The notes beneath the pieces are model-generated. The model worked only from the letters and a program-made list of their open reading frames with translations. It was not told the origin of the DNA and searched no databases. Source: Tyzzerella sp. (GTDB taxonomy: Bacteria > Bacillota > Clostridia > Lachnospirales > Lachnospiraceae). From it: a DNA stretch of 64,000 nucleotides. The stretch is taken from NCBI GenBank assembly GCA_017410145.1, contig JAFQRJ010000010.1, positions 51,374-115,373 on the forward strand. The letters are read 5' to 3'. The translations under genes and the position numbers were made by a program. This document shows, in pieces, positions 1 to 64,000 of this stretch. How positions within the stretch are numbered: position 1 is the first letter of the stretch; every line of letters begins with the position of its first letter.

Positions 1-364
1 CAAACATGTAGATAATGCGAACTGTCATCGGCGAATTTACCGTAAATGTCTGATACATTAAAAATGATGCCAACGCCACAGGTCCACATGCACGAAGTAA
101 CCACGGACGGAACTTGCCATTTTGTGTCGCCTTGGTCTTGTCACAAATACGTCCCATAGCAGTATCTGTAAATGCATCCACAATACGCGAAATTAAAAAC
201 ATTGTTCCTACTAAACCTGCATTGATACCTAATACATCGGTATAAAACACCTGCAGATAAAGACTTGCAAAGATAAATGTGAAATCATTGGCTACATTTC
301 CAAGCATATAACCAACCTTGTCCCTTCCTCCAAAAGGACGTTTTTGTGTAATTGTTTTGTTCAT
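1..364 (-). CDS. GPH-family sugar:cation symporter (5' part, truncated by window edge)
   Basis: The reading frame starts at ATG 364 behind GGAAGGAGAAACTC and runs off the left edge; about 121 residues are visible. The beginning (RPFGGRDKVGYMLGNVANDF) and the conserved loop SRIVDAFTDTAMGRICDKT, followed by GKFRPWLL, are hallmarks of the glycoside-pentoside-hexuronide (MelB/XylP-like) symporters. These are inner-membrane permeases that take up glycosides with H+ or Na+. It is divergent from the AraC regulator at 534, which is a likely local activator. The substrate cannot be told from the fragment. Confidence 0.88.
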   Translation of the reverse strand, partial: MNKTITQKRPFGGRDKVGYMLGNVANDFTFIFASLYLQVFYTDVLGINAGLVGTMFLISRIVDAFTDTAMGRICDKTKATQNGKFRPWLLRACGPVALASFLMYQTFTVNSPMTVRIIYMF

Positions 365-533
365 AATGAGTTTCTCCTTCCATTACAATTCATTACAAAC
401 ATTTTATCCAAAACTGCTCCATACATAGTAGGATAAATTTTATCAATTATCGTATAATTTTTACCATATTGTTGATTATCCAAAAAACATGTCTTATAAT
501 ATGTATAGTAAAGCAAAACAAGGGGTTTTATTT

Positions 534-1763
534 ATGAACTATGATCTTCAATTGAATTTTTTAAGAGATTTTCTACATTCGCTACACATATCAAGCAGCA
601 TCATATCTAATCCTTCCGAAAAAATATCTTCTGAAGTAGACCTTGGATTACGTGCATTTTTATTCGAAACAGATAACTATAATACCATTTTAGAAAATTC
701 GCTATCATCAGCTAAAGAAAAAACCATATATCGTTTTTTTGATGAATATAACTGTAAATATATTTTCTTAAAATTACCAAATTGTAAAGACGATACATAT
801 TTTTTTATCGGTCCATATCTTTTGGAAATGCTAGATTATGACTATTTGACAAAAAAAGCTGAAACACTTGCTTTATCAGAATCACAAAAACGACAGTTAG
901 AATTATATTACAATTCGCTTCCAGTTATCGAAGATGAAAATTACCTATTGACACTCGCCAATACTTTTGGGGCGACCATATGGGGAAAAGAATCTCAATT
1001 TGAAATGGATTATGTAGAATACGAAATTCCAGACAGAAACACTCCTATTCCAGTTTCCCCTGATTATTCCGAACAACACAGAACACAAATAACTCTATCT
1101 GTATTAGAAGCGAATTACGAAAAAGAAAAACAATTGATGAAAGCAGTCAGTCAAGGAAATTTACATTTGGTTACTGCTGTTGCATCTTCTGTGTATAACA
1201 ATGGTACCGAACAGCGTTTACCGGATTCTCTACGCGACCGCAAGAACTATTTAATCATTTTAAAAACTCTTTTGCGAAAAGCTGCTGAACATGGTAACGT
1301 GCATCCACTACATATTCATCGACTCACCTCGAAGTACGCCAAACGAATTGAAGAAACACGTTCATTAAAGGAAAGCCTACAGCTTCAAGAAAATATGATT
1401 CGCGATTACTGCATTTTGGTGAATAAACACTCCCTTAGCCAATACTCCTACTATGTTGGTAAAGCTATTACTATCATTAACTATGACCTGACAGCAGATT
1501 TGTCATTACACTCAATTGCCTCACAACTTAATGTAAATAGTAGTTATCTTTCTAATTTATTTCACAAGGAATGTGATTGTACATTGACTGCATACGTGAA
1601 TCGTAAGCGTATCACCCATGCTGTTTCCATGCTAAAAAACACAGATAAACTTATTCAGGATATCGCTTCTGATTGTGGATTTCAAGATACAACATACTTC
1701 ATACGTTTATTTAAAAAACAGTTCGGATGCACTCCATTACAATATCGTGGGAACTGCATATAA
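534..1763 (+). CDS. AraC-family transcriptional regulator
   Basis: The C-terminal ~100 residues form the double helix-turn-helix of AraC/XylS proteins (DLSLHSIASQLNVNSSYLSNLF, then DIASDCGFQDTTYFIRLFKK and GCTPLQYR). The roughly 300-residue N-terminal part is a poorly conserved sensor with no recognisable motif. I chose ATG 534 because AAGGGG lies 9 nt upstream; an in-frame ATG at 489 has no ribosome site. It shares a 169-bp intergenic region with the divergent GPH symporter, so it probably controls that gene in response to its sugar. 409 residues. Confidence 0.85.
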   Translation: MNYDLQLNFLRDFLHSLHISSSIISNPSEKISSEVDLGLRAFLFETDNYNTILENSLSSAKEKTIYRFFDEYNCKYIFLKLPNCKDDTYFFIGPYLLEMLDYDYLTKKAETLALSESQKRQLELYYNSLPVIEDENYLLTLANTFGATIWGKESQFEMDYVEYEIPDRNTPIPVSPDYSEQHRTQITLSVLEANYEKEKQLMKAVSQGNLHLVTAVASSVYNNGTEQRLPDSLRDRKNYLIILKTLLRKAAEHGNVHPLHIHRLTSKYAKRIEETRSLKESLQLQENMIRDYCILVNKHSLSQYSYYVGKAITIINYDLTADLSLHSIASQLNVNSSYLSNLFHKECDCTLTAYVNRKRITHAVSMLKNTDKLIQDIASDCGFQDTTYFIRLFKKQFGCTPLQYRGNCI

Positions 1764-1780
1764 CGCCGAACACAAATCAA

Positions 1781-1825
1781 AAATAGCAGGCCAGCCAGTA
1801 AACAACCTTACGCTGTCTGCTATTT
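1781..1825 (-). terminator. Rho-independent terminator of spoIVB
   Basis: AAATAGCAG (1781-1789) pairs with CTGCTATTT (1817-1825). On the minus strand the stem runs into TTTTTGATTTG. It lies between the convergent AraC gene and spoIVB and may also stop AraC transcription, although its plus-strand U-tract is poor. Confidence 0.7.
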
Positions 1826-1842
1826 CCGATTTCCGCACGGAC

Positions 1843-2901
1843 TCATTGCTTTAACATATCCTCAATAAATATCCCATATCCTCTCGTCGGGTCATTCACC
1901 AGCACATGCGTCACCGCACCCACCAATTTCCCATCCTGTGCGATTGGACTTCCGCTCATTCCCTGTACGATTCCTCCTGTCAACTCCAACAGTTCTTCGT
2001 CCACTACTTCAATGACAATTCCTTTGTTCACATTTCCTGTGTAATAATCCACATTTTTTATCTTAATATCATATTCCTTCATTGTGCCGTTTACGGTACA
2101 ACGAATCGTTGCATTGCCAATCTTGATATCATCTTTTTCGCAGATTTCTATTGGTTCCTGGTTTTCTAAAAGTTTATCAATATTCTCGATTTTTCCATAA
2201 ATTCCGTTTTCCGTATTTTTTTCGACTGTGCCTAAAATGTTATAGCGATTATAAATAATCACGCCTTCCAATCCACCAGGCTCCCCTTTTTTACCCTTTT
2301 GTACACCAATAATATTTGTCTCATAGACGGTTCCTTCTGATATTTCTAATAATTCCTCCGTATCTGTGTCATGAATACCATGTCCCAATGCACCAAATTC
2401 ACTATTTGTCGTCACAAAGGTCAGTGTCCCAAGACCTTGCACATTATCCTTCACCCAAATTCCCAATTTGTACTTTTGCTCCCCTACCTGTACAGACTGC
2501 ATTTTCACATCAATATACTCTTCTTCTCGTCTTAGGTTCAGTATGACCTCAGACGATTCCAGTTTCGCCACTGCCCTGATCAAATCCTTCTTTGTATCAA
2601 TGTTCTCCCCATTCATCCCAACGATATAATCTCCGGATTTGACCAAGTTTTTTGCAGGCTCGTATGCATTGCCATCCACACATTCAATAGATTCTGTTGC
2701 AAGCACAAGAACGCCATCCATTTCCATATAGATACCAATTGGCACTCCGCCTGGAATGACCATTTCGCCATCTATGGACTTGGTACTTACCTGCTGATTT
2801 TCCTCTTCTTCTTGCAATGTTGTTACGCCCAAGCCGGTACCCATAGTCATTGCAAGAAGAACGAACATAATTAATATTCGTTTATACCACCATCTTCGCA
2901 T
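1843..2901 (-). CDS. spoIVB: SpoIVB serine peptidase (sporulation sigma-K checkpoint)
   Basis: 352 residues. An N-terminal membrane anchor (residues ~9-27) is followed by a PDZ domain (~85-140) and an S55 peptidase domain. The catalytic residues appear as His174 in GALGHGIHD and Ser318 in GMSGSPI. In sporulating Firmicutes SpoIVB is secreted from the forespore into the intermembrane space, where it cleaves SpoIVFA and triggers pro-sigma-K processing. The start follows AAGGAGG. The gene is placed next to recN as in other clostridia, but spo0A, its usual downstream neighbour, is absent here: an AraC/transporter pair follows. Confidence 0.96.
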   Translation of the reverse strand: MRRWWYKRILIMFVLLAMTMGTGLGVTTLQEEEENQQVSTKSIDGEMVIPGGVPIGIYMEMDGVLVLATESIECVDGNAYEPAKNLVKSGDYIVGMNGENIDTKKDLIRAVAKLESSEVILNLRREEEYIDVKMQSVQVGEQKYKLGIWVKDNVQGLGTLTFVTTNSEFGALGHGIHDTDTEELLEISEGTVYETNIIGVQKGKKGEPGGLEGVIIYNRYNILGTVEKNTENGIYGKIENIDKLLENQEPIEICEKDDIKIGNATIRCTVNGTMKEYDIKIKNVDYYTGNVNKGIVIEVVDEELLELTGGIVQGMSGSPIAQDGKLVGAVTHVLVNDPTRGYGIFIEDMLKQ

Positions 2902-2946
2902 TCCACAACCTCCTTATTCATTTGAGGCACTTTAAATAGAATCTCG

Positions 2947-2983
2947 CAAAAAAAGCAGATACTCTTTTTTAAGTGTCTGCTTT
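2947..2983 (-). terminator. Terminator after recN
   Basis: Minus-strand stem AAGCAGACACT / AGTATCTGCTT with an A-rich loop, followed by TTTTT. It separates the recN-to-nusB group from spoIVB, which therefore needs its own (forespore) promoter in 2902-2946. Confidence 0.8.
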
Positions 2984-3004
2984 ATTATGTGGATTATTCA
3001 CTTT

Positions 3005-4690
3005 TTAAATCTGGTGATATTTTGTGCGCTTTGCCAATTCCTTCATCTCGGCCGCACTTTCCATTACTTTTTCAGTAATTTCTGCACCACCTAAAATTCT
3101 GGCAAGTTCATCAATTTCCTCCTCTTTGTTTAATAAAGAAATACTTGTCCTTGTTTTTCCTTCTGTAACCTTCTTTTCAATTGCGAAATGTGCATCTGCC
3201 ATGGCTGCGATTTGAGCCAAATGTGTAATGCAGATGATTTGATGATTTCGTCCTATCAGAGCCATTTTTTCTGATACTTTCTGCGCAGTGCGACCGCTGA
3301 TTCCCACATCAATTTCATCAAAAATCAAAGTTTCAATTCTATCTTTTTCCGCCATTACGGTCTTGATGGCAAGCATGATTCTGGATAATTCCCCTCCGGA
3401 AGCCACATCGCCAAGAGGACGAACCGGTTCGCCCGGATTCATGGATATCATAAATTCCACTTCGTCTGTTCCGATTAAGCTATAATGTTCTAAGGCTGTA
3501 AACACCATCTCAAACTTCACATCAAAGAAATTCAAATCTAGAAGGTTCTCTTTAATTGCTTTGGTCAATTCTTTTGAAGCTTCTTGTCGCATTTTCGAGA
3601 GTTGCAAGGATAATGAACTTAGTTTCTGTTCTGCTTCTGCTAAATTTCTGCGCAGCGTCTCCAAATAAGAATCATAATCTTGTAGTTTTCTTAGTGTTTC
3701 TTCTTTTTCTTCGCAATATGTAAGAATTTCTTGAATGCTATTTCCATATTTTGACTTCAAATGATTGATTTCATTTAATCGTTTTTCTACTTCATAAAAA
3801 TCTTCTTCTGAGAAATCAAAAGACGAACTATAATCGGATAGTTCTCGATTAAAATCATTTAACAAATTATCCACTTCTGTTAGCTGTGCATATAGTTCAT
3901 TTGCTTTTTCATCATAACGAGCTGCTTCCTGCAGACAATAAATTGCACGGCTTAAGTTATCACTAGCATTCTGATTTGCATTGGCTGTATAACCATATGC
4001 CTCCTCTATATTCGCAGTAATCTTCTTGCCATTTACCATGCGACGATATTGTTCTTCTAAAAGTTCATCTTCCTGCTCTTTTAAATTCGCTCCTCTGATT
4101 TCCTGAATTTCAAATTCAAGAAAACTCATTTCTTTGTTGCGGGCTTTCTCATCTAGGTTCGCTTCTTGCAGTTCTTCTTTATACTGTTTATAAATCTGAT
4201 ACGCAGCGGCAACCTTTTGCTTTACATCGTTTATCGTATCCTTGGCAAATTCATCTAAAATTGATAAATGGTTTTTCTTATACAAAAGAGACTGGTGTTC
4301 ATGTTGTCCGTGGATATCAATTAATATTCCCGCAACTTCTTTTAACTGTGAAATTTGAACCGCCTCGCCATTGATTTTACTTACACTGCGTTTTCCAATC
4401 ATTTTTCGGCTAAGGGTTATCATCCCATCTTCCGGATAAACGTCCAAATCTTTTAATAAGTTAATTTGAACTTCATCTTCCACAAAAAAGCCGAGTTCCA
4501 CGTATCCCGGTTCCTCTTCATTCCGCAAAATGTCGGATGAATATCTTCCGCCGAGGGCAAGATTAACAGAGCCGAGAATAATGGATTTCCCGGCTCCGGT
4601 TTCACCTGATAAAATATTGAGTCCTTCCTTAAATTCTACTTCAATCTCGTCTATTAAGGCGAGATTTTTTACATACAAATTATGCAGCAT
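3005..4690 (-). CDS. recN: DNA repair protein RecN (SMC-like ATPase)
   Basis: 561 residues from ATG 4690, which has GTGAGG 8 nt upstream; the open frame continues to 4837 but overlaps argR and is not credible. The Walker A motif GETGAGKS is at residue ~31, a coiled-coil region fills the middle, and the ABC signature ASGGELSR is followed by the Walker B segment TLIFDEIDVGISG. RecN is a cohesin-like ATPase recruited early to double-strand breaks. It lies 10 nt downstream of argR, the standard clostridial arrangement. Confidence 0.97.
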   Translation of the reverse strand: MLHNLYVKNLALIDEIEVEFKEGLNILSGETGAGKSIILGSVNLALGGRYSSDILRNEEEPGYVELGFFVEDEVQINLLKDLDVYPEDGMITLSRKMIGKRSVSKINGEAVQISQLKEVAGILIDIHGQHEHQSLLYKKNHLSILDEFAKDTINDVKQKVAAAYQIYKQYKEELQEANLDEKARNKEMSFLEFEIQEIRGANLKEQEDELLEEQYRRMVNGKKITANIEEAYGYTANANQNASDNLSRAIYCLQEAARYDEKANELYAQLTEVDNLLNDFNRELSDYSSSFDFSEEDFYEVEKRLNEINHLKSKYGNSIQEILTYCEEKEETLRKLQDYDSYLETLRRNLAEAEQKLSSLSLQLSKMRQEASKELTKAIKENLLDLNFFDVKFEMVFTALEHYSLIGTDEVEFMISMNPGEPVRPLGDVASGGELSRIMLAIKTVMAEKDRIETLIFDEIDVGISGRTAQKVSEKMALIGRNHQIICITHLAQIAAMADAHFAIEKKVTEGKTRTSISLLNKEEEIDELARILGGAEITEKVMESAAEMKELAKRTKYHQI

Positions 4691-4700
4691 ATTATTTTCC

Positions 4701-5150
4701 TCACAACACGATTTTACGGATTTTATCCATGACAACAGCCGTATCTTCCATTGTACGAATTGCACACATAATGGTGTCGTCCCCTGCAATACATCCAACC
4801 ACTTCATTCCATCGCATTTCATCAATTGCCGCAGCAACTGCCATGGCCATTCCGGATACGGTCTTAATCACCAAAATGTTCATTGCCATATCCATAGAAA
4901 CAAATCCATCTTTTAAAATACGGATATATTTATCACGAAGTGCATTTTCTGTAGCCTTTAAAACCACATATTTCTGACGTCCGTCATCAGTTGCTACCTT
5001 TGTGAGCTTCAAATCACGAATATCTCTCGAAACCGTTGCTTGCGTAATCTGAAAGCCTTCCTCTCGCAAACGGTCTGCCAATTCTTCCTGTGTTTCTATA
5101 TCATATTTATTTACCAATTCTACGATTTTTACATGTCTGTTTACTTTCAT
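4701..5150 (-). CDS. argR: Arginine repressor ArgR
   Basis: 149 residues. The N-terminal winged helix (ETQEELADRLREEGFQITQATVSRDIRDL) binds ARG boxes. The C-terminal domain (VVGCIAGDDTIMCAIRT) forms the hexamer and binds arginine. It acts as arginine-dependent repressor of arginine synthesis and activator of catabolism. Its placement between nadK and recN is conserved in Firmicutes without functional link. Only 2 nt separate it from the nadK stop. Confidence 0.97.
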   Translation of the reverse strand: MKVNRHVKIVELVNKYDIETQEELADRLREEGFQITQATVSRDIRDLKLTKVATDDGRQKYVVLKATENALRDKYIRILKDGFVSMDMAMNILVIKTVSGMAMAVAAAIDEMRWNEVVGCIAGDDTIMCAIRTMEDTAVVMDKIRKIVL

Positions 5151-5152
5151 TG

Positions 5153-5965
5153 CTAGTTCCCTTTCATCTTCTCTCTCATTATTTCCAAGAAACTAATTTT
5201 ACTTAATTTTACCAATTTGGCAGTCGCTTCTGCTTTTCGAATCTGAATCCTATCACCAGTATGTACAATGATATCTTCAACCCCGTCAAAGGAAACCACA
5301 GCTTCTTCTATATCCCCATCTCTGCCTTCACATACTTCCAACACAATCTCATCCTCTGCTGACAAAACGATGCTGCTTGTATTTAACGCATGGGAACAGA
5401 TTGGTGTAATGACAATTAATGAAGCAGTTGGTGCTACAATTGGTCCGCCGGCTGACAGATTGTAAGCCGTGGACCCTGTCGGTGTTGATACGATAACGCC
5501 GTCCGCCCGATAGGTGTTTAACAGCTCTCCATTTACATAAATACGAAACTGAATCACACGTACTTTTCCAAAACGTGTCAATACAATATCATTCAACGCA
5601 AGATTCGGTACCTGGTCTTTTACCTGTCCTTGTAGTAACATCCGTTTTTCTACATAGATTTCCCCAGCCATCAACTGGTCAATGCTCTTTTCCAGATCAC
5701 TTACCTCTACCTCTGTAAGATAGCCTAAAGTACCCATGTTAATTCCAAGCATCGGCACATCCCCGGAAGGAAGCTCTCTTGCCGCACGAATCAATGTACC
5801 ATCACCGCCAAGCACAAGAATGCAGTCAACGTCATCCGGCATCGAATCATTTTCCTCTGCCAGCATACACACGCCACCTTTATTTTCGATATAAGCTTGT
5901 ATATTCTTTGTAACCTCTAAATCCTTATCTTTTGTTCGATTTGTAATAATATAAAATCTTTTCAC
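5153..5965 (-). CDS. nadK: NAD kinase
   Basis: 270 residues. It phosphorylates NAD+ to NADP+. Visible family motifs are LGGDGTLIRAAR (ATP/catalytic Asp), GINMGTLGYLTE and the glycine-rich DGVIVSTPTGSTAYNLSAGGP that binds NAD. A full-length bacterial PpnK. It is expressed with tlyA upstream (14-nt gap) and argR downstream. Confidence 0.97.
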   Translation of the reverse strand: MKRFYIITNRTKDKDLEVTKNIQAYIENKGGVCMLAEENDSMPDDVDCILVLGGDGTLIRAARELPSGDVPMLGINMGTLGYLTEVEVSDLEKSIDQLMAGEIYVEKRMLLQGQVKDQVPNLALNDIVLTRFGKVRVIQFRIYVNGELLNTYRADGVIVSTPTGSTAYNLSAGGPIVAPTASLIVITPICSHALNTSSIVLSAEDEIVLEVCEGRDGDIEEAVVSFDGVEDIIVHTGDRIQIRKAEATAKLVKLSKISFLEIMREKMKGN

Positions 5966-5979
5966 GATTCTTTACACTC

Positions 5980-6789
5980 CTATTTTGCAAGAGTTTCAAA
6001 TGCATTCTCCACAACCTGTTTCCAATCAATTGCAACATCTGTAATTGTTCCTATTTCCTCTACCTTTTGTAAATGTGCCAGATATTCAATATTTCCTTCC
6101 GGCCCCTTGATCGGCGAGAAATCCAAATTAAGTACATTAAATCCAATGGAAACGGCATAGGATAATACCATTTCTATAACCTCATAATGTGTGCTTTTCT
6201 CGCGAACCACACCTTTTTTTCCTACTTTGTCACGTCCCGCTTCAAATTGTGGTTTGATAAGCGCAACAATCTGACCGTCTTCTTTTAAATAATTTCGGAT
6301 AGGTAAAAGTACTTTTGTAAGCGAGATAAAGGAAACATCTATTGACGAAAAATCAATCGTTTCTCCCAAATCATCCGGTGTCACATATCGGATATTGGTC
6401 TTTTCCATACAGACAACACGCTCGTCCTGTCTCAATTTCCATGCAAGTTGATTGGTTCCCACATCAATGGCAAACACCTTTTTTGCGCCATTTTGTAACA
6501 TACAGTCCGTAAAACCACCGGTAGAAGAACCCACATCGGTACAAACCTTGTCTTGCAATTGTACGTCAAAGTTTGCAATTGCTTTTTCTAATTTCAAGCC
6601 ACCACGACTGACGTATGGAAGTTTACTACCTTTTACTTCAATATGCACCTCTTCCGGGAATGTACTACCTGCCTTATCTTCCCTCTGTCCTTCCACAAAC
6701 ACATTTCCAGACATAATGATTGCTTTCGCCTTCTCTCTGGACTCCGCCAGATTTCTTTTTACCAATAATACGTCTAAACGTTCTTTCAT
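5980..6789 (-). CDS. tlyA: TlyA-family 2'-O-ribose rRNA methyltransferase
   Basis: 269 residues from ATG 6789 behind AGGAGAACAG; an in-frame ATG at 6819 overlaps dxs and lacks a ribosome site. It has an N-terminal S4 RNA-binding domain (RLDVLLVKRNLAESREKAK...GNVFVEG) and a C-terminal FtsJ-like SAM methyltransferase (TDVGSSTGGFTDCMLQNGA; KPQFEAGR). TlyA proteins methylate cytidines in 16S and 23S rRNA and affect capreomycin sensitivity. The old name hemolysin is historical. It sits between dxs and nadK as in most clostridia. Confidence 0.93.
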   Translation of the reverse strand: MKERLDVLLVKRNLAESREKAKAIIMSGNVFVEGQREDKAGSTFPEEVHIEVKGSKLPYVSRGGLKLEKAIANFDVQLQDKVCTDVGSSTGGFTDCMLQNGAKKVFAIDVGTNQLAWKLRQDERVVCMEKTNIRYVTPDDLGETIDFSSIDVSFISLTKVLLPIRNYLKEDGQIVALIKPQFEAGRDKVGKKGVVREKSTHYEVIEMVLSYAVSIGFNVLNLDFSPIKGPEGNIEYLAHLQKVEEIGTITDVAIDWKQVVENAFETLAK

Positions 6790-6797
6790 CTGTTCTC

Positions 6798-8669
6798 CTA
6801 TTTCCTCATCGTTGCACATGCAAATTCCACCTTGTTTACAATGGATTCTGCATCTAAATGAATCGTTTTACGAAGTAGTCCAATATTCCCATGTTCAATG
6901 TAAGCATCCGGTATACCATTCACAAGCACCTGCACATCTAGTTTTTGCTCTGCCAAATACTTTACAACACCTGCGCCATATCCACCGGAAATAGCTGCAT
7001 CTTCAATTGTAACAAACAGCTTATGTTCCTGTGCCAACTCATGTAAAACATCCGTATCCATTGGTTTCACGAAACGGCTGTTTATTAAGCTACAGTTATA
7101 ACCTTTTTCTTTTAGAGTCTTCCATACAGCCTCTGCAACTTCCATCATATGGCCTACAGATAGAATTGCAATGTCTGATTCTTTATAGATTATTTCGCTT
7201 TTCCCATGAACAATCGTGGCCTTAAATTCCTGCAATTCCTCGTATACATTGCCTCTCGGATAGCGAATGGCAACCGGACCGTCATGCAATGCTGCCCATT
7301 CCATCATTGCCCTAAATTCCCATCTGTTCTTCGGTGCCAGAATGGTAATGTTCGGAATATGATTTAAATATGCTACATCATAGGCTCCCTGATGAGTCTC
7401 TCCGTCACTTCCCACAAGACCTGCTCTGTCAATGGCAAAGATAACCGGTAACTTTTGCATACAAACATCATGTACAATCTGGTCATACCCCCGTTGTAAG
7501 AACGCCGAATAGATAGCAACTACAGGTTTCAGCCCTGCCGCCGCCAATCCAGCTGCAAACGTAACAGCATGCTGCTCTGCAATTCCCACATCAAAGAAGC
7601 GTTCCGGAAATTTCTCTTGGAACTTTGAAAGACCGGTTCCGTCCTTCATGGCTGCAGTAATGGCTACTAGCTTCGGCTCTTTCTCTCCCAAATCACACAT
7701 GATTTTAGAAAATACATCTGTGTAGGTGTCCTTTTTCTTCTCATCCAAGACATTTCCCGTTTCCAAATCAAAAGGAGCAATGCCATGAAATTTGGAAGGA
7801 TTTAATTCTGCAGGCGCATATCCCTTTCCTTTTTCAGTTAATACATGTACCAAGACAGCATTATCCATCTTCTGTGCTTCTTTAAAAACACGGTATAATT
7901 TCTTCACATCATGCCCGTCCACAGGTCCCAGATAAGTGATACCCATATCCTCAAACAGCATTCCAGGCACAAAAAGTTGTTTGATACTGTTTTTCGTTTT
8001 TCGAATATTATTTACCAGACGTTCCCCAACACCCGGAATCTTATTTAAAGTATTGGTAACACCTTTTTTCATATTATTATAAAAATCAGTTGTGCGAAGG
8101 CCGTCCAAATACATATGCATTCCGCCAACATTTTCTGAAATAGACATATTATTATCGTTTAACACAATAATAAAATTACTATTCAAATGAGCCGCGTTAT
8201 TCAGGGCTTCGTACGCCATACCACCTGTCAAGGAACCATCTCCTATAACAGAAACCACACGATAATTCTCCCCCAAGATTTCTCTTGCTTCTACATATCC
8301 TAGACCTGCCGAAATAGAAGTGGAGCTATGTCCTGTGTCAAATGCATCACAGTTGCTCTCTTTTCTTTTTGGGAAACCACTCATGCCTCCAAACTGTCTT
8401 AAATGCTTAAATCCATCTTTTCGCCCCGTTAAAATCTTATGCGTGTAGGACTGATGCCCCACATCCCAAATCATTTTATCCCTCGGAAGTGAAAATGCCA
8501 GATGCATGGCCATAGTAAGTTCTACAACACCTAAATTCGAGGCAAGATGCCCGCCTGTTTTGCTAATATTTTCCACTAAAAACTGGCGAATTTCTGCCGC
8601 AAGCACGTCCAATTCAGCCCAGTTTAGTTTCTTTATGTCATTCGCTTTCTGAATTCGCTCCAATATCAT
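6798..8669 (-). CDS. dxs: 1-deoxy-D-xylulose-5-phosphate synthase
   Basis: 623 residues, full length. It condenses pyruvate and glyceraldehyde-3-phosphate to DXP, the first step of the MEP isoprenoid pathway and a precursor for thiamine and pyridoxal. Thiamine diphosphate motif: GDGSLTGGMAYEALNNAA...NDNNMSIS; transketolase-type C-terminal half with GIAEQHAVTFAAGLA and DRAGLVGSDGETHQG. Its neighbour ispA uses the pathway product, so they form a small isoprenoid operon. Confidence 0.98.
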   Translation of the reverse strand: MILERIQKANDIKKLNWAELDVLAAEIRQFLVENISKTGGHLASNLGVVELTMAMHLAFSLPRDKMIWDVGHQSYTHKILTGRKDGFKHLRQFGGMSGFPKRKESNCDAFDTGHSSTSISAGLGYVEAREILGENYRVVSVIGDGSLTGGMAYEALNNAAHLNSNFIIVLNDNNMSISENVGGMHMYLDGLRTTDFYNNMKKGVTNTLNKIPGVGERLVNNIRKTKNSIKQLFVPGMLFEDMGITYLGPVDGHDVKKLYRVFKEAQKMDNAVLVHVLTEKGKGYAPAELNPSKFHGIAPFDLETGNVLDEKKKDTYTDVFSKIMCDLGEKEPKLVAITAAMKDGTGLSKFQEKFPERFFDVGIAEQHAVTFAAGLAAAGLKPVVAIYSAFLQRGYDQIVHDVCMQKLPVIFAIDRAGLVGSDGETHQGAYDVAYLNHIPNITILAPKNRWEFRAMMEWAALHDGPVAIRYPRGNVYEELQEFKATIVHGKSEIIYKESDIAILSVGHMMEVAEAVWKTLKEKGYNCSLINSRFVKPMDTDVLHELAQEHKLFVTIEDAAISGGYGAGVVKYLAEQKLDVQVLVNGIPDAYIEHGNIGLLRKTIHLDAESIVNKVEFACATMRK

Positions 8670-8682
8670 AAGAGCACCCCTT

Positions 8683-9573
8683 TTATTTTTCTCTGTGAAT
8701 CAGTGATTTTAAAAGCTCCTCCAAGAACAAATCATTGGTTTCAAAACGATGCAATAATTCAATTGCTTCCAATGAAATCTTCTCCACATATTCCTTCGCT
8801 TTATCAAGCCCAACCAATGTCACATACGTTGTCTTTTCATTTTTTTCATCACTTAAAATCGGTTTCCCAAGTACCTCTGCTGTACTTGTCACATCCAAGA
8901 TATCATCTTGAATCTGGAATGCAATACCAACATTTTTCGCAATGGTCTCTATATCCTTGATTGCTTCTTCACTTGCTCCTGCAAGAATTGCTCCAATCAT
9001 CATGGAGCTTTCAATCAAAGCACTTGTCTTTAATTCATAAATAAAATCTAACACTTCTTTGGAAACCGCATTGCCTGCACTCTCCACATCTACAACCTGA
9101 CCGCCAATCATACCATAGATTCCGGCTTTTTGGGCAAGCACCTGAATTGCCTTCCCAATCTCCAATGCTTTTGTCTGATACATGGAAAATGCTTTTGCTG
9201 CCGTCTCAAATGCATAGTTTAAAAGCGCATCTCCGGCAAGTATTCCCATGCCTTCTCCGTATACCACATGTGTGGTCTTTCTTCCTCGGCGATAATCATC
9301 ATTATCCATGGCCGGAAGGTCATCATGTACTAGGGAATATGTATGAATCATCTCGATTGCTGCCATAAAAGGCTCGATAATATCGCTATTACCACCAAAC
9401 AAATGAAATGTTTCCAGCATGAGCATCGGGCGAAGTCTCTTTCCTCCCGCCATAACGCTGTATTCCATTGCCTCCATGATTACCTTTTGATACCCTTCCT
9501 GCTCAGGAAGATATTTCTTCAAAATGGTTTCAATTACTTCTACCTTTTTGCCTTGCTCTTCTTTAAAACTCAT
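8683..9573 (-). CDS. ispA: Farnesyl/geranylgeranyl diphosphate synthase (short-chain polyprenyl synthase)
   Basis: About 296 residues from ATG 9573, chosen because GGAG lies 6 nt upstream; a further in-frame start at 9591 would overlap xseB more. Both aspartate-rich motifs are present: DDLPAMDNDDYRRG (first) and QDDILD (second), the Mg2+-diphosphate sites that elongate IPP and DMAPP to C15 or C20 chains for undecaprenyl and quinone precursors. Chain length cannot be told with certainty. It overlaps the xseB stop by 11 nt, so the two are translationally coupled. Confidence 0.95.
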   Translation of the reverse strand: MSFKEEQGKKVEVIETILKKYLPEQEGYQKVIMEAMEYSVMAGGKRLRPMLMLETFHLFGGNSDIIEPFMAAIEMIHTYSLVHDDLPAMDNDDYRRGRKTTHVVYGEGMGILAGDALLNYAFETAAKAFSMYQTKALEIGKAIQVLAQKAGIYGMIGGQVVDVESAGNAVSKEVLDFIYELKTSALIESSMMIGAILAGASEEAIKDIETIAKNVGIAFQIQDDILDVTSTAEVLGKPILSDEKNEKTTYVTLVGLDKAKEYVEKISLEAIELLHRFETNDLFLEELLKSLIHREK

Positions 9574-9766
9574 GTTGTTCTCCATTTTCATCCAAAATCA
9601 ACATTTTTTTCTCGATTGTGTTAATCTTCTCATTGCAGACCTTTAATAAATCTACCCCTTTATGATACAACTGGAAAGATTCTTCCAAAGACACATTTTC
9701 GCCTTCTAATTTTTCTACAATCTCATCCAATTGCTCAAATACTGTTTCCAATGTTTGCTCTGTCAC
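9563..9766 (-). CDS. xseB: Exodeoxyribonuclease VII small subunit
   Basis: 67 residues, typical length. The helical hairpin LDEIVEKLEGENVSLEESFQLY and the following segment HKGVDLLKVCNEKI match XseB. It binds XseA to form the single-strand exonuclease VII. The start lies inside the 3' end of xseA, an overlap seen in many Firmicutes. Confidence 0.95.
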   Translation of the reverse strand: MTEQTLETVFEQLDEIVEKLEGENVSLEESFQLYHKGVDLLKVCNEKINTIEKKMLILDENGEQHEF

Positions 9767-10970
9767 TGTAATCCTCCTTCATAGTATCTTCGACTTTTGC
9801 CTTCACGATACCATCTGTCATATAGATTGTCAGTCTATCCTTAGGCTGAACCTGCTCAATACTTTTTACCACATTGCCATCCTCAGACGCCACATAAGAA
9901 AAACCTTGGTTTAACTTCGCCAATGGTGATGCACCCTTCATTCGTTCAATCTGGATAGCAAGCCTTTGCTTTGCAAGATTTAACTTCTTTTCCATGATGT
10001 TACGAAGCTTCTGTTCAATTTCCACGCTTCTTTGCTGTTTTTCTCGCAGTTTATTTTTCGGATGCAGATATTTCATCCTCATATGATAACGCTCTACCTT
10101 CATACGTTCCACCTGTAATTTTTGGTAAAGCGACTTTTTTAATTTCAAATGCATTTCATCCATATAGTTCTGAAATGCCTGATACTCAAACACAGCCAGT
10201 TCCGCTGCAGCCGAAGGTGTCGGCGCACGCATGTCTGCCACATAATCCGCAATGGTAGTATCCGTCTCATGACCTACTGCTGAGATAATCGGTGTGCGAC
10301 AATCAAAAATTGCTCTCGCAACCGGTTCTTCATTAAATGCCCATAAGTCTTCAATGGAACCGCCTCCACGTCCAACTATAATCACATCCACGCCATGCTT
10401 ATCCAACATTTCAATACCCTTGACAATGCTGGCAGCTGCACCATCGCCCTGCACCAGTGCCGGATATAAAATCAACTGTACGTAAGGATTTCTTCGTGCT
10501 GAAATATTCATAATATCACGAATGGCTGCCCCCGTAGGCGCAGTTACAATTCCAATCTTCTTTGCAAACTTCGGAATCGGCTGCTTATACTCCGGTGCAA
10601 ACATGCCCATTTCACCAAGTTCGCGCTTCAAAGCTTCAAACTTCTCATACAAAAGACCTGCGCCATCCAAAATAATCTCTTTGGCATAGAGCTGATATTT
10701 GCCATCCCGCTCGTAAGTGGTAACATTTCCGAGTACAATCACCTGCTGGCCATCCTGCATCTTAAATGCCAATCCGCTTCGTTGTCCTGCAAACATAATA
10801 CACGCAATAGAGCCGGACTCATCCTTCAAAGAAAAATAAATATGTCCTGAGGTGTGATACTTGCAGTTGGAAACCTCACCCTTGATATAAATACGATTCA
10901 GCATGAAATCCTGTGTAAACATATTTTTGATATATGCATTCACCTGTTTTACTGAATATACATTACGCAT
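9735..10970 (-). CDS. xseA: Exodeoxyribonuclease VII large subunit
   Basis: 411 residues. An N-terminal OB-fold (residues ~1-100, with IYIKGEVSNCKYHTSGHIYFSLKD) is followed by the catalytic domain (VGRGGGSIEDLWAFNEE and SAVGHETDTTIADYVADMRAPTPSAAAE) and a coiled coil. It degrades single-stranded DNA from both ends with XseB. 9 nt downstream of nusB. Confidence 0.97.
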   Translation of the reverse strand: MRNVYSVKQVNAYIKNMFTQDFMLNRIYIKGEVSNCKYHTSGHIYFSLKDESGSIACIMFAGQRSGLAFKMQDGQQVIVLGNVTTYERDGKYQLYAKEIILDGAGLLYEKFEALKRELGEMGMFAPEYKQPIPKFAKKIGIVTAPTGAAIRDIMNISARRNPYVQLILYPALVQGDGAAASIVKGIEMLDKHGVDVIIVGRGGGSIEDLWAFNEEPVARAIFDCRTPIISAVGHETDTTIADYVADMRAPTPSAAAELAVFEYQAFQNYMDEMHLKLKKSLYQKLQVERMKVERYHMRMKYLHPKNKLREKQQRSVEIEQKLRNIMEKKLNLAKQRLAIQIERMKGASPLAKLNQGFSYVASEDGNVVKSIEQVQPKDRLTIYMTDGIVKAKVEDTMKEDYSDRANIGNSI

Positions 10971-10979
10971 AAATTTGCC

Positions 10980-11378
10980 CTACTTTACAACCTTTGCTAA
11001 AATACCATTTACGAAAGACGGACCATCATCGCTGCTGTATTTCTTTGCCAGTTCTACTGCCTCGTTAATAGCAACACCGGTTGGAACATCCTCATCCCAT
11101 TTAATCTCATATACAGCCAGTCTCATAATCGTAAGGTCCACACGGTTCATTCTCGATGTCTTCCATCCTTCGGAAACTGTATTTAAAAGAGCATCTATCT
11201 CTTCTTTTTTCTCCACAATCGCTCTGTATTTATCTAAAATATACTCTTGGTCTTTTCCTGTAGCCTCTTCCAGTTCTTCGAAATAGAAGCCCTCCTGCTC
11301 CTTCATCTCCTCAGCACTATTAAACTCAATTCGGAATAACATTCTGAAAATATGTTCTCTAAGCTCTGTTCTACTCAT
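10980..11378 (-). CDS. nusB: Transcription antitermination factor NusB
   Basis: 132 residues, an all-helical NusB fold with the conserved C-terminal segment VAINEAVELAKKYSSDDGPSFVNGILAK. It binds boxA RNA with NusE (S10) in rRNA antitermination. In clostridia asp23 normally lies directly upstream. Here a toxin-antitoxin pair and repeats (11.5-12.3 kb) separate them, so nusB-xseA-xseB-ispA-dxs must start from a promoter in 11379-11490. Confidence 0.96.
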   Translation of the reverse strand: MSRTELREHIFRMLFRIEFNSAEEMKEQEGFYFEELEEATGKDQEYILDKYRAIVEKKEEIDALLNTVSEGWKTSRMNRVDLTIMRLAVYEIKWDEDVPTGVAINEAVELAKKYSSDDGPSFVNGILAKVVK

Positions 11379-11490
11379 GTTCCACTTCTCCTTAAGTTTC
11401 GTGTTTGATTTTATACCTCATAATATTATACTACAAATGTGGAAGGCTTGGCAATGAATTATGCATAAATATGCAAATGTTTTCAGTTTT

Positions 11491-11560
11491 CACCAAATTG
11501 AAATTCTCTGACCGATACGTCTTGAAATTCAGATGCGTTTTTGAATAACGCCATTTTAGA
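11491..11560 (+). repeat. Direct repeat A flanking the relB-yoeB module
   Basis: The first ~57 nt match 12240-12296 in the same orientation with about three mismatches; shared core ATTGAAATTCTCTGAC and CTTGAAATTCAGAT. The copies bracket the toxin-antitoxin genes exactly. The rest of 11379-11573 holds no gene. Confidence 0.85.
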
Positions 11561-11573
11561 TTATTTTGAACCT

Positions 11574-11837
11574 CTACTTGTCATTATAATGACCTTTACA
11601 TTGAATAACATTGATATTGTCATTCTCGACTTCATACACTAGTCTGTCTTTTTTGTTAATTCTTCTGCTCCAACTATCAGGACTCCATTTTAACGGTTCT
11701 GGCTTACCTTCACCTGCAAAAGGAGTCCTTTGAATTTCTTTTAATAACTTGTTAATCTTCTTAAGTATCTTTTTGTCCGTCGCCTGCCAATACAAATACT
11801 CTTCCCAGGCGTTTTCTGAAAATGTAATTTTACTCAC
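11574..11837 (-). CDS. yoeB: YoeB-family mRNA interferase toxin
   Basis: 87 residues from GTG 11837. This start restores the canonical N-terminus (SKITFSENAWEEYLYWQATDKK); ATG 11876 would lie deep inside the antitoxin gene. The ribosome site GGAGG is within the antitoxin 3' end. Family hallmarks: IQRTPFAGEGKPEPLK, SRRINKKDRLVYEVE and the catalytic C-terminal GHYNDK. YoeB is a RelE-fold, ribosome-dependent endonuclease held inactive by its antitoxin. Its start overlaps the antitoxin stop by 8 nt, which gives tight coupling. Confidence 0.94.
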   Translation of the reverse strand: MSKITFSENAWEEYLYWQATDKKILKKINKLLKEIQRTPFAGEGKPEPLKWSPDSWSRRINKKDRLVYEVENDNINVIQCKGHYNDK

Positions 11838-12102
11838 TCTCCATCGCCTCCAGTTCCTCCATGGTCTTTTGTACAATCTTGCCCTCTTTAATCTGCTGTA
11901 TCGACTCTTTTATATTTTCCATATTATCTTTTGAATAAAACGGATCTCTAGGTGCAATAATTTCAAAAGGAATTTTTCTATCACGCAATGCTCTTTTTGC
12001 ATAAATCATAAAAAATGTCGTGATATTCATTCCCATCTCTGCGCACATATCATCTAATTCTTTTTTCATTTTATCCTCAATTCTTAAACTTACTGTAGTC
12101 AT
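11830..12102 (-). CDS. relB: RelB/DinJ-family antitoxin
   Basis: 90 residues. The N-terminal ribbon-helix-helix (TTVSLRIEDKMKKELDDMCAEMGMNITTFFMIYAKRAL) dimerises and binds the operator. The C-terminal tail (IQQIKEGKIVQKTMEELEAME) should wrap the YoeB toxin. RelB-YoeB mixed pairs are common in Firmicutes. The pair sits as an insertion between the normally adjacent nusB and asp23. Confidence 0.92.
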   Translation of the reverse strand: MTTVSLRIEDKMKKELDDMCAEMGMNITTFFMIYAKRALRDRKIPFEIIAPRDPFYSKDNMENIKESIQQIKEGKIVQKTMEELEAMESE

Positions 12103-12239
12103 ATTAATACCTCCATTTTTAATACCATGTAATATATTATATTATTTTTCTTTCATTATATTACATTTTTACAAAATTTTCAATGCAAATATTCTACAAT
12201 CTACAATCATAGGCATCCAACCTCCGTTCTTCAATTTTT

Positions 12240-12310
12240 CATCAAATTGAAATTCTCTGACTGATACGTCTTGAAATTCAGATACGTTTTTGAAACAAAC
12301 GCAATTTAGA
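12240..12310 (+). repeat. Direct repeat B flanking the relB-yoeB module
   Basis: Second copy of the element at 11491, same orientation. It lies upstream of relB. The 12103-12412 gap holds this repeat, the presumed relB promoter in the AT-rich stretch 12120-12180 and the asp23 terminator; no further gene is visible. Confidence 0.85.
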
Positions 12311-12353
12311 CACCTTGAATGATTTGAAACAAATCTATGTCATGTTTTGATGT

Positions 12354-12382
12354 TAAAAAAGTGTAGCATATCTCAGCTACAC
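12354..12382 (-). terminator. Terminator after asp23
   Basis: Perfect stem GTGTAGC / GCTACAC with an 8-nt loop, followed on the minus strand by TTTTTT. It isolates asp23 from the downstream relB-yoeB and nusB genes. Confidence 0.9.
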
Positions 12383-12412
12383 TTTCAATAAAATTTTTCT
12401 TTATGCATTTAC

Positions 12413-12790
12413 TTACGCATTAACTTCAATTCCTGCAACGCGGATATTCACATCAGCGACCTTAAGTCCTGTCATGTTTTCAATAGCACCTTTTACCTTT
12501 TCCTGAACCTTTTCAGAAACAGTCTTAATGTTATATCCATATTTCAAATTCAATGCAGCATCAACTGTTACCACATCTTCTAACACATCAACCTTTATAC
12601 CTTTTGACAATGTCTTGATGCCAATTTTGCTGATTAACTCTCTTGTAGCATTACCAGCTAAAGAAGCAACACCTTCTACTTCCATTGCAGCCAAACCTGT
12701 AATCACGGCAATTACCTCATCGGCGATAATAATCTCACCGCGATTATTCTCTAATTGTATTGTATAATCATTACTTACTTCTTTTCCCAT
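12413..12790 (-). CDS. Asp23/Gls24-family envelope stress protein
   Basis: 125 residues. Typical family sequence: EVIAVITGLAAMEVEGVASLAGN and VDAALNLKYGYNIKTVSEKVQEKVKGAIENMTGLKVADVNIRV. Asp23 proteins form membrane-associated polymers linked to cell-envelope homeostasis. Usually next to nusB in clostridia; here separated by the toxin-antitoxin insertion and its own terminator. Confidence 0.94.
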   Translation of the reverse strand: MGKEVSNDYTIQLENNRGEIIIADEVIAVITGLAAMEVEGVASLAGNATRELISKIGIKTLSKGIKVDVLEDVVTVDAALNLKYGYNIKTVSEKVQEKVKGAIENMTGLKVADVNIRVAGIEVNA

Positions 12791-12827
12791 AACTTAAAAC
12801 CTCCTAGTTTGGTTTACTACTTCTCTT

Positions 12828-12855
12828 ATTATAGCAAATTTATAGATGTTTGCAA
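12828..12855 (-). promoter_or_regulatory. SigA-type promoter of asp23
   Basis: Minus strand TTGCAA (12850-12855), 16-nt spacer, TATAAT (12828-12833), leading into the asp23 leader and AGGAGG. Confidence 0.65.
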
Positions 12856-12873
12856 ATAGAAACTTTCACTAGT

Positions 12874-14466
12874 TTAAGAACGGCCAAATTCGGATAAAAT
12901 TAATCCTTCGTTTCTCTCCAAAGTCATTCGTACACTCCAGCTGTTTACGAACAACAATAGTGGTCTGTCCTTTAAGTCCTTAATCTTCTTCATGTCAGAA
13001 GTTCCGACTAATTTATCCAGATTAATGTCTTCGTTTTCAATCCAGCGAATATGTTCATACGGAAGCGCTTCTAACTTAATATCTACATTGTATTCATTCT
13101 CCAAACGATATTTCAACACGTCAAACTGAAGAACCCCGACAACACCAACAATGATTTCTTCCATTCCGGTATTGTACTCCTGGAAAATTTGAATGGCACC
13201 TTCCTGCGCAATCTGATTGATCCCCTTAATAAACTGTTTTCGTTTCATGGTATCCATCTGACGCACTCTTGCAAAATGCTCCGGTGCAAAGGTCGGAATG
13301 CCTTCGTATGCGAACTTATTCGGAGAAGTCGTCAACGTATCTCCAATGGAGAAGATGCCCGGGTCGAAGATACCGATTACATCTCCTGCGTATGCTTTTT
13401 CAATCATCTTTCTCTCACTTGCCATCATTTGCTGTGGCTGAGAAAGTCGTACCTTTTTACCGCCTTGGATATGGAACACGTCCATACCTGCCTCAAATTC
13501 TCCGGAACAGATTCTCATAAATGCAATTCTGTCACGATGCGCCTTGTTCATGTTTGCCTGAATTTTAAATACAAACGCCGAGAAATCTTTCTCTTCCATC
13601 GGGTCGATAATTCCCTGGTCTGACATTCTCGGAAGCGGTGACGAGGTCATATTTAAGAAATGCTGTAAAAATGTCTCTACACCGAAGTTCGTGAGAGCAG
13701 AACCGAAAAATACCGGAGATAATTCTCCTTTGCTTACCAAATCCAAATCAAATTCTGCACTCGCTCCATCCAGCAATTCGATTTCTTCTAAGAGCTGTTC
13801 TTTTTGCGCTTCGCTAATTAATGTATCCACTTCCGGGTGATCTAATGCAATTTTTTTCACTTCTCCCATCTTAGTACCCTTTTGGGTATCTGAGAAAAGC
13901 TCAATCTCCTGATGTTCGCGGTCAAATACGCCTCGAAATTCCTTACCGCAGCCAATTGGCCAGTTAATCGGACAGGTTGCAATTCCTAATTCTTTTTCAA
14001 TATCGTCTAACAATTCAAATGTATCACGTGCCTCACGGTCCATTTTATTAATAAAGGTAAAAATCGGAATATGACGCATTACACATACCTTAAACAGCTT
14101 CCTCGTCTGTGCTTCCACACCTTTTGAAGCATCAATAACCATAACTGCCGAATCTGCCGCCATAAGCGTTCGGTATGTATCCTCCGAGAAGTCCTGATGT
14201 CCCGGTGTGTCCAAAATGTTGATACAATACCCGTCGTAATTAAATTGAAGAACAGATGAGGTAACTGAAATACCTCTTTCCTTTTCAATCTCCATCCAGT
14301 CAGAAACCGCATGTTTTGCAGTGGCTTTTCCCTTTACAGAACCTGCCTGATTAATGGCACCACCGTAAAGCAAAAATTTCTCCGTCAATGTCGTTTTACC
14401 GGCATCGGGATGGGATATGATTGCAAATGTTCTTCTTTTCTTTATTTCATTTGTGATTTGTGACAT
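12874..14466 (-). CDS. prfC: Peptide chain release factor 3 (RF3)
   Basis: 530 residues. A translational GTPase that recycles RF1/RF2 after termination. G1 motif SHPDAGKTTLTEK, switch region with EKERGISVTSS, G3 DTPGHQDFSEDTYR, G4 NKMDREA; domain II and RF3-specific C-terminal domain follow. Full length. It sits between spoIIIAH and asp23, which adjoin in many clostridia, so it looks like an insertion into the ancestral order. Confidence 0.97.
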   Translation of the reverse strand: MSQITNEIKKRRTFAIISHPDAGKTTLTEKFLLYGGAINQAGSVKGKATAKHAVSDWMEIEKERGISVTSSVLQFNYDGYCINILDTPGHQDFSEDTYRTLMAADSAVMVIDASKGVEAQTRKLFKVCVMRHIPIFTFINKMDREARDTFELLDDIEKELGIATCPINWPIGCGKEFRGVFDREHQEIELFSDTQKGTKMGEVKKIALDHPEVDTLISEAQKEQLLEEIELLDGASAEFDLDLVSKGELSPVFFGSALTNFGVETFLQHFLNMTSSPLPRMSDQGIIDPMEEKDFSAFVFKIQANMNKAHRDRIAFMRICSGEFEAGMDVFHIQGGKKVRLSQPQQMMASERKMIEKAYAGDVIGIFDPGIFSIGDTLTTSPNKFAYEGIPTFAPEHFARVRQMDTMKRKQFIKGINQIAQEGAIQIFQEYNTGMEEIIVGVVGVLQFDVLKYRLENEYNVDIKLEALPYEHIRWIENEDINLDKLVGTSDMKKIKDLKDRPLLLFVNSWSVRMTLERNEGLILSEFGRS

Positions 14467-14522
14467 ATCTAGTTAATCTCCTGTTTTTTATCAAGAATGC
14501 TTAAGTATTCTAACATAATTTT

Positions 14523-15107
14523 TTATTTTTGCATAGAAGAAATTACAACATTTTCCGGCTTAATACCTGTCTTTCTCGTCACAATATCCTCAATTTGTGC
14601 GCGATTCGCATCCGACAGTTCGGAAGCATTAACAACTACGTCTGCCCCTTTTTCCGTCAATGTTACAACTGCTTCTGAAAATCCTTTCGAAAGTAGCATT
14701 GTCTCCACTGTAGCTTCCAATTCTGCAATCTCAGTTAGTTCAATCATCCTTGCAACTGCCTGTGATTTTTGTTCTTCACTTAGGTTTGCATTATTTATGA
14801 TTTCCAAGAGTGTCTCTTTATTCTCCGCTCTTACTTGTTCTCGCACAACTTTTGCTTCCGCAACAATTCCGCTTCCATTTGTCAGTACCGCACTTCCCGG
14901 TGTTTCATCTACGTCTTCGTCCAAGGATTCAATCTCTGCTGTTTCTCCCAGACTAATATCTAACAGTTCCTGTTCCGCCAATTCATTGTCCGCCTCTTTC
15001 GTATCATCTCCAAAAAATCTGCCCGAGTAATTCAGATACCCTGCCACTGCAATCATCACTGCCAATGCCGTAATCATAATCTGATTTTTCTTAAATATTC
15101 GTTTCAC
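14523..15107 (-). CDS. spoIIIAH: Stage III sporulation protein AH
   Basis: 194 residues. One transmembrane helix near the N-terminus (IMITALAVMIAVAGYLNYSG), an acidic linker, and a C-terminal EscJ/PrgK-like ring domain (ISSMQK end). SpoIIIAH in the mother-cell membrane binds forespore SpoIIQ and forms the channel (feeding tube) across the septum. Last gene of the spoIIIA operon. Confidence 0.95.
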   Translation of the reverse strand: MKRIFKKNQIMITALAVMIAVAGYLNYSGRFFGDDTKEADNELAEQELLDISLGETAEIESLDEDVDETPGSAVLTNGSGIVAEAKVVREQVRAENKETLLEIINNANLSEEQKSQAVARMIELTEIAELEATVETMLLSKGFSEAVVTLTEKGADVVVNASELSDANRAQIEDIVTRKTGIKPENVVISSMQK

Positions 15108-15127
15108 AAAAAGTTCCTCCTATATAT

Positions 15128-15505
15128 TTACTTACTTTCTATCACCTTAATTTTATGCGAGTCCACGTCAAATAATGCCCGAACCACGTCAGTTATCTTC
15201 TGTACAACCACTCCGTTTGTCGCACCTTCTGCCACAACTACAACTCCTTGTACAATGGTTTTATCCTGATAGGTAATCATAACATGCACGTTCTCTATCC
15301 CTTGCATCTGACTCAAAATGTTTTCCAGACGTTTCTCAGTCTCAGTTGAATTTATCTCATGATCTTCTGAAGTTTCCCAACTTGTTTTTGTGTTATCCGG
15401 TTTGGTGGGAATGGAAATTACAACAAGTAAAATACCCACGAGAAGCAGGATTAGCCATTGATTTTTCCTATTCTCCGATAATTTCTTCCATATGTTTTGT
15501 AGCAT
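15128..15505 (-). CDS. spoIIIAG: Stage III sporulation protein AG
   Basis: 125 residues, short for the family (usually near 200). One N-terminal transmembrane helix (QWLILLLVGILLVVISIP) and a ring-building domain (TEKRLENILSQMQGIENVHVMITYQ...). The shortening lies in the loop domain, not in the ends. It overlaps the spoIIIAF 3' end by 38 nt. Confidence 0.93.
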   Translation of the reverse strand: MLQNIWKKLSENRKNQWLILLLVGILLVVISIPTKPDNTKTSWETSEDHEINSTETEKRLENILSQMQGIENVHVMITYQDKTIVQGVVVVAEGATNGVVVQKITDVVRALFDVDSHKIKVIESK

Positions 15506-15725
15506 TTTGTATTTCCTCTAACTCTTTCTGATATTCTGCATTTGGAAACTCACTCATTCCGAAGATTTTTAAAATCGGTCCTGCAAGCATTAATATTAAA
15601 ATCAATCCTGCAAAGAAACGAATATATTTTTTGTAACTGCTCCCCGGTACCATCTGCATGGCCGCAACAACAATCACCATATAAAATGTAATATTTTCAA
15701 TCCACTCATAAATATAATCCAGCAT
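15468..15725 (-). CDS. spoIIIAF: Stage III sporulation protein AF
   Basis: 85 residues from ATG 15725 behind GGAGGATAAT. Two transmembrane helices (NITFYMVIVVAAMQMVPG and FFAGLILILMLAGPILKIFG), typical of SpoIIIAF; the C-terminal soluble part is much shorter than in Bacillus. Part of the mother-cell SpoIIIA membrane complex. Confidence 0.92.
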   Translation of the reverse strand: MLDYIYEWIENITFYMVIVVAAMQMVPGSSYKKYIRFFAGLILILMLAGPILKIFGMSEFPNAEYQKELEEIQNATKHMEEIIGE

Positions 15726-15726
15726 A

Positions 15727-16854
15727 TTATCCTCCGGTTGTTGCTGCAACAACAGCGATTGTTATCAAGAAAAATACCCCTGTTGTAAATACAATTTTCA
15801 GCAGTATTTTACTCCCATCAGCAACACTGCTAACACAATTCACCAAACGTTTATCCGACACGGGTTGAATCAGGGCTGCAATCAATTGATACATCAAGGA
15901 AGTAATGACAATCTGAATAATTGGAACCAAACACACCACAAGACAAATAATCATGCCCGCTACTCCAATTCCATTTTTAATTAGAACCGCTGTTCCAAGA
16001 ACCACTTCTGCAGTTCCTCCAATGGCATCACCAACAATCGGTAATGCTTCGCCACTTTTTAATACAAGGCTACGCTTTACGGAATCGATTGCCGGCGCCA
16101 ATAATCCTTGAATCACGTTGATACCAATAATCCCCGCTGTCAGAGTTTTTAAGGACCATGCGATAATTGTCTCCAAAAGTTCTGCGAACTTAGTCAGTTG
16201 AATTTCAGGTGAAAATTCATCTAAAATTCGAACAACCAGATAAATCTGCGTCAAAGGAAGTAAAAAATTACGAATCAGCAATTCAATCAAGAAAATAAGC
16301 AGTAACACCAACTGATAAAAGGTAATGGAGGTAGCACTTCCGGTTGCGATTGCAACTGCCATAAAATAAAGAGGACCTAAAAGTTCCATGAACCCAAGCA
16401 TCTGCTCCACATTGGCCGTCGCCGCATCAAGAAGAATGCGAAAATTATTCAGACAAATGGTAATCAGAAGCATGTACAACATGGAAAAGCTAACCTCTGC
16501 CACCTGTGTGCTTTTAAATACACCGGAAAAATTTGCAAATATGGCCGCAATAATGACCAGCAGCAGAATATGTATAATGCCTGTTTTGCTATTTTGTATT
16601 TCATAGTTCAACTGGTCCCCGATTAAATGCTTAATCAAATCAAAGGAAAACTCCAACTCACCGGAGATGAGACCTACTATTGTATCTCGAAAATTCATTT
16701 TTTTCTCTGGAAATATTTCCTCTAACATTTCATCTATTTCTGTAAAATCATACTGACCGATTAATTCATCTTCCACATCCGTCGCCTTTGCATGCAAGGG
16801 GAGAATAAAACATAGGCACGTTATAATGAAAATTAGTTTTATTTTTCTCATCAT
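15727..16854 (-). CDS. spoIIIAE: Stage III sporulation protein AE
   Basis: 375 residues from ATG 16854 (AGGAG 5 nt upstream, ATGA overlap with spoIIIAD). A signal peptide (IKLIFIITCLCFILPLHAKA) is followed by multiple membrane helices. SpoIIIAE is the largest polytopic subunit of the SpoIIIA complex, required for forespore sigma-G activity. The longer open frame to 16974 overlaps spoIIIAD and is not used. Confidence 0.95.
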   Translation of the reverse strand: MMRKIKLIFIITCLCFILPLHAKATDVEDELIGQYDFTEIDEMLEEIFPEKKMNFRDTIVGLISGELEFSFDLIKHLIGDQLNYEIQNSKTGIIHILLLVIIAAIFANFSGVFKSTQVAEVSFSMLYMLLITICLNNFRILLDAATANVEQMLGFMELLGPLYFMAVAIATGSATSITFYQLVLLLIFLIELLIRNFLLPLTQIYLVVRILDEFSPEIQLTKFAELLETIIAWSLKTLTAGIIGINVIQGLLAPAIDSVKRSLVLKSGEALPIVGDAIGGTAEVVLGTAVLIKNGIGVAGMIICLVVCLVPIIQIVITSLMYQLIAALIQPVSDKRLVNCVSSVADGSKILLKIVFTTGVFFLITIAVVAATTGG

Positions 16855-17234
16855 AAAAACTCCTGTATCGTGCGAAGTAATGCAAGTAAAATAGGAAGGC
16901 TCAACACCAATATGCTTAACTTCCCAAACAGTTCTATCTGGGTTGCAATAGAACTGTACCCTGCATCTTTGCAAAGACCAGCAGAAAATTCTGCTAAATA
17001 GGTAATTCCAAGCATCTTAATCAATGTCAGAATATAGGAGTTTTCTATCTGAACAAAATTTCCAATCTCACGCAAGGTTGTCACCAGTTGCTCCAGATGG
17101 TCTGTCATACCAACAAAGATAATCAAGGTAATTACGATACACAGATAGACGGCGACCTCTGACTTCTCCTGCTTTAACTGCACTGCAAATATAATACCAA
17201 TGATACCGAGTAATCCCACTTGAATCATACTCAT
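16851..17234 (-). CDS. spoIIIAD: Stage III sporulation protein AD
   Basis: 127 residues with three to four hydrophobic helices (VGLLGIIGIIFAVQL, VAVYLCIVITLIIFVGM, ILVLSLPILLALL) and the conserved YLAEFSAGLCKDAGYSSIATQIELFGK. A membrane subunit of the SpoIIIA complex. Confidence 0.95.
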   Translation of the reverse strand: MSMIQVGLLGIIGIIFAVQLKQEKSEVAVYLCIVITLIIFVGMTDHLEQLVTTLREIGNFVQIENSYILTLIKMLGITYLAEFSAGLCKDAGYSSIATQIELFGKLSILVLSLPILLALLRTIQEFL

Positions 17235-17245
17235 AGAACTACCCT

Positions 17246-17440
17246 CTAAAATTCGAACAAAACTTGTATTTGTTCAAACAAATCAATTATATACGGCAGA
17301 ATCCAAAAAAGCACCAAAAGGAGCCCCGCAAAACTGGTAAGAAATGCTTGTTCCTCCCTGCCGCTATGTTTCAACACTTGACTTAATATAGATACTAATA
17401 TTCCAACCGCAGCAATTTTAAAAATCAGACTGACACCCAT
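17246..17440 (-). CDS. spoIIIAC: Stage III sporulation protein AC
   Basis: 64 residues, two helices (IFKIAAVGILVSILSQVLKHSG and AFLTSFAGLLLVLFWILPYI). Length and order match SpoIIIAC exactly. Confidence 0.94.
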   Translation of the reverse strand: MGVSLIFKIAAVGILVSILSQVLKHSGREEQAFLTSFAGLLLVLFWILPYIIDLFEQIQVLFEF

Positions 17441-17453
17441 GTTTTCCTCCTGT

Positions 17454-17954
17454 TTACAGCAACAAAATCACAAGAAAAATTCCTCCCATAATTCCCAGAC
17501 TTTGACACAATTTTCGCTTTGTTCGATAGTTTTCCCTTGTGTTCTTTATTCGGTATTCCATCTGTTCTATAAATAAATCCAGACTTTCTATGTACTCTAA
17601 ATTTTTTCCCACAATCTTCAGTTCATTTAACTCGTCCTCTTTTAATCTGCACTCCTTTAGATGTTCCTCTATGGAATCGTTCCAGATTTCCCAAAACATA
17701 CTGCCACTTTTCTCATTCAACCTAGCACATAAGTCGTATAACCAAGACCGAAAAGGCTCCCTTGTTTTTGGCTCTATTTTTTCAAACACTTCTGCAAATG
17801 TTGCTCTTGTATATTGCAGTTCGCTTTTGAGCAAGTAAAATATCCTTTTTAGTTCTTCCAGTTCAGTCAGATGAAATTGCATTTCCTTGCTTTTTGAAAA
17901 TCCGATGCCGGTGCAGGATGCTAGGATTAATATGCTTCCAATCAGTTTTATCAT
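17454..17954 (-). CDS. spoIIIAB: Stage III sporulation protein AB
   Basis: 166 residues. N-terminal and C-terminal hydrophobic helices flank a helical soluble domain; characteristic segment LEELKRIFYLLKSELQYTRATFAEVFEKI. Related to GspF-type secretion platform proteins. Its ATG overlaps the spoIIIAA stop (4 nt). Confidence 0.94.
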   Translation of the reverse strand: MIKLIGSILILASCTGIGFSKSKEMQFHLTELEELKRIFYLLKSELQYTRATFAEVFEKIEPKTREPFRSWLYDLCARLNEKSGSMFWEIWNDSIEEHLKECRLKEDELNELKIVGKNLEYIESLDLFIEQMEYRIKNTRENYRTKRKLCQSLGIMGGIFLVILLL

Positions 17955-18883
17955 ATCTGGTGTTCCTCAATTGTATCCTGATATAACATTTTCCCATATG
18001 TATCATAGATTCCTGCGATTTGACCAACATGAGTGATGTTTTGAAGCACCACATATCTTTCAAAACATCGTTCATTTACAAGCTGCTCAAATAACGGTTT
18101 CCTTTGAATCTCATCCAACGTTTCCCCATGCACAGTGGCAATCATCTTACACCCACAATGCATGGCGTATTTAATGGCCTGCACATCCTCCGGTGCACCG
18201 ATTTCATCTACGGCAACCACTTGTGGGGACATAGAACGAACCAACATAAGCATTCCCTCTGCTTTCGGACATCCATCTAACACATCGGTACGCATTCCCA
18301 TTTGATTTTGCGGGATTCCGCGATAACATCCTGCAAGTTCCGAACGTTCATCCACCACACCGACGGTACATCCTTTGACCCATTTGTTTCCGTCTGAAAT
18401 TTGCCTTATCATGTCTCGTAAAAGGGTTGTTTTCCCGCACCTTGGCGGTGAAATAATGAGTGTGTGATACATTTGTTTGTTGCGTGTAATGTATGGGAAA
18501 AGTTTGTCCGCACAGTTCAGAATCTCATGGGAAATTCGCACATTCAGCGACGAAATCTGCTTGAGATTCTTTATCTTTCGGTCTTCTATGATGACCTGCC
18601 CCGCCATTCCGATTCGATGTCCTCCCTCAATGGTAATAAACCCTTGCCGCAGCTCATTTTCATATGCATAGAGAGAATAATTACTGACATAATCAAGGGT
18701 TTCCCGTATGATTCGCTCTGTACCATTTAGCGGTAAAATCTGTTCCTTGTTTTTGTAAAATAAGATAATGGGATAACCTGCCCGCAAACGAATTTCCTGC
18801 AAATGGTCGAATTCAATATTTTCCCTGTCAATCACATGTTTCACTTCGCTGGGAAGTATATTCATAATCTGCTTGTACTTCAT
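17951..18883 (-). CDS. spoIIIAA: Stage III sporulation protein AA (ATPase)
   Basis: 310 residues from ATG 18883, preceded by AAAGAGGTG at 6 nt; the frame also permits TTG 18904 but without a ribosome site. Walker A SPPRCGKTTLLRD and Walker B-like MLMLVRSMSPQVVAVDEIG mark a secretion-type ATPase that powers the SpoIIIA complex. First gene of the eight-gene spoIIIA operon, transcribed in the mother cell. Confidence 0.95.
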   Translation of the reverse strand: MKYKQIMNILPSEVKHVIDRENIEFDHLQEIRLRAGYPIILFYKNKEQILPLNGTERIIRETLDYVSNYSLYAYENELRQGFITIEGGHRIGMAGQVIIEDRKIKNLKQISSLNVRISHEILNCADKLFPYITRNKQMYHTLIISPPRCGKTTLLRDMIRQISDGNKWVKGCTVGVVDERSELAGCYRGIPQNQMGMRTDVLDGCPKAEGMLMLVRSMSPQVVAVDEIGAPEDVQAIKYAMHCGCKMIATVHGETLDEIQRKPLFEQLVNERCFERYVVLQNITHVGQIAGIYDTYGKMLYQDTIEEHQI

Positions 18884-18902
18884 GTCCTTCACCTCTTTAG
18901 AC

Positions 18903-18930
18903 AATATATGTACAAGTTGGGGAAATATGC
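18903..18930 (-). promoter_or_regulatory. SigE-like promoter of the spoIIIA operon
   Basis: Minus strand GCATATT (18924-18930), 13-nt gap, CATATATT (18903-18910). This resembles the Bacillus sigma-E consensus (KMATATW / CATACAHT), and the operon is mother-cell specific in Bacillus. The predicted leader would be very short (~13 nt) and start within the ribosome site, which lowers confidence. Confidence 0.5.
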
Positions 18931-18954
18931 AAATGCACGTTTATATATTTAATT

Positions 18955-19098
18955 TTATTTTTTGAATAAGTCACTGTGAGTCCCAGTGCGCGATAAAGTA
19001 AGAACTAAAACATCTTTATTGATGTGATAAATGAGCAACCAGTCTGGTTGTATATGACATTCTCGATAACCAATCCACTTTCCAGTCAATGGATGGTC
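18955..19098 (-). pseudogene. C-terminal remnant of a YafQ-family toxin
   Basis: Minus-strand translation gives YDHPLTGKWIGYRECH, then QPDWLLIYHI and LSRTGTHSDLFKK followed by TAA. These are the conserved C-terminal half of YafQ RNases, including the Asp-Trp and terminal His catalytic positions. The N-terminal ~40 residues are gone: further upstream the frame continues only as antisense of dinJ and has no start. It lies on the strand opposite to the dinJ antitoxin, which is not the normal operon arrangement. Confidence 0.82.
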
Positions 19099-19114
19099 AT
19101 AGGAGAAATTATAA

Positions 19115-19420
19115 ATGGCAAAAACAGCTAACTTGTATGCAAGAATTGAGCCAGATGTAAAAGAAGAAGCTGAACAAATCTTATCTTCACTTGGAATTTC
19201 CGTATCGAATGCAATTAATATGTTTTACAAGCAAATTATTTTGCAAAAAGGTATTCCGTTTGAATTAAAGCTTCCTGATAATCATCCTCTTAACATGCAA
19301 GCAATGACAACCGAACAATTGAATAAAGAACTAGAGAAAGGATACACGGATATACTTGAAGGTAGAACCCAAAATGCAAAGGTTGTATTTGATGATATCC
19401 GCAAGGATTACAAATTATAA
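19115..19420 (+). CDS. dinJ: Orphan RelB/DinJ-family antitoxin
   Basis: 101 residues, full length. The ribbon-helix-helix segment (KTANLYARIEPDVKEEAEQILSSLGISVSNAINMFYKQIILQKGIPFEL) is typical DinJ. AGGAG lies 10 nt upstream. No toxin follows on the same strand; the next gene is convergent. A YafQ fragment lies upstream on the opposite strand, so this antitoxin is orphaned and may control other operators or protect against related toxins. Confidence 0.9.
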   Translation: MAKTANLYARIEPDVKEEAEQILSSLGISVSNAINMFYKQIILQKGIPFELKLPDNHPLNMQAMTTEQLNKELEKGYTDILEGRTQNAKVVFDDIRKDYKL

Positions 19421-19423
19421 TCC

Positions 19424-20023
19424 CTACTTTTTGTTATTTTTCTCCATATTCTCAACAGTTACTCTGTCGTACAGAACTGTTCTAGTTCCATCAAGGTGAT
19501 TAATTTTTTCTTTATATAATAATGTCCATTTGGATTGATTTTTAGCATAATCATGTTTTCCCTCTGCAAAAAATGAACGACAAAAATATAAATCTTGGGT
19601 TTCATTTGATAAAAAAATATAAATATTTTTTTCTTTTAATTGATTTTTCATAAGATAATCTGCTTGAATCATAGAGAACGCATTCTGTTTTCTGTTATAT
19701 TTAAATACTGTTTCATTACTGTCAAACAAAGTTTCTAACAATGGAAGCATATCTACTCTTTCTTCAATTAGTTGATAAAAGTGAGATGCTTCTATATGTT
19801 TAACATTAATTTTTCTATCCTTTATTGCATTAAATACTTTTTCACGGTCTTTATTAAGTTCCTCTCTATCCTTTAAATATTGCAATCCCATCAAATGAAA
19901 ACAATCTTTCTTATCAAATCGAACTAATAGAGTCTTCGTTATACCTTTTCTACCAATAACAATCTTATACTCCGTGTGTAATAATCTACTAAACGCATCT
20001 ACACAATCATAAATATTATGCAT
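19424..20023 (-). CDS. PBECR4-like (Barnase/EndoU/Colicin/RelE-fold) domain protein
   Basis: 199 residues from ATG 20023 behind GGGAGGAG. The segment CFHLMGLQYLKDRE and the C-terminal half (IYIFLSNETQDLYFCRSFFAE...KWTLLYKEKINH) resemble phage-associated PBECR4 domains, a predicted nuclease-fold family found in phages and mobile regions. AT-rich compared with its neighbours, and convergent with dinJ (3-nt gap), consistent with transfer. Family assignment is from memory of the motif; no function is proven. Confidence 0.6.
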   Translation of the reverse strand: MHNIYDCVDAFSRLLHTEYKIVIGRKGITKTLLVRFDKKDCFHLMGLQYLKDREELNKDREKVFNAIKDRKINVKHIEASHFYQLIEERVDMLPLLETLFDSNETVFKYNRKQNAFSMIQADYLMKNQLKEKNIYIFLSNETQDLYFCRSFFAEGKHDYAKNQSKWTLLYKEKINHLDGTRTVLYDRVTVENMEKNNKK

Positions 20024-20067
20024 GACTCCTCCCAAAAGCAATTATAATTTTTCACACTTTCTCCACG

Positions 20068-20234
20068 CAAAAAAGAAAGCCCTGCAATACAGGACTTTCT
20101 TTGAACATTTTCTTTCAGTAAAGATTACCTATTCAAGTTGTGGTAAATGTACAACCCTTATAGAGCTAACAAAACACAGCCTCTTGAAACAATGTTTTGC
20201 ATCATCACTCAGATAACACACTTGTTGCTATCTA
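20068..20234 (-). ncRNA. Candidate small RNA with own promoter and terminator
   Basis: About 165 nt with no convincing reading frame, beginning just downstream of a consensus-like promoter and ending in a strong terminator: AAAGAAAG-TCCTG / CAGGG-CTTTCTTT, then TTTTTT (20068-20102). Internal hairpins include GTTGT/ACAAC (around 20140-20160) and GCAAAACA/TGTTTTGT. It could be a 6S-like or trans-acting RNA, or a short leaderless peptide gene; I cannot assign a family. Confidence 0.5.
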
Positions 20235-20241
20235 TATTATT

Positions 20242-20270
20242 ATACTACTCTTTTCAACTAAATATGTCAA
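20242..20270 (-). promoter_or_regulatory. Promoter of the candidate small RNA
   Basis: Minus strand TTGACA (20265-20270), 17-nt spacer, TAGTAT (20242-20247); a perfect TATAAT overlaps at 20239-20244 with a 20-nt spacer. Confidence 0.55.
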
Positions 20271-20384
20271 TGGATTTTATTTCCGATAAGAAATAGAAAT
20301 TGTATACTGAAAGGTAATTTGAAATATCCCAAATTGCCTTTTTATAGTATCATATATTACCTTTCTTGTCCATTACTGTTTCAA

Positions 20385-20413
20385 TAAAAACAGGGAGACC
20401 GTTCATCTCCCTG
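20385..20413 (-). terminator. Terminator after purL
   Basis: Stem CAGGGAGA / TCTCCCTG (20391-20413), followed on the minus strand by TTTTTATTG. A strong intrinsic terminator directly after the purL stop. Confidence 0.9.
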
Positions 20414-20419
20414 AAATTA

Positions 20420-23400
20420 TTATTTAAAATATTTCACACCAGATTCGAAAATCTTCAAATCTTGTTCTCCGTAGATATTGATTGCTACTGAATCTCCACG
20501 ACGTTCTGAGTGAGCCATCTTACCAAGCACACGTCCATCCGGGCTTGTGATACCTTCAATAGCTCTAAAGGAACCGTTTGGATTCCATTCTTCGTCCATT
20601 GTGATAACACCATCAAGATTACAGTATTGTGTTGCAACCTGTCCGTTTGCAAATAACTCATCTAATACTGCTTCCGGTGCTACGAAACGCCCTTCACCAT
20701 GTGAAGCCGGGTTCGTGTACACTCCGCCAAGCTCTGCACCTTGTAACCATGGTGATTTGTTTGTTACAACCTTTGTGTAAACCATCTTTGAAATGTGACG
20801 ACCGATTGTGTTGTAAGTAAGTGTCGGTGAACCTGCTGTCTGTCCGCAGATTTTTCCGTATGGAACCAAGCCAAGTTTGATAAGTGCTTGGAAACCGTTA
20901 CAGATACCAAGTGCTAGACCGTCGCGTTCGTTCAATAACTTTTCAACCGCTTCTTTAATCTTCGCATTCTGGAATGCAGTTGCAAAGAATTTCGCAGAAC
21001 CGTCCGGTTCATCACCAGCACTGAATCCGCCTGGGAACATGATAATCTGTGCTTCGTTAATTGCTTTTTCAAATTCTGCAACTGATTCACGAATATCATC
21101 CGCTGAAAGGTTCTTGAACACTTTCGTAATTACATTTGCTCCGGCACGTTCAAATGCTTTGCGGCTGTCGTATTCACAGTTTGTTCCTGGGAATACAGGA
21201 ATAAATACAGTTGGCTTAGCCACTTTATTTTTACATACATAAATGCTGTCTGCGTTGTATAATTTTTCTTCTACCGGTGTTGGTGCATCCACACCTGCTA
21301 CAGATGCAAATACTTTTTCCAATGGTGCTTTCCATGTTTCCACTGCGTCTGCTAATGAAATTGTCATATCGCCGTAAGAAATTGCTGCATCATCTGTCAC
21401 TTCACCGATTACTTTGTACTCGATTGTAAGTGCATCTACTTTATCTGCAGGAACTTCGGCAATGATATCACCAAATCCAGGTGCAAATAAATCGCTCTTA
21501 TCTACACAGCTGCAAATCTTCACACCCATGCCATTACCAAATGCCATCTTACTTACTGCTGCGGCAATACCGTGTCTGTCTAAGGTGTAAGCAGATACGA
21601 TATTTCCGTTTTGAATGTCATCACGGAATTTTCCGTATGCATCCATTACCTGTGCATATACCGGTAAATCGAATTCATCTTTTTCGATGCGCATCCATAC
21701 TAATTTATTTCCGGCTGCTTTTAATTCTGGTGTAATAATATCTTTCTGTGTAGCAACGTCTACTGCAAATGATACCAATGTAGGTGGTACGTCAATATCT
21801 TGGAAGGTACCTGACATACTGTCTTTACCACCGATGGAAGGAAGTCCAAGACCGAGCTGTACATCATATGCACCAAGAAGTGCTGCAAATGGCTGACTCC
21901 ATCTTGATGGGTCTTCTGTCATACGTCTGAAGTATTCTTGGAATGTCAGACGAATCTTGCTGTAATCTCCACCGTTTGCAACAATTTTTGCCACAGATTC
22001 TAACACTGCGTAAACAGCTCCGTGGTATGGGCTCCAGCTTGACAAATATGGATCAAAACCATAACTCATCATCGTAACAGTATCGCATTTACCTGTAAGT
22101 ACTGGAAGTTTTGCTACCATAGCCTGTGTTTCTGTCATCTGGTATTTACCACCGTGTGGCATGAATACAGAGCCGGCACCGATAGAACCATCAAACATTT
22201 CCACAAGACCTTTTTGAGAACATACATTTAAGTCAGAAAGTGTTTCCAGCCATTTTGCTTTTACGTCTGCCACTTCTTCTTTTACTAAAATGCTGTCTTC
22301 TTTATTCGGGATATCCACAGCAACTGCTGTCTCCTGATGAGCACCGTTAGTATCAAGGAATGCACGTGAAATATTTACGATTTCTTTGCCTCTCCATGAT
22401 AATACTAATCTTGGTTCCTCTGTAACAACAGCAACTTCAACTGCTTCTAAGTTTTCTTCTTTTGCGTAACCCATGAATTCTGCTACGTCTTTCGGGTCAA
22501 TTACAACAGCCATACGCTCTTGTGATTCAGAAATGGCAATTTCTGTTCCGTCAAGACCTGCATATTTCTTAGGCACTTTATCTAAGTTGATTTGAAGTCC
22601 GTCAGCCAATTCACCAATAGCAACGGAAACACCGCCTGCACCGAAGTCATTACATTTCTTAATTAACTTACTAACTTCTTCTCTTCTAAATAAACGTTGA
22701 ATCTTACGTTCTGTAGGTGGGTTACCTTTTTGAACCTCTGCACCACATGTTTCGATGGATTCCTCTGTGTGAACCTTAGAAGAACCTGTAGCACCGCCAC
22801 ATCCGTCACGTCCGGTACGTCCACCTAATAAGATAATGATATCGCCTGGGTCAGAAGTTTCACGAATAACTGCTCTTCTTGGAGCTGCACCTAAAACTGC
22901 ACCGATTTCCATACGTTTTGCAACATAATTTGGATGGTAAATCTCTTTAACTGCACCGGTTGCAAGACCGATTTGGTTACCGTATGAGCTGTAGCCGTGA
23001 GCTGCTTCACGAACTAATTTCTTCTGTGGAAGTTTGCCTTTTAATGTATCCTTCACAGATACAGTCGGGTCAGCTGCACCAGTTACACGCATTGCCTGAT
23101 ATACATAAGTACGTCCTGACAGCGGGTCACGGATACATCCGCCAAGACAGGTAGCTGCTCCACCGAATGGTTCGATTTCCGTTGGGTGGTTATGTGTTTC
23201 GTTCTTGAAGTTTACAAGCCACTCTTCTTCTACACCATCAACAACCACAGGAACGACAATACTACATGCATTGATTTCGTCTGATTTTTCCTGGTCTTCT
23301 AACTTACCTTCTAATTTAAGTCTCCGCATTGCCATCAAAGCAAGATCCATGAGACACACGAATTTGTCTTCTCTGCCTTTAAAAATCTCGCTGTGATCAT

Positions 23401-24175
23401 TTAAATATCTCTTATATGCATTTACGATTGGCTCTTTATAATCACCCTCGCCAAACGTAACATCTGTAAGCTCTGTCGCAAATGTTGTATGACGGCAGTG
23501 GTCTGACCAATAGGTATCAAGCACACGGATTTCTGTCATAGAAGGGTCTCTTCCTTCTTCATTCTTGAAGTAATTCTGAATATGTAAGAAATCCTTGAAT
23601 GTCATAGCCATTCCAAGTGAATTATATAACTCTGAGAGTGTGTCCTCATCCATATCCTTGAAACCGTCAAAGATTTTTACATCTTCCGGTTCGTCAAATA
23701 CAGTAATCAAAGTCTCCGGTTTTTCCATTCCTGTTTCTCTGGAATCTACCGGATTGATGCAATGAGCCTTAACAGCTTCAAATTCCTCGTCGGTAATATT
23801 GCCTTCAATAACATAGGTTGTAGCAGATTTGATAACAGGAAGTTCATCTTCTTTAATGAACTGTACACACTGAACTGCAGAGTCTGCTCTCTGGTCAAAT
23901 TGTCCCGGCAGATATTCCACAGAAAAGATTCTGCTTCCCTCTTTTATGTCAAAGGACTCCTTGTATAATGTATCTACTGGTGGTTCTGAAAAGATTCCAT
24001 TACATGCTGTTTCAAATGTTGCATCTGTGATGTTTTCCACATCATAACGAATAAGAACACGAACATTTTCTACGTTCTTAATTCCCAAATAGCTTTTCAT
24101 TTCGCTCTTCAATGCTTTCGCCTGAACGGCATATTCCGGTTTCTTTTCAACATAAACGCGTCTTACACTACTCAT
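20420..24175 (-). CDS. purL: Phosphoribosylformylglycinamidine synthase (single-chain PurL)
   Basis: 1251 residues from ATG 24175 behind GGAGGGTACT; the frame is open to 24187. It converts FGAR, glutamine and ATP to FGAM in purine synthesis. The large fused form contains PurS-like and AIRS-type domains (e.g. DPGDIIILLGGRTGRDGCGGATGSS; GGKDSMSG) and a C-terminal class I glutamine amidotransferase (LGICNGFQALIKLGLVP with the nucleophile Cys; ASHGEGRF). Gram-positives usually split this into PurS/PurL/PurQ; Lachnospiraceae often carry the long form. A lone gene, with TTGTAC-18-TATGAT as probable promoter. Confidence 0.97.
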   Translation of the reverse strand: MSSVRRVYVEKKPEYAVQAKALKSEMKSYLGIKNVENVRVLIRYDVENITDATFETACNGIFSEPPVDTLYKESFDIKEGSRIFSVEYLPGQFDQRADSAVQCVQFIKEDELPVIKSATTYVIEGNITDEEFEAVKAHCINPVDSRETGMEKPETLITVFDEPEDVKIFDGFKDMDEDTLSELYNSLGMAMTFKDFLHIQNYFKNEEGRDPSMTEIRVLDTYWSDHCRHTTFATELTDVTFGEGDYKEPIVNAYKRYLNDHSEIFKGREDKFVCLMDLALMAMRRLKLEGKLEDQEKSDEINACSIVVPVVVDGVEEEWLVNFKNETHNHPTEIEPFGGAATCLGGCIRDPLSGRTYVYQAMRVTGAADPTVSVKDTLKGKLPQKKLVREAAHGYSSYGNQIGLATGAVKEIYHPNYVAKRMEIGAVLGAAPRRAVIRETSDPGDIIILLGGRTGRDGCGGATGSSKVHTEESIETCGAEVQKGNPPTERKIQRLFRREEVSKLIKKCNDFGAGGVSVAIGELADGLQINLDKVPKKYAGLDGTEIAISESQERMAVVIDPKDVAEFMGYAKEENLEAVEVAVVTEEPRLVLSWRGKEIVNISRAFLDTNGAHQETAVAVDIPNKEDSILVKEEVADVKAKWLETLSDLNVCSQKGLVEMFDGSIGAGSVFMPHGGKYQMTETQAMVAKLPVLTGKCDTVTMMSYGFDPYLSSWSPYHGAVYAVLESVAKIVANGGDYSKIRLTFQEYFRRMTEDPSRWSQPFAALLGAYDVQLGLGLPSIGGKDSMSGTFQDIDVPPTLVSFAVDVATQKDIITPELKAAGNKLVWMRIEKDEFDLPVYAQVMDAYGKFRDDIQNGNIVSAYTLDRHGIAAAVSKMAFGNGMGVKICSCVDKSDLFAPGFGDIIAEVPADKVDALTIEYKVIGEVTDDAAISYGDMTISLADAVETWKAPLEKVFASVAGVDAPTPVEEKLYNADSIYVCKNKVAKPTVFIPVFPGTNCEYDSRKAFERAGANVITKVFKNLSADDIRESVAEFEKAINEAQIIMFPGGFSAGDEPDGSAKFFATAFQNAKIKEAVEKLLNERDGLALGICNGFQALIKLGLVPYGKICGQTAGSPTLTYNTIGRHISKMVYTKVVTNKSPWLQGAELGGVYTNPASHGEGRFVAPEAVLDELFANGQVATQYCNLDGVITMDEEWNPNGSFRAIEGITSPDGRVLGKMAHSERRGDSVAINIYGEQDLKIFESGVKYFK

Positions 24176-24255
24176 AGTACCCTCCAATTACGATTATCGT
24201 TTTTGTATTTTATACAATCATACCACATTTTTCTTCATTAGTACAATTAATATAA

Positions 24256-24960
24256 CTAAATAGATTTATTAGTTTTTCTTATGTTACTTCGTTTTAAACT
24301 CAATACACTTATAACTAACAGACTTATCATCAAAATCAAAAAGATGATTCCGATTCGAATTACCATATCTAAAAAGAAGCCCTCCGGCAACATCCGTATC
24401 AGTAAATCTGTATACGGATCCAGTAGCCATAAATCGTTGGTAAAAAATATTTCATGAAACAAGGTGAAATAACGATTAAAATCCGTCATAAAAATGAAGC
24501 CTGCCACCAACGTTACCCCGATAAAACTACTCATGCTAATGAGAAAAGATTTTGGCAGCAAACGCTTCCAATCTGCCTTTGTTTTTATAAGCACAAAGAA
24601 GGAAAATACCAGAACCAGCATGGCACCTCTTCGCAACCACAAACCACCTACAAATAAATTTTTCACATCTATCATATGGGCTTTTTCTCTGTCATTAAAG
24701 AACTCTCGTTCCTTGCCGTCTACGATAGTGTCAACCACCAAATCTGCCCTATTACCACGCAAGTATGACATCATTTCTTTTGTAACTCGCATGACCTCTG
24801 GCATTTCCATTTCCAAATCAACAAGTACGTTGTATTTTTCATATTCTTTTTGATACCAGCCGTAATCACTGTATGCTCCGATTTCAAAACTGGAAATCAG
24901 TAAAATGATAAGCATCGCTATACCAGCAAGCGTGCTTAGAAGCCTTTGTAAACCTTTCAT
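24256..24960 (-). CDS. DUF1461 (TIGR01906-type) integral membrane protein
   Basis: 234 residues, four to five hydrophobic helices (e.g. LAGIAMLIILLISSFEIGAY and LVLVFSFFVLIKT). The external loop carries the family signature LRGNRADLVVD and FNDREKAHMIDVKNLFVG. Function is unknown for the whole family. Divergent from the LysR gene, sharing a 76-bp promoter region. Confidence 0.85.
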   Translation of the reverse strand: MKGLQRLLSTLAGIAMLIILLISSFEIGAYSDYGWYQKEYEKYNVLVDLEMEMPEVMRVTKEMMSYLRGNRADLVVDTIVDGKEREFFNDREKAHMIDVKNLFVGGLWLRRGAMLVLVFSFFVLIKTKADWKRLLPKSFLISMSSFIGVTLVAGFIFMTDFNRYFTLFHEIFFTNDLWLLDPYTDLLIRMLPEGFFLDMVIRIGIIFLILMISLLVISVLSLKRSNIRKTNKSI

Positions 24961-25036
24961 ATTTCTTTACTTCCTCTTGTTTTCTTTTATTTTTTACCTT
25001 ATAATAAAATCATATTTTATAAGGAGGACTTATAAT

Positions 25037-25912
25037 ATGGATATCAATTATGAATTATATAAAGTTTTTTATTATGTTGCAACTACTCTAAGTTTTTCTG
25101 AAGCATCCAAGCAGCTATTCATTTCTCAGTCTGCTGTCAGTCAAGCCATTAAAACCCTAGAAAAGAAACTAGAGCAGACTTTATTTATCAGGAGCACGAA
25201 ACGTGTTCAACTGACTCCGGAAGGAGAAATCCTGCTTCGCCATATCGAGCCTGCCATCAACTTGATTCAACGTGGCGAAACACAGTTGGTTGATGCAGCT
25301 GCAACCGGTGGTCAAATCCGCATCGGTGCCAGTGACACCATCTGCCGCTACTTTTTGGTTCCGTACTTGGAACGTTTTCATAAAGACTTCCCTAACACAC
25401 ATATCAAAGTGACCAATGAGACTTCTATGAAATGTGTGGAACTTTTAGAGTCCGGTCAGGTGGATTGTATAGTTATCAACTATCCGAATTCTCACTTAGG
25501 AAATCTGTATTCTATGAAAAAGATTGCTTCTTTTAAAGATGTTTTCGTTGCAAATCAAAGTTTCAAAGAACTTAAAAACAAAAAAGTGACATTTCATGAC
25601 TTATTGAATTATCCAATTCTTATGTTGGAAAAACAAACAACTACAAGCGAGTTTTTACACAATCTGTTCCAACAGCATCAATTAGACTTGGTTCCGGAAG
25701 TGGAACTTACCAGCAATGACTTACTTCTTGATCTTGCAAAAATCGGTTTGGGAATCGCATTTGTTCCGGACTACTGTATTCCTAAGGTTTCTAAAGAGTT
25801 ATTCCTTGTTGAAACTGCAGAAGAATTACCTTCCCGCGAGCTTGCAATCGTGTATAATAATCGTATTCCTGTTACGAAGTCAACTTTGGAATTTTTAGGA
25901 TATTTTGAGTAG
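25037..25912 (+). CDS. LysR-family transcriptional regulator
   Basis: 291 residues from ATG 25037, which has AAGGAGG 10 nt upstream; a longer frame to 24905 overlaps the divergent gene and is not used. The winged HTH at the N-terminus (YKVFYYVATTLSFSEASKQLFISQSAVSQAIKTLEKKL) and the periplasmic-binding-like effector domain are complete. Target unknown; the divergent DUF1461 gene is the obvious candidate. Confidence 0.9.
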   Translation: MDINYELYKVFYYVATTLSFSEASKQLFISQSAVSQAIKTLEKKLEQTLFIRSTKRVQLTPEGEILLRHIEPAINLIQRGETQLVDAAATGGQIRIGASDTICRYFLVPYLERFHKDFPNTHIKVTNETSMKCVELLESGQVDCIVINYPNSHLGNLYSMKKIASFKDVFVANQSFKELKNKKVTFHDLLNYPILMLEKQTTTSEFLHNLFQQHQLDLVPEVELTSNDLLLDLAKIGLGIAFVPDYCIPKVSKELFLVETAEELPSRELAIVYNNRIPVTKSTLEFLGYFE

Positions 25913-25943
25913 ATATCATTTATATTAAACCTGCCCGTGGAAA

Positions 25944-26032
25944 TTGTTCGTATGGGGAATATTTGTATTAAATCTAACCATAAAATAACAAATTATGGTT
26001 AGAAAACAAACAATTATTTTCTGTACGAACAA
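25944..26032. repeat. Nested palindromic element, copy R1
   Basis: Outer inverted repeat TTGTTCGTA / TACGAACAA (25944-25952, 26024-26032) and inner TCTAACCATAA / TTATGGTTAGA (25973-25983, 25993-26003), with exactly 20 nt between outer and inner arms on both sides. Similarity to copy R2 (reverse complement) extends to about 26085 through CGGTTAGTTTTTAG. Lies between the convergent LysR and helicase genes. Confidence 0.85.
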
Positions 26033-26128
26033 AACATCGTTAAAAACGCAGATTTCGCCACAATTTCGGTTAGTTTTTAGCAAATTATTTTCTATACACC
26101 TAAAACAAGTGTTTACCATAAACTGTAA

Positions 26129-28468
26129 TCACTTCTTCCAGAACTCCTGAATTCTTTTTCCTATCATTTCAGCATTCCCATCGCAAATATCCTGCCATTC
26201 TCTTGGAAATGTCCTTTGGTATTCTATTTTTCTAAAACGCTCATCTAACAATGCAATGACTCCAACATCCTGTTCTGTACGTATCACGCGGCCGGCCGCC
26301 TGCAATACTTTATTCATTCCCGGATAAAGGTAAGCATAATCAAACCCGTTCTCATTTTGTCTATCGAAATACTGCTTTAATAATTCTCGCTCATTGCAGA
26401 CTTGCGGAAGACCAGTGCCCACAATAATCGCTCCAATCAAACGTTCCGCTGTCAAATCAATGCCTTCTGAAAACACACCTCCAAGCACACAAAAGCCAAC
26501 CAGACTTTCCTCTTGTTCTTCTTCAAACATTTCTAGAAATTCTTCCCTGTCTTGTTCCTTCATATTCTGTGCCTGATAAATACACCGAACAGCAGAAATA
26601 TCCAATTCTTCAAAGGCCTCTCGCACTTGTTCCATAAAAATGTAAGACGGAAAGAAGGCTAAATAGTTTCCTTTTCTTGCTTTCACAATATTTGCAATAT
26701 AGGATGCATATTTCTGATACATCGTCTTTCCCCTTTGGGTGTATCTGGTGCTGACATCATTTCCTACCAAAAGCAGGCGATTCTCCGTTGAAAAACTCGA
26801 CTCAGCATAAATGGCATAATCGTCTGTCTCCACACTTAAAAGTTTTTTATAATACGCAATTGGAAGCAGCGTTGCTGAAAAGAAGATTGTACTATTACCA
26901 TACTGTAAATATTCATCCAATTTAGTGGCCGGATTTACACAGTAAAGTTTTACTTTAAATTCTCCATTCTCCGCCATTTCCGTATAAATTACGTAGTTAT
27001 CGTCTATCTCTTCATAGATGCTTAAGAAAAATCTGACATTAAAATAGAATTCTATCACCTCATCATCTACATGACGATTCTCTTCCAACACTTTTTCTAA
27101 CTGATTATATACATTTACTAATTTAATATAGAAATGAGACAAGTTCGCATGTACCACGTAGGTCTCGCATTCTCTCTTAAGCTCCAACAAAATTTTATTA
27201 CACGCATCCAATTGATGAACCAACTTTGGATACTCTTTCACCTTCTTCTTTACACTTAAAAAATCTTCCTTAATAAGTGTGGCACTATACATTTCGCGAC
27301 CACGTTCCACAAGATTATGAGCCTCGTCAATGAGAAAAAGATAATTTCCCTTCTTCCCTTCAGAAAAGAAACGCTTCAGGTGTGCATTTGGATCAAACAC
27401 GTAGTTGTAATCACATATCACACCATCTACCCACAAAGAAACATCAAGCGCCATCTCAAACGGACATACTTGGTGTTTCTCTGCATATTCTTTAATCAAT
27501 TCTCTGCTCATATCATCTGTTGCCGTCAACAAATCATAGACAGCATCGTTTACTCGGTCAAAATGTCCTTTTGCATAGGGACAGACTTCAGGATTACACT
27601 CTGTCTGCTCGCAGAAACAAATCTTTTCCTTGGCAATCAGGGTAATGGTCTTCATCTTTAATCCTTTTTTCTTTAGATGTAAAAATGCCTGCTCTGCCAC
27701 GGTTCTTGTAATGGTCTTCGCTGTTAAATAAAATAATTTATCGCCTAAGCCTTCTCCCATGGCTTTCACAGCCGGAAATAGCGTTGCCATGGTTTTTCCT
27801 ACACCGGTAGGTGCCTGAATAAATAGTTTCTTTTTTCGAAGAATCGTCCGATACACAGAGGTAACCAGCTCTTTCTGACCTTTCCGATACTCATAGGGAA
27901 ATTCTACGGATTTAATAGACTCTGTTCGCACTTTTTCCCAATCAATCTGAAAATTCGCCCAGCGTTCATACTGATTCACAACTCCGTAAAACCACTCTTC
28001 CAGTTCGTTCATACTGTATTTAGTTAAAAAATGTTTTACAGCCATTGTCCCCATCTGACAATAAGTCATCTGTACGGCTACTTCTTTTAAACTCTGCTGT
28101 TTCCCATAAATATAGGCATAGCATTTTGCCTGAGCCAAATGAACCCCTACCGGCTCCTTTACATGCTCCAAATCCATCTGCACGCCCTTGATTTCATCAA
28201 TCAAAACACCGTCTTCGTCTTCCTGTATGCCATCGGCTCTGCCCTCTAATTGTAAAATGAATTTCTCATATGGAATCTGTATTTTAAGTGAAACTTCTGC
28301 ACGATAATTAGAACCCATCTGTCGTTGTATCTTCCGATGGATTTTACTTCCCATTTGCATTGCATCCTTGTCCGATGAACTTGTTATTCGACTGTCAATA
28401 TCACCCTCGCTAAGTAGAAATTCTACTAGATTTCGCACGGATATACGAATCACTTTTAAATCTTTCAT
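26129..28468 (-). CDS. DinG/Rad3-type helicase with N-terminal PD-(D/E)XK nuclease domain
   Basis: 779 residues. Residues ~1-150 carry a RecB-like nuclease pattern (LEGRADGI, then DGVLIDEIKG and QAKCYAYIY). From ~190 a superfamily 2 Rad3/XPD helicase follows: Walker A QAPTGVGKTMAT, a four-cysteine iron-sulfur region (CFCEQTECNPEVCPYAKGHF), DEAH motif LIDEAHNLVERGREM and motif VI QAAGRVIRT. Probably acts in DNA repair by unwinding and nicking damaged DNA. It is a stand-alone gene; no cas genes are nearby, so the Cas4-like nuclease does not indicate CRISPR. Confidence 0.9.
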   Translation of the reverse strand: MKDLKVIRISVRNLVEFLLSEGDIDSRITSSSDKDAMQMGSKIHRKIQRQMGSNYRAEVSLKIQIPYEKFILQLEGRADGIQEDEDGVLIDEIKGVQMDLEHVKEPVGVHLAQAKCYAYIYGKQQSLKEVAVQMTYCQMGTMAVKHFLTKYSMNELEEWFYGVVNQYERWANFQIDWEKVRTESIKSVEFPYEYRKGQKELVTSVYRTILRKKKLFIQAPTGVGKTMATLFPAVKAMGEGLGDKLFYLTAKTITRTVAEQAFLHLKKKGLKMKTITLIAKEKICFCEQTECNPEVCPYAKGHFDRVNDAVYDLLTATDDMSRELIKEYAEKHQVCPFEMALDVSLWVDGVICDYNYVFDPNAHLKRFFSEGKKGNYLFLIDEAHNLVERGREMYSATLIKEDFLSVKKKVKEYPKLVHQLDACNKILLELKRECETYVVHANLSHFYIKLVNVYNQLEKVLEENRHVDDEVIEFYFNVRFFLSIYEEIDDNYVIYTEMAENGEFKVKLYCVNPATKLDEYLQYGNSTIFFSATLLPIAYYKKLLSVETDDYAIYAESSFSTENRLLLVGNDVSTRYTQRGKTMYQKYASYIANIVKARKGNYLAFFPSYIFMEQVREAFEELDISAVRCIYQAQNMKEQDREEFLEMFEEEQEESLVGFCVLGGVFSEGIDLTAERLIGAIIVGTGLPQVCNERELLKQYFDRQNENGFDYAYLYPGMNKVLQAAGRVIRTEQDVGVIALLDERFRKIEYQRTFPREWQDICDGNAEMIGKRIQEFWKK

Positions 28469-28536
28469 TTGCTTTTACCTATTTCTATTTGTTCAAACAT
28501 CTATCCGTATTATAACATAAAGTTCATATTATCACA

Positions 28537-28561
28537 CAAAAAAGAGCGGAAAATTCCACTC
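28537..28561 (-). terminator. Terminator at the end of the BMC operon (after deoR)
   Basis: Minus strand GAGTGGAA / TTCCGCTC followed by TTTTTTG. It marks the distal end of the BMC transcription unit. Confidence 0.85.
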
Positions 28562-28565
28562 TTTT

Positions 28566-29330
28566 CTACTCTGGATATATACACTCCACTTGATATTCTT
28601 CCATTTTTTTCAGCCATTCTTCTGCCGGCTTTTCATCGGTTACAATCATGGTGATGTCTCGCAAATCTCCGATTTTAGCAAATGCTACTCTATCGAATTT
28701 CGAACTGTCGATTGCCAGGATTTTCATCTTCGCCGACTCTAACATAGAACGTTTATTATTGGCATGTCTTTCATCGCTGTCAGTAAAGCCTTTCTCTAAT
28801 TCAAAGCCTTTCGATGAGACAATTGCCTTGTCTACATAATAGGACCGAATGGTTTTATCTGTCACGTGACCTACTAAACCAAATGCGGTGCTCACGATTT
28901 CCCCACCGGTTGAAATCACCTTACAATCCGGCACTTCAAGTAATTCAATGGCAATCTCCAAAGAATTTGTTATTATAGTAATATCTTTCTTGTGTTTAAT
29001 TGCTTTTGCAATGGCAACTGCTGTAGAACTTGCATCCAAAAAAAGGTAGTCACCGTCATGAATAATATCACTAAGTAATTCCGCAATTTTTTGTTTTCCA
29101 ATCACATTTTTATTCTTACGAATATTAAATGGCAAGTCTAAATTCGCATTCTCATTGAGAACAGCTCCGCCATAACTTTTAATCGCGTACCCCTCATTTT
29201 CGAGCTTTTCCAAATCACGACGTATGGTTTCTTCTGATACATCAAAAAGAATACTAAGTTCGCTGACTACTACTCGTCGCTCCGCCTGCAGTTTTTCTAA
29301 TATCGCATTACGTCTTTCAATTGCAAGCAT
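28566..29330 (-). CDS. DeoR/GlpR-family regulator of the BMC locus
   Basis: 254 residues. The N-terminal winged HTH (RVVVSELSILFDVSEETIRRDLEKLENEGYAIKSYGGAVL) is followed by the DeoRC sugar-phosphate sensor (DGDYLFLDASSTAVAIAKAI; TGGEIVSTAFGLVG). These proteins repress sugar operons until a phosphorylated intermediate binds; here rhamnulose- or fuculose-1-phosphate, or dihydroxyacetone phosphate, are plausible. Last gene of the BMC cluster (21 nt after pduT). The 11-bp tandem repeats at the two upstream promoters are candidate binding sites. Confidence 0.92.
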   Translation of the reverse strand: MLAIERRNAILEKLQAERRVVVSELSILFDVSEETIRRDLEKLENEGYAIKSYGGAVLNENANLDLPFNIRKNKNVIGKQKIAELLSDIIHDGDYLFLDASSTAVAIAKAIKHKKDITIITNSLEIAIELLEVPDCKVISTGGEIVSTAFGLVGHVTDKTIRSYYVDKAIVSSKGFELEKGFTDSDERHANNKRSMLESAKMKILAIDSSKFDRVAFAKIGDLRDITMIVTDEKPAEEWLKKMEEYQVECIYPE

Positions 29331-29351
29331 ATTTTCCCCTCCAATTCTCCA

Positions 29352-29900
29352 TTACAGAATTGCTTCACGAATTTTCTTGTCCGGACGTGCAATCACAGAT
29401 GAATCAAGATACATTCCCTCTTTTGCTACCGTCTGTTTTGCACGTGCAATTGCTGCTTCTACAGCAGCCACCTCTCCTGTCAAGAACATATAGGATTTTC
29501 CACACATACCTCTTGCAAGACGAAGTTCAATCAAATCTACAATCGCTGTTTTTGCCGCCTCATCAGCCGCCACAATCATGGAAGCTGCATCGTAGGTTTC
29601 AAGAACACCCAGTGCTGCTACTTCCTCAATCTCCGTCGCTCCGTAGATTGCCGGGAAAATAGATTCATGTGGATTACCTAACACAAAGCTGCTGATTAAA
29701 TGTTCTCCATGCTGTACTCTTGCTGTATTGACTGCCGCATCAACTGCGCTGAGAGCCCCTGTGATAATCACAATATATTTTCCGGGACATACGGTCTGTG
29801 CTTCAATGACACTTACATCGGAAGTTTTAACCATCGCATCTGCTGCAACAACCCCTGCTGAAACAGTCTTATATTCTACTACTCCAATTGCTTTACTCAT
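29352..29900 (-). CDS. pduT: Tandem-domain BMC shell protein, PduT-like
   Basis: 182 residues, two fused BMC domains (SKAIGVVEYKTVSAGVVAADAMVK and EVAALGVLETYDAASMIVAADEAAK). Cys38 (AQTVCPGKY) matches the position that binds a 4Fe-4S cluster in the pore of PduT, so it probably passes electrons through the shell. It adjoins pduS, its known redox partner. The only tandem shell protein in the window; a PduB-type trimer is not seen. Confidence 0.93.
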   Translation of the reverse strand: MSKAIGVVEYKTVSAGVVAADAMVKTSDVSVIEAQTVCPGKYIVIITGALSAVDAAVNTARVQHGEHLISSFVLGNPHESIFPAIYGATEIEEVAALGVLETYDAASMIVAADEAAKTAIVDLIELRLARGMCGKSYMFLTGEVAAVEAAIARAKQTVAKEGMYLDSSVIARPDKKIREAIL

Positions 29901-29915
29901 CTAAAAACAACCTTC

Positions 29916-31241
29916 CTATTTCTCAATTACTACATACTTTTCATTTACATCTGTTACAGTTCCACTAATTGATGCGTGGATTGCAACACTTAAGCCTTTG
30001 CCCGGCTCCGCAATCATCTGACCGCGTTCCACCTTGTCTCCCACCTTCACAACTGCTGTTGCAGGAGCACCAATATGTTGGCTAAGCATGATTCTGACTT
30101 TCTTCATATGTACCACTTCATCGTTAAGCGGTGCTTCTTTGTTATATTTTGTTAAGTCCAGTCTAGCCATGAGTCGTTCCATTGGAACTTTTCTGTATTC
30201 TCGTTCTTCTCCTACCGGTTTCGGAACCACTCCCTGAGGTGGTTTGACACCGGCTGCCCGAAGACCTGACTTATAATCTGCCATCAAAGATCTTGGCGAT
30301 AAACTCTGCATACAAGAATACATTTCACACAAACCGCAAGAAGAACAGAATAATGTATTTACAAATATATTCGTATCCTGCACGTCTTTGCATGTTGCTG
30401 CTCTCATAAATTTATGTGGCTCGATTGGATGTCCCAAACGATTTCTCGGACATAAATCCGTACACATGGTACATTGGCAACAAGATGCCGCTGCGCGTTT
30501 CAAATCAATGGATGCCTTCCGTTTCTTTTTCTGTATGATTAAATGGTCTTCCGGAAGCACCAAAACAGCATTTGTTGTTTTGGTTACAGGCTCTGCACCT
30601 GTCCCGATTCTACCCATCATCGGTCCGCCGATAAAGTATACTGCATTCTTTATACTCTGTCCGCCTGCCAAGGCAACCACTTCATCAATGGTACATCCGA
30701 TTGGCACACGTACTGTTACCGGATTATTAACCTCTGCAACAACAGATACCAACTTGTCAACCACCGGCGTGTTTTTCTTAAGTGCACGATATACATTGTA
30801 TACCGTTTCTACGTTAAATACTGCAACGCCACATTCTATTGGAATCCCACCCGGTCTGACAACCTTTCCTGTCACTTCGTAGATTAAAACAACTTCATCC
30901 CCGGCCGGATATACTTCATCTAACAAACCTAATCGAACGCCTTTGTATTCACCGATTACAGCATTTAAAGCTTCAATGGCTTTCTTATATGCTTTTTTAA
31001 TGCCAATTACAATGTCTTTGCTACCCATTGTCTGCCCCATCATATAAAAGGTCTCAACAATCTCTCTGGCATTTTTTTCTAATAATTGTCTATGTAATCT
31101 TAATAGTGGTTCACATTCAGCACAATTTAAGATAATTGTTTCAGCATTTTCATTTAATTTTGCATAGGTTGGAAAACCGGCGCCACCTGCACCGACAATT
31201 CCGTTTTGTTGCAATATACTGCTGAGTTCCTTCAATTCCAT
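29916..31241 (-). CDS. pduS: PduS-like flavin/iron-sulfur electron-transfer protein (RnfC family)
   Basis: 441 residues from ATG 31241; the frame open to 31337 overlaps pduN. N-terminal QNGIVGAGGAGFPTYAKL binds flavin/NADH in the RnfC-like Complex1_51K fold, an SLBB domain follows, and two 4Fe-4S sites (CCQCTMCTDLCPRN and CSSCGLCEMYSC) lie toward the C-terminus. PduS reduces cobalamin or regenerates cofactors inside the compartment and docks to PduT. Confidence 0.93.
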   Translation of the reverse strand: MELKELSSILQQNGIVGAGGAGFPTYAKLNENAETIILNCAECEPLLRLHRQLLEKNAREIVETFYMMGQTMGSKDIVIGIKKAYKKAIEALNAVIGEYKGVRLGLLDEVYPAGDEVVLIYEVTGKVVRPGGIPIECGVAVFNVETVYNVYRALKKNTPVVDKLVSVVAEVNNPVTVRVPIGCTIDEVVALAGGQSIKNAVYFIGGPMMGRIGTGAEPVTKTTNAVLVLPEDHLIIQKKKRKASIDLKRAAASCCQCTMCTDLCPRNRLGHPIEPHKFMRAATCKDVQDTNIFVNTLFCSSCGLCEMYSCMQSLSPRSLMADYKSGLRAAGVKPPQGVVPKPVGEEREYRKVPMERLMARLDLTKYNKEAPLNDEVVHMKKVRIMLSQHIGAPATAVVKVGDKVERGQMIAEPGKGLSVAIHASISGTVTDVNEKYVVIEK

Positions 31242-31248
31242 AGTATCA

Positions 31249-31515
31249 CTACTCCAGTCCTGTTCCATCATCAATAATTCCAACGATTGCCGCATCCACA
31301 GGTGCATCAGCCATGTTACATCCAACGCGAGCTGCACTGCCTTGGGCTACAAGAACATACTCACCAATTCCTGCACCGATATTATCAATTGCAATTACTT
31401 GCTTTGCATCTCCACTCATTTTGCCGACTAATTCAACAATCATGAACTTATTTCCTACTAATTTATCATTCTTTCTTGTGGCTACAACACTTCCCACTAC
31501 TTTTCCTGCGATCAT
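31249..31515 (-). CDS. pduN: BMC pentameric vertex protein (PduN/EutN/CcmL)
   Basis: 88 residues from ATG 31515 behind GGAGGTAGTT. MIAGKVVGSVVATRKNDKLVGNKFMIVE and AIDNIGAGIGEYVLVAQGSAAR are the beta-barrel signature of vertex proteins. The only pentamer gene here, so all twelve shell vertices should be made of it. Confidence 0.95.
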   Translation of the reverse strand: MIAGKVVGSVVATRKNDKLVGNKFMIVELVGKMSGDAKQVIAIDNIGAGIGEYVLVAQGSAARVGCNMADAPVDAAIVGIIDDGTGLE

Positions 31516-31532
31516 AACTACCTCCAAATTAA

Positions 31533-32177
31533 CTACTTCATAATTGTCACTGTTTGACCTGTAGCAATCTTTGCCGCATTTGCTTCATCTGTATCAATAT
31601 GCATCTCCAATGTAAAACTATCGTCCACACGAATTTGAACATGATTGAATACAGTTCCTCTCTCGTTATCTGCTTTTACAGATACGATATCTCCATCCTT
31701 CACGCCGGCTGCCATCGCATCCTTTGGTGCCATATGGATATGTCTTTTCGCGATGATGCATCCCTCGTTCAAATAAACAACACCTTTTGGTCCTACCACT
31801 GCAATCGGAGCGGAGCCTTTGATATCTCCGGAAGGTCTGATTGGTGCTTTGACACCTAGTTTAATTGCATCTGTCGCTGAAATTTCTACTTGCGATTTAC
31901 TTCTAACAGGACCAAGCACTCTTACATTCTCAATTGCACGAAGTTTCAAACCTACGATAGTAACCAATTCATTAGATGCGAATTGTCCTCCCATAAGTTC
32001 TTTCTTCTTTGTTAATTGATATCCTTTACCGAACAAAATTTCTACATGTTCTTGTGTTAAATGAATATGTCTGGCTGATACACCAATTGGTACCATATAT
32101 CCATTTCCTGCGTTTTCTTTTTTGTCAATTGCTTCCAAAACTAATCTGGTAATCAATTCAATGTTATTGTTTTCCAT
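31533..32177 (-). CDS. pduL: PduL phosphate propanoyltransferase
   Basis: 214 residues. It turns propionyl-CoA and phosphate into propionyl phosphate and recycles CoA inside the shell. The metal-binding histidines are in VSARHIHLTQEHVEILFG, AKRHIHMAP and LEMHIDTDEAN. The first ~20 residues (IELITRLVLEAIDKK) form an amphipathic encapsulation-peptide-like helix. No propionate/acetate kinase lies in the window; the phosphate must be used elsewhere. Confidence 0.95.
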   Translation of the reverse strand: MENNNIELITRLVLEAIDKKENAGNGYMVPIGVSARHIHLTQEHVEILFGKGYQLTKKKELMGGQFASNELVTIVGLKLRAIENVRVLGPVRSKSQVEISATDAIKLGVKAPIRPSGDIKGSAPIAVVGPKGVVYLNEGCIIAKRHIHMAPKDAMAAGVKDGDIVSVKADNERGTVFNHVQIRVDDSFTLEMHIDTDEANAAKIATGQTVTIMK

Positions 32178-32232
32178 TTTTATTCCCGCCTTTGTCTACT
32201 ATGTGTTAGAAGATTTGCTTTTTATTTCATTC

Positions 32233-32262
32233 CGTTTCATCACGTCGTGCCGAGATGAAACG
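32233..32262 (-). promoter_or_regulatory. Hairpin in the pduL leader
   Basis: Perfect 9-bp stem CGTTTCATC / GATGAAACG with a 12-nt loop, about 55 nt upstream of the pduL start. No U-tract follows on the minus strand. It may be an RNA processing or stability element. Confidence 0.5.
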
Positions 32263-32331
32263 CATAATATTTATTTTTTTGGGGTAGTATGTAAATACTA
32301 TTCTGTCATTTTGGGGTAAATATAAGATTTT

Positions 32332-32475
32332 CTTCTAAAAACTAACCAAAATTTCATTAAAAATTGCGTAATTTACTGTTTTTTGTTCGTATATGGGAAA
32401 ATACATGTTTTTCTAACCAAGATTTGTCGTTTTTCGGTTAGATTTCATGCATTTTTTTCTTACACAAACAATCAC
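32332..32475. repeat. Nested palindromic element, copy R2
   Basis: TTGTTCGTA (32383-32391), 20 nt, TCTAACC (32412-32418), loop, GGTTAGA (32436-32442), 20 nt, then degenerate CACAAACAA (32463-32471). The left flank TAAAAACTAACC matches the reverse complement of the R1 flank. It fills most of the 370-nt gene-free gap 32178-32548. Confidence 0.8.
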
Positions 32476-32479
32476 TTAA

Positions 32480-32527
32480 AAATTTTACCGAGTCGGTCGG
32501 TGTTAAGTAAACTCACACCGACCGCTC
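32480..32527 (-). terminator. Terminator-like hairpin after the shell gene cluster
   Basis: Strong stem CGGTCGGTGT / ACACCGACCG (32494-32503, 32515-32524) extended by flanking bases; the minus-strand downstream sequence is T-rich but interrupted (TAAAATTTTTAAG). It probably reduces transcription into pduL-pduT-deoR. Confidence 0.7.
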
Positions 32528-32548
32528 GAAAACTTTTACTCTTCTCGC

Positions 32549-33016
32549 TTACTTCAATGCTGGTAGAATTTTTTCTACATCGCCGTGTGGTCTTGGGATT
32601 ACGTGTGTAGCTACTAATTCACCAAGTCTAGATGCGTTAGAAGCACCTGCTTCTACAGCTGCTTTAACAGCTCCAACATCTCCACGAACCATAACAGATA
32701 CTAATCCAGAACCGATTTTTTCTGTTCCTACTAATGTAACGTTTGCAGCTTTTAACATTGCATCTGCTGCCTCTACTGCTGCTACTAAACCTCTTGTTTC
32801 TACCATTCCTAATGCTTGTTGTACCATTTTAATTTCCTCCTTTTTTTGTGGTGCTTGTGGCATTTGTTCTTGTTTTTCTTGTTGAGTTTTTACTCTTTGA
32901 ACTGCTTTTGTAGGCGCCTTAGCGGTCGTCTTTGATGCAGTTGCTTTTGTTGTTGTTTTTGCTGCTGTTGTCTTTGTTTCAGACTTTGCAGCTGTGGTTT
33001 TCTTTTCTTCCGCCAT
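32549..33016 (-). CDS. BMC-H shell protein with Lys/Ala/Thr-rich N-terminal extension
   Basis: 155 residues. Residues 1-63 are low complexity, rich in K, A, T and Q (repeats such as TTAAK and [12 protein letters not shown]), probably disordered and strongly basic. Residues 64-155 form a PduA/PduJ-type BMC domain about 84% identical to the shell protein at 33341. Met64 has a perfect internal ribosome site (AAGGAGG, 8-nt spacing) encoded by the extension, so both a long and a canonical short form are likely made, as in PduB/PduB'. Confidence 0.93.
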
Positions 33017-33028
33017 GTTATCTTCCTC

Positions 33029-33313
33029 CTATTGTAAACGGCTTGCACTTTTGTTTACAATTTTTACGATTTCTTCATGGGGATTTGCAATCACCGCTTT
33101 TGCAACCGGTTTTTTAATCGCATGCGCAGATGCCGCTTCTACAGCTTCTGTCACTGCTGATATCGTTCCACGTACAATAATGGTAACGAGTCTGCCACCT
33201 AGTTTTTTCTCCCAGGTCACAAATTCTACATTTGCTGTCTTGCACATAATATCAAGAACATCGATTGCCGCTGTTGTACTTGGAATCTCAATTAGTCCAT
33301 ATGATGTTCCCAT
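33029..33313 (-). CDS. BMC-H shell protein (divergent)
   Basis: 94 residues, one BMC domain (SYGLIEIPSTTAAIDVLDIMCKTANVEFVTWEKKLGGRLVTIIVRG). More divergent than PduA/J, with a basic AHAIKKPVAKAVIANPHEE segment. AAGGAG precedes the ATG. Probably a minor hexamer tile with a different pore. Confidence 0.92.
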   Translation of the reverse strand: MGTSYGLIEIPSTTAAIDVLDIMCKTANVEFVTWEKKLGGRLVTIIVRGTISAVTEAVEAASAHAIKKPVAKAVIANPHEEIVKIVNKSASRLQ

Positions 33314-33340
33314 GAAACTTCTCCTTTATCCTTCAAACAA

Positions 33341-33616
33341 TTAGATGGTTGGAAGAATTTTTTCTACATCAGCGTGTGGTCTTGGGATTACGTGTGTAGC
33401 TACTAATTCACCAAGTCTTGCTGCTGCTTCAGAACCAGATTCAACTGCTGCTTTAACAGCTCCAACATCTCCGCGTACCATAACAGTTACTAAACCAGAA
33501 CCGATTTTTTCTGTTCCTACTAATGTAACTTCTGCAGATTTTGTCATTGCATCTGCTGCTTCGATTGCAGCTGTAAGTCCTCTTGTTTCTACCATTCCTA
33601 ATGCTTGTTGTACCAT
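33341..33616 (-). CDS. pduA: BMC-H shell protein, PduA/PduJ-like
   Basis: 91 residues. Canonical major hexamer ([24 protein letters not shown]...[30 protein letters not shown]...[12 protein letters not shown]). The pore loop KIGSG is as in PduA/PduJ, which passes 1,2-propanediol. Paralogue of the BMC domain at 32549. Confidence 0.95.
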
Positions 33617-33665
33617 TTTTTAATCCTCCTAGATTATAAATATTTTTATTTGTTATTTTTTATTG

Positions 33666-33983
33666 TTACCTTGTTGTGTCCATACCGCTGATTTTCAGCA
33701 TCTTTTCTGTATCCGCTTCCGGTCTCGGAATTATATAACTTGTAATTACGCCGGAAACTTCATTGGCTCTTTTTGTAGCAGCTTCAACTGCCGCCTTTAC
33801 ATCGGATACGCTTCCTCTAAATTTGATTGCTACAACCAGTGGTACAGGTAATGCATCTGCATTTGCAGGTTTGTTCTTGTCAAACGCCTCTAATGTTACG
33901 TTCGCTGCCTTGCATCCTGCGTCTGCCGCTGCAAATGCTGCAACCAAACCATACAATTCTACAATACCAACTGCTTCTCCCAT
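33666..33983 (-). CDS. BMC-H shell protein with pore-loop insertion
   Basis: 105 residues, one BMC domain (EAVGIVELYGLVAAFAAADAGCKAANVTLEAFDKN...). About 12 extra residues (KPANADALPVPLVV) replace the usual short pore loop, so its pore should differ in size and charge. C-terminus PRPEADTEKMLK is standard. Confidence 0.92.
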   Translation of the reverse strand: MGEAVGIVELYGLVAAFAAADAGCKAANVTLEAFDKNKPANADALPVPLVVAIKFRGSVSDVKAAVEAATKRANEVSGVITSYIIPRPEADTEKMLKISGMDTTR

Positions 33984-34001
33984 AAGTCACCTCACTGATG
34001 A

Positions 34002-35213
34002 TTACTCATTGATAATTGCAATCTTCAAACCTTCCATTTTGAGGTTTGTCACATGCGCTTCATTAATCTGAGATAATGGGTATCTGTGTGTAATCAGTTT
34101 TTCCATTGGAAGACCGATTCCTTTTGCTCTCTTTAAGAAATCAAATGTAGTTGCGTAATCACGAAGTGTGTATACCCATGAACCAACTGTTGTGATTTCT
34201 TTTGAACAAATATCAAAGTGTGGATTGATTGTTGCATCTCCACCATTGATAAAGAAACCTAATTCACAAAGTCCGCCACCTTTTCTGATGAACTTGTAAA
34301 TGTTTGCATGCGCTACAGGTGAGCCTGTACATTGGAAAGCAAAGTCTGCATAGTATCCGCCGAATGCATCTTTTACTGCATCTGACAATGCTTCAATTCC
34401 TTTGTGGTCTTTGAAGTTTACAGATTTTGTTGCTCCCATTTCTTTCGCAAAATCAAGTCTCTTTTGTTCCCCGTCAACTGCTACGATATTTTCAATACCC
34501 ATAGTGCGAAGAATTGCAATACAGATGAGACCGATTGGTCCACAACCTTGAACAACTACTCTGCTGTTGAATCTTAAGATTCCGGTTGTTTTTGCTCTCT
34601 CTACTGCATGAATCAGTACTGCACATGGTTCAATCAAAATACGTGAATCCAAATCAAGGTCACTTACGTTAAATACAGTTGAGCCGCCACGAATTACTAT
34701 GTAATCTGCAAACCATCCGTTTAAGTGAATGTCGTCATCCGGAAGTAATCCGTATACATCTGCACCGTCACCAACGTTTTGCTTATTTAAGTCAAACATT
34801 GTGATATTCGGGTCATCCTTGAAAATCATACAGGTAACAACTTTGTCGCCGATGTTCAATGGCTTTCCTGCACTGTCTTTCTTAACATTTTTACCCATTT
34901 TTACGATTTCACCGGTTCCTTCGTGTCCGAGAACTACCGGAATCAAACTAAATGGGTCTCTTTTAAATTCGTGAGCGTCTGTTCCACAAACACCACAGCC
35001 TTCTACTTTGACTAAGATATCGTCATCACCGAGCTCTGGGATTGGATATTCTTTGATGTCATAGTGTTCTAATGCTGTAAGCATCGCTACTCTTGATGTT
35101 TTTGGAATTGCTCCATTTGCTTTTGTCGTTGTTGCAGGAGCAGATTGTTTTTCCATCATACCTTCCAGCACTTGTTTTACAATCGCTTCTACATTTGCTT
35201 GAGTCATATCCAT
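34002..35213 (-). CDS. BMC-associated zinc-type alcohol dehydrogenase
   Basis: 403 residues, medium-chain dehydrogenase family. GCGVCGTDAHEF and LGHEGTGEIVKMG hold the catalytic zinc ligands; VVVQGCGPIGLICIAILRTMG binds NAD. The lobe that usually holds the structural zinc has no four-cysteine motif. Residues 1-25 (MTQANVEAIVKQVLEGMMEK) are an encapsulation-peptide-like helix plus linker. It replaces the iron-type PduQ here and should reduce propanal to propanol and/or lactaldehyde to propanediol, regenerating NAD+ inside the shell. Confidence 0.92.
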   Translation of the reverse strand: MDMTQANVEAIVKQVLEGMMEKQSAPATTTKANGAIPKTSRVAMLTALEHYDIKEYPIPELGDDDILVKVEGCGVCGTDAHEFKRDPFSLIPVVLGHEGTGEIVKMGKNVKKDSAGKPLNIGDKVVTCMIFKDDPNITMFDLNKQNVGDGADVYGLLPDDDIHLNGWFADYIVIRGGSTVFNVSDLDLDSRILIEPCAVLIHAVERAKTTGILRFNSRVVVQGCGPIGLICIAILRTMGIENIVAVDGEQKRLDFAKEMGATKSVNFKDHKGIEALSDAVKDAFGGYYADFAFQCTGSPVAHANIYKFIRKGGGLCELGFFINGGDATINPHFDICSKEITTVGSWVYTLRDYATTFDFLKRAKGIGLPMEKLITHRYPLSQINEAHVTNLKMEGLKIAIINE

Positions 35214-35229
35214 CTTTTTCTTGCCTCCT

Positions 35230-36618
35230 TTAACGAATACATAAGCTGTCTGACATTACGCAACGTCTCTGTTTTGTAAAGGATTTTGCACTGGTAAGTC
35301 CTTCACCCGTACGGCTTGCGATGGTAAATGTACAATATCCTTCGCCGCCAAAACCAAGTGCCGCATAGGACGGTGCATTCTTTACTAAAATTGCGGTGTC
35401 AATTACTTTTGCATAGGTTGTAATATGATCCACGTTTTTCGAGTGGATGTGAGCGGAATGACGATTGCCATGTTCCAGCCATACTGCCTGTTCTACTGCA
35501 TCTTCGAAATCTTTTGCTCTTACAATTCCTAAGATTGGCATCATCAATTCTTCTGCAATCAGCTTATCCTCTTTCTTACCTTCAAAGATGATACATCTGA
35601 TGTTGTCCGGTACTGTTACACCAATCATGCTAAGTAATGTCTTCGCATCACGACCTACACATTTTCTGTTCAGTCCCTTTGGAGTAAGTACGGTTTCTTC
35701 CAGTTTCTTCACTTCTTCTGGGGATGCAAGATAGCAACCTTGTTCAGAAACCATATAATGCATTAATTCTGATACTACAGAATCAACTGCCACAACTTCT
35801 TTTTCAGCGATACAAGGTAAGTTGTTGTCAAAGGTACAACCATTTACGATGTCTTCTGCTGCTTTTCTGATATCGGCTGTTTCATCAACCAATGCCGGTG
35901 GATTACCAGCACCTGCTCCGATACCTCTTCTTCCGGACGATAACACTGCTGTTACTACGCCAGGGCCTCCGGTAGCTGCAATCAATTGAATGTCTGGATG
36001 AGACATCATTACAGCACTACTATCCATCGTTGGCTTCATAACCGTACAAGCAATATTATCCGGTCCGCCTGCTTCTAACGAAGCTTCATTTAACATATTA
36101 ATTGCAAATTGGGAAGTTTTTACTGCTTGTGGATGTGGGTTAAATACAACTGTATTTCCGCCTGCAAGCATTCCCATTGTATTACAGATAACAGTTTCAC
36201 TTGGATTGGTACATGGAGTGATTGCTCCAATTACACCGAATGGTCCCATCTCAATCAAAGTAAGACCTCTGTCACCTGACCATGCTGTCGTTGTGATATC
36301 CTCCGTACCCGGAGTCTTTTCTGCAACGAGAATGTGTTTTAAAATTTTGTGTGGAACGTTACCCATTCCTGTTTCTTCAACACCCATACGTGCCAAAAGT
36401 TCTGCATTTTCTTTTGTCTTCTTACGAATGTTTGAAATAATTTGTTCTCTTTGGTCCATTGACATTCTATGTATAACCTTCTGCGCTTTTTTCGCTGCAG
36501 CAATGGCTTCATTCATGTCAGCAAATACGCCTCTTTGTGTAGTGGTTTCTTCTTTCAGCTGAAGTTTTGCCATTACTTCCTTCACGATGTCTTGAACCAT
36601 TTGTTCACTAACAGCCAC
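35230..36618 (-). CDS. pduP: CoA-acylating propionaldehyde dehydrogenase
   Basis: 462 residues from GTG 36618, preceded by AAAGGAGGTAATTC. It oxidises propanal with CoA and NAD+ to propionyl-CoA. The catalytic cysteine lies in CTFDNNLPCIAEKE; ALDH landmarks GAITPCTNPSETVICN and GAGAGNPPALVDE are present. The N-terminus (SEQMVQDIVKEVMAKLQ) is the classical PduP encapsulation peptide. Overlaps the preceding gene by 11 nt. Confidence 0.96.
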   Translation of the reverse strand: MAVSEQMVQDIVKEVMAKLQLKEETTTQRGVFADMNEAIAAAKKAQKVIHRMSMDQREQIISNIRKKTKENAELLARMGVEETGMGNVPHKILKHILVAEKTPGTEDITTTAWSGDRGLTLIEMGPFGVIGAITPCTNPSETVICNTMGMLAGGNTVVFNPHPQAVKTSQFAINMLNEASLEAGGPDNIACTVMKPTMDSSAVMMSHPDIQLIAATGGPGVVTAVLSSGRRGIGAGAGNPPALVDETADIRKAAEDIVNGCTFDNNLPCIAEKEVVAVDSVVSELMHYMVSEQGCYLASPEEVKKLEETVLTPKGLNRKCVGRDAKTLLSMIGVTVPDNIRCIIFEGKKEDKLIAEELMMPILGIVRAKDFEDAVEQAVWLEHGNRHSAHIHSKNVDHITTYAKVIDTAILVKNAPSYAALGFGGEGYCTFTIASRTGEGLTSAKSFTKQRRCVMSDSLCIR

Positions 36619-37120
36619 GAATTACCTCCTTTAACACCTCTTTACCATAAGTAGCAAGGGTGATGTCCTGCTCTGCAGTTCCACCGCTTACTCCTAAAGC
36701 TCCGATGATTTTTCCTTCCACTTCCAGTGGTTCGCCTCCGCCGAAAATGACGATTTTTCCTTCATTGGTATGTTGGATACCGTATAAAGGCTGTCCCGGC
36801 TGAGCTAATTTTGCAAGCTCTGCTGTGGACATCTTAAATCCAGCTGCAGTAAATGTTTTATTTACCGCAATGTCATAGCTTGCTATGTATGCATCATCCA
36901 TACTATGGACTGCTACAATTCTTCCTGCTTGGTCGGATACTGCAATCACTACATTAACACCGACCTCTTTGGCTTTTTGCTCTACCTTTTCAATCAAAGC
37001 TTTTGCTATGGATAACGACATCTTGTGCTTCTTACATTTGCACTCATGAGATGCACCATGTCCAGAGTTCAACTCGCGCAGCACTTGCTCTACCGCTTTT
37101 GAAATCATCTGTTCGTTCAT
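36608..37120 (-). CDS. GlcG/HbpS-like (PduO C-terminal type) protein with encapsulation peptide
   Basis: 170 residues. Residues 1-18 (EQMISKAVEQVLRELN) look like an encapsulation peptide; then a Cys/His-rich linker (HECKCKKHK) and a GlcG/HbpS domain (VVIAVSDQAGRIVAVHSMDDAYIAS...GALGVSGGTAEQD). Related domains bind haem or cobalamin-like ligands and occur fused to PduO. A role in cofactor handling inside the compartment is an inference. Confidence 0.88.
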   Translation of the reverse strand: MNEQMISKAVEQVLRELNSGHGASHECKCKKHKMSLSIAKALIEKVEQKAKEVGVNVVIAVSDQAGRIVAVHSMDDAYIASYDIAVNKTFTAAGFKMSTAELAKLAQPGQPLYGIQHTNEGKIVIFGGGEPLEVEGKIIGALGVSGGTAEQDITLATYGKEVLKEVIRGC

Positions 37121-37133
37121 AGCATGTCCTTTC

Positions 37134-37940
37134 TTAGAGTCCTAATTGCTCCATAACCTTCTTTGTAATAGAAGAAACTAATTCAGCATCTGCTTTTCCT
37201 TCTCCGCCGCATGTGCATGAACCACCACAGCTATGACAGCTTGGTTTACCAGCTTTTGCATTCGGGCAAAGATTTGCAGGATGTTTTCCTGGGATACCCA
37301 TTTGTCTTCTAATTTCATATAATCTTTCTACTTGATCCGGAGTGAATTCCTTTGGTCCGCCAAGTTGTCTTGATTTGTATAATAACTCAGCATAGAATTC
37401 CAAAGATTCCATCTTGTAGTATGCATTTAAGAGGTCCGGTCCCCATGTCAAAGCACCATGGCTCTCCAACAATACTTGGTCAAAGTATGGTAAGTATTCT
37501 TCTACTGCATCTGGAATTTCCATTGTAGAAGGTGTACCATATTTTGCTATCGGAACACATCCAAGTGCGATAACTGCTTCCGGCATGATTGGTTGTGTAA
37601 GTGGAATACCAGCGATTGCAAATGATGTAGCATAGCTTGGATGAGCATGAACTACAGCACCCACGTCAGGTCTTTTTTCGTATACACGCATATGCATTTT
37701 GATTTCTGAAGATGGTCTAAATTTACCGTTAGCTTGAATTACGTTACCTTTAGCATCTACTTTACAGATATATTCCGGTGTCATGAATCCCTTACTAACA
37801 CCTGTAGGTGTACATAAGAATTCATTGTCATTCAGTTTCACTGAGAAATTTCCATCGTTCGCAGCTACCATTCCTCTGTCGTATACTCTGCGGCCGATGT
37901 CACACATCAATTTTTTGATTTCGAACTCGTTCATTGCCAT
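37134..37940 (-). CDS. fucA: Class II aldolase (fuculose/rhamnulose-1-phosphate) with C-terminal encapsulation peptide
   Basis: 268 residues. The core (~1-225) is a zinc-dependent FucA-type aldolase: NDGNFSVKL, SSEIKMHMRVYEKRPDVGAVVHAHPSYATSF and ESHGALTWGPDL contain the metal histidines. It splits fuculose- or rhamnulose-1-phosphate to dihydroxyacetone phosphate and lactaldehyde. A linker with six cysteines (CHSCGGSCTCGG plus one before and one in CPNA) leads to a C-terminal helix (ELVSSITKKVMEQLGL) resembling an encapsulation peptide. AGGAGG is 9 nt upstream. With rhaA/rhaB nearby, rhamnulose-1-phosphate is the likely main substrate. Confidence 0.93.
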   Translation of the reverse strand: MAMNEFEIKKLMCDIGRRVYDRGMVAANDGNFSVKLNDNEFLCTPTGVSKGFMTPEYICKVDAKGNVIQANGKFRPSSEIKMHMRVYEKRPDVGAVVHAHPSYATSFAIAGIPLTQPIMPEAVIALGCVPIAKYGTPSTMEIPDAVEEYLPYFDQVLLESHGALTWGPDLLNAYYKMESLEFYAELLYKSRQLGGPKEFTPDQVERLYEIRRQMGIPGKHPANLCPNAKAGKPSCHSCGGSCTCGGEGKADAELVSSITKKVMEQLGL

Positions 37941-37963
37941 TTTCGAATTCCTCCTTAAGTTTT

Positions 37964-38060
37964 TGTTGTTTTTTTGTTGTTTTTTGCTTGTTCTATTGAA
38001 ATATTAACACATAAAACCACATGAGTCAATATTTATAGATGTTGTTTTTGTTGGTTTTTG
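37964..38060 (-). promoter_or_regulatory. Promoter and putative DeoR operators upstream of the aldolase gene
   Basis: Minus-strand TTGACT (38024-38029), 17-nt spacer, TAATAT (38001-38006). Around it on the plus strand are copies of an 11-mer: TGTTGTTTTTT at 37964 and 37975 (5' leader), TGTTGTTTTTG at 38040, TTGGTTTTTG at 38051; the inverse TGTGGTTTTAT fills the spacer (38011-38021). The same motif family occurs at the pduC promoter. Confidence 0.75.
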
Positions 38061-38065
38061 TCTTT

Positions 38066-38575
38066 TTATTTACTTCCCAACCTATAATCTGCATGTCTTG
38101 CTTCAATATAGAGATAATCTGATAGTCGATTCATATATTTCAGTGCCTTTGCATCCGTATTGTAAGCCTTGCTTACCTTGAAGAATCGTCTTTCTGCACG
38201 ACGTGCTATCGTTCTTGCTACATCCAGGCGTGCTGAAAGTTCACAGCCTCCATATAGCACAAATTCTTTTCTTCTTGGAAATGCTTGTTCTAGCTTGTCA
38301 ATGTTACGTTCCAAGTAGAAAATCTGTTCCTCCGAAAAGGAATAGTCTGGATTATGTGGGTCTGCAATCTTCGCCATCATCTGTATCAGTTCCCCTTGTA
38401 TCTTGGAAAGTCTGTCTTTGATTTCAGGCTCTGCAACCACCTTTGCCAGTCCGATATGACTGCTTAGTTCATCGATTGTTCCCAACAGTTCCATGCGGTC
38501 ATCATGCTTGGCTACTTTAATCCCATTCATGAGTGATGTCATACCACTGTCACCTTGTTTTGTATAAAGCTTCAT
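38066..38575 (-). CDS. pduO: PduO-type ATP:cob(I)alamin adenosyltransferase
   Basis: 169 residues. Makes adenosylcobalamin for the diol dehydratase. Family sites KLYTKQGDSGMTSL (ATP), DDRMELLGTIDELSSHIG and the cobalamin-side GGCELSARLDVARTIARRAERRF are present. Only the catalytic domain; the C-terminal GlcG-like domain of enteric PduO is encoded separately at 36608. Followed closely by the aldolase promoter. Confidence 0.93.
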   Translation of the reverse strand: MKLYTKQGDSGMTSLMNGIKVAKHDDRMELLGTIDELSSHIGLAKVVAEPEIKDRLSKIQGELIQMMAKIADPHNPDYSFSEEQIFYLERNIDKLEQAFPRRKEFVLYGGCELSARLDVARTIARRAERRFFKVSKAYNTDAKALKYMNRLSDYLYIEARHADYRLGSK

Positions 38576-38598
38576 ACGGACCTCCTTTTCATTTATTC

Positions 38599-38934
38599 TT
38601 ACATGTTTTTAAATGCTTGCTTCTTAATTGCTCTGGCACTATTCATGCCCAATACTCTGCTTTCTTCATTGGAAGGATAAGCATAATAGGTAAGATTTTT
38701 CCCCATTGTCAATCCACGAATAATAAACGCTGTACTGTTTTCTTTTATTCCAATCCCGGAACCCAACATGGAATCGTTTGCTGCCATCCATGTAAGTGTA
38801 TTCAAATCCTGTTCTCCACGCTCAATAATCTCGTAAAAAACTCCTTCTTCTTCAATACCGGAGCAAATTTCCCGAAGCACATTCTCGTTTGGATGATTTA
38901 CATATATGTATATAGAAGGTTTATTAACTACCAT
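38599..38934 (-). CDS. pduH: Diol dehydratase reactivase small subunit
   Basis: 111 residues. DdrB/PduH fold resembling the beta subunit of dehydratase (IYIYVNHPNENVLREICSGIEEEGVFYEI...GSGIGIKENSTAFIIRGL). With PduG it exchanges damaged cobalamin for fresh cofactor. 23 nt after an upstream gene of the same operon. Confidence 0.9.
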   Translation of the reverse strand: MVVNKPSIYIYVNHPNENVLREICSGIEEEGVFYEIIERGEQDLNTLTWMAANDSMLGSGIGIKENSTAFIIRGLTMGKNLTYYAYPSNEESRVLGMNSARAIKKQAFKNM

Positions 38935-38943
38935 ATTTCCCTC

Positions 38944-40749
38944 CTAATCCAAAGACAACAGAACCAGTCCTGTTGCAACCGCATTTCTCGGTCCTTCTTT
39001 GCCACGTATGTTGCCGCGTCCACAGACAATCATATATTTTGCAAATTCCTCCATTAACATTTCTGGAATCTCAAAGTCCTCTGCGGAACCGCCGACCAGA
39101 ACAACGTTCGGTATCTTTTTTAAATCTTTGTCCGGTGCCACTTTCTGAAGGGCACGAATTGCGTTGGTCACAAATACCTTTTGCTTTGCTTCCCGTCTTA
39201 CCTGCACGATTTTCTCCATCGGAATGTCTTCTTCAATTCGAATCAGTCCACTCTCCGACAGCATGACAACCCTGCCGTAAAATCTTGGATCTATGGAATC
39301 CTCTACAAAGGTGATCTGCCCGTTTTCCATACGCATATGGAAGAGACTTTCTACCTTTGCAAGTGGATACTTCTTAATCTGTTCTGCCACATGGCGGTCA
39401 GACAAACCAAGCTCTGTCTGAATCAGCATGGATACCAGTTCCCCGGCTCCGGCTTGATGAGTAATCGCCACTTGACCATCTTTTGAAATGAGAGCTGCAT
39501 CTGTAGAGCCGCCACCCATGTCGAGTATTGCAAGCGGAACAGCCACACCCGGAGTTGTCAGTGCTCCAAGACTTGCCATCACGGCTTCCACGCCGGCCAC
39601 AACTACGTTGACTCCCAAATCTGCTTTCAAACGTTCTGCAATCTTCTGCATTGGAAGCTGCTGCGTCTTCACCATCGCTGCGATACCAACTGCCTTTTCC
39701 AAACAGGTTTCCCCTGCCAATGCTCCTGATATTAACACCGGCGCCATGGTATCTACCGCTAGAATGTCTGTAATATGAACCTCTTCTGTAGTCTCATTCA
39801 CCGTCTTCATGCCGGTTCTGATTTTCGCAAACATATTTCCTACATTCGTATCCGGCTGACCAATGACATCATAGATGGTTCCTGCTTCTGAAACCGCTTC
39901 CATGATTTTCACCGCGCCTTCATCAATATTGATGTTCGCTTCCTTCTCTGCTTTTAAATAAATCTCACCGGCAGGCAACACATTTTCTTTTACATTCCCA
40001 CCCGGTGTTTTCAAAACAACCGCACTTCTCTTTCCAATTAAGCTCTTGGCAATTGGAGTGATCATGCGAGTCTCTTCTGAATTTAATTTTAATAAAGTAG
40101 CAATTCCATATGGATTGGAAAGCATGCGAATGGTCTGTCCCGGCGGTGCAACTTCAATAGCTGCAAGCACTCCTCCCGGAAGTTTGTCAATTCTCGCCAC
40201 CTCATCCACAATCGGAATCTTCTTGGTTAGTCGATTCTCAACCAGCACCGCTTCATCCGCCTGTAAAATCATACCCACCACATCCACCTTTTCAGCAAGA
40301 CGATTGGTAATCTCCGCTACCGCTTCATATGGATATTCTCTTGGAACTGCAATGATATAAGCTTTGCCGGCTTCTGCTTTTCTTTGTTCATCCAATCTCA
40401 GAATCTCTCCAACTGCCTGACCGACACCTGCCGGTGTAGACGGGTTATGTCCGATCATGGACGAATCCGTAATAATTGTTTCTGTTAATGTTTCCATTGC
40501 GGTGTCACCGATAACCGGTGCCGCCTCATTCAATCGTATCAGCGAAAGGTCACTGATTTCTTTTCCTATCTTGCTCATTGCGGCCTTTAGAGCCGATTTA
40601 ATTGCATGAGTATTCGCAACCGTTCCTTTTGTACCGGTTGTAGGGCATGAAGTGCTTGACACAAATGTAAGTTTTTGTGCCTCATCGATTTGACCGATAC
40701 ACACTTCCGTTGTGGAATTCCCTATATCTACTCCTGCAATCAATCTCAA
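38944..40749 (-). CDS. pduG: Diol dehydratase reactivase large subunit
   Basis: 601 residues, an actin/Hsp70-like ATPase (IAGVDIGNSTTEVCIGQID; LAILDMGGGSTDAALI; VVLVGGSAEDFEIPEM). Reactivates suicide-inactivated diol dehydratase. The start is an unusual TTG (40749) overlapping the pduE stop as TTGA, with AGAGG 9 nt upstream: translation is coupled to the small subunit. Confidence 0.95.
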   Translation of the reverse strand: MRLIAGVDIGNSTTEVCIGQIDEAQKLTFVSSTSCPTTGTKGTVANTHAIKSALKAAMSKIGKEISDLSLIRLNEAAPVIGDTAMETLTETIITDSSMIGHNPSTPAGVGQAVGEILRLDEQRKAEAGKAYIIAVPREYPYEAVAEITNRLAEKVDVVGMILQADEAVLVENRLTKKIPIVDEVARIDKLPGGVLAAIEVAPPGQTIRMLSNPYGIATLLKLNSEETRMITPIAKSLIGKRSAVVLKTPGGNVKENVLPAGEIYLKAEKEANINIDEGAVKIMEAVSEAGTIYDVIGQPDTNVGNMFAKIRTGMKTVNETTEEVHITDILAVDTMAPVLISGALAGETCLEKAVGIAAMVKTQQLPMQKIAERLKADLGVNVVVAGVEAVMASLGALTTPGVAVPLAILDMGGGSTDAALISKDGQVAITHQAGAGELVSMLIQTELGLSDRHVAEQIKKYPLAKVESLFHMRMENGQITFVEDSIDPRFYGRVVMLSESGLIRIEEDIPMEKIVQVRREAKQKVFVTNAIRALQKVAPDKDLKKIPNVVLVGGSAEDFEIPEMLMEEFAKYMIVCGRGNIRGKEGPRNAVATGLVLLSLD

Positions 40750-41138
40750 AGCAAAATACCTCTTTTCTCATACACCTCTGCAGCTTCCATTACAAGTCTT
40801 GCACAGTTTTTTGCATTGTATTTCTCAATCAATTCTTGTGCCATCTGAACCAATTCTAATTTGGTGGAACGATTCGGACGAAGTTTGTCATACATTTTAA
40901 GAATCACATCATCCGGTACGTCTACCAATTCAGCAGCACGTTCGAAATTCTTTTCCATCGGGTCATTGCCGGTTTCTTTGGCTACCTGACCTTGAGCTTT
41001 TAACATCTCTTTGGAAATCTTAATATCATCAGAAGAAATGTGACCCTTCATCACTTCATCCAATGTAATCTCTGTTAATTTTTTTCCTGTTTTCGAGCGA
41101 ATTTGCTCTTTTTCTAATTCACCTAACGGATATCTCAT
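40746..41138 (-). CDS. pduE: Propanediol dehydratase small subunit
   Basis: 130 residues, shorter than Salmonella PduE (173), lacking most of its N-terminal extension. GHISSDDIKISKEMLKAQGQVAKETGN and ERAAELVDVPDDVILKMYDKLRPNRST are conserved. Forms the (alpha-beta-gamma)2 dehydratase with PduC and PduD. Confidence 0.95.
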   Translation of the reverse strand: MRYPLGELEKEQIRSKTGKKLTEITLDEVMKGHISSDDIKISKEMLKAQGQVAKETGNDPMEKNFERAAELVDVPDDVILKMYDKLRPNRSTKLELVQMAQELIEKYNAKNCARLVMEAAEVYEKRGILL

Positions 41139-41813
41139 TTATCTGCCCTCCCATTCAATTGCTCCAACTGCCGGGTCAAGCTGCTCTGTTTCCGCAATAT
41201 GCATAAGCGCCGCTTTTACCTGATATCTTGGTCTGGACATTGGGTCGTTGGTACATGGAACCGGTACAACCTGTTCTCCCTTTACATACTTTGCAGCATT
41301 CTTACCAATCTGACGATAGGTCTCTAACGTCATAAGCGGTGCTTGCGGGAATAACTCCAGATTCGAAAGTGGATATAAATCCTTCTGATGAATCACGGTA
41401 GTTCCTTTTGACTGGATCCCAACTCCGATTCCCGAACCGGATAATTTTGCAGCCTCTAATGCCATAAAGCATACATCGGATGTATCCAAAATCTTTACGA
41501 CTCTTGCATTCATTCCTTCTTCCTCAATGCCTGCCTTTACATTGCGAAGCACCTCATCAAGTGGAATGTCACAAATAGTTCTTTTAATCTCTTTCTGGAA
41601 TGCAGCCCCAACACCGATAACAATCTCCTTCGGGTCTGTTCCTTTTTTCGCTCTTGGGTAAGAGGAATAATCAGTTTTTATTTCGTTAATACGATCTTTT
41701 CCTGCTAAAGAAGAAACAGTTGCAGGCTTGTTATCTGTCTTATTGTCTAACTGTCCGATTTGCTCCATGACAGCATCGACAATCTTTTTAATCAATTCTT
41801 CATTCATCTGCAT
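41139..41813 (-). CDS. pduD: Propanediol dehydratase medium subunit
   Basis: 224 residues. Residues 1-20 ([19 protein letters not shown]) match the known PduD encapsulation signal. The rest binds the cobalamin lower face ([51 protein letters not shown]). One nucleotide separates it from pduE. Confidence 0.96.
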
Positions 41814-41825
41814 GTCTTCTTCCTC

Positions 41826-43490
41826 CTAAATGTCTTTCGGGTCAATCAGATGAGGAATCTTCTTGATTTCTTCCCAACGTTTACCTTCGACACGGTATCC
41901 CGTTCCAGGTCCCATATAATCGTTCGGCGTATTCACTCCTGACAACACATGGAAATCTTTATCCAAAATAGCTGCCGTCTGCATGTAATCGCCTACCACT
42001 CTTTGCTTCAGCATATTTAACACGCTCTCTGCAACATCCTGATAACCTGCCTCAGCCAACGCTCTTACCACGTCAACTCCCGTAATTCCTCTCTTCAGAA
42101 CATCTTCTGCAGCCATAAGGTCTGCGGTTACATCTCTTGGAAGTGTATCCTTACTGCCGTGTGCATAAGTTACAGCCTCTACCTGCTCATCTGAAATCGG
42201 CGACAAGCCCAACTGTCTAAACACAGCTTGCACTGCTTTTGTTGCTTTATTTCTTACGCGGATTACTTCCTCTTCCGTCACCGGGCGAAGACCGCCATCT
42301 ACCTGCATGTCTCTCTGCAATACATTATAATCATCAAAATCTTCTGCGTCGAAGTTCGAACCTGCAAACATGTTGTCATAGTTTGGCTCTGCTGCATAAC
42401 CGGAGAAAATAAAATCGGTTCCCGGTAAGAACTGCAACATAGTTCTCGCTGTACGTCTCATGTCAGAGTTAGAGAAACTCTGATCGTTGGAAGATGCACA
42501 TTCCAATCCTAAAAGGGCTGCCACTAGGTTTTCTGCAATAACTTCACGGATACCTCCAGGTACTGCTCCCGGTACACCGATACAACTTACCGAACCATTC
42601 TGGATACCCTGACTACCTGCACCTTTCGTTGCATATAAACATCTACACTCCAAATAGAGCATCGATTTCTTTTCGCTATTTCCCATCAAAACTTCTGAGC
42701 CTGCACCGGATGTAAAACGAACCTTTAATCCTCTAGATGCGTAAGCCGAGTTCAAAAATGCTTTCGAATATGGAGTATCGTCTCCATCAATAAATACCTT
42801 TTCCGTACCATATACAGAAAGTGTCTCTGCGTATGTAGTAAGACCACGGATACCAAGTTCCAACTCTGTAGCTTCTTCTGCCGAACATTGTGTCAGAACT
42901 CCCGGACGTCCAATCTGTGAACCGATTAAGATTGCCATCGCACTAAGCGGCGCATATCTTGCAACACCCATGGTAGTTTCTTCTTCTGCAAATCCACGAA
43001 GAGCACCTTCTGCCGCATCTGCTGCCAACTGAACCGGGTCATCTTTTAAGTTTGTAATATGTGCCTGGTTACCCGGAGTCTTTCTGGCACGCATCTTCTG
43101 CATACCCATCATCAACTCTACAACATTCAGATAGTTCATTACTTCTGCCATGCGAGCCGGTGTAATACCGGAAACAAGTTCCAAAATCTCTTTTCTAGAC
43201 ACGTGTATATCTACAATCATTCTTGCGATATCAAGTGCAGATACAGCCATGGAATTTTCCGTGCGGCTGATATTTATCGCATAGTCCGCAATAAACTGAT
43301 CGATAAAATCAAAATCTTCTCTTTTCTTGCCGTCTAATTCCACAATCTTTCCATTCTGGACTTTCACAGATGGTGTTGGGTCATATGGACTCTTCATCGC
43401 CACAAACCCCATCTCCGGCCATTCGTTAATATAACCATCCAGATTAACCGGACGCTTGTCAAGTATTTCAATACGTTTTGATCTCTTCAT
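41826..43490 (-). CDS. pduC: Adenosylcobalamin-dependent propanediol dehydratase large subunit
   Basis: 554 residues, full length and colinear with PduC/DhaB (RSKRIEILDKRPVNLDGYINEWPEMGFVAMKSPYDP at the start; GLECASSNDQSFSNSDMRRTART near the substrate pocket). Converts 1,2-propanediol to propanal via the adenosyl radical; glycerol may also be used. First gene of the BMC operon, with promoter and repeats upstream at 43540-43643. Confidence 0.97.
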   Translation of the reverse strand: MKRSKRIEILDKRPVNLDGYINEWPEMGFVAMKSPYDPTPSVKVQNGKIVELDGKKREDFDFIDQFIADYAINISRTENSMAVSALDIARMIVDIHVSRKEILELVSGITPARMAEVMNYLNVVELMMGMQKMRARKTPGNQAHITNLKDDPVQLAADAAEGALRGFAEEETTMGVARYAPLSAMAILIGSQIGRPGVLTQCSAEEATELELGIRGLTTYAETLSVYGTEKVFIDGDDTPYSKAFLNSAYASRGLKVRFTSGAGSEVLMGNSEKKSMLYLECRCLYATKGAGSQGIQNGSVSCIGVPGAVPGGIREVIAENLVAALLGLECASSNDQSFSNSDMRRTARTMLQFLPGTDFIFSGYAAEPNYDNMFAGSNFDAEDFDDYNVLQRDMQVDGGLRPVTEEEVIRVRNKATKAVQAVFRQLGLSPISDEQVEAVTYAHGSKDTLPRDVTADLMAAEDVLKRGITGVDVVRALAEAGYQDVAESVLNMLKQRVVGDYMQTAAILDKDFHVLSGVNTPNDYMGPGTGYRVEGKRWEEIKKIPHLIDPKDI

Positions 43491-43539
43491 GTTCTTATAA
43501 CTCCTTTACGGATGTCTACTGACAGTCTTTAACAAAGTT

Positions 43540-43643
43540 ATTCTACCACACAATCACAACAAAATCAACACTTTTATTTTCTATTTTTTGTGGTTTCTAT
43601 TTTGGTTTTATGTGGTTTTTGTGTTGTTTTTGTGTTGATTTTG
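43540..43643 (-). promoter_or_regulatory. BMC operon promoter with tandem 11-bp operator repeats
   Basis: Minus-strand TTGATT (43563-43568), 17-nt spacer, TAGAAT (43540-43545). Five head-to-tail 11-mers on the plus strand fill 43589-43643: TGTGGTTTCTA, TTTTGGTTTTA, TGTGGTTTTTG, TGTTGTTTTTG, TGTTGATTTTG. Two more lie inverted over the promoter (TGTTGATTTTG at 43560-43570 and TTGTGATTGTG at 43549-43559 on the minus strand). Periodicity of one helical turn fits cooperative binding of a DeoR-family protein. Confidence 0.8.
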
Positions 43644-43907
43644 TTTTTTTCTGCATTTTCTCCATTGACAACGCTTAATAAGAACATAGTTTCCAGGAAG
43701 GGTTTACAGAGTGTAGACAACCTTCCGGGCTTATGCCCGGACTTTTCTGCATTTATGCGCTCATAGGGTCTATGGAAATTTTTTGTAGCTCCAGACCCCG
43801 TTTTTAAAGAAATTCACCTTACATTTTAACTGTTTTGGGTCTATAGAAAAAAACTATCTCTTGAGACCCAGAAAAATGAGAAAATAAGGGTCTGGGAACA
43901 ATCTTTT
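43644..43907. other. Gene-free stretch with tandem imperfect hairpins
   Basis: No reading frame. It contains a hairpin CCGGGC/GCCCGG (43727-43742) and two similar imperfect hairpins GGGTCTATGGA/CTCCAGACCC (43766-43798) and GGGTCTATAG/CTAT..GAGACCC (43837-43869), followed by a third partial one from 43888. These look like decayed small transposable-element ends. Confidence 0.45.
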
Positions 43908-43990
43908 TATGTATAGGCCCCAACAATTTCTTTTAACTCTTCAAAACTCTTTAATCCGCTAAGCGCATCATAAGCTGCAACACAAAAAGC
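43908..43990 (-). pseudogene. C-terminal fragment of a PfkB-family carbohydrate kinase, copy 1
   Basis: Minus-strand translation AFCVAAYDALSGLKSFEELKEIVG then GAYT and TAA. It is ~75% identical at DNA level to the C-terminal part of the kinase fragment at 47670. It abuts the stop of the truncated HTH gene without any gap. No start, no kinase core. Confidence 0.8.
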
Positions 43991-44202
43991 TATAAACTTT
44001 GTATCGGTACAATTTGCAACGTATAACCAAGCGGTACCAAAATCCGTAGCAAACTATCAACCTGTGGTGAATGCGTTAATGATTCTATTCTCGCAATGGT
44101 CGGCTGTTTTACATCGCATATTTTTGCTAATTGCATCTGAGTCAATCCTTGCTCTTCTCTTAACTTGAAAAACCTGCCGCACGCACGACTTTCATCGCAC
44201 AT
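43990..44202 (-). pseudogene. C-terminal part of a HigA-like XRE antitoxin
   Basis: 70 codons open. Residues ~14-70 (KLREEQGLTQMQLAKICDVKQPTIARIES...) are an XRE HTH of the HigA type. The first ~12 codons are translated from the hairpin repeat at 44173 and there is no ribosome site, so the true N-terminus was replaced. The missing N-terminal half is seen at 46722-46891. Probably not functional, although a short HTH peptide cannot be excluded. Confidence 0.72.
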
Positions 44203-44210
44203 ACGGCAGG
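44173..44210. repeat. Hairpin repeat H, copy 1
   Basis: CCTGCCG / CGGCAGG outer stem around GTGCGA-TGAAAG-TCGTGC (minus strand, with G-U pairs). On the minus strand TTTTTC follows, so it can terminate hicB. A near-identical copy is at 49298-49333 and half a copy at 48017-48039. Confidence 0.8.
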
Positions 44211-44220
44211 CTTATCTTAT

Positions 44221-44622
44221 TTATTTTTTTGTAGCCTTGACGAGTAAGGCTTCCTGCAGAACCTGCGAAAAATTGATGCTCTGCTTTTCAGCAAACGTAT
44301 TAAGCCATGCTGGAATAGTAACATTTTTTCGAACAGCTTTTTCGCCATATCTTTCTGCATATTCATCCATATTTAATAGTATCATGTTTACTTGACCACT
44401 ATCTTTCGGCTGTACTTCTTGGTATTTCGATGCTCGTGGAACAGGATTCCCCTCTTCTAATTCATCAAGCACCCATCCGCTTGCGGCATCTACTGCCATC
44501 TCCAATGCTTCAGCTAAATCTTTTCCACCGGTAACACACCCCGGCAAATCCGGAAATTCCACCACATAACCTCCGCTTCCATCTGAATATGGATAAAATA
44601 TTGCTGGATAAATCAATTTCAT
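44221..44622 (-). CDS. hicB: HicB-family antitoxin (orphan)
   Basis: 133 residues. The N-terminal partial RNase H-like fold (YPAIFYPYSDGSGGYVVEFPDLPGCVTGGKDLAEALEMA) and the C-terminal DNA-binding helix region (KNVTIPAWLNTFAEKQSINFSQVLQEAL) are typical. A HicA toxin (about 60 residues, dsRNA-binding fold) should lie adjacent but none is found on either side: upstream there is a terminator, downstream the hairpin repeat. Confidence 0.9.
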   Translation of the reverse strand: MKLIYPAIFYPYSDGSGGYVVEFPDLPGCVTGGKDLAEALEMAVDAASGWVLDELEEGNPVPRASKYQEVQPKDSGQVNMILLNMDEYAERYGEKAVRKNVTIPAWLNTFAEKQSINFSQVLQEALLVKATKK

Positions 44623-44644
44623 ATCTTTCCTCCATTCTAATTAA

Positions 44645-44673
44645 GAAAAAAGGGTACGGTGTTAACCATACCC
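44645..44673 (-). terminator. Terminator after the XRE/radical SAM operon
   Basis: Minus strand GGGTATGGT / ACCGTACCC followed by TTTTTTC. Closes the operon 46550-44721 before hicB. Confidence 0.85.
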
Positions 44674-44720
44674 TACTTTGACCAGCCAAAGCGACCTCGT
44701 CGGTCAAGTTATCCTTTCTC

Positions 44721-45092
44721 TTACTTGGCCTCGTCGGCCAAAAAACACTTCTTCGAAGTGCCCTTTTTCAATAATAGTATAGTTTTTTTATAATATAGTA
44801 TAATTCTTTTCTCTATTTCATGTTTTACATCCACTGTTATAGCACAGATATCCCTCTGCTTCTTTGGTACTATCAACTCTTCCATGTGTATTCCAAACAA
44901 AATACTAAGTGCGTACAAATGATCCACTGTCGGGAGCATCATTCCTTTAAACCATCGGTAAATCGGTTGTGGGCATGATAGTTGTAGATATTCTTGAATA
45001 TCTTTCACCGTATATCCAGATTTTTTCATATAATTTTTTAATATTTGCCCCGTTTGAATAGTATCTATATTGGTATAAGCCTTTCTTCTCAA
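44721..45092 (-). CDS. XRE-family HTH regulator
   Basis: 123 residues. HTH at ~15-70: QILKNYMKKSGYTVKDIQEYLQLSCPQPIYRWFKGMMLPTVDHLYALSILFGIHMEELI. The C-terminal half is lysine-rich and unrecognised. It starts 4 nt after the radical SAM gene ends, so it is cotranscribed and probably regulates that operon. Confidence 0.82.
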   Translation of the reverse strand: MRRKAYTNIDTIQTGQILKNYMKKSGYTVKDIQEYLQLSCPQPIYRWFKGMMLPTVDHLYALSILFGIHMEELIVPKKQRDICAITVDVKHEIEKRIILYYKKTILLLKKGTSKKCFLADEAK

Positions 45093-45096
45093 AGAA

Positions 45097-46161
45097 TCAC
45101 CCTCTTTTTTTATTTTTACATAATACTACTTCTGGTCGTATTGGACAGCCTCCCATACATTTTTGCCTTTGCGCACAAGAAGGACATGCTTCCTTAAAGC
45201 AGTTGCGGAACTTTTCAAACGTTTCACTGTTCCAAGCCTCTTGTATCGAATATGTTTTCAAATCAACTGCCCATTTTAATTCTTGATTATCAAAACTGCA
45301 AGGCAGCATCTTCATGTCAGGCGTAATATATGCTGACCACCTCGCCCCTTCACAAGTATCCAAACTCTCTATGTTTATCATACCCGGCTGATTAATCAAC
45401 GCAGGAACGGTGCAAGAATCAAATCCAATCTTATACTTGTGAGCGTCTTCGCCAATGATTCGAAAAAATTCGTGTGTCTCTGAATCTTCAATAGAAAGCA
45501 TATTTTCTCTTATTCCAAGACCTACAGGTTTATGTAAAAGAAAAATAATAGCATTGATTCCTTTTGGAAAACTTTCTTTTTGTAATCTTTCTATAGCCTC
45601 TTTAATCGTATGTTTTCCTAATACATAATGTATATTAGTTTTAACACCATTGTTTAATAATAGTTGAATAGCATTTAATGTATATTCACTTCTATACCAA
45701 CTAACCGCAACAGCTCCACAATATTTCTTACACAATTGCGCAATTTCCTCTGTCATTCCCAAACCCGAAGTAGTAAAATTAGGAACGATATCTGAATCTC
45801 TGCAAAGTTTTAAAATCTCTGCAAAGTTTTCATGTTGGTCAGGATCACCGCAACCACCCAAAGCAAACTGAAATACTTTTCCTTCACACTGTTTCACCAA
45901 ATTACGAAAATCATCCAACTTCATGTTAGGTGCATCTGAATGCAGTCCATCTTGATAACATTGAACCCCTGCCTTTAGACATAAACCACTCTTCCCATGT
46001 TTGCAATGTCCCATAATTCCAATATCTAAAAGTTCAGGAAAAGAGGACATAAAAGGGTCTTTTCCCGTATCTTTTCCGTTTTTTATGACCCCAGTCCGTA
46101 CATATTCACCAGTAATTTCGTTGAAAAAAGACAAAAAATCCTTTTCTTTTCGCACTCTCAT
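45097..46161 (-). CDS. Radical SAM/SPASM-type enzyme with unusual cysteine spacing
   Basis: 354 residues. Cys53, Cys61 and Cys68 (GHCKHGKSGLCLKAGVQCYQ) take the place of the standard CX3CX2C motif, giving CX7CX6C. FALGGCGDPDQHENF corresponds to the SAM-binding GGEP motif. The C-terminus has SPASM-like auxiliary-cluster cysteines (LDTCEGAR, MLPCSFD, CPSCAQRQKCMGGCP). SPASM enzymes usually modify peptides or proteins. The gene lies 14 nt after the SSSSS-motif protein, which is the obvious candidate substrate or partner. Confidence 0.85.
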   Translation of the reverse strand: MRVRKEKDFLSFFNEITGEYVRTGVIKNGKDTGKDPFMSSFPELLDIGIMGHCKHGKSGLCLKAGVQCYQDGLHSDAPNMKLDDFRNLVKQCEGKVFQFALGGCGDPDQHENFAEILKLCRDSDIVPNFTTSGLGMTEEIAQLCKKYCGAVAVSWYRSEYTLNAIQLLLNNGVKTNIHYVLGKHTIKEAIERLQKESFPKGINAIIFLLHKPVGLGIRENMLSIEDSETHEFFRIIGEDAHKYKIGFDSCTVPALINQPGMINIESLDTCEGARWSAYITPDMKMLPCSFDNQELKWAVDLKTYSIQEAWNSETFEKFRNCFKEACPSCAQRQKCMGGCPIRPEVVLCKNKKRG

Positions 46162-46175
46162 ATCTGCCCGTTCTC

Positions 46176-46550
46176 CTAATATGACAAATCTCCGTCAATA
46201 ATTACAAAAGACTCTTTCTCTGTTTCTTCTAATTTCTTCCATAATCTTTCGAATAATCGTGCATAATTCCAATCAGCATCTTCAAAAGATATCCACTCAC
46301 TATAAATTGTTTTTCCTTCTTTCAATGCTTTACGAATTTCTTCTAGTTCATCGTCATTAATATACACACCATCAAGCCATTCCTCTATATCCTTTTCAGT
46401 GCTTTGTGGCGTCAACACCTTTCTACCTAAGAATTCATTTTCCACATACTCAACTATAACCTGCCTCTGTAGCTCCGATAGACTGTCCTTTCTAGCCAGA
46501 ATAAAACTGCTACTACTTGAATTAGTTACAAAATCCGTTCTAATTTTCAT
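46176..46550 (-). CDS. Small acidic protein with N-terminal FVTNSSSSSF motif
   Basis: 124 residues from ATG 46550 (GGAGG 8 nt upstream; the ATG at 46565 has no site). It opens MKIRTDFVTNSSSSSFIL: an N-terminal block with five serines at residues 10-14. The rest is acidic, helical and unknown (EEWLDGVYINDDELEEIRKALKEGKTIYSEW). I recall this N-terminal motif from many otherwise unrelated hypothetical proteins of Firmicutes and phages. Together with a radical SAM/SPASM gene it suggests a peptide-modification or recognition tag. Function unknown. Confidence 0.85.
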   Translation of the reverse strand: MKIRTDFVTNSSSSSFILARKDSLSELQRQVIVEYVENEFLGRKVLTPQSTEKDIEEWLDGVYINDDELEEIRKALKEGKTIYSEWISFEDADWNYARLFERLWKKLEETEKESFVIIDGDLSY

Positions 46551-46721
46551 GTCTTTATCCTCCACACATATATTTATTATCTACAAACAATCGTTGCATT
46601 AAAAGTATATTATAATGTCAACCTCTTTGTCATTGGACTGTTAATCCAAAAATGAAAATCCTTCTCCGAACGAGTAAAAATTTTAAGTGTGGATAACTAC
46701 CCTCAGAAATAAAAGCACTCT

Positions 46722-46891
46722 CTAATAGCCGGCTGTTTTACATCGCATATTTTTGCTAATTATATCTGAGTCAATCCTTGCCCTTCTCTGATTTGCACCA
46801 TCGTTTTAATCAGATTCTTCTCTAATGCAATCACCTTTTCATCATCTTCTGTAAGTTTTAATTCTTCCCTTAAAGTTTTCCATGTGGTCAT
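46722..46891 (-). pseudogene. N-terminal part of a HigA-like antitoxin with premature stop
   Basis: Starts at ATG 46891 behind GAGAGGAG: TTWKTLREELKLTEDDEKVIALEKN, then QIREGQGLTQI, an in-frame TAA, and LAKICDVKQPAIRE. It matches the 43990 fragment in the overlap (GLTQ.QLAKICDVKQP). The frame is lost after 46722. Clearly broken. Confidence 0.85.
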
Positions 46892-46918
46892 TTTACTTAC
46901 TCCTCTCCCTATAAACTT

Positions 46919-46987
46919 TCAACTTCTTTTTGCCTGTTCAATTTCCCTCTTAGGTGCTTTTTTCGGCGTATATTCTTTTGTTCTTTC
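46919..46987 (-). pseudogene. C-terminal remnant of a HigB-like toxin
   Basis: ERTKEYTPKKAPKREIEQAKRS and stop, immediately upstream of the broken higA. This resembles the conserved end of phage-derived Gp49-like HigB toxins (..KTPKREIE.A). Nothing of the catalytic core remains. The remaining parts of 46566-47137 contain no gene. Confidence 0.65.
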
Positions 46988-47090
46988 TATATTTTATATC
47001 AATTTGTTATAATATCAATGAATAAATACAATCATATGCCCACCTTTTGTGGATAACTCAGAAACTTTGTTGATAGTGTTGATAACCCAA

Positions 47091-47123
47091 AAATAGACAG
47101 CCACTGACGTGTCTGCCTATCCC
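47091..47123 (-). terminator. Terminator after the 47138 gene
   Basis: Minus strand ATAGGCAGA / CTGTCTAT stem followed by TTTTTGGG. Confidence 0.65.
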
Positions 47124-47137
47124 TAAAATCCTTTTGA

Positions 47138-47428
47138 TTAACTAGGACGTCGTATTTCCAAAAACTCGATTCGCCCATCCTGCAAATCAACATTACAGCT
47201 AGCTGAATATGGCCAGTCCTCTCCAGAGGTTAGGATTAAGCTATCCACTTTAGAAATGTCGCACTCCGGCGCAGGTTCATCGTTAACTCCAACAAAACAA
47301 TAAACGATACCATCATGTTCTCCATATGCTGAAGTCCCGTTATCCGCATGTTTCTTACAAAAATCATATCCAATTGCATCAATACATGCCCTAATTCCTT
47401 TTTTCTTGGCTTCAATTACTGTCAACAT
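47138..47428 (-). CDS. Hypothetical protein
   Basis: 96 residues, not recognised. LTVIEAKKKGIRACIDAIGYDFCKKHADNGTSAYGEHDGIVYCFVGVNDEP... suggests a small mixed alpha/beta domain with three cysteines; no signal peptide or membrane segment. The ATG has GGAGAGGAGGATAAGAC upstream and the gene has its own terminator, so it is likely real. It stands alone among gene remnants. Confidence 0.7.
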   Translation of the reverse strand: MLTVIEAKKKGIRACIDAIGYDFCKKHADNGTSAYGEHDGIVYCFVGVNDEPAPECDISKVDSLILTSGEDWPYSASCNVDLQDGRIEFLEIRRPS

Positions 47429-47622
47429 GTCTTATCCTCCTCTCCTATAAATCATGAAATAAATTTGCAGTGAATTCATATTCGTTTCCCGTAATACAAG
47501 AAACAATAATACTTGCGCTTTATTACTCTCTTTTTGGCACCACTCTCTTATCACGACTATATTATATATTAAATACATTCTCTTTTCAACTTATTTCTGC
47601 CTTGAATTCAACCCAAATTAAC

Positions 47623-47668
47623 AACGGGGTGCAATCCATCACCTGAACTGCACCTCGTTCTTTTTTTA
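47623..47668 (+). terminator. Terminator-like hairpin, plus orientation
   Basis: AACGGGGTGCA / TGCACCTCGTT stem followed on the plus strand by CTTTTTTT. No plus-strand gene precedes it. On the minus strand it lies just behind the kinase remnant but without a U-tract. Confidence 0.6.
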
Positions 47669-47669
47669 T

Positions 47670-47896
47670 CTAATTCTTCTCCCAACCGTTTTGAATCTTT
47701 TCTTTCAACTCATCAAAACTTTTCAGGCCACTAAGGGCATCATATGCCGCAACACAAGATGCTCCCGTAGCAGTTGCCAACTGCAAGCATTCGCTACTAG
47801 AATGCCCTGTGACAATGGCCTGAAGAAAGGCTGCAATACTGGTGTCGCCTGCACCGGTTCCGGAAAGAACCCTCTCCGGCTTATAACTCTTCTCAA
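47670..47896 (-). pseudogene. C-terminal fragment of a PfkB-family carbohydrate kinase, copy 2
   Basis: About 75 residues: KSYKPERVLSGTGAGDTSIAAFLQAI holds the PfkB signature (GTGAGD, with the catalytic Asp), then SSECLQLATATGASCVAAYDALSGLKSFDELKEKI. The N-terminal ~240 residues with the sugar site are missing and replaced by an unrelated coiled-coil fragment. A shorter second copy lies at 43908. Confidence 0.88.
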
Positions 47897-48012
47897 TTCT
47901 CATCATCTGCACGTTGCTTCTCATCGTCTGCACGTTTGCGTTCTCGCTCTGTATTTACGCGTTCTTCATCGCGAATTCGTTTTGCTTCGTAATCTAGTAT
48001 CTTTCCACCCAT
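47893..48012 (-). pseudogene. Short coiled-coil ORF fragment joined to the kinase remnant
   Basis: 39 codons from ATG 48012: GGKILDYEAKRIRDEERVNTERERKRADDEKQRADDEN. Arg/Glu-rich tails of this kind occur at the ends of Uma2/Rpn-like nuclease proteins. It overlaps the kinase fragment by 4 nt in another frame and has no ribosome site. Likely the leftover end of a larger gene. Confidence 0.5.
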
Positions 48013-48016
48013 AATC

Positions 48017-48039
48017 TTTCCAATCGCACATACGGCAGG
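48017..48039. repeat. Hairpin repeat H, half copy
   Basis: ATCGCACATACGGCAGG matches the right half of the repeats at 44173 and 49298; the left half is absent. Confidence 0.7.
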
Positions 48040-48121
48040 TTGTTCTAACTTAACTATATTCGCTTTTCATTAGCCTCAACTTCCGCCGTGGGAATTCCCT
48101 TGACGATCTTTTCAATACTTT

Positions 48122-49078
48122 CTATGATAAGCGTTTTACAACTTTTTCAATCGTCCCTTCGCTCTCTTCCAGCATCTCTGCAATTTCAGGGATTGTACAG
48201 CCCTTCTGCAATTTTTTCTGTACTTGCTCCATTAACTTTCTATCTTCGCCCTGCTCGATTCCATCATTATAAAGATCATCTAACGCTTTGCACATATTTA
48301 CACCTTCTTTCTCTTCCACACGTGTCACTGTTTGATTTAATAACGTTTTCGATTGTAGAAACTCTCCTATCACACGATGTACGCCGCCCGTAACACATTG
48401 GAAATAATCTCTATGTTCATCCATATAGTTTATGAGTGCATCCTTATCGTTTCGGCACTTCATCATACCCAAAATTTCTTTCAAATCTGACTGAAAACAA
48501 TCGACACTTTGGATGTTATTCACGTCAAACAAATTCAGTTTGTAGTTCGGAATGTATTGTTGCAACACTTCTTCGTTAAACAAAGAATGATTGTGAAACA
48601 TTCCATACAAATCTGTACTACCGTCCCATGCATCCAGGCCATAATAGAAAACGGCACTGATTACAGGGACAAGCTTGTCGTCCTTCCTAAAGTGCGACAA
48701 ATACTCTGCTCCCGACAAAGACTGGTGTACATCTTCTCTATTTGATTCCCATATCTCCTTTGCCTGACCGAGATAACTGAGACTGTCATACAACATTCCA
48801 CGAACCGGCATCGCGTAATGAACCTTTGATTGGGTCTCACACGCCAGTAACGTCAGATAAGTCTCATTTCTCCATTTCATAGTAATATCTCGATATCGTT
48901 GGATCGGAACAACCTGTCTGTTTCCATCTTCCACTATAATATCCGTTTCGCCCTTGGCTTCTTCCAAATCCTCCGGCATAATAATTTGGCGTCCCTGAAA
49001 AAAGTTGCCATTAAAATAATCAGCAAACCGCACCTTATCTCTCAAAAACTCATTCACAGCTGTGTGTCCTTTGCTCAT
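48122..49078 (-). CDS. Rpn-family recombination-promoting nuclease/putative transposase
   Basis: 318 residues. NEFLRDKVRFADYFNGNFFQGRQIIMPEDLEE and ETQSKVHYAMPVRGMLYDSLSYLGQ are the PD-(D/E)XK fold of Rpn (YhgA-like) proteins; the C-terminus CTIPEIAEMLEESEGTIEKVVKRL is the usual helical tail. Rpn proteins raise RecA-independent recombination and travel in multigene families; it may have helped shuffle the fragments around it. Full length. Confidence 0.88.
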   Translation of the reverse strand: MSKGHTAVNEFLRDKVRFADYFNGNFFQGRQIIMPEDLEEAKGETDIIVEDGNRQVVPIQRYRDITMKWRNETYLTLLACETQSKVHYAMPVRGMLYDSLSYLGQAKEIWESNREDVHQSLSGAEYLSHFRKDDKLVPVISAVFYYGLDAWDGSTDLYGMFHNHSLFNEEVLQQYIPNYKLNLFDVNNIQSVDCFQSDLKEILGMMKCRNDKDALINYMDEHRDYFQCVTGGVHRVIGEFLQSKTLLNQTVTRVEEKEGVNMCKALDDLYNDGIEQGEDRKLMEQVQKKLQKGCTIPEIAEMLEESEGTIEKVVKRLS

Positions 49079-49344
49079 AAGTACCTCTTTCCGAGAAGTA
49101 TTCTATAATCCTGTCATTAGAAACTTCTCTGCTTTATTCATTTATTCAAGCGTTGAAAATTTCTAAGATAACTACATCTGTAGTTAAGGATTTTAGAATG
49201 GCTGTGCACCATAAGATATTAGAAACGATTATCAACTTGTTGAATTGTTTATAGCATACCATATATACGTTATTCTTGCAAGGACTTTTTGAGAAATTCT
49301 GCCGCATGCACGACTTTCATCGCACATACGGCAGGTATCTTCTC
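49079..49344. other. Intergenic region with hairpin repeat H
   Basis: No gene is visible. The only structure is the hairpin repeat at 49298-49333, placed behind the 49345 HTH gene as a possible terminator. Confidence 0.6.
49298..49333. repeat. Hairpin repeat H, copy 2
   Basis: CTGCCG / CGGCAG outer stem around GCACGACTTTCATCGCAC (plus strand). It differs from copy 1 by a single transition in the shared core (CATGC versus CACGC). Confidence 0.8.
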
Positions 49345-49989
49345 TCACCCTAACAAATCCTCAACATCACATCCAAGCACCTTTGCAAGACTCAACACCA
49401 CATGCACCTGTGCTTTGTTAATATCATTCTGCCCTTGTTCATAGAGTTGAATCATTCTAAGAGTAACACCTGAAGCATCCGATAACTGCTGCTGCGTAAA
49501 GCCCCTTGCTTTACGAATTTGGTGAAGTTTGGATTTTTGTTCCTGTTTATTTCGATTCAAAATTTCATTTGCCGACTCAACAAATTTACTCTCATCTGCT
49601 TCATGAAGAATATACATAGAAAACACAGTGGATAACGGGAGACCGCCCTTCACAATATCTTCAAATCGTTTACCGGTAAACCATTGATAGTAAGCGAGTA
49701 TCCAACCACCCCAATATTCTCTGCCTTTAAACTCTATGTGAGCAGGCACAATCTTCTCATATTTGATGTTGGTGGCACTCAGTACTGCTTCCGTCAATTC
49801 AAAACCGGACATACCCGTAACATATTTGGGATTTCCCTTTTCAAATTTAGAAGCAATACCAGAGGATATGAACCAATCAAAAAATTGATCTGGGTCATAT
49901 CCCAAATCACAAACAGCATACTCTACCATATCACCGAGATTGTTCATTGCATCATCCAAGTATAATTCGCTGTAAGCGTTCATCATCAT
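49345..49989 (-). CDS. HTH-containing antitoxin partner of a DUF3990 protein
   Basis: 214 residues. N-terminal ~140 residues (LGDMVEYAVCDLGYDPDQFFDWFISSGIASKFEKGNPKYVTGMSGFELTEAV...EYWGGWILAYYQWFTG) form a domain typical of DUF3990 partners. The C-terminal XRE HTH (LHQIRKARGFTQQQLSDASGVTLRMIQLYEQG) should bind the palindromes at 50674-50724. It overlaps the toxin gene by 38 nt. Confidence 0.82.
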   Translation of the reverse strand: MMMNAYSELYLDDAMNNLGDMVEYAVCDLGYDPDQFFDWFISSGIASKFEKGNPKYVTGMSGFELTEAVLSATNIKYEKIVPAHIEFKGREYWGGWILAYYQWFTGKRFEDIVKGGLPLSTVFSMYILHEADESKFVESANEILNRNKQEQKSKLHQIRKARGFTQQQLSDASGVTLRMIQLYEQGQNDINKAQVHVVLSLAKVLGCDVEDLLG

Positions 49990-50650
49990 TTTTCCACCCT
50001 TCCCTCATAATATCGAGAATATATTTTTCAGTTAACAGAGAACCTCTGCTTTTTTCTTTTCTAAATTCATCTCTGGCAGTCGTGTCACGGGCAAGTTTTT
50101 TCGGATAATATACTTCTTTTGGTGCTCGAAAAGCTTCCTCAAATTGAAAAGCCTCTATGCCCTTTTCACTCATTGCTACAACCTGCTCACCAAGTTTTCC
50201 GAGAACCATTGCCTTTTCCAACTGTGATACAGATATTGTATTATTCAAAAAGGCAGTTGCGAAGGAGAAATACGAGTCGTCTGCTCGATAGCCTTTGATT
50301 ATATCATATTGTCTATAATCTACTGCAAAATTCTCAGAAATATAACTTTTTGCCTGTTTCGCGATATCTCCACCTATTCGAAATTTGCGATTTTCAAGTA
50401 GGACAAAAAGCCAATTAAGGATATTATAGTTCCCATTTGTTAAAGAAAGAACAGAAAGGGCAGACATATCCAATGTGTACTTATTTGCATAGCCGTCTGT
50501 TTCGGTAGAACAAGCCCATTCTTTTGCAAGTTCGATAGTTTCGGTGCAATAAAAACCAAGACCATAATCGTTATTAGGATTGCCTAACCCAAACACTGGT
50601 TTTTCAATGACCTTGGACGAACCATGATATACTGTTATCTTATTCTCCAT
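49952..50650 (-). CDS. DUF3990 protein, predicted ADP-ribosyltransferase-like toxin
   Basis: 232 residues. ITVYHGSSKVIEKP and NNDYGLGFYCTETIELAKEWA resemble the NAD-binding region of ADP-ribosyltransferase folds found in DUF3990. Later: YRADDSYFSFATAFLNNTIS and LGKLGEQVVAMSEKGIEAF. It is first in a two-gene operon with an HTH protein and has an autoregulatory-looking promoter, consistent with a toxin-antitoxin pair. Activity is inferred from fold and context. Confidence 0.8.
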   Translation of the reverse strand: MENKITVYHGSSKVIEKPVFGLGNPNNDYGLGFYCTETIELAKEWACSTETDGYANKYTLDMSALSVLSLTNGNYNILNWLFVLLENRKFRIGGDIAKQAKSYISENFAVDYRQYDIIKGYRADDSYFSFATAFLNNTISVSQLEKAMVLGKLGEQVVAMSEKGIEAFQFEEAFRAPKEVYYPKKLARDTTARDEFRKEKSRGSLLTEKYILDIMREGWKNDDERLQRIILG

Positions 50651-50673
50651 AGCATTCCCTCCTTTTATATTGT

Positions 50674-50734
50674 ATCGTTATACCGATAGATTTATTCTTT
50701 TCTGCATTATATCGTTTGAACGATAGTTTGTCAA
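50674..50734 (-). promoter_or_regulatory. Consensus promoter with paired palindromic operators (DUF3990 TA)
   Basis: Minus strand TTGACA (50729-50734), 17 nt, TATAAT (50706-50711): perfect SigA consensus. ATCGTTTGAACGAT, a perfect 6+6 palindrome, fills the spacer (50711-50724). A second, imperfect site ATCGTTATACCGAT lies 37 bp downstream (50674-50687). This is the expected layout for repression by the HTH antitoxin. Confidence 0.85.
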
Positions 50735-50781
50735 TACCTCTGCACTGTTTCCTACATTTTTGTGGTGAACTATAATCAGGA

Positions 50782-50823
50782 CTACCGGCTTAGCCGGTAG
50801 TTTGCTCTGCGGCTATAAGCCGC
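50782..50823. other. Pair of perfect hairpins, possible IS200/IS605-like end
   Basis: CTACCGGC-TTA-GCCGGTAG (50782-50800) and GCGGCT-ATA-AGCCGC (50809-50823), 8 nt apart, in a gene-free stretch with no U-tracts. Short subterminal palindromes in a row are typical of IS200/IS605 ends; no transposase is present. Confidence 0.4.
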
Positions 50824-50885
50824 TGTCCCCTGCCTGCCTCTAAAGTGGCTCTGAATAGTTCTCCTCCCACACTACTTGCATATGC

Positions 50886-50938
50886 AAACCTAACGGTTAT
50901 TGGTTAGATTATGCAAGATTATTTTGTATACGAACAAT
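50886..50938. repeat. Nested palindromic element, copy R3 (right half)
   Basis: GGTTAGA (50902-50908), exactly 20 nt, then TACGAACAA (50929-50937): identical arm sequences and spacing to the right half of the reverse-complemented R1. The inner left arm is degenerate and the outer left arm absent. Confidence 0.75.
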
Positions 50939-51006
50939 CGCAGTACTTGAAGCTAAAGCTATCTGGGGACGCACCTGCATAGTAGGTGTTTATTTTCTCT
51001 GTCGAT

Positions 51007-51035
51007 ACAAAAAGCTCCGGCAAAACTGCCGGAGC
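51007..51035 (-). terminator. Terminator after rhaA
   Basis: GCTCCGGCA / TGCCGGAGC with a 4-nt loop, followed on the minus strand by TTTTTG. Confidence 0.92.
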
Positions 51036-51052
51036 CCTCTTTATCTCACCTA

Positions 51053-52303
51053 CTATACTCTCTTCAAGAGTACTTCATTTTCATATTTTTCAATCTCATC
51101 ATAGTAGTTGTCTGCTGCAACACCGCATTGTCTACAGTATTCAGCCCATACATCACCGATTGGAAGCATCTTGCAGTCTTCCATTGCAACCATCTTACGT
51201 GAGAATTGGTTCGTATCTTGTAATTCTTTTAAGTAAGCACTTGGAGTACAAAGTGCATTTAATAGTGCTTTTTGCATACTTCTAAATCCAGTTACCCATG
51301 CAGAGATACGGTTGATTGATGCATCAAAGAAGTCTAATGCGATATCTACGCGATCAACTGCATCACAGCGAACGATTTCCTGTGCAATTTCTTTTGTTTC
51401 ATCATCTAATACTACTACATGGTCTGAATCCCAACGGATTCCACGTGTTACGTGAAGTGCCACTTCCGGGAAGAAGCAAAGTAATGCAGGAATCTTGTCT
51501 GATACTACTTCTGTTGGATGATAGTGTCCATTATCCATAAGTGGTAAGCATTTATCTTTGTTTGCTGCTGCATAGCTTAATGTAAATTCAGCTGATCCTG
51601 CTGTAAATGCTTCTACACCGATACCGAATACCTTGGATTCCACACATGGTTTTACTTTTGTAAAATCATATGGTTCTGAAAGGATTGCATCGATAGATTC
51701 TTTATAACGCATTCTTGGTCCCATACGGTCTGCCGGAACATCCTTAAAGCCATCACCTGTCCAGATATTCATAACACATGGGAAGCCTGTTTCTTCAGCA
51801 AAATATGTAGCGATGCGGATACAAGCTTTTCCGTGTTCAATCCAGAACTTTCTTGTTTCTTCATCCGGGCTTGAAAGTGTCAAACCATCTTTTACCTTTG
51901 GATGTGAGAAGAAGGTTGGGTTAAAGTCAAGTCCCATTCCTCTTTCTTTTGCAAAATCAACCCATTTTTGGAAATGCTTTGGCTCTAACGCGTCACGGTC
52001 TGCAAATTCACCTTCTTCGAAAATTGCATAGCAAGCATGTACGTTGATTTTCTTAGCACCTGGCATTAAGCTCATTGCTTTATCCATATCTGCCAATAAT
52101 TCTTCCGGTGTTCTTGCTTTTCCAGGATAGTTACCTGTTGTCTGAATACCACCTGTAAGTCCTCCATCATGGTCAAAACCGATAACATCATCGCCTTGCC
52201 AGCAGTGTAATGATACAGGGATTTCTTTACATTTTGCAATTGCTGCATCTGTATCTACGCCATATTTTGCGTAAATCTCTTTTGCCGATTCATATCTTGT
52301 CAT
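51053..52303 (-). CDS. rhaA: L-rhamnose isomerase
   Basis: 416 residues, full length. Interconverts L-rhamnose and L-rhamnulose. Family sequence: IPVSLHCWQGDDVIGFDHDGGLTGGIQTTGNYPGKARTPEEL and LPLMDNGHYHPTEVVSDKI (metal/substrate site), WDSDHVVVLDDE. AAAAAGGAGAATGAAAC precedes the ATG. Downstream of rhaB in the same transcription unit; product feeds the aldolase of the BMC locus. Confidence 0.97.
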   Translation of the reverse strand: MTRYESAKEIYAKYGVDTDAAIAKCKEIPVSLHCWQGDDVIGFDHDGGLTGGIQTTGNYPGKARTPEELLADMDKAMSLMPGAKKINVHACYAIFEEGEFADRDALEPKHFQKWVDFAKERGMGLDFNPTFFSHPKVKDGLTLSSPDEETRKFWIEHGKACIRIATYFAEETGFPCVMNIWTGDGFKDVPADRMGPRMRYKESIDAILSEPYDFTKVKPCVESKVFGIGVEAFTAGSAEFTLSYAAANKDKCLPLMDNGHYHPTEVVSDKIPALLCFFPEVALHVTRGIRWDSDHVVVLDDETKEIAQEIVRCDAVDRVDIALDFFDASINRISAWVTGFRSMQKALLNALCTPSAYLKELQDTNQFSRKMVAMEDCKMLPIGDVWAEYCRQCGVAADNYYDEIEKYENEVLLKRV

Positions 52304-52361
52304 TGTTTCATTCTCCTTTTTATTTTCATTTATTTTGATAGCACCACATTGTTAATAAGTA

Positions 52362-53768
52362 CTATGCTTCATACACTTTGATATCAAATGAATCACGGAT
52401 ACACTCTCTTGCCTCTACAAGACCGCCAAGTTCTCCTGAGTACATCATCTGCACTGCCAAATTTCCAAGTGCAGTTGCTTCTGTTGGACCTGCATGTACT
52501 GGTTTCTTACAGTATTTTGCAGTCAATTCATTTAAGTAGCCTGCGTTAGCACCACCACCCACAACATGAATTCTGTCATATGTTTTTCCTGTTGCTCTTT
52601 CTAAGCCTTCAATGGTATCTGCGTAACATTTTGCAAGACTGTTATAGATAACAGATGCAATTTCACCAACCGTTTCAGGAACTTGTTGGTTGCTGTTTGC
52701 ACAGTAGTCTTGCACTGCTTTAATCATGCTCTTTGGTGCCAAGAAGCAGTCGTCATAACAATCTACAATGGATATAATTGTTTCTTTCGAAGCCATTTCA
52801 CAGATTTCACCAAATGATAAATCTTCTGTAAATTCTTTCTTTACTGATTGAATCATCCAAAGTCCCATGATGTTCTTTAAGTAACGGAAACGATAGTCAT
52901 AACCACCTTCATTCGTGAAGTTCTCTTCCATACTCTTCAGTGAGCAGTCTGCTTCCTTTTTCTCCACTCCGAGAAGTGACCATGTACCTGAACTTATGTA
53001 AATTCCATTGTCATCGTTTGTCGGAACTGCAAGCACAGCGGAACCTGTGTCATGTGTTGCCGGTAAGATTACTTCACAGTCAAAGCCAACTTGCTTCTGC
53101 ACTTCTTCTGTAAAGTTACCAACCTTTGTACCTGGTTTGGTGATTTCACAGAACATCTTCCTGTTATAACCTAACATATCAATCAGTTCATAATCCCAAT
53201 CCTTTGTCGCCGGATTTAAGAGTTGTCCTGTAGAAGCCTCTGTATATTCATTCACCTTTTCTCCTGTCAACTTGTAATTGAAGTAATCAGGAATAAAGAG
53301 TAATGTCTCTGCCGCTTCCATATGTTCCGGATTGTTCTGTTTCACAGCCATTAATTGATAAATGGTGTTAAAGATTGCTTTCTGAATACCAGTTCTCTGA
53401 TAGAGTTCTTTTTCCGGAATGATTTCGTATACTTTCTCATCCATTCCGTTGTTGCGACTGTCGCGGTATCCATATGTCTTTCCAAGAATGTTATCATCCT
53501 TGTCAAGAAGCACATAGTCAACACCCCATGTGTCAATTCCCATGTAAGAAGGTACTTTGCCGATTTCCTTACATTTTTTGAGACCTGTTACAATCTCACC
53601 AAATAATCTGTTCACATCCCAGCAAAGTGAACCGTCCACATCATCCATTCCATTCCAGAAACGATAAACTTCTTCTAATACGATTTTACCGTCTACAATC
53701 TCTGCGATAATATGTCGTCCGCTGGATGCACCGATGTCAATTGCTAAATAGTATTTTCCCATTTGCAT
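52362..53768 (-). CDS. rhaB: L-rhamnulokinase
   Basis: 468 residues, FGGY kinase family. ATP/substrate landmarks: AIDIGASSGRHIIAE, GIDTWGVDYVLLD, THDTGSAVLAVPT, SSGTWSLLGVE and VVGGGANAGYLNELTA. Phosphorylates L-rhamnulose at O1 for the aldolase at 37134. No rhamnose mutarotase or dedicated aldolase lies next to it, which fits use of the BMC aldolase. Confidence 0.96.
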   Translation of the reverse strand: MQMGKYYLAIDIGASSGRHIIAEIVDGKIVLEEVYRFWNGMDDVDGSLCWDVNRLFGEIVTGLKKCKEIGKVPSYMGIDTWGVDYVLLDKDDNILGKTYGYRDSRNNGMDEKVYEIIPEKELYQRTGIQKAIFNTIYQLMAVKQNNPEHMEAAETLLFIPDYFNYKLTGEKVNEYTEASTGQLLNPATKDWDYELIDMLGYNRKMFCEITKPGTKVGNFTEEVQKQVGFDCEVILPATHDTGSAVLAVPTNDDNGIYISSGTWSLLGVEKKEADCSLKSMEENFTNEGGYDYRFRYLKNIMGLWMIQSVKKEFTEDLSFGEICEMASKETIISIVDCYDDCFLAPKSMIKAVQDYCANSNQQVPETVGEIASVIYNSLAKCYADTIEGLERATGKTYDRIHVVGGGANAGYLNELTAKYCKKPVHAGPTEATALGNLAVQMMYSGELGGLVEARECIRDSFDIKVYEA

Positions 53769-53819
53769 TACCTCGCTCCTTTTTTTATCTATTATACATT
53801 ATAACCGTCTTTTTTTGTA

Positions 53820-53854
53820 TAAAAAAGGACGTTATTTATCAAAAACAACGTCCT
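53820..53854 (-). terminator. Terminator between the AraC regulator and rhaB
   Basis: Minus strand AGGACGTT / AACGTCCT with an 11-13-nt loop, followed by TTTTTTATAC. rhaBA therefore has its own promoter in 53769-53815 (TATAAT visible at about 53800). Confidence 0.88.
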
Positions 53855-53865
53855 AATTTGTCCTT

Positions 53866-54825
53866 TTATATCCTATTGCGATATTCTTTAGGGGAGATGC
53901 CATATCTCTCCTTAAATTTTCTGTGAAAATAACTGGTATTATCATAGCCTACCATCTGAATGATTTCCGCAACAGATACCCTGCTGTTTGCCAGCATATA
54001 TGCTGCCTGATTCATACGCTTGGTCTGCACCAGCTCTTTATAGGTCTTACCGATTCGCTTTTTAATCTCCCTGCTGAGCCAATAGATATTGTATCCCATC
54101 AGTTCCGCAAGTTCCGCAAGACTACCATCTTTATAATTGGTCTCCACGTAACTCAAAACAGTCACTTCAAACTCCTGATGATATGCCTTTCCACCGGTTT
54201 CCACTTTTTCAATATGATTGATTAGATGCAAAAACAAAAGTCCCATTGTAAGTTGATTACAACTTCGCTTGTTCAGTTGATTATGATGCAATGACCAAAT
54301 CATATTTTCGATTAAGTTCTGTATCGGAAGTACGTCTGCTACATGGAAATACAAATAAGATGTTCTTCTGCTATCCTCGCAAAGACTACCAACCAGAAAG
54401 TCTCTGAGAAGATTTTCGTCTGCCCCGATCATTTCAAACGCAACATCAAAAAACTGTGGCAAAATAATAAAGTTAATTGCAATATCATCCGCACCGGCGG
54501 GCAAGATTTCCTGCGTTGCATTCTGATTCAAAAACAGCAAATCGCCTTCCTCCAGAACAACTTTATTCCCGTCAATGATATGCGTAGTAGAACCTTGACA
54601 CATATAAATTAGTTCAATGTAATTGTGGCGATGTTTTGGGAAATGCACAAATCTGGTATGCGTACGCACCTGTATGAGTTTCCCTTTCTGCAAGAAATGC
54701 TCGCTGTCAATCACAAGTTCTTTTTTCTTGGTATAAATGGTCTTATTGATATTCTTTTGCCCGTCTAAGATTTTCTGTTCTTCTTCCGAAATCACAGACA
54801 ATTGTTTTAAAATCTCAGCATTCAT
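53866..54825 (-). CDS. AraC-family regulator of rhamnose genes (RhaR/RhaS-like)
   Basis: 319 residues. A cupin-type sensor domain (HFPKHRHNYIELIYMCQGSTTHIIDGNKVVLEEGDLLFLNQNA) and a C-terminal AraC double HTH (SLAELAELMGYNIYWLSREIKKRIG; SVAEIIQMVGYDNTSYFHRKFKERYGISPKEYR). Its position directly before rhaBA suggests rhamnose-dependent activation. It follows the ParA gene by only 7 nt, so its transcript may be shared. Confidence 0.9.
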   Translation of the reverse strand: MNAEILKQLSVISEEEQKILDGQKNINKTIYTKKKELVIDSEHFLQKGKLIQVRTHTRFVHFPKHRHNYIELIYMCQGSTTHIIDGNKVVLEEGDLLFLNQNATQEILPAGADDIAINFIILPQFFDVAFEMIGADENLLRDFLVGSLCEDSRRTSYLYFHVADVLPIQNLIENMIWSLHHNQLNKRSCNQLTMGLLFLHLINHIEKVETGGKAYHQEFEVTVLSYVETNYKDGSLAELAELMGYNIYWLSREIKKRIGKTYKELVQTKRMNQAAYMLANSRVSVAEIIQMVGYDNTSYFHRKFKERYGISPKEYRNRI

Positions 54826-54832
54826 AGAAATC

Positions 54833-55615
54833 CTACTTTCGATTCACAATCTCTTCTGTAAGGGCCATGTATTCCTGGGCACTCCGAGAACTTCTGCGGT
54901 ACGCCATAATCGGCATATTGTTATCCTGAGACCATTCTACACTGCTATCCACGCGGATATAGGTTTCAAATACATGGATATCTTCCAAATCCCTTAGACT
55001 TTCAAAGGTCTGTTTGAAATAATTCTTACGTGTATCCACCTTGGTTACTACTGTCCCCATGACTTCCAAATCAGGAGACATCTGTTTCACTTGTTCTAAG
55101 AATTCAAACATGTTTCCAAGTCCGAAAAGTCCCCAAGGAGTTGCCTCAACTGGGATAATCACTTTATCAGATGCACAAAGAATATTCATCACCCATCCGC
55201 CTAAGGTCGGTGGCGCATCAATCAAGATGTAATCATATGCTTCTGACTCGATAATACTGCTTAAACATTTCTTTAGGATGAATTCTCTCTGCCACTTTGT
55301 AAATAGTTCATACTCAATCGAGCTCATAAGTGTAGAAGAAGGAATCATATCCAGATTCTCATACGGTGTATGTATGATATAGTTTTTTAAATCCTTCTGA
55401 TTACGTATTGCGTGATACAGATTGTCTGTGCCTTGAGCATACTCCAGAACTTCATCATCCGTAAAGAACGACAAAGAGAGATTCAACTGCATATCACCAT
55501 CAATCAGTAACACTTTTTTTCCAAGCTGTGTTAATCCATACCCTACATTTGCGCATGTGGTTGATTTACCACTTCCACCTTTATTATTTGCAAAACAAAT
55601 TACTTGTGTTTTCAT
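54833..55615 (-). CDS. Orphan ParA/Soj-family ATPase
   Basis: 260 residues. Deviant Walker A CFANNKGGSGKSTTCANVGYGL with the signature lysine, Walker A' LLIDGDMQLNLSLS, Walker B ILIDAPPTLGG. No ParB, parS or replication gene is nearby, so it is not an evident partition system. ParA-like proteins also position flagella, chemoreceptor arrays and carboxysomes (McdA). A link to the BMC is possible only by proximity. It follows fumB by 12 nt. Confidence 0.88.
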   Translation of the reverse strand: MKTQVICFANNKGGSGKSTTCANVGYGLTQLGKKVLLIDGDMQLNLSLSFFTDDEVLEYAQGTDNLYHAIRNQKDLKNYIIHTPYENLDMIPSSTLMSSIEYELFTKWQREFILKKCLSSIIESEAYDYILIDAPPTLGGWVMNILCASDKVIIPVEATPWGLFGLGNMFEFLEQVKQMSPDLEVMGTVVTKVDTRKNYFKQTFESLRDLEDIHVFETYIRVDSSVEWSQDNNMPIMAYRRSSRSAQEYMALTEEIVNRK

Positions 55616-55627
55616 AATGTCACCCTT

Positions 55628-56182
55628 TTATTTCTGTGCTAAATACGCTTCTCTTCCGCTTTCGTAAAGGTTATTTCCTTCGCTGTCAATGATAACAACT
55701 AATGGCATATCCTCTACGTATAATTTACGAAGTGCCTCTGCTCCCAAATCTTCATAAGCAATAAGTTCTGCACTCTTGATACATTTTGCAAGTAATGCAC
55801 CGGCGCCGCCGATTGCACCGAAGTAAACGCCTGAGTATTTCTTCATAGCGTCAACTACCTCCGGAAGACGTGCTCCTTTGCCAATCATACCTCTTGCACC
55901 AACGCTCATCATAGTTGGCGCATATGCATCCATACGACCACTTGTTGTCGGGCCTGCTGAACCGATTACTTTTCCTGGTTTTGCAGGTGTTGGTCCTACA
56001 TAGTAGATGGTTGCATCTTGTGGGTCAAATGGAAGTTCTTCCCCTCTTGCAAGGGCTTCACACATACGCTTGTGACCTGCATCACGTGATGTGTAAATGG
56101 TTCCTGTTACTAATACAGAATCTCCTGCTTTCAATGTTTTTGCTAATTCTTCTGTCAATGGTAATGTAATGCGTCTTTCCAT
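55628..56182 (-). CDS. fumB: Fumarate hydratase class I, beta subunit
   Basis: 184 residues. C-terminal half of the class I (4Fe-4S) fumarase: LTEELAKTLKAGDSVLVTGTIYTSRDAGHKRM, GPTTSGRMDAYAPTM, VYFGAIGGAGALLAKCIKSAE. With the alpha subunit it interconverts malate and fumarate. Tartrate dehydratase is the alternative; fumarase is favoured by the adjacent fumarate reductase. Confidence 0.93.
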   Translation of the reverse strand: MERRITLPLTEELAKTLKAGDSVLVTGTIYTSRDAGHKRMCEALARGEELPFDPQDATIYYVGPTPAKPGKVIGSAGPTTSGRMDAYAPTMMSVGARGMIGKGARLPEVVDAMKKYSGVYFGAIGGAGALLAKCIKSAELIAYEDLGAEALRKLYVEDMPLVVIIDSEGNNLYESGREAYLAQK

Positions 56183-56183
56183 A

Positions 56184-57026
56184 CTAAATTACCTCCGATT
56201 TATGACGAGTCACGTGGCAGTTAATGTTAACCGCACATGGCATACCTGCAATGTGTGTTGGAAGTGTTTCAATGTTAAGACCGATTGCTGTTGTCTTTCC
56301 ACCGAAACCTTGTGGTCCAATACCTAACTCGTTAATCTTTTCAAGCATTTCTTTTTCTAAATCAGCATAATATAGGTCCGAATTTTCTGAATCTACCGGT
56401 CTCATTAATGCTTTCTTCGCTAATAATGCTGCTTTATCAAATGTTCCACCGATACCTACACCAACAACCATAGGAGGACATGGGTTAGGACCTGCTGTTT
56501 CTACTACTTCAAGGATGAAATCTTTGATTCCCTGAAGACCTGCAGATGGCTTGAACATACGAATCTGGCTCATGTTTTCGCTACCGAAACCTTTTGGTCC
56601 AACAGTAACTTTGATTTCTTCACCTGGTACGATTTCTGTGTAAAGCATTGCAGGTGTGTTATCACCTGTGTTTCCACGACGTACAGGATCTCCTACTACT
56701 GATTTACGAAGGTATCCGTTTGTGTAACCACGTCTAACACCTTCATCTACTGCTTCTGTCAGATTTCCACCTACTAAGTGAACATCTTGACCAATTTCAA
56801 GAAATACACATGCCATACCTGTATCCTGACAGATTGGAACATTTTCATTGTCTGCAATTTCAAAGTTTGTAATGATGTTATCAAGTACACCCTTTGCAAT
56901 ATCCCAGTCTTCACAAGCTCTGCAATCACGAATTGCACATTTTACATCGCTTGGAAGGTGTGTATTTGCTTCAATACATAATCTTTCTACAACGTCAGTA
57001 ATCTGACTTACATTAATTTCACGCAT
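56184..57026 (-). CDS. fumA: Fumarate hydratase class I, alpha subunit
   Basis: 280 residues. Iron-sulfur domain with conserved cysteines ([50 protein letters not shown]). The catalytic 4Fe-4S is oxygen-sensitive. The stop is adjacent to the fumB start; both subunits are made together. Upstream the dicarboxylate transporter lies 14 nt away. Confidence 0.94.
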
Positions 57027-57040
57027 ATTTTTTCTCCTAA

Positions 57041-58261
57041 TTAGCTAAAGAATCGAATTAAGAATTGTGACACCAATACAACTGCAATAAGAGCGATTGG
57101 ATATGTAGCTGCATAAGCAGCTGCCACTTCTTCTGTTCCTGCTGTACTAATCAAAGTTCCAAGAGCCGGTGTACTTGTCATACCACCTGTAATAGAACCA
57201 AGGTTGTTAAGCAAGCTTAATTTCACTACATATTTTGCTATAAAGAATCCAATAATCATTGGAACAATTGTCATGATAACGCCATATACAAAGTACATAA
57301 CATCAAACATTGCTACGAATTCTGCTCCACCCGGGATACCTGCTCCGATTAAGAAAAGCATAAGTCCTAATTCTCTAAAGATTTTTAATGTTTGTTCTTT
57401 TGGCATAATGCTGATTTTTCCAATTCTTCCGAAATGTCCAAGAACCAAAGCAACCATTAAGCACCCACCTGTTGTTGTAAGCGAGAAATCGATTACCGGA
57501 ACTACAAACTTACCTACAAGAGTTCCAAGGATTGCTGCAAATGCAAATGCTGCGAATCCAAAGTCATCGAGATCAATTAATTTTCCTGTATATGCTTTCT
57601 TTGAGCCATCATCGATTTGCGCAATTTTCGCACGTTCTTCTTCCATGTTAGCTTTCATAAATTTTGGAACTAATTGAACAAATAATACTACACCAATAAC
57701 ACCAAAGATGTATGCGATACCGTGTCCTACAGAAACAGCATTTACATACTCAGGAAGAACTGTATCTTTTGCTGCTGAAAACGCCGGTGTAGATGTAAGA
57801 GAACCTGAAAGGAGTCCTACAATCATTGCTGTAAATTCAGCATAGTTTGTTTCTCCAAGTGCTCTTCCAAGATAGATACATCCAATTGCGGAAAGTCCTC
57901 CTGCAACAATAATTACAAGTCCAAGTAAGATGTATGATTTGAAGTTCTTTTTCAAGTTACCAAAGAATTTTGGTCCTGCAATGAAACCAACAGCTGTAAC
58001 GAAAAGAATCAAACCAAATGTTTCAATAATCTTAAGTGCATTGTCTACATACGCTACTTCTCCAACCATAAGTTCTGCTTTTAATGGTTCGAAGAAAAAG
58101 CAACCAAAAAGTAATGCTACAATGAATACACCTGCTGTACCAAGGTTTACACCTTTGATTGTAATACGTCCGAGTCCATAACCAAGTGCGGCAATGGCAA
58201 AGATGCAGAACATCAAAAATGCAACACCATTAACTGAAAGCATGTTTTCTATAAGTGTCAT
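57041..58261 (-). CDS. AspT/YidE-type antiporter, probable C4-dicarboxylate transporter
   Basis: 406 residues, 10-11 membrane helices in two related halves (e.g. FIVALLFGCFFFEPL; GLLSGSLTSTPAFSAAKDT; SITGGMTSTPALGTLIS), the signature of the aspartate:alanine exchanger family. The central TrkA-C regulatory domains of typical members (540-560 residues) are absent. Between fumarase and fumarate reductase it probably exchanges fumarate or malate for succinate, or exports succinate; the substrate is inferred. Confidence 0.85.
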   Translation of the reverse strand: MTLIENMLSVNGVAFLMFCIFAIAALGYGLGRITIKGVNLGTAGVFIVALLFGCFFFEPLKAELMVGEVAYVDNALKIIETFGLILFVTAVGFIAGPKFFGNLKKNFKSYILLGLVIIVAGGLSAIGCIYLGRALGETNYAEFTAMIVGLLSGSLTSTPAFSAAKDTVLPEYVNAVSVGHGIAYIFGVIGVVLFVQLVPKFMKANMEEERAKIAQIDDGSKKAYTGKLIDLDDFGFAAFAFAAILGTLVGKFVVPVIDFSLTTTGGCLMVALVLGHFGRIGKISIMPKEQTLKIFRELGLMLFLIGAGIPGGAEFVAMFDVMYFVYGVIMTIVPMIIGFFIAKYVVKLSLLNNLGSITGGMTSTPALGTLISTAGTEEVAAAYAATYPIALIAVVLVSQFLIRFFS

Positions 58262-58285
58262 TTTTTTCCTCCTAATTTACAGCAT

Positions 58286-58321
58286 GATTTCCAACATCAG
58301 ATTGCTCTAATGTTGGAAATC
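58286..58321 (-). promoter_or_regulatory. Strong intercistronic hairpin between frdA and the transporter gene
   Basis: 12-bp perfect stem GATTTCCAACAT / ATGTTGGAAATC with a 12-nt loop; no U-tract. In an 80-nt gap of an otherwise tight operon; it may protect the upstream mRNA or partially terminate transcription. Confidence 0.6.
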
Positions 58322-58342
58322 AAATGCCTTTTTATCTCAATC

Positions 58343-59962
58343 CTAGTTTAATCTTGTTACGCCTTCTGGTCTGTAGTCTGGTAATAACTTAGGAGATACT
58401 ACCGTTGGCTCGATACCAGCGTCTGCAAGTGTCTTAGAGAAATCATCCACATGAGAAAGTGTAAGTTCTTTCAGTTCAACTTCTTTGCACTTAGCACCAG
58501 CTTGTTGTCCGGCATTACGTCCGAATACAATGATGTCAAGTAGAGAGTTACCCATAAGTCTGTTTCTTCCGTGGATTCCTCCGATTGCCTCACCTGCTAC
58601 GTAAAGGTTTTCAACCTCTGACATACCATTTACGCCAACTTTAATACCACCGTTTTGGTAGTGAAGTGTTGGGTAGATTACGATTGGAACCTTTCTCATA
58701 TCGATTCCACATCTCAAGTACATACGAAGCATACCTGGTAATCTCTTTTCAAGAGTACCTTCTCCGTGAATCATATCGATCATTGGAGTATCAAGCCAAA
58801 TACCATCAGCTACCGGTGTTGGAACACCTTTTCCTCTTTCTTTACATTCACGAATGATTCCTGATGCTGCAACGTCACGTGTTTCCAGTGGATGCATGAA
58901 TACTTCACCATCTACGTTTACAAACATAGCGCCCATTGAACGTACTTTTTCTGTTACGAGTGCACCGTAAATCTGTGATGGGAATGCAACACCTGTAGGG
59001 TGATATTGCAATGTATCTTGGTATAATAATGGAGCTCCTGCACGGTATGCAAGTACAAGACCGTCAGCTGTAGCACCATAGTGGTTAGATGTTGGGAAAC
59101 CTTGATAGTGCATACGTCCTGCACCACCTGTTGCGATGATTACAGTTTTTGCTCTTGCAATCAAGATTTCATTTGTTTCCATGTTCATAAGAACAGCACC
59201 TGCTGCCTTACCGTCTGTATCTTTGATAATTTCGATAGCTGCTGTAAAGTCAACAACCGGAATTTTTCTGTTGAATACTTCATCACGAAGTGTTCTCATG
59301 ATTTCAGCTCCTGAGTAGTCAGCTGCAGCATGCATTCTCTTACGAGATGTTCCACCACCGTGTGTTGTAACCATTCTTCCATCTTCGTCTTTATCAAATA
59401 ATACACCTAATTTATCAAGCCAGTTGATTGCGATTGGACCATCACAAACAAGTTTTTCAACGAGTTCCGGTACGTTCGCAAAGTGTCCGCCACCCATTAC
59501 ATCTAAGTAATGTTGAGCCGGTGAATCGTTTTCTTTATCAGCAGCTTGGATACCACCTTCTGCCATCATTGTATTAGCATCACCAATACGAAGCTTTGTA
59601 ACGATCATTACATTTGCGCCTGCTTCGTTTGCTTCGATAGCTGCTGAAGAACCTGCACCGCCGCCACCGATAACTAATACGTCTACATCGTAGTCTGGAT
59701 TAGAAAGGTCTAAATCCATTCCTTTGATTCTGCTTTCGCCCTGAAGAATTTCAACTAATTCTTTTGGAGCTTTTTGTCCTGCGTTAGGACCAACTTTAAT
59801 TTCCTCGAAACTGTCAAGGTTATAATCTGGATGGAAAGCCTGAAGGAGAGCTGTTTTTTCATCAGCTGTCATACGTCTTGGTTCGAAACCGATACGTGCT
59901 GCTCTACCTGCTTCAACCTTTTTAATGGATTCCATCATCTCGGCTGTATATGGTAAACTCAT
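58343..59962 (-). CDS. frdA: Fumarate reductase flavoprotein subunit (soluble type)
   Basis: 539 residues from ATG 59962 behind AAGGAGGAGAAAAAC. FAD-binding VDVLVIGGGGAGSSAAIEANEAGANVMIVTK; active-site blocks TLQYHPTGVAFPSQIYGALVTE, FMHPLETRDVAASGIIREC and GGIHGRNRLMGNSLLDIIVFGR. At the position where membrane FrdA carries the covalent-FAD histidine the sequence is GDANTMMAEGG, so FAD is probably bound noncovalently. It reduces fumarate to succinate. No anchor subunits (FrdC/D) are encoded nearby. Confidence 0.93.
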   Translation of the reverse strand: MSLPYTAEMMESIKKVEAGRAARIGFEPRRMTADEKTALLQAFHPDYNLDSFEEIKVGPNAGQKAPKELVEILQGESRIKGMDLDLSNPDYDVDVLVIGGGGAGSSAAIEANEAGANVMIVTKLRIGDANTMMAEGGIQAADKENDSPAQHYLDVMGGGHFANVPELVEKLVCDGPIAINWLDKLGVLFDKDEDGRMVTTHGGGTSRKRMHAAADYSGAEIMRTLRDEVFNRKIPVVDFTAAIEIIKDTDGKAAGAVLMNMETNEILIARAKTVIIATGGAGRMHYQGFPTSNHYGATADGLVLAYRAGAPLLYQDTLQYHPTGVAFPSQIYGALVTEKVRSMGAMFVNVDGEVFMHPLETRDVAASGIIRECKERGKGVPTPVADGIWLDTPMIDMIHGEGTLEKRLPGMLRMYLRCGIDMRKVPIVIYPTLHYQNGGIKVGVNGMSEVENLYVAGEAIGGIHGRNRLMGNSLLDIIVFGRNAGQQAGAKCKEVELKELTLSHVDDFSKTLADAGIEPTVVSPKLLPDYRPEGVTRLN

Positions 59963-59975
59963 GTTTTTCTCCTCC

Positions 59976-60650
59976 TTATTTCTCAATCTCTCTTGTGTTA
60001 TAGAGTTCTTTTAATTCTTCGATTGGTTTTTGCATAATAGCTTCCATCATTGCCTTGCAATCACCTTTTTCGATTTCTTCTACTCTTGCTGTCAAGTGTT
60101 TTGCTTCCGGTCTGATGTATTTTCCTGTTAATCTTCTTGCAAGAAGAGCAACTTGTGGATGAGAAATACCAGCCGGACAACGTGAAGAACATACACCACA
60201 CATTACACAGTCAAATGAAAGCTCTGCACATTTTTCGAACTCTCCTCTTTGTGCGTGTGCAATGTATTGCATTACGCTAAGATCTTGTGTACAAGCCTTT
60301 GTACAAGCGTTACATCCAACACAAGCGTAGATTTCCGGATACAATTGCATCATAACCTGTTGAGTCGGTTTGATTTCTGTAATATCGTAAACCTTCTTTT
60401 CTAATGGGAAGAATGGTAATGTTGCTACACACATATCGTTTTCTACTTTTGTAGAGCATGCGAGACATCCGTTTAATTCATTTTTCCCTTTGATTCTGTA
60501 GATTGTAGCACAGGCACCGCAGAAACCATTTCTACAGCCACAGCCACGAACTAATTGGTAACCAGCATATTCAAAAGCTTCCATAATTGTTAAGTTTGAT
60601 GGAACTTCATACTTTTTACCGTACAAATATACGTTAATCATATCTGCCAT
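59976..60650 (-). CDS. frdB: Fumarate reductase iron-sulfur subunit (TfrB/FrdB-like)
   Basis: 224 residues from ATG 60650. An N-terminal 2Fe-2S ferredoxin domain (GCGCRNGFCGACATIYRI...GCLACS) and two C-terminal 4Fe-4S sites (CVGCNACTKACTQD; CVMCGVCSSRCPAG). It should carry electrons from the Flx-like proteins upstream to FrdA. The cysteine pattern is closer to soluble thiol:fumarate reductase-type subunits than to membrane FrdB. Confidence 0.88.
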   Translation of the reverse strand: MADMINVYLYGKKYEVPSNLTIMEAFEYAGYQLVRGCGCRNGFCGACATIYRIKGKNELNGCLACSTKVENDMCVATLPFFPLEKKVYDITEIKPTQQVMMQLYPEIYACVGCNACTKACTQDLSVMQYIAHAQRGEFEKCAELSFDCVMCGVCSSRCPAGISHPQVALLARRLTGKYIRPEAKHLTARVEEIEKGDCKAMMEAIMQKPIEELKELYNTREIEK

Positions 60651-60676
60651 TTTAATCATTCCTTTCTTAAGTAATC

Positions 60677-61531
60677 CTAGTACTCAGGTGGCAATTCACC
60701 GATTTCATCGTAGCGGAATACCGGGCCATCTTTACATACATATTTAGAACCGATATTACAACGTCCACATTTACCGATACCACACTTCATACGAAGTTCA
60801 AATGTTGTGTAAATTTGCTCATCTGTGAAGCCTAATTCTTTTAATCCTGCTAATACGAACTTAATCATAATCGGAGGACCACAGATTAAAGCAACTTTAT
60901 TTGTGTCAAGATTTAATTCTTTTACATAGGCCGGTACGAATCCTACGTGTCCATCCCATCCTTCTTGCGGACGGTCGATTGTAAGATGTACGTTAATGCC
61001 TTCTGTCTTCATCCAAACTTCCTGGATTTCTTTTAATTGAACCAAATCGTCTGCGGAACGTGAACCGTAAACAATATCTACTGTTCCGTAATTTTCGCGG
61101 TTATCAATTACATAGTTGATAACGGAACGAAGTGGCGCAAGACCGATACCACCGGCAATGAACAAAAGGTTTTTGCCTTTTAATTCTGTTTCCACCGGGA
61201 AATGATTTCCGTATGGTCCACGAACTGTGATTTCTGAGCCTACTTCTAAGCTGTGAAGATAATCTGTAAGCTCTCCACATTTCTTAATACTAAATTCTTG
61301 ATATTCCTTGTTTGTTGGTGAAGACGTAATAGAGAACATCGCTTCACTCACACCAGGGGCACAAAGCATTGCACATTGTCCCGGCATATGTTCAAATAAT
61401 TTTCCGCCTTCCGGAGCATTTACACGAAATGTTTTCACATCCGGTGTTTCCTGACGTATATCTGTAATGATACCTACCTTTGGAATCAATGTATCCAAGG
61501 TGTATCCATCATGACAATGACATTCGCACAT
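60677..61531 (-). CDS. FAD/NAD(P)H oxidoreductase (FlxA/PyrK/AsrB-like)
   Basis: 284 residues. FAD site EAMFSITSSPTN, NAD(P) site LLFIAGGIGLAPLRSVINYV and LICGPPIMIKFVLAGL; C-terminal 2Fe-2S motif MKCGIGKCGRCNIGSKYVCKDGP as in PyrK. It would feed electrons from NAD(P)H into the complex. Its ATG overlaps the previous stop as TAATG. Confidence 0.9.
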   Translation of the reverse strand: MCECHCHDGYTLDTLIPKVGIITDIRQETPDVKTFRVNAPEGGKLFEHMPGQCAMLCAPGVSEAMFSITSSPTNKEYQEFSIKKCGELTDYLHSLEVGSEITVRGPYGNHFPVETELKGKNLLFIAGGIGLAPLRSVINYVIDNRENYGTVDIVYGSRSADDLVQLKEIQEVWMKTEGINVHLTIDRPQEGWDGHVGFVPAYVKELNLDTNKVALICGPPIMIKFVLAGLKELGFTDEQIYTTFELRMKCGIGKCGRCNIGSKYVCKDGPVFRYDEIGELPPEY

Positions 61532-62562
61532 TAGTTTTCACCTCCCTGATTTTCAAAAGCCTTAATTACTTTTACGATATTAAGTGCTGAAGGACATTTT
61601 TCAATACAACGTCCACAACCTACGCACGAGTACATGCCGTCGTTGTTTGCTGGGAAGTAAACAAGCTTGTGCATGAATCTTTGACGAAAACGTTGCATCT
61701 GGCTGGTACGGTTATTTCCGTGAGCCATCATTGTGAAATCAGAGTACATGCAAGAATCCCAACAACGATAACGTTTTACGCCGTGTCCTGTATCATAGTC
61801 TTTGATATCATAACACTGACAGGTTGGACATACGAATGTACATGTTCCACATGCCAAACATGGTTTATAAAGTTCTTCCCATACAGGAGAGTTGAATTTG
61901 TCTAAGAGAACATCTCCATTCCATCCTTCTAAAGAAATGTTGGAATATGGGAGTTTTTCTACGATCCCACGGATTGCTTCTTTTTCTGCTTCCACTTTCG
62001 CTTCATCAGCATCTGTAAGAAGTCCTGCAACTTTTGCTGTAAGAGCCTCACCTTTTTCTGTAAGGGCTTTCCAGTACAGTTCCCCTTCAATCATCCATGT
62101 AGCAACATCGGCTACAGGCTCGGCTGCATCTACACCAAACACCTTACAGAAACAAGTTTCTTCCGGTTCATGACAAGCCATGGCAACGATAGTTCCATGT
62201 GCGCGTCTTGCTGCGTAGAATGTATCCACAGGGTCAACTAAAAATACTTTGTCAAGTACTTCTACACCCTTCACATCACAAGCTTTCATACCAAACACAA
62301 CGAAGTCTTGGTCTTTTAAAGCCTCTGGATCAATTTTGATTTTCTTATCTTCTTTTCTAACTGTATATAAGTTTTCGCTCTGTGGGAAGAATGCATCTTT
62401 TGGAGATTTTACACTCTTCAGTGTATCTAAATCCACATTTGCATCCTCTGTCCATGCTGCGAAATTTACCTGTCCGTTATTGTTCACAGGTACATATAGT
62501 TCTTGCTCTCCGGCAATTGCTTGGAATAATGCCGAAAGATTTTCTTTTGCTATCTTATACAT
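61531..62562 (-). CDS. 4Fe-4S dicluster protein (AsrA/FlxB-like)
   Basis: 343 residues from ATG 62562 (AAGGGG 8 nt upstream). FVVFGMKACDVKGVEVLDKVF is the conserved AsrA-type segment; C-terminal clusters CLACGTCTFVCPTCQCYD and CVGCGRCIEKCPSALN. Electron-transfer subunit joining the flavin protein to MvhD/Hdr-type partners. Confidence 0.87.
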   Translation of the reverse strand: MYKIAKENLSALFQAIAGEQELYVPVNNNGQVNFAAWTEDANVDLDTLKSVKSPKDAFFPQSENLYTVRKEDKKIKIDPEALKDQDFVVFGMKACDVKGVEVLDKVFLVDPVDTFYAARRAHGTIVAMACHEPEETCFCKVFGVDAAEPVADVATWMIEGELYWKALTEKGEALTAKVAGLLTDADEAKVEAEKEAIRGIVEKLPYSNISLEGWNGDVLLDKFNSPVWEELYKPCLACGTCTFVCPTCQCYDIKDYDTGHGVKRYRCWDSCMYSDFTMMAHGNNRTSQMQRFRQRFMHKLVYFPANNDGMYSCVGCGRCIEKCPSALNIVKVIKAFENQGGEN

Positions 62563-62566
62563 CACA

Positions 62567-63541
62567 TTATCCCCTTTCTGCTACGATGCTTGGTTCCACA
62601 TCGTCAAATGTATAGTTTGTAAGTGGTCCTCTTGGCTCTGCATCTGCACCTGCTTGATATTCCCCATAAAATTCATTGATATCTTTAATGTATTTACGGT
62701 TAAACAAGTGAAGTCTGATACCTTGCGGACATACTCTGCTACACTCTCCACAGTCCGTACATCTCCCTGCTACGTGGAATGCGCGGATTACATGGAACAT
62801 CTTTTCTTCAAATGAATCTACGTTTGCCTTTTGTGCACTGTCAAATTTGTTACTGTCAAATACACATTTGCGGCAGCTACAAGCCGGGCATACGTTGCGG
62901 CATGCATTACAACGGATACATTTGCTCAATTCTTCTTGGAAGAATGCAAATTTTTCTGCCGGAGACATTGCTTCAATCATCTCAACCTCTGCAAATCTCT
63001 CTGCATCTTTTGTGTCCCTTGATTCGCCAATGATTTCATCATAAATCATATGGTCTTTTCCTTTACATACGTGACATCTTTCAAGCATTGCATCACCGTA
63101 TGCACAAGTTTTTTCACCATAGATTGTTTGGAATGTAAGTGTGTCGCAAGCGTCTGTCATCTCTGCTCCAGATACGCTTTCGATACCCTTGATGCCTAAT
63201 CTTTTCGCTTTTTCAATATCCAATTTACCTTTACAACCAACGCCTACGATATAAGCTTTTTCTCTATCTACGCGGTGTTCTTTGATTAATTGGTTAAAGC
63301 TGTATGTATCACATGGTTTTAAGCAAACCATTGTTTTGCCTTCTAACTTAGAAGCTTCAATCATGTACTTGCTAAGGTTGGCACCGCAGAATCCGTTATA
63401 TACGAAATCCTTTAACTCTTCAGCAGTATTGAAGTAAGCTGGTTCTGGATTGTAGGCCAAGTCGCCTTTTTTCCAGCCAAGAACACGTGCTACTTCGCCA
63501 CTTTCCAGAAGCTCTTTTGCACGATTTACTAATTCTTGCAT
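62567..63541 (-). CDS. Iron-sulfur protein with FrhB-like N-terminal domain (FlxC-like)
   Basis: 324 residues. FrhB/FdhB-type features (FCGANLSKYMIEASKLEGKTMVCLKPCDTYSFNQL; IVGVGCKGKLD), a CHVCKGKDH knuckle, and two 4Fe-4S sites (CIRCNACRNVCPACSCRKC; CTDCGECSRVCPQG). Overlaps the mvhD stop by 13 nt. A second cluster-rich carrier in the complex. Confidence 0.85.
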   Translation of the reverse strand: MQELVNRAKELLESGEVARVLGWKKGDLAYNPEPAYFNTAEELKDFVYNGFCGANLSKYMIEASKLEGKTMVCLKPCDTYSFNQLIKEHRVDREKAYIVGVGCKGKLDIEKAKRLGIKGIESVSGAEMTDACDTLTFQTIYGEKTCAYGDAMLERCHVCKGKDHMIYDEIIGESRDTKDAERFAEVEMIEAMSPAEKFAFFQEELSKCIRCNACRNVCPACSCRKCVFDSNKFDSAQKANVDSFEEKMFHVIRAFHVAGRCTDCGECSRVCPQGIRLHLFNRKYIKDINEFYGEYQAGADAEPRGPLTNYTFDDVEPSIVAERG

Positions 63542-63972
63542 CTCAAATCCCCCAATCTTACGTTTTTACCAAGTGAGTGAATTTTTTCTACAAACTCATT
63601 CATAGTTTGAGAGAATTTCACACCTTCTGCTGCAGATACCCATTCTACACGTGTACGTCCATTTTCTACACCGATGTAATCTAACATAGAGAACAGAAGT
63701 GTCATACGTCTTCTTGCGTAGTAGTTACCACTTGTGTAGTGGCAGTCACCTGGGTGACATCCACACATGATCACTCCGTCAGCACCCTTTTCAAATGCTC
63801 TTAAGATGAACATTGGGTTGACACGGCATGAACATGGTACACGAATGATTTTTACATCAGCAGGGTATGCCAAACGGCTGCTTCCTGCAAGGTCAGCGCC
63901 TGCATAACTACACCAGTTACAGCAGAACGCTACAATTTTCGGTCTGAATTCGTTGTTGTTTTCTATCGACAT
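63529..63972 (-). CDS. MvhD/FlxD-type 2Fe-2S subunit
   Basis: 147 residues. IVAFCCNWCSYAGADLAGSSRLAYP, VKIIRVPCSCRVNPMFILRAFEKGADGVIMCGCHPGDCHY is the methyl-viologen-reducing hydrogenase delta (MvhD/FlpD) family. In methanogens and Flx systems this subunit connects the electron donor to the flavin-bifurcating HdrA. It implies that an HdrA gene lies just outside the window. Confidence 0.93.
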   Translation of the reverse strand: MSIENNNEFRPKIVAFCCNWCSYAGADLAGSSRLAYPADVKIIRVPCSCRVNPMFILRAFEKGADGVIMCGCHPGDCHYTSGNYYARRRMTLLFSMLDYIGVENGRTRVEWVSAAEGVKFSQTMNEFVEKIHSLGKNVRLGDLRCKN

Positions 63973-63988
63973 ATTGCATCTACCTCCG

Positions 63989-64000
63989 CTATAATCTGTC
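63989..64000 (-). CDS. 3' end of an upstream gene (possible HdrA), mostly outside window
   Basis: On the minus strand GACAGATTATAG (Asp-Arg-Leu-stop) lies 16 nt before the mvhD start, with GGAGG between. Only the stop is inferred; the identity is a guess from operon logic. Confidence 0.25.
   Translation of the reverse strand, partial: DRL

Follow-up and report, generated by a model that had tools for sequence, protein, structure and literature searches.

A recurrent N-terminal tag on unrelated acidic proteins and its companion radical SAM/SPASM enzyme point to a probable protein-modification system in bacteria and phages

Several radical SAM enzymes offer points of comparison for the locus described here. 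The SPASM enzymes SuiB and SkfB act on short, leader-bearing peptides, and SkfB forms crosslinks. The substrate motif of anSME is C/S-x-P-x-R, which sits inside one homologous family of sulfatases. Viperins are radical SAM enzymes of antiviral defence that act on nucleotides and are not known to carry SPASM. According to a passage in PMC5682303, anSME is a SPASM enzyme that turns a cysteine or serine of a protein into formylglycine, and a passage in PMC7159879 describes vWA-MoxR FtsH ternary conflict systems that combine a radical SAM enzyme with a peptide effector. We set beside these a 16-residue N-terminus (…DFVTNSSSSSF) that is probably a portable tag, with a radical SAM/SPASM enzyme as its dedicated modifying enzyme. 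Comparative analysis points to the two as an undescribed system of protein modification with a partial link to antiviral defence; no description of the pair was found in the open-access literature (few subscription journals, no preprints).

In the window, the whole 64,000-nucleotide stretch of Tyzzerella sp. DNA that was analysed, a tag protein gene, a radical SAM/SPASM enzyme gene and an XRE gene lie closely packed on the minus strand, with the following features:

46176..46550, minus strand: tag protein gene with acidic body, 124 aa, ATG at 46550; the product starts MKIRTDFVTNSSSSSF
46503..46550, minus strand: N-terminal tag, residues 1-16, MKIRTDFVTNSSSSSF; shared by 40 body clusters
46512..46523, minus strand: codons of the N10-S11-S12-S13 core, the proposed modification or recognition site; most conserved positions
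45097..46161, minus strand: radical SAM/SPASM enzyme, 354 aa, by Pfam and family profile
45958..46005, minus strand: codons of the radical-SAM cluster motif C53-X7-C61-X6-C68, cysteine spacing read from the sequence
44721..45092, minus strand: XRE-type HTH gene, TTG start, 123 aa, HTH_3
44651..44674, minus strand: terminator-like hairpin behind the XRE gene, 10 pairs plus T-run

A sequence-only reading of this DNA had described three tightly packed genes with a terminator of their own, and this layout was borne out, with gaps of 14 nt between the tag gene and the enzyme gene and 4 nt between the latter and the XRE gene. The hairpin is weak evidence on its own, terminator-like sites numbering 5 in the region against 2.1 in shuffles. 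The XRE gene, whose product matches HTH_3 at 24.5 bits (cut-off 23), is probably co-transcribed with the other two. The tag protein (MKIRTDFVTNSSSSSFIL) contains no cysteine anywhere, which speaks against a thioether within it. At E up to 1 it matched nothing in Pfam, and its one NCBIfam match was at chance level; the tag profile used below finds it at E 8.6e-14 by construction, as the sequence itself is inside the profile. An in-frame GTG five codons 5' of the ATG is a possible alternative start, and valine as residue 8 in 203 of 206 tag proteins lends mild support to the ATG, the start giving that match having been tried first. Elsewhere in the window, a gene for a HicB-like antitoxin and a small HTH gene (43990-44622) lie directly behind the terminator of the XRE gene. 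Positions 49345-50650 hold a possible two-gene module, in which one gene encodes an XRE-like protein that weakly matches a defence model (PDC-M42B, 1.7e-7) and the other a 232-aa protein starting MENKITVYHGSS. The genes at 38944-43490 presumably resemble those for diol or glycerol dehydratase and its reactivase.

The cluster cysteines of the window enzyme stand in the order GHC-KHGKSGL-C-LKAGVQ-CYQ (C53, C61 and C68), and its match to the Pfam SPASM family (PF13186) reached 27.1 bits, above the cut-off of 21.5, confirming the CX7CX6C motif and the SPASM-type C terminus that had been proposed. Scores were below the cut-off for Pfam Radical_SAM (20.7 against 29.5 bits) and just below it for TIGR04085 (26.5 against 27), and the enzyme falls in no named NCBIfam SPASM family (PqqE, MftC, NirJ2, W maturase and others; best 37.8 bits against a cut-off of 380). 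Its 'GGCGDP' lies inside a conserved GG-G-P-H stretch of the enzyme family, which we take to be the SAM-binding GGE-type motif. Judged by the CX3CX2C motif of its relatives and by profile matches to solved radical SAM enzymes, the window enzyme is a member of this superfamily. Eight solved sequences match the enzyme profile, led by 5v1q (4.6e-15), which we take to be SuiB, and SkfB (6efn, 1.4e-12), followed by PqqE (9e-7) and anSME (4k36-4k39, about 5e-6); the lipid enzyme 7tol is among the weak matches. The best four are peptide or protein modifiers, in keeping with the earlier suggestion that links SPASM enzymes to peptide or protein modification.

The noncanonical cysteine spacing noted at the outset holds for the window enzyme and is not a rule of its family. 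Read by pattern, 164 sequences gave CX3CX2C in 106, CX7CX6C in 40, CX7CX2C in 6, CX5CX3C in 4, CX6CX6C in 3 and CX7CX3C and CX5CX6C in 1 each, with 3 unread. By eye, L181, L192 and L193 also have CX3CX2C, which corrects the counts to 109 for CX3CX2C and 39 for CX7CX6C; the CX7CX6C first assigned to L192, a row of the viral clade, was a pattern error. For a quick tree, sequences shorter than 300 aa (L135 included) and near-copies were left out (164 to 160 to 117). Of the 117 sequences, 37 fell in a canonical clade that is mostly cellular (SH-aLRT 97) and 38 in a clade of viral sequences only (SH-aLRT 100), canonical after the correction of L192; a further 40 make up the window's clade, in which the spacing is widened and varies (SH-aLRT 97). 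The T4-like CX7CX2C enzyme and L202 sit on long branches, and their placement is unsure. CX7CX2C is reported for the B12 enzymes PoyB and PoyC in a passage of PMC5682303.

The tag recurs on unrelated proteins, as the sequence-only reading had suggested. BLASTP on residues 23 onward sorted 206 distinct tag proteins into 40 body clusters (the set covers the loci fetched up to a given stage, without the noise matches L105-L129). Comparison by hhalign joined 10 of the 780 cluster pairs at above 50% probability, merging the 40 clusters to 30 and speaking against a single family for all tag bodies; the cluster of the window protein and a large tag cluster of other phyla matched at 85.5%. Half of the clusters are single sequences, and remote homology among the bodies is possible. 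Representative proteins are 73-500 aa long (median 132.5). Over the first 18 residues they average 69% identity between clusters, and body identity across clusters is 24.0%, against 24.4% for shuffled partners (200 random pairs).

Within the tag, residue 16 is F or Y, and variation is seen at residues 14 (S, T, E, A, C, V) and 15 (S, N, V, C and others). The invariance of N10, S11 and S13 is no evidence, as the search pattern required them; residue 12 was always S in the pattern set, though S or T was allowed. A later profile match at a contig edge, L254, has Gly for Ser12 (VTNSGSSSF). The virus L202, bearer of the most distant enzyme relative fetched, carries four diverged yet recognisable tags (FVTNSSSYV, FITNSSTEA, YVTNSSTLT and FITNSSTTV), three with T at 13. 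These substitutions argue against S12 or S13 as a strict target; as judged from conservation, a target of modification would most likely lie within N10-S13. The serine codons at 11-13 mix AGY and TCN freely, so that the peptide is what is conserved, and conservation of the tag as DNA or RNA was ruled out.

All 40 representative bodies are net negative, most of them strongly so. Their median is -0.12 charges per residue, compared with -0.014 in a set of 999 other ORFs (90-300 aa) from the loci, spurious ORFs included. None falls clearly in a Pfam family, there being four single weak matches (best 0.0009). Acidic bodies that are unrelated in sequence recall DNA-mimic proteins. The one constant feature of the enzyme's partners is the tag, acidity apart, which makes the tag as substrate the economical reading.

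The tag could instead be a docking site alone, as is a RiPP leader, with the enzyme modifying residues in the bodies; the nearest solved relatives, 5v1q and SkfB, act on leader-bearing peptides. We consider this unlikely, however: the bodies are acidic proteins of 73-500 aa outside any clear Pfam family, their shuffle-level identity between clusters leaves no common target residue visible, and the conserved residues sit in the tag itself. With a leader of this kind, each cluster could possibly have a body-specific target.

We turn to the linkage of tag and enzyme. The first relatives were on plasmids of Agrobacterium, Rhodobacter and Rhizobium. Their enzymes, 36-38% identical to the window enzyme and with CX3CX2C spacing, come after a protein that starts MKIK[LM]DFVSNSSSTSF and is 25-29% identical to the window tag protein over its whole length. 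From a scan of genome contigs with five plasmid-type enzymes, the best 80 of 116 relatives were kept. By title, these best 80 were mostly Bacillota, Pseudomonadota (several 'Deltaproteobacteria') and Bacteroidetes; cyanobacteria, Nitrospirae, planctomycetes, Spirochaetia, Sulfurimonas/Sulfuricurvum and a bin with the label Micrarchaeota contributed one or two loci apiece. A same-strand tag gene was present in the fetched stretch of 80 of the 83 cellular loci (the best 80 of 116 and three plasmids), the nearest one upstream of the enzyme gene in 67 and downstream in 13. As for the remaining three, the enzyme gene of L061 and L086 sits near the end of a contig, with no tag elsewhere in their bins, and the genome of L076 has tags on another contig. 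An initial figure of 23 of 84 loci without a tag came from too narrow a pattern that missed the variants VTNSSSTNF and VTNSSSE[VIN]F. A second cellular layout (L021, L023-L030) runs from a 230-340 aa protein through the enzyme to a tag protein of 470-530 aa with [VI]TNSSSE[VIN]F.

Co-occurrence of tag and enzyme, on which the sequence-only reading had staked its proposal, was clear in genome samples as well. The same samples were searched with a 24-column tag profile (A4) and an enzyme profile (A3). Among 245 Clostridia, the enzyme was found in 5 at E up to 1e-20. The tag search, run at a loose E up to 1, gave matches in 121 of the 245; the same five scored 8.6e-14 to 2.8e-7, the best of the other 240 scored 0.0028, and the cut was set in this gap afterwards, leaving 5 genomes with both and 240 with neither. 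In Alphaproteobacteria, at a tag cut-off of 0.001, the same 2 of 337 genomes carried both, one of them the seed, and 335 carried neither. The 373 genomes of the window's order included 16 with the enzyme and 14 with the tag (13 with both, 356 with neither). Three had the enzyme only: G884, a 61%-complete bin, and G665 and G856, with weak matches (124 and 83 bits) that perhaps belong to other families. One had the tag only (G932, 78% complete, on a contig of 4 kb). The window's own genome, an assembly 67.8% complete, contains a single enzyme and a single confident tag.

Since the samples are not disjoint (G000 belongs to two), the distinct genomes with both number 19. Part of these positives was bound to appear, since the profiles hold sequences of sampled genomes (at least G000, G141, G788 and G868); the informative part is that a tag without the enzyme was seen once, which the contents of A3 and A4 do not affect. 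In a sensitivity check on 21 genomes selected because they have a known tag, A4 recovered all 21, with E-values no worse than 8.8e-10. Co-occurrence in the sampled genomes is thus almost exact; alone, it fits modification and mere binding alike.

The pair is also found in viruses. In a collection of 50,697 phage records, 174 had relatives of the enzyme of phage Matisse, and relatives of its tag proteins gp113 and gp118 were found in 174 and 175. The three sets have a near-identical organism breakdown (RB16/RB43-type and Slopekvirus) by name, not record by record. Two enzyme-positive records with weaker matches, one Vibrio and one other, fall outside the RB43-type group, and further weaker enzyme matches came from Microcystis and Thermus phages. 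The two tagged genes of Matisse lie 20-24 kb from the enzyme gene. They were found with a weak pattern that gave 15 matches against 11 for a reversed control; both tags are N-terminal (MKIRSGFVSNSSSSSF), and the tag profile, which contains both, finds two tags in each of five T4-like phages. In RB43/Slopek-type phages (L003, L204-L208) the enzyme thus stands in trans to two tagged proteins, at 67302-67772 and 71157-71672 in phage KT001918. The phage protein gp113 resembles PHROG 132, a head-tail adaptor (7.7e-10).

The enzyme is carried by 74 viral contigs, which with the 5 T4-like phages make 79 viral loci. Tags were present in the fetched stretch of 55 of the 79 (108 tags in all), and one viral enzyme gene precedes up to six different tagged proteins. 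The other 24 include the 5 T4-like phages, whose tags are 20-24 kb off, L130, in which the upstream gene is cut by the contig end, and L202 with its four diverged tags; no tag was seen on 17 enzyme-bearing viral contigs (fragments of 5-58 kb, 13 over 8 kb). The virus L162 has three further tags about 75 kb away. The enzyme gene is near a gene taken by eye for a tail sheath gene in 46 of the 74 viral loci, and in IMG/VR loci L141-L199 the enzyme and tag genes stand between convergent genes resembling those for tail sheath and tail tube. Five of the 74 (L169, L175, L200, L201 and L203) have instead the large STAND-like protein of cellular operons and are likely prophages or misassigned contigs. 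A DNA-level search of E. coli gave no match to the Vibrio enzyme gene, and the viral tag protein of L141 used as query found no phage record.

In 54 of 84 relatives, a gene for a homologous large protein (580-1077 aa) lies upstream on the same strand, and 50 of those 54 also have a small protein (80-149 aa). Two large proteins that were examined match Avs2 STAND NTPase models (1.1e-20 for L004 and 8e-21 for L031). A metallo-beta-lactamase-fold gene precedes the large protein in 7 loci (L064, L070, L071, L078, L080, L082 and L083), and its product in L064 matches LmuA and Avs1a. Five of seven hand-picked flanking genes, from six loci, match defence models (two in L037 and one each in L039, L034 and L004); those of L010 and L002 gave no defence-model match. 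At the N terminus of the L004 large protein is a SMEK domain, which a passage in PMC10810196 describes as a nuclease domain of short-Argonaute systems. These neighbours suggest an antiviral function for the tag-enzyme operons in which they occur. Most viral loci, like the window, have no large STAND-like protein nearby. By BLAST, neither the large protein (three tried) nor the small protein is found in window 40001-52000, and among the ORFs of the 74 viral loci the small protein is found only in 3 defence-type ones. The window tag protein and enzyme match no PADLOC model. The XRE regulator, which had been counted as part of the system, has homologues in 3 of the 84 relatives' stretches, at varying places, and was rejected as a third component.

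It could also be that the tag is not a substrate at all and is a motif for binding or assembly, such as a beta hairpin that docks to the enzyme or to some third partner, the enzyme acting elsewhere. By eye the tag reads as strand-loop-strand, and the conserved small protein in the operon of 50 of the 84 relatives could be the real substrate there. Tag and enzyme nevertheless persist together where the small protein is absent (window 40001-52000 and most viral loci), and we think this arrangement quite improbable. That the two merely travel in mobile defence or phage modules, with no functional contact, would fit their presence in phages, on plasmids and in some defence-like neighbourhoods, but is hardly credible given that unlinked copies co-occur in T4-like phages (20-24 kb), L162 (about 75 kb) and L076 (another contig) and that the three genome samples hold 1 tag-alone genome against 19 distinct genomes with both.

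We favour the tag as the substrate of the enzyme. The enzyme would bind any tagged protein by its N terminus, in cis and in trans alike, and its 5'-deoxyadenosyl radical would take a hydrogen from the [FY]-[VI]-[ST]-N-S-S-S core, most likely at a serine, to leave an oxidised or cross-linked residue. Because anSME oxidises a protein serine and SkfB forms crosslinks, both chemistries are conceivable for the tag and neither is preferred. The modified tag may then enable a common step, be it assembly, stability or recognition by a shared partner. The tagged proteins of phages are small and often come in cassettes, and in many bacteria a large STAND-NTPase-like protein of antiviral type is followed by one tagged protein, a small partner and the enzyme. 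These cassettes and NTPase operons suggest that the mark plays a role in phage-host conflict or virion biology. Directly observed are the conserved tag at its fixed place, its spread over unrelated bodies, its close co-occurrence with this enzyme family and the gene order; the tag as substrate, the core as target, hydrogen abstraction and the role of the mark are inferences. The interpretation first given for this locus, taken as a whole, is partly supported.

A wider proposal, which we regard as possible and a little short of probable, is that a general portable tag is turned by a dedicated enzyme into a new modified terminus, used by large phages on entire cassettes of unrelated acidic proteins and in bacterial STAND-NTPase antiviral operons. 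Tag and mark would be a language shared by phage and host, and the cluster spacing would have been remodelled several times while the partner stayed. About 30 groups of uncharacterised bacterial and phage proteins are tied to one enzyme family, and a direct prediction follows on the chemistry of the first 16 residues of tagged proteins. If a radical SAM enzyme does act on the tag that so many non-homologous proteins have in common, this would amount to a new mode of protein modification. STAND-type antiviral operons gain a candidate component, the RB43-group coliphages provide a testable in-trans enzyme-substrate pair, and the remodelling of the cluster motif within a single family is relevant to the tolerance of radical SAM enzymes for spacing changes.

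Among described systems, SuiB and SkfB share with the locus a radical SAM domain with SPASM-type C terminus, a gene adjoining a substrate-like gene and the best profile matches. In contrast to them, one tag is shared here by many acidic proteins that are longer and unrelated to each other, some of them encoded far from the enzyme, and cluster spacing varies within the tag-linked enzyme family. The tag proteins, at 73-500 aa, also differ from RiPP precursors, which are short leader-core peptides. The likeness to Avs/AVAST STAND systems lies in the two large proteins that match Avs2 models (L004 and L031) and the LmuA/Avs1a-like gene, whereas the window and most viral loci have no large protein nearby. 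Radical SAM chemistry is the likeness to pVip. The L049 enzyme, of canonical spacing, matches two pVip models (3e-12 and 8e-12) over residues 40-166, with 44.5 bits over residues 40-154, which covers the radical SAM core only, and the window enzyme matches no pVip model. In the passage of PMC7159879 on vWA-MoxR FtsH systems, the idea is likewise that a radical SAM enzyme modifies a partner encoded by a neighbouring gene within a conflict system; the core genes differ, and that passage mentions no tag. Although the tag consensus contains no C/S-x-P-x-R or other CxPxR-type motif and the profile similarity is weak (4.5e-6), anSME is, by analogy, the closest functional counterpart of the tag-linked enzyme.
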